6,686 bases of DNA from Clostridia bacterium (GTDB lineage: Bacteria; Bacillota_A; Clostridia; TANB77; CAG-508). Numbering within the stretch: position 1 is the first letter of the stretch; every line of letters starts with the position of its first letter. The notes beneath the pieces were generated by a model. It did not search any database and had not been told where the DNA came from. It saw only the letters and a program-made list of their open reading frames with translations. The stretch covers positions 1 through 6,686 of the forward strand of contig JAAVZD010000064.1 in assembly GCA_022791475.1 (NCBI GenBank), written 5' to 3'. The position numbers were made by a program, and so were the translations under genes. Shown here piece after piece: positions 1 through 6,686 of the stretch.

Positions 1-117
1 ACAGATGAAAAGTGGATGGATATGAGTACCTATGATATATGCATTGACAGCAGCCGGTTTACAAAAGAACAGATTGTTAAGATGCTGAAAGTGGCGTATG
101 AGAGTATGGGGGCGTAG
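1..117 (+). CDS. Cytidylate-kinase-like family protein, C-terminal 38 codons (5' partial)
   Basis: The frame is open from the first base to a TAG at 115-117. The visible tail contains WMDMSTYDICIDSSRF followed by an amphipathic helix and ends ESMGA. The pattern W-x-D-x-x-x-Y-D-[LI]-C-I-[ND]-[ST]-S, then a short linker and a closing helix, is the usual C terminus of the clostridial cytidylate-kinase-like P-loop NTPases (the Cytidylate_kin2 type). The catalytic P-loop lies outside the window, so activity cannot be judged. These proteins are small cytosolic nucleoside-monophosphate-kinase-like enzymes, often of unproven substrate. The gene ends 59 bp before an inserted palindromic element, and no T-tract terminator directly follows its stop. 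It is on the same strand as the giant gene, but 319 bp and a strong terminator-like hairpin separate them, so a shared operon is unlikely. Family assignment rests on a short tail only. Confidence 0.7.
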   Translation, partial: TDEKWMDMSTYDICIDSSRFTKEQIVKMLKVAYESMGA

Positions 118-175
118 CGGCTGGTGTAGAAGTGGATGTCTGTGAGGAGATGGGAGATAAAGAGGTGAAATAAGC
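118..175. other. Short intergenic stretch downstream of the kinase gene
   Basis: No gene, convincing promoter or terminator is visible here. The only notable element is the last 8 bp (AAATAAGC, 168-175), the left copy of a target duplication around the neighbouring palindromic insertion. Confidence 0.5.
168..175. repeat. Left target-site duplication (AAATAAGC) of the MITE
   Basis: AAATAAGC abuts the left terminal inverted repeat exactly and is repeated without mismatch immediately outside the right terminus at 277-284. An 8-bp perfect direct repeat bordering perfect inverted termini is the footprint of transposition. The inferred empty site reads GTGAAATAAGCTTAC. Confidence 0.85.
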
Positions 176-276
176 GTAACAGTTCAGCCTTCCGGATTCC
201 TGACTGCTCCAATTTATTGGTTGCTAACCGCGCGGCCTGCCACTGTGAGCAGAGCAGTTGCAGGCTGAACTGTTAC
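176..276. mobile_element. 101-bp MITE-like element with IS66-type ends
   Basis: The element starts GTAACAGTTCAGCCT (176-190) and ends with its exact reverse complement, AGGCTGAACTGTTAC (262-276). This gives 15-bp perfect terminal inverted repeats, directly bordered by the 8-bp duplication AAATAAGC. Inside, ACTGCTC (203-209) can pair with GAGCAGT (252-258), and CCAAT-TT-ATTGG (209-220) forms a small hairpin, so the transcript would fold into a long imperfect stem. It has no room for a transposase gene and would need mobilising in trans. IS66-family elements are known for termini beginning GTAA and for 8-bp target duplications, and both properties are met here, so an IS66-type transposase is the best guess for its source. 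The perfect duplication suggests that the insertion is fairly recent. It lacks a T-tract on the plus strand, so it is not a standard intrinsic terminator. Confidence 0.82.
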
Positions 277-284
277 AAATAAGC
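277..284. repeat. Right target-site duplication (AAATAAGC) of the MITE
   Basis: This is a perfect copy of 168-175, directly outside the right inverted repeat of the 101-bp element. Five bases later the tandem 20-bp repeats begin, so the element has landed just upstream of what looks like the control region of the giant gene. Confidence 0.85.
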
Positions 285-288
285 TTAC

Positions 289-328
289 AAAATATACGAA
301 AAGTGTCGAAAATATACGAAAAATGTGC
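289..328. repeat. Two tandem 20-bp repeats (AAAATATACGAAAA core), possible operator
   Basis: The two units, 289-308 and 309-328, match at 17 of 20 positions. The first 14 bases are identical and the differences fall at unit positions 15, 19 and 20. The 20-bp period is close to two helical turns, so both copies face the same side of the DNA, as expected for cooperative binding by a regulator. The second copy overlaps the proposed -35 and spacer of the promoter at 306-334, a repressor-like position. The core hexamer ATACGA recurs at 444-449 and, inverted, at 457-462 inside the start of the giant gene. An operator role is inference; the duplication itself is directly visible. Confidence 0.5.
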
Positions 329-334
329 TAATAT
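306..334 (+). promoter_or_regulatory. Candidate sigma-A promoter with extended -10
   Basis: A -35-like TCGAAA (306-311, 4 of 6 to TTGACA) is separated by 17 bp from a -10-like TAATAT (329-334, 4 of 6 to TATAAT). The -10 is preceded by TGC, which fits the extended -10 TGn motif common in Firmicutes. Transcription would start near 341, directly before the terminator-like hairpin, and the giant gene would need readthrough. The sequence is AT-rich, so chance matches are possible. A weaker alternative lies inside the hairpin (TTGTTT 381-386, 17 bp, TAGAGT 404-409, also with a TGn). Confidence 0.4.
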
Positions 335-348
335 ATAAGTGGTTTATC

Positions 349-401
349 AATGGTAAGGAAATTAGGGGAAGTGATTCCCCTTGTTTGCTTACCATTTTTT
401 T
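349..401 (+). terminator. GNRA-capped intrinsic-terminator-like hairpin in the leader of the giant gene
   Basis: AATGGTAAG (349-357) pairs perfectly with CTTACCATT (388-396). After a G/G mismatch, AAA 359-361 pairs with TTT 384-386. After a wobble and a mismatch, AGGGGAA (364-370) pairs with TTCCCCT (375-381) around a GTGA loop, a GNRA-type tetraloop. A run of seven T (395-401) follows. This is the structure of a Rho-independent terminator, yet it ends only 35 nt before the next start codon. It could close readthrough from upstream, or act as an attenuator for the promoter at 306-334. TACCA (390-394) can instead pair with TGGTA (401-405), which would break the base of the terminator stem; this alternative is weak at 5 bp. 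Confidence 0.75.
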
Positions 402-421
402 GGTAGAGTTGAAAAATATTT

Positions 422-433
422 GGGGATGGGAGA
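422..433 (+). promoter_or_regulatory. Ribosome binding site of the giant gene
   Basis: The purine-rich GGGGATGGGAGA precedes ATG 437. GGGAG (428-432) lies only 4 nt from the start codon and GGGGA (422-426) lies 10 nt from it, so neither is an ideal Shine-Dalgarno site. The start is still clear: an in-frame TGA at 410-412 closes the frame upstream, and there is no ATG, GTG or TTG codon between that stop and 437. Confidence 0.6.
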
Positions 434-436
434 ATT

Positions 437-3400
437 ATGAAGGATACGATAGTATTTCGTATAGATGTAGATGATGAAAAAAGTTATGCGATGCTTGCAA
501 ATTTTATCTATAAAAGAGAACATCATATGGGACTTTCACAGGAGGAGATGGGGCATGTAACTTATAAATATTATATTGGGAATTCATATAGGAAGCTTAA
601 ACGTTGGGCAAGGAGAATATCATTAGACAAAACGACATATCAATCTGTGAATCAGCCTGTAAATATTAAAAATATAACAGATAAATATGAGATTATATAT
701 TGCGTACGGGTCAATAAAGACAGTGATATAGTAGAATTTTATAATCTGTTTTTGATTAAGCATTATTACGCCGAGCTTAAGATTTTGATTCTGTTTGAGG
801 AATGCGACAGAGCTAATTATCATAAGATTTCGCAATTTTTATACCGAATTACAAGCCATGATAAAGATTTTTATGATTCTTGTTTTTTTGTGAGCTGCGG
901 AGAAGAACAGAGGGCGCAGATAAACAATATAAAGTTATCAAGAAGCTTTATCCCGCTGCAGATTGTGGATCAGGATAATTTGGTGCGTTTATTCGGGAAC
1001 AGCAGAGAAGTATTGAGTGAAAAGTATTTACACAGAATACTTAACAATAGAGAGGAAAAGGAAGATCTTGGAGAAAAAGGAGACCTTGTAGAAGGGGGAA
1101 TTAAGCTGCTTAAGGATATCCGAAAACAACTGTCCGCAATTCCGGAGGAGCAGGCCATCCAGATTTTTCGTGAAATGGATATTTTTGCTTTTAATTTATT
1201 ATGTTATGTAATCAGCGTGAAGCAAAAGGAAGCTTTTGATTCACTGTTGTTAGAGCGTTATGCCTTTCAGATGCGGCAGTATTCTATGGCAATCCGGCAG
1301 TTGGCGGAGAATATCGTGTTCCATTCAAAGACTGGCTTTGGGGTCATTGCAGTCAGGGTACACAAGCAGAATTCTTCATATATGAAACAGAAATATCATG
1401 TGTCTGGTAAAGGAAAAGAACGTATTTTTTTGGAGGTGATCGTTAGCGATTTTTGCGGCAATAACCTGTCAGGAAATATTGCAAAGAATTTCGTTTCTAA
1501 TCTTGAGAAAGAAGATGATAAAAAGGTATTTAGCGGGTTAAAACCGAGTTCTTTTTTTGATTATGAAAAAGAAAGAGGAGAGGCCGATGCATGGAAGTAT
1601 TTTTATCGAAAACCGGAAAATATAGGAAAACATTATGGGCTTAGGATATTCCAGTCTGTTGTTTCAACGTTTAATGGTTTTTTTGGGGCAGAGAGCCATA
1701 GCGGATACAGATGTGAAGCAGGAGATTGTTTTTTTACATATGAAGACGAAGGCCCAGGAATATGTATGCCGGGTACGAGATATCATATTCTTATGCCTTT
1801 AGAGATTATTCAGGCGGTAATTAGGAAGCAGGATTTAAGCTTAGACAGCGGGCTTAATATCGGTAATCTGGTAAACCATGTTTTGGGATATCGAATCGGG
1901 GATATGAGTATTGCCCCAATCTCTCCGGCATTCTTATCGCAAGAACATAAGGACAGGCAGATTGTGAAATGGGCGGATGATATATGCGGCGATCTAAAAA
2001 AGAATGTTTATGATATTGTATATATATCTATGGAAAAGATGGAGGAAGGTAATGGGGAGATCCTGGCGAAGGCGTTGGTTATGGCGCTTTACCAGTTAAA
2101 AAGAGATGTCTCAGCCGTTCTCTATCAATGTTCGGACTCCCTGAAAAAGAATATGTTTGAAACTTTGAGGATCTTTTTTAGAAGCGTAAGCATCGAAGAA
2201 ATGTTTTATGGATTAAAAGTTCAGATTGCTTTTTATTCTAAAGAGTTTGAGGAATTGATTATTGATTTGGGCAGTGAAAGTAATACGGATAATATTAATG
2301 CATATATTGCAAATATGAAATGTATTACTTCAACGGAATGGTATTTTAATCAGGATAAGAAAAGGTATGACTTAAGCAGAGGGGCGGACAGTTATATACC
2401 GTACGATATTCTGCATGAGATAGAGATTGATCATGAGAAGCGGACAATATTTGAGCACTATACGGCAGTCATATTGAACCAGAGTATCCAGACGCCTGAT
2501 TTTGGATGTAAGCTTGAGCATACACATATGAGGCTGGGCTCTACGATCCATATTGACGAGTTCTACGAAGCAGAGATTCTCTTTGAAAATAAATTATTTG
2601 TATCGCGTTTTGCACTGCTTCTGGTAAAAGATATGAAGGACCGTCTGCAAGGTGTTGGCAAACTGACTCTGTATGGGTATGGAACCTACTCGGAGACGGT
2701 TCTTGTACAGATGATCGATATGATTCATGGACTTTATCCGGAGGAGATAGACGCAGATTATATTATTTTGGAAAGAGAAGAAGAAAAAAGAGGTTTTCTA
2801 CATAAAGACAGAATCCGCTATAATCGCCTGTTCCAATCGGAAGAAGACCGGATAAATTATTTTAAAGACCGTAAGGTTGCGACAATCGTATTGATTAATT
2901 CAACTTTAAAGACCCATTTACGGTTGATAAGCTTATTTAAAGAAGAAAATAGAAAAGATGAGCTGGATGAGAGCTGGCTGCTTTGTAATTATGCAGTGTT
3001 GCTGATTGGTAATGCTCAAGAGAACCGTTATTGGACACTGGAGGATAAGAAGGTAAAGCTAGTGAACGGAACAATCAATCCCACTCCCACGTATTTCGTC
3101 CATGCTCATGCAAATTATCAGGAGCCTTCCGAGTGTGTGTATTGTTTCCCTGAGAATCCGCTGGCAGAGATTCCTCTTATTGAAGTAAACGCGGCGTCAA
3201 CAATCCCGAATCAGGGATTTGGAATTATAAAAGAAGTAAAAGATTTAAAATTAAATTATCAGCGAATCAAGGAGGAGGAAGACAAGTTTAAGTGCCTGAA
3301 AGATAAGTTCATATATGGGCATATCCAGAGAAATGAGAACCATTTTCTTTATTATTTCAAGACAGAACATCTGTGGATGTGTGAGAAAGAAAAGATCAGA

Positions 3401-6400
3401 GATTCACTGCATATCTGGAGGCAGGGATGGAAGCGGGAGGAACGGCTGCAATACAATATTATTGTAGCTCCGATGCATTTCAGCAATGCCGGATTTGTAG
3501 AATTAGTCAATCAGGAGGTATTTGGCGGGAACGCGATTTTGCTGAGAATAGATTTTGATAAGGAATACCGTTGCAATGCATATACGAAATTCTCTTATCT
3601 GCGTAATTATGCAGAACAATTATATAAGAAGGATAAGAGAGGGATGATTCGTGTTCATTTTGTGGATGACGCGATTATCAGCGGCCGCACTTATCACAGG
3701 GCGAAAAGCCTGGTTGAATCTGTACTGGGAATGGACCGGAACTTAAACAAAATAGAGATAAAAGTTTTTGATAAGGTTTTTGTTATAGTAGACCGTAATT
3801 CCATGCATAGCAGAAGGCAGTATGTAAAGAACTGCGATACGGATTTTTATACGTTTATCCACATTAATATATCATCTCTCCGTAATTATGGAGATTCCTG
3901 TATCTTTTGCAATCTGAAAAATGAAGCGGAGCTTCTTTACAGCACAGCGTCAACCAAGCAGATTGCAGAATACTGGATGCACTGTATACAAAAATTTAAG
4001 CTTTATCAGCTTGAGGAATACAATCATAAACCGCTGAAGGATTCGGACAGAGCGTTTAGAAGGCTGTTCTGTACTCATATGGCCCAGAGTGTTCTGGAGG
4101 AAAAAAACCATGGAAATGACCGTGAGCAGACAATCTACCTGATTTTAAGATTATTGTGTAAAGATTATGAAGGCCGCAGAGAGGAAAAAAGCAAGGACAG
4201 GTATGAGTATTTTTTGTCATATCTCAAATGTATTTCGCGTCCTTTTCTGGTGTTTAGAAGGGCTGTTAAGGAAGCAATTTTTGATATTCTTCTGTTGTTT
4301 ATAGAGGCGGTTATACAAGAAAAATCCTTACGTGACGTGATAAAGACTGTGGAGGGTGAGAAGACATACTTAAAGCAAAGACGATTGATTCTTCTGTTCA
4401 ATTGGATTGATAAGAATATTTTGAACGATACTGAGCTTACAAAGAAGGATAAACGGGATTTGGTAAGGCTTCTGATGAAACAACTGACAGAGTTAAAGAG
4501 TAATTATATTATCCGCCCGGATAAGATGGAAGTAATCTTTCGGTTTATGGAGGAGGCGGGAACTGAAAAAGGAGAGTTTGAAGTTTATTACATGACTTTA
4601 ATTGACCGTCTGGTAAGCTCAAGCTCTGATACCAATAAAAGTATTTGGCTGGATCACCAGATATCCGGCAATAGATTTCAATATGTCACGGAGGATTACA
4701 GGGCATGGGTAATTTTAGAGAACACAAGGGCTTTCCGCGACGGTATTGAAAAATTATATATCATGGCGTCTAAAGAATTCCGTCAGATTTCGGAGAAAAG
4801 AATAGACGATTTGAAAAAGTGTTACGATTACCATAGGGCGTATTCCATGTTTGAAGATTTTTTATATAAAAATACCCCAGAATTAGAAGCATACAGGAAT
4901 GCCGAAGATGATTTGGACCGTGAAAACATCTATGAGATTAAGGAACGAATCCAACGTTTTATAAAAACTTTGCCCCAACTTGAGACAATCGATTTCAGGA
5001 AAACTGCGTACAGCCTTGAATGTGGAAATAAAAATTGGAGTGACATTTTTTATACAGAGAAACAAATGTTAGAAGGAGAAATAGAAGAAGAAAATGAACA
5101 TGCCATAAGCGGGCAATTAAAGAGATTAATCAATCAAGAATGTGACAGTTATCAGTATGGTAATTTTTATAAAATATTAAATAGGGATGGATATATGGAA
5201 GGTGAGGAGATTTCTTCGGGCGGTGCAGATATGATAGCATGCTGTATGAAAATACTGAAGCTGTGCAGAGAGTCGGAGACAAAGGTGCTTGATAAGGTTG
5301 AGGAGCTTGCGGCGTTATTTAAAATTATTCTTAAGGCAGACAGAGTCCAATTTATTATTGAGAATGAGGACAATAATAATCTGGATAAGTGGAAAGGAAA
5401 TATTGAAGACAAATATAATGATATTGTGAGACAGTGCGGCAGCGAGCATCTGCCCAGACTCCATATAAGAGGGAAAAAACACTATTCCGTGATTGTTGAG
5501 AAAGCGGATAATGAAGATTGTAATACAGAATTATCTCAGGAAGTGGAGCTATTACTGTCTGGTATGGTTCAAAGCAAAGACAGGCCGCGCAGTTATAGGA
5601 GGGATAGGGAGCATGGAATCGTAATATGGGAGCTTGAAAATAGCCAGAGGAGTATTTGGATCAGTATCGAGAATCATGATTGGATTGGGGACGAAGCAGG
5701 CCGGGGGCTTAAGATTGCGCGGGATATGCGGAGGGTGATGGTATTCTATCAGGAGTTAAAGAAAAAGATATTCAATCCGGAGAACGATGATTTTCTGAAT
5801 GAGATATCACGCTTCCGCAAGGAACAGCGTATTTATAATAGCAATAAGGTTTATACCCATACAAAAGACTACCAGCAGGAGATGCAATTTGAACATGCGG
5901 CCAGATACTTTATGGAGGGGCATGAAAAGGAAAACATTCGGGAAAACTATGCTTCCTATATTTTGAACCTGCTGGCAGATATTAATGTAAGCAGATATTA
6001 TCGCGATGGACTGCATAAAAGAATATATAAGTATGAGAAAAAGATAGAAAAACATGCGTCTTGGGGACAGCTTTCAGCGGTGCTTCGAGACAGTAAGACA
6101 TTCGTGTATCGTGAGAGCGACGGTGAAAAGGTATCTGTCAGGCTTGAGGTTCTGGATATAGACGAATATACCCGTATTTTGTGTGAAGACAGCGGCCGTT
6201 CCGTGCAGGAGCTTACCTTGCTAATTTATTCTTTGATTTTGAATGCGGCAGAGCAGGGACGGGGAATAAGAGAAATTCAGAAGGAAATCTCCAATCCGGA
6301 TGTGCAAAAAGAACAGAAATGTGTTATAGTAAAGTTATATAAGGAAGGGGGAGATCTTATCATAGAGAATGAATGTGAAGATTCTGTTCATCCGGAACAA

Positions 6401-6686
6401 ATAGAACGGTATCAGGATCGTGTGCCTGAGTCAGAGGAGGATGGTATCTCGTTCTGGAGTTTTAATTGTTATATAAAACAGTGCATAAATTCTCTAATAT
6501 TGTCAAAAATGAAAGAAACAGAAGAAAATATCCAAAGAGGCGAAATAGAGCCGGAAAAGATACGAAGCCTTGGAGGATGGATTAAGAAGCTGGCTGGCAG
6601 AGAATGTGAGATTCAGTCAGAAGGTTATGAAGTGGAAGGTAGAAATTATTTTAGAGTGAAGATTCCGATTTTTATAGAAAAATATC
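437..6686 (+). CDS. Giant multidomain GHKL ATPase / tandem PRTase / GAF-like protein (3' partial)
   Basis: One frame runs 2083 codons from ATG 437 to the window edge without a stop. Reading by motif, in order: residues 1-270, alpha/beta region of unknown family with strand-like IIYCVRV (86-92), KILILFEE (115-122) and CFFVSC (149-154); 270-455, GHKL ATPase; about 520-618, possible STAS-like domain; 695-735, lead-in HTHMRLGSTIHIDEFYEAEI; 742-922, degenerate PRTase-like unit ending in CxxC; 1003-1173, PRTase with intact PRPP loop and a second CxxC; about 1200-1600, mostly helical, no recognised family; about 1606-1780, GAF-like; 1876-2083, second degenerate GHKL. The final strand FRVKIPIF (2072-2079) matches the usual end of a GHKL fold, so the true stop is probably close. 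No signal peptide or transmembrane helix is apparent, suggesting a cytosolic protein. Function is not known; a nucleotide-dependent signalling or conflict/defence role is inference. Codon use is uniform along the gene and no frameshift was seen. Confidence 0.93.
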   Translation, partial: MKDTIVFRIDVDDEKSYAMLANFIYKREHHMGLSQEEMGHVTYKYYIGNSYRKLKRWARRISLDKTTYQSVNQPVNIKNITDKYEIIYCVRVNKDSDIVEFYNLFLIKHYYAELKILILFEECDRANYHKISQFLYRITSHDKDFYDSCFFVSCGEEQRAQINNIKLSRSFIPLQIVDQDNLVRLFGNSREVLSEKYLHRILNNREEKEDLGEKGDLVEGGIKLLKDIRKQLSAIPEEQAIQIFREMDIFAFNLLCYVISVKQKEAFDSLLLERYAFQMRQYSMAIRQLAENIVFHSKTGFGVIAVRVHKQNSSYMKQKYHVSGKGKERIFLEVIVSDFCGNNLSGNIAKNFVSNLEKEDDKKVFSGLKPSSFFDYEKERGEADAWKYFYRKPENIGKHYGLRIFQSVVSTFNGFFGAESHSGYRCEAGDCFFTYEDEGPGICMPGTRYHILMPLEIIQAVIRKQDLSLDSGLNIGNLVNHVLGYRIGDMSIAPISPAFLSQEHKDRQIVKWADDICGDLKKNVYDIVYISMEKMEEGNGEILAKALVMALYQLKRDVSAVLYQCSDSLKKNMFETLRIFFRSVSIEEMFYGLKVQIAFYSKEFEELIIDLGSESNTDNINAYIANMKCITSTEWYFNQDKKRYDLSRGADSYIPYDILHEIEIDHEKRTIFEHYTAVILNQSIQTPDFGCKLEHTHMRLGSTIHIDEFYEAEILFENKLFVSRFALLLVKDMKDRLQGVGKLTLYGYGTYSETVLVQMIDMIHGLYPEEIDADYIILEREEEKRGFLHKDRIRYNRLFQSEEDRINYFKDRKVATIVLINSTLKTHLRLISLFKEENRKDELDESWLLCNYAVLLIGNAQENRYWTLEDKKVKLVNGTINPTPTYFVHAHANYQEPSECVYCFPENPLAEIPLIEVNAASTIPNQGFGIIKEVKDLKLNYQRIKEEEDKFKCLKDKFIYGHIQRNENHFLYYFKTEHLWMCEKEKIRDSLHIWRQGWKREERLQYNIIVAPMHFSNAGFVELVNQEVFGGNAILLRIDFDKEYRCNAYTKFSYLRNYAEQLYKKDKRGMIRVHFVDDAIISGRTYHRAKSLVESVLGMDRNLNKIEIKVFDKVFVIVDRNSMHSRRQYVKNCDTDFYTFIHINISSLRNYGDSCIFCNLKNEAELLYSTASTKQIAEYWMHCIQKFKLYQLEEYNHKPLKDSDRAFRRLFCTHMAQSVLEEKNHGNDREQTIYLILRLLCKDYEGRREEKSKDRYEYFLSYLKCISRPFLVFRRAVKEAIFDILLLFIEAVIQEKSLRDVIKTVEGEKTYLKQRRLILLFNWIDKNILNDTELTKKDKRDLVRLLMKQLTELKSNYIIRPDKMEVIFRFMEEAGTEKGEFEVYYMTLIDRLVSSSSDTNKSIWLDHQISGNRFQYVTEDYRAWVILENTRAFRDGIEKLYIMASKEFRQISEKRIDDLKKCYDYHRAYSMFEDFLYKNTPELEAYRNAEDDLDRENIYEIKERIQRFIKTLPQLETIDFRKTAYSLECGNKNWSDIFYTEKQMLEGEIEEENEHAISGQLKRLINQECDSYQYGNFYKILNRDGYMEGEEISSGGADMIACCMKILKLCRESETKVLDKVEELAALFKIILKADRVQFIIENEDNNNLDKWKGNIEDKYNDIVRQCGSEHLPRLHIRGKKHYSVIVEKADNEDCNTELSQEVELLLSGMVQSKDRPRSYRRDREHGIVIWELENSQRSIWISIENHDWIGDEAGRGLKIARDMRRVMVFYQELKKKIFNPENDDFLNEISRFRKEQRIYNSNKVYTHTKDYQQEMQFEHAARYFMEGHEKENIRENYASYILNLLADINVSRYYRDGLHKRIYKYEKKIEKHASWGQLSAVLRDSKTFVYRESDGEKVSVRLEVLDIDEYTRILCEDSGRSVQELTLLIYSLILNAAEQGRGIREIQKEISNPDVQKEQKCVIVKLYKEGGDLIIENECEDSVHPEQIERYQDRVPESEEDGISFWSFNCYIKQCINSLILSKMKETEENIQRGEIEPEKIRSLGGWIKKLAGRECEIQSEGYEVEGRNYFRVKIPIFIEKY
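1244..1801 (+). other. Domain: N-terminal GHKL (Bergerat-fold) ATPase, residues 270-455
   Basis: The N-box region IRQLAENIVFHS (286-297) aligns with the SpoIIAB-like pattern in which Asn292 is the Mg-binding Asn and His296 the following His. The usual N-box acidic residue is Gln288 by this alignment, although Glu291 is adjacent. VIVSDFCGNN (334-343) is an imperfect G1 box keeping Asp338 and Gly341. HYGLRIFQSVV (399-409) followed by GAESHSG (417-423) is a G2-like segment. GTRYHILMPL (446-455) is the typical closing strand. GHKL proteins include histidine kinases, anti-sigma kinases and DNA gyrase/Hsp90-type ATPases; the short loops here are closest to kinase or anti-sigma forms. ATP binding is likely, but catalysis is uncertain given Gln288. 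Confidence 0.72.
1994..2290 (+). other. Domain: possible STAS-like alpha/beta region, about residues 520-618
   Basis: YDIVYISMEKM (525-535) is followed by a helix, then SAVLYQCSDSLKKNMF, then VQIAFYSKEFEELIIDLG. The order is strand, helix, strand ending in a Cys-Ser, helix, strand, helix, which resembles STAS-type folds. GHKL kinases and STAS proteins are classic partners in sigma-factor partner switching, so a fusion would make sense. The resemblance is of pattern only and could equally reflect another small alpha/beta domain. Confidence 0.3.
2660..3202 (+). other. Domain: degenerate PRTase-like unit, residues 742-922, ending in a CxxC knuckle
   Basis: This stretch can be laid on the canonical PRTase at 1003-1173. 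KVATIVLINSTLKTHLRLISLF matches the PRPP-loop strand and following helix, but the acidic pair is replaced by Ile820-Asn821 and the loop is about two residues shorter. NYAVLLIGNAQENRYW corresponds to VFDKVFVIVDRNSMHSRRQY. TYFVHAHA corresponds to YTFIHINI, with an aligned His (889 versus 1142). CVYC (900-903) corresponds to CIFC (1155-1158), and both units then run to an AST tripeptide. Without the acidic pair it is probably not catalytic and may be structural, dimer-forming or ligand-sensing. This is my own alignment by eye. Confidence 0.55.
3443..3955 (+). other. Domain: phosphoribosyltransferase with intact PRPP loop, residues 1003-1173
   Basis: IRVHFVDDAIISGRTYHRA (centred on Asp1077-Asp1078, Ser1082-Gly1083-Arg1084-Thr1085) is the PRPP-binding signature of type I PRTases: a hydrophobic strand, two acidic residues, a short hydrophobic turn, then S/T-G-R-T. 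Upstream, NIIVAPMHFSNAGFVELV (1007-1024) fits the first core strand and helix. Downstream, VFVIVDR (1080s motif followed about 40 residues later) and YTFIHINI (1138-1145) fit later core strands, and CIFC (1155-1158) closes the unit. Type I PRTases use PRPP in nucleotide salvage, but orphan versions also occur in stress-response and conflict operons. The substrate cannot be told from sequence. CxxC pairs next to a PRTase recall the zinc-bearing ComF type, though here the knuckle follows rather than precedes the core. Confidence 0.75.
5252..5776 (+). other. Domain: GAF-like sensor region, about residues 1606-1780
   Basis: An amphipathic helix (DKVEELAALFKIILK, 1619-1633) runs into the strand ADRVQFIIENE (1634-1644). 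This is the usual helix-then-strand opening of GAF domains, where the phrase normally reads as L-x-x-a-x-x-L-x-A-D-R-x-x-x-x-L. Later strands HYSVIVEKA, GIVIWELEN and SIWISIENH are followed by a long closing helix (LKIARDMRRVMVFYQELKKKI, 1758-1778). GAF domains bind small ligands such as cyclic nucleotides and often precede histidine-kinase cores, which fits the GHKL-like domain after it. The match is by pattern and no ligand residue can be named. Confidence 0.42.
6062..6685 (+). other. Domain: C-terminal degenerate GHKL domain, residues 1876-2083 (end of window)
   Basis: LTLLIYSLILNAAEQG (1926-1941) is an N-box with Asn1936; the usual acidic residue four positions earlier is Ser1932. CVIVKLYKEGGDLIIENECED (1962-1982) supplies two core strands, with Asn1978 where a DxGxG box would start, as in HPK10/AgrC-like kinases. 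EDGISFWSFNCYIKQ (2001-2015) resembles the G2 helix, and GRNYFRVKIPIF (2068-2079) is the closing strand. An upstream helical pair (about 1783-1875) could be a dimerisation stem like that of a histidine kinase. ATP binding is doubtful because the G1 box is missing, so the unit may be a pseudokinase-type interaction module. Confidence 0.6.

Follow-up and report, generated by a model that had tools for sequence, protein, structure and literature searches.

The window, that is, the whole stretch of 6,686 nucleotides analysed, carries a single gene of 2083 codons, here termed the giant gene, behind a leader hairpin. Its product joins a GHKL ATPase, two PRTase-like modules, an all-helical block and a GAF-histidine-kinase end. 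The following features could be distinguished, all on the forward (+) strand:

349..401, +: leader hairpin with 22-nt arms and a 4-nt loop, then a T-run (inverted repeat 86 % complementary, -27.6 kcal/mol)
437..6685, +: giant gene, 2083 codons, with an ATG start and no stop inside the window
1199..1831, +: GHKL1 ATPase, residues 255-465 (hhalign against HATPase_c; conserved residues)
2417..3151, +: first PRTase fold, residues 661-905 (fold search; PRPP loop degenerate)
3134..3145, +: CxxC, C900 and C903, candidate zinc ligands (206/206 long homologues; zinc presumed)
3299..3946, +: second PRTase-like module, residues 955-1170 (weak profile match, E 0.022, loop in register)
3659..3691, +: PRPP loop FVDDAIISGRT, residues 1075-1085 (conservation)
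3899..3910, +: CxxC, C1155 and C1158, candidate zinc ligands (206/206; zinc presumed)
4043..5161, +: all-helical block, residues ~1203-1575 (secondary structure of the predicted model)
5276..5785, +: GAF/roadblock-like domain, residues 1614-1783
5786..6016, +: DHp-like helices, residues ~1784-1860 (histidine-kinase cores align here)
5858..5860, +: His1808, proposed phosphoacceptor (conservation; putative role)
6053..6685, +: histidine-kinase catalytic (GHKL2) domain, residues ~1873-2083

Positions 1-117 of the window hold the 3' end of an upstream gene, equivalent to 9080-9682 of the Sporofaciens musculi locus L001 (200 aa, judged by eye to resemble a cytidylate kinase). Between this gene and the leader lies a perfect 15-nt inverted repeat (176-190 / 262-276) with its halves 71 bases apart, which also occurs in L001. 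The leader hairpin is situated 36 bases before the ATG and is identical in L001 (9913-9960). A hairpin with T-run at -16 kcal/mol or better was observed at five of the twelve starts folded, the window and L001 included, and a strong hairpin with T-run also closely precedes the giant in L017, L018 and L025. One hairpin arm, ATCAATGGTAAGG, is common to the window, L001 and L017, the protein of the last being only ~37 % identical. An Rfam scan of the window returned no match. The leader hairpin may be an intrinsic terminator or a transcription attenuator.

The single continuous frame of at least 2083 codons reported in the initial annotation is borne out by comparison with the Sporofaciens musculi giant. 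Over 1544 aligned codons, 113, 71 and 305 differences fall at codon positions one, two and three, respectively, with a dN of 0.054, a dS of 0.425 and a dN/dS of ~0.13. This ratio and the third-position excess show that the frame encodes a protein under purifying selection and, together with a full-length homologue of 2084 aa, the closest among the matches listed, confirm the 2,083-codon frame as a real gene. A search with the window protein yielded 186 proteins past E 0.001 (best 120 of 186 listed), while a distant member as query yielded 130 past the threshold (best 120 of 130 listed). The listed family members bear no precomputed Pfam domains, and scans of the giant against Pfam, NCBIfam and PADLOC brought no family above its cut-off; a DUF1654 match (E 0.18) was dismissed as noise. 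Neither half of the giant matched PHROGs, and alignments A1, A2, A3, A6 and A12 found nothing significant when searched against PDB sequences. No relatives of the window protein or of the L024 protein were found in the plasmids or phages searched, nor of the 1308-aa L026 protein in the plasmids searched, and a search of viral_contigs gave no relative. The giant is split in L026 (758 + 1308 aa). The 90 % identical L001 copy (10001-17552) is broken into several frames, and the draft genome G1620 holds fragments of two or more giant genes (L039, L041, L042).

The first ATPase domain shows the N-box Asn, G1 Asp and G2 Gly of the GHKL (Bergerat) family as well as its profile similarity, with the N-box and G2 region in register with the HATPase_c profile (E 1.1e-6) and N292, D338 and G401 each present in 206/206 long homologues. 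The GHKL ATPase proposed at N-box Asn292 thus stands, and the absence of GHKL and PRTase matches, which had been named as counting against the initial annotation, did not materialise, as a GHKL profile match and a PRTase fold were found instead. The claim of a tandem PRTase holds for the fold of the first module and the loop of the second, but not for the loop of the first. The results of the fold search were taken up either by the first PRTase or by the GAF and kinase domains, and that GHKL1 and the N-terminal, STAS-like and helical parts do not appear among them carries no weight. The first module gave no significant profile match to either the second module or eleven genuine PRTases, its assignment coming from the fold search; in its loop, which reads INSTLKTH in the window, the acidic pair is absent and S822, T823 and T826 are conserved. 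In the second module, DDAIISGRT aligns onto a genuine PRTase loop and the acidic pair is present (D1077 in 206/206, D1078 in 205/206), with G1083 and T1085 in 186/206 and 181/206, respectively. The pair reads DY in L025, NT in L031 and DT in L040.

The GAF-like domain and second GHKL module described initially are both present, but they are not separate modules: the "second GHKL" is the catalytic domain of one GAF-histidine-kinase end incorporating His1808. This end has the DHp and CA core fold of histidine kinases, and its top Foldseek match is a bacteriophytochrome (E 2.9e-4). His1808 is found in 205/206 long homologues and 11/11 aligned kinase-type loci; its position near His260 of HK853 was judged by aligned ranges rather than by a residue pairing, and the predicted model has low confidence around it. 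The second N-box, Asn1936, is an N in the window as reported but is not conserved, with N in 140, S in 63 and a gap in three of 206. The end may act as an autophosphorylating kinase. The order of modules and the role in signal transduction first proposed agree with the modules found.

Loci were read in thirteen genomes, a small number and often drafts, eleven of them of the kinase type. In 10/10 kinase-type loci with enough contig, the giant is followed by a gene for a receiver-like protein (161-293 aa) and one for a DUF2971 protein (332-420 aa); in nine of the ten, the genes overlap or lie no more than 17 bases apart. An IS110 element lies between the giant and the receiver-like gene in L001. 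In L040 the receiver-like gene is followed by 208 bases to the contig end without a recognisable DUF2971 start, and in L041, the second locus of G1620, the contig stops right after the giant. As the window ends where the giant ends, its genome is presumed from the relatives to encode both companions as well. This three-gene operon contradicts the self-contained sensor-to-effector machine in a single-gene layout envisaged earlier, and places the likely effector in a protein of its own.

The receiver-like proteins are very diverse, with D9, D90 and L93 invariant in 11/11. D9, D90 and T125 are shared by all of 45 close relatives and E8 by nearly all, a pattern as at the receiver active site, with a strand-1 acidic residue and a strand-3 phosphoacceptor Asp (D9, D90); no Lys is invariant among these 45. 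The five proteins scanned against Pfam gave no match at E 0.5, hhalign against twelve genuine receivers gave E values of 0.024, 0.26 and 0.0052 for three subgroups and 0.032 with a deeper alignment, and a PDB search reached DivK at E 0.98. The small companion is thus best termed receiver-like, on motifs and position and without a significant profile match. The third gene product matches PF11185 (DUF2971) at E 1.3e-8 to 0.018, with three of the five scanned above the curated cut-off and the two others at E 0.0034 and 0.018, and 24 residues are invariant in 10/10. DUF2971 may adopt an ADP-ribosyltransferase-like fold. Weak matches to the PADLOC candidate PDC-S31 were obtained for two of the ten DUF2971 proteins (L026, E 2.9e-4; L022, E 0.0012). 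Furthermore, two of three scanned (L018 16897-17985, L026 6973-7971) match phrog_1762, a phage family without known function, which indicates that DUF2971 proteins are also phage-borne.

In two further genomes, G037 (one gene, 2300 aa) and G1235 (1609 + 752 aa), a calcineurin-like phosphoesterase takes the place of the kinase end (variants at L025 1129-8031 and L031 6792-13883), with matches at E 3.9e-11 and 2e-14, respectively, and the motif blocks present. The letter aligned with His1808 is also His in both (AIHHFK, QYHHIR), against HT, HS, HG or HM in the kinase type. Visual inspection and tblastn of the 20 kb read revealed neither companion in these two genomes, tblastn having low power for receivers, as illustrated by the L040 receiver, which was found only with its own sequence as query. 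The strongest inference from the loci is that the companions accompany the kinase end and were not found where this end is swapped (2/2), and such co-occurrence is predicted by a chain from kinase to receiver to effector. The GHKL1 domain and PRTase pair occur in both types and are hence assigned to sensing or gating.

The giant is patchily distributed. In genome samples which include the centre genome and overlap in their draws, matches were found in 8/397 genomes of the family sample, 4/325 of the order (one very weak), 2/391 of the class and 3/398 of the phylum (one very weak), and around G431 in 2/200 and 2/147, with 1/130 in another sample. The very weak matches in G852 (E 9.9e-4) and G1575 (E 2.7e-5, a 62-aa open frame) were left out as members. 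In G431 the operon adjoins BrxA, BrxB and BrxC, then PglX, PglZ and BrxL; on the other side are an AbiH/SIR2-like gene, an AAA gene matching the candidate PDC-M54A, a type IV restriction gene and the Wadjet genes JetA, JetC and JetD, with conjugation genes beyond, by eye. The location in a defence island is clear in this one locus, with suggestive neighbours in L017 (an AAA/STAND-like gene divergent to the operon, with no PADLOC match), L020 (a PNP-HAD protein 3.8 kb off, past three other genes) and L024 (a methyltransferase 2.6 kb off). No known defence gene was seen among the neighbours looked at in the other loci. The L020 protein (1259-3100; 613 aa) is a nucleoside-phosphorylase and HAD phosphatase fusion, a candidate nucleotide-degrading effector. 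Confirmed transposase or recombinase genes lie near L001, L023, L025 (weak), L039, L040 and L043/L044, and a candidate of this kind in L024 had no match. The role in phage defence or conflict suggested initially is thus backed by one full island and a few suggestive neighbours, but not by a consistent defence context across the loci read; placement in housekeeping operons, which had been named as speaking against it, was seen in none of them. The giant may represent a novel type of immune sensor in bacteria, its defence role being a candidate one that draws on the island, the suggestive neighbours, the patchy distribution and the module swapping.

PurR of Bacillus subtilis is a repressor with one PRTase domain, whereas the giant has two PRTase modules inside a kinase. 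By their titles, structures of PurR with cPRPP and ppGpp were returned by the fold search, and the PRTase fold can thus sense such ligands. Bacteriophytochrome-type GAF histidine kinases share the succession of GAF domain and DHp-CA core, but the input part of the giant is far larger and different. Detocs, as described in the available text of two papers, are three-gene defensive two-component systems, the best-described of which has a PNP effector cleaving ATP (PMC11249213; PMC10952713). The giant operon likewise has three genes and would be of the two-component type, but its third gene encodes DUF2971 in 10/10 loci where the best-described Detocs has a PNP effector (some Detocs may use other effectors), and its sensor differs by the GHKL and tandem PRTase modules. 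With sensor and effector both different, the operon is not filed as Detocs; the giant and companions had no Detocs-named match in PADLOC, a set which possibly holds no Detocs models. The HEF_HK/Response_reg_2 pairs (PF19191, PF19192) also comprise linked kinase-like and receiver-like genes, have GHKL domains and occur near restriction-modification genes, but the main text of their description, as far as available, names no PRTase or DUF2971 (PMC8011034). Neither model was matched in Pfam by the giant (E up to 1) or its companions (E up to 0.5), in a set possibly lacking both. A PRTase-like protein is part of the Type III-A retron anti-phage system, which the portion of its description consulted sets apart as a separate effector beside a reverse transcriptase (PMC12548924), while the tandem modules here lie within a sensor. 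Text searches of the accessible parts of a BREX survey (PMC12839542) and a conflict-system survey (PMC7159879) gave no PRTase or DUF2971. No description of a giant/receiver-like/DUF2971 system was found in the open-licence literature, outside which most subscription papers fall.

We consider it about 50 % probable that the giant is a sensor histidine kinase heading a three-gene operon and signalling via the receiver-like protein to DUF2971 in a Detocs-like manner. The first two thirds of the protein (GHKL ATPase, tandem PRTase modules and helical block) would form the sensing and gating part, and the GAF domain would relay its state to the histidine-kinase end, where His1808 would accept phosphate from ATP. 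The phosphate would pass to an Asp of the receiver-like protein, which would then switch the DUF2971 protein, the likely effector, while in the phosphoesterase-ended relatives the effector would be built in and driven by this same sensing core. The trigger may be a phage or other mobile element, perhaps perceived via PRPP or nucleotide levels. A more specific version, in which the PRTase pair is a metabolic guard that reads, or converts, PRPP or nucleotides altered by phage, GHKL1 gates, and output runs via the GAF-kinase, receiver-like and DUF2971 chain or the fused phosphoesterase, appears doubtful at present.

Some room must be left for a two-component system that is regulatory and plays no part in defence, in which the PRTase pair would sense PRPP or nucleotides like PurR and DUF2971 would be a metabolic or housekeeping output of an accessory mobile locus; the G431 island, the patchy presence, the exchangeable output and the recombinase and transposase genes near several loci argue against this somewhat unlikely alternative. 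It is also unlikely that the protein is an ATP-driven GHKL machine, with a working GHKL1, a pseudokinase scaffold for a kinase-like end and a small protein that binds unphosphorylated. Such a machine would agree with the invariance of the GHKL1 residues but not of Asn1936 in GHKL2, with a small protein that has neither a conserved Lys nor a significant receiver match, and with the paraMORC relatives, which the available text describes as GHKL ATPases that occur near restriction genes together with kinase-like and receiver-like partners (PMC8011034), yet the near-universal His1808 within a complete DHp-CA arrangement and the invariant D9 and D90 of the companion speak against it. That the PRTases are active enzymes making a nucleotide-like product, with the remainder of the protein regulating synthesis, is improbable: the near-invariant acidic pair of the second module speaks for it, but a degenerate first loop, the altered pairs of L025, L031 and L040 and the incomplete conservation of G1083 and T1085 speak against it.

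If the Detocs-like reading is true, two-component signalling would acquire another function in immunity, with the giant as the sensor of a new defensive two-component system, DUF2971 would receive its first functional setting, and the PRTase fold would become a candidate immune sensor. Should the metabolic guard also prove true, this would be a defensive two-component family which monitors nucleotide metabolism and whose output is exchangeable. As a kinase end and two genes are swapped for one phosphoesterase domain, this wiring is directly testable.
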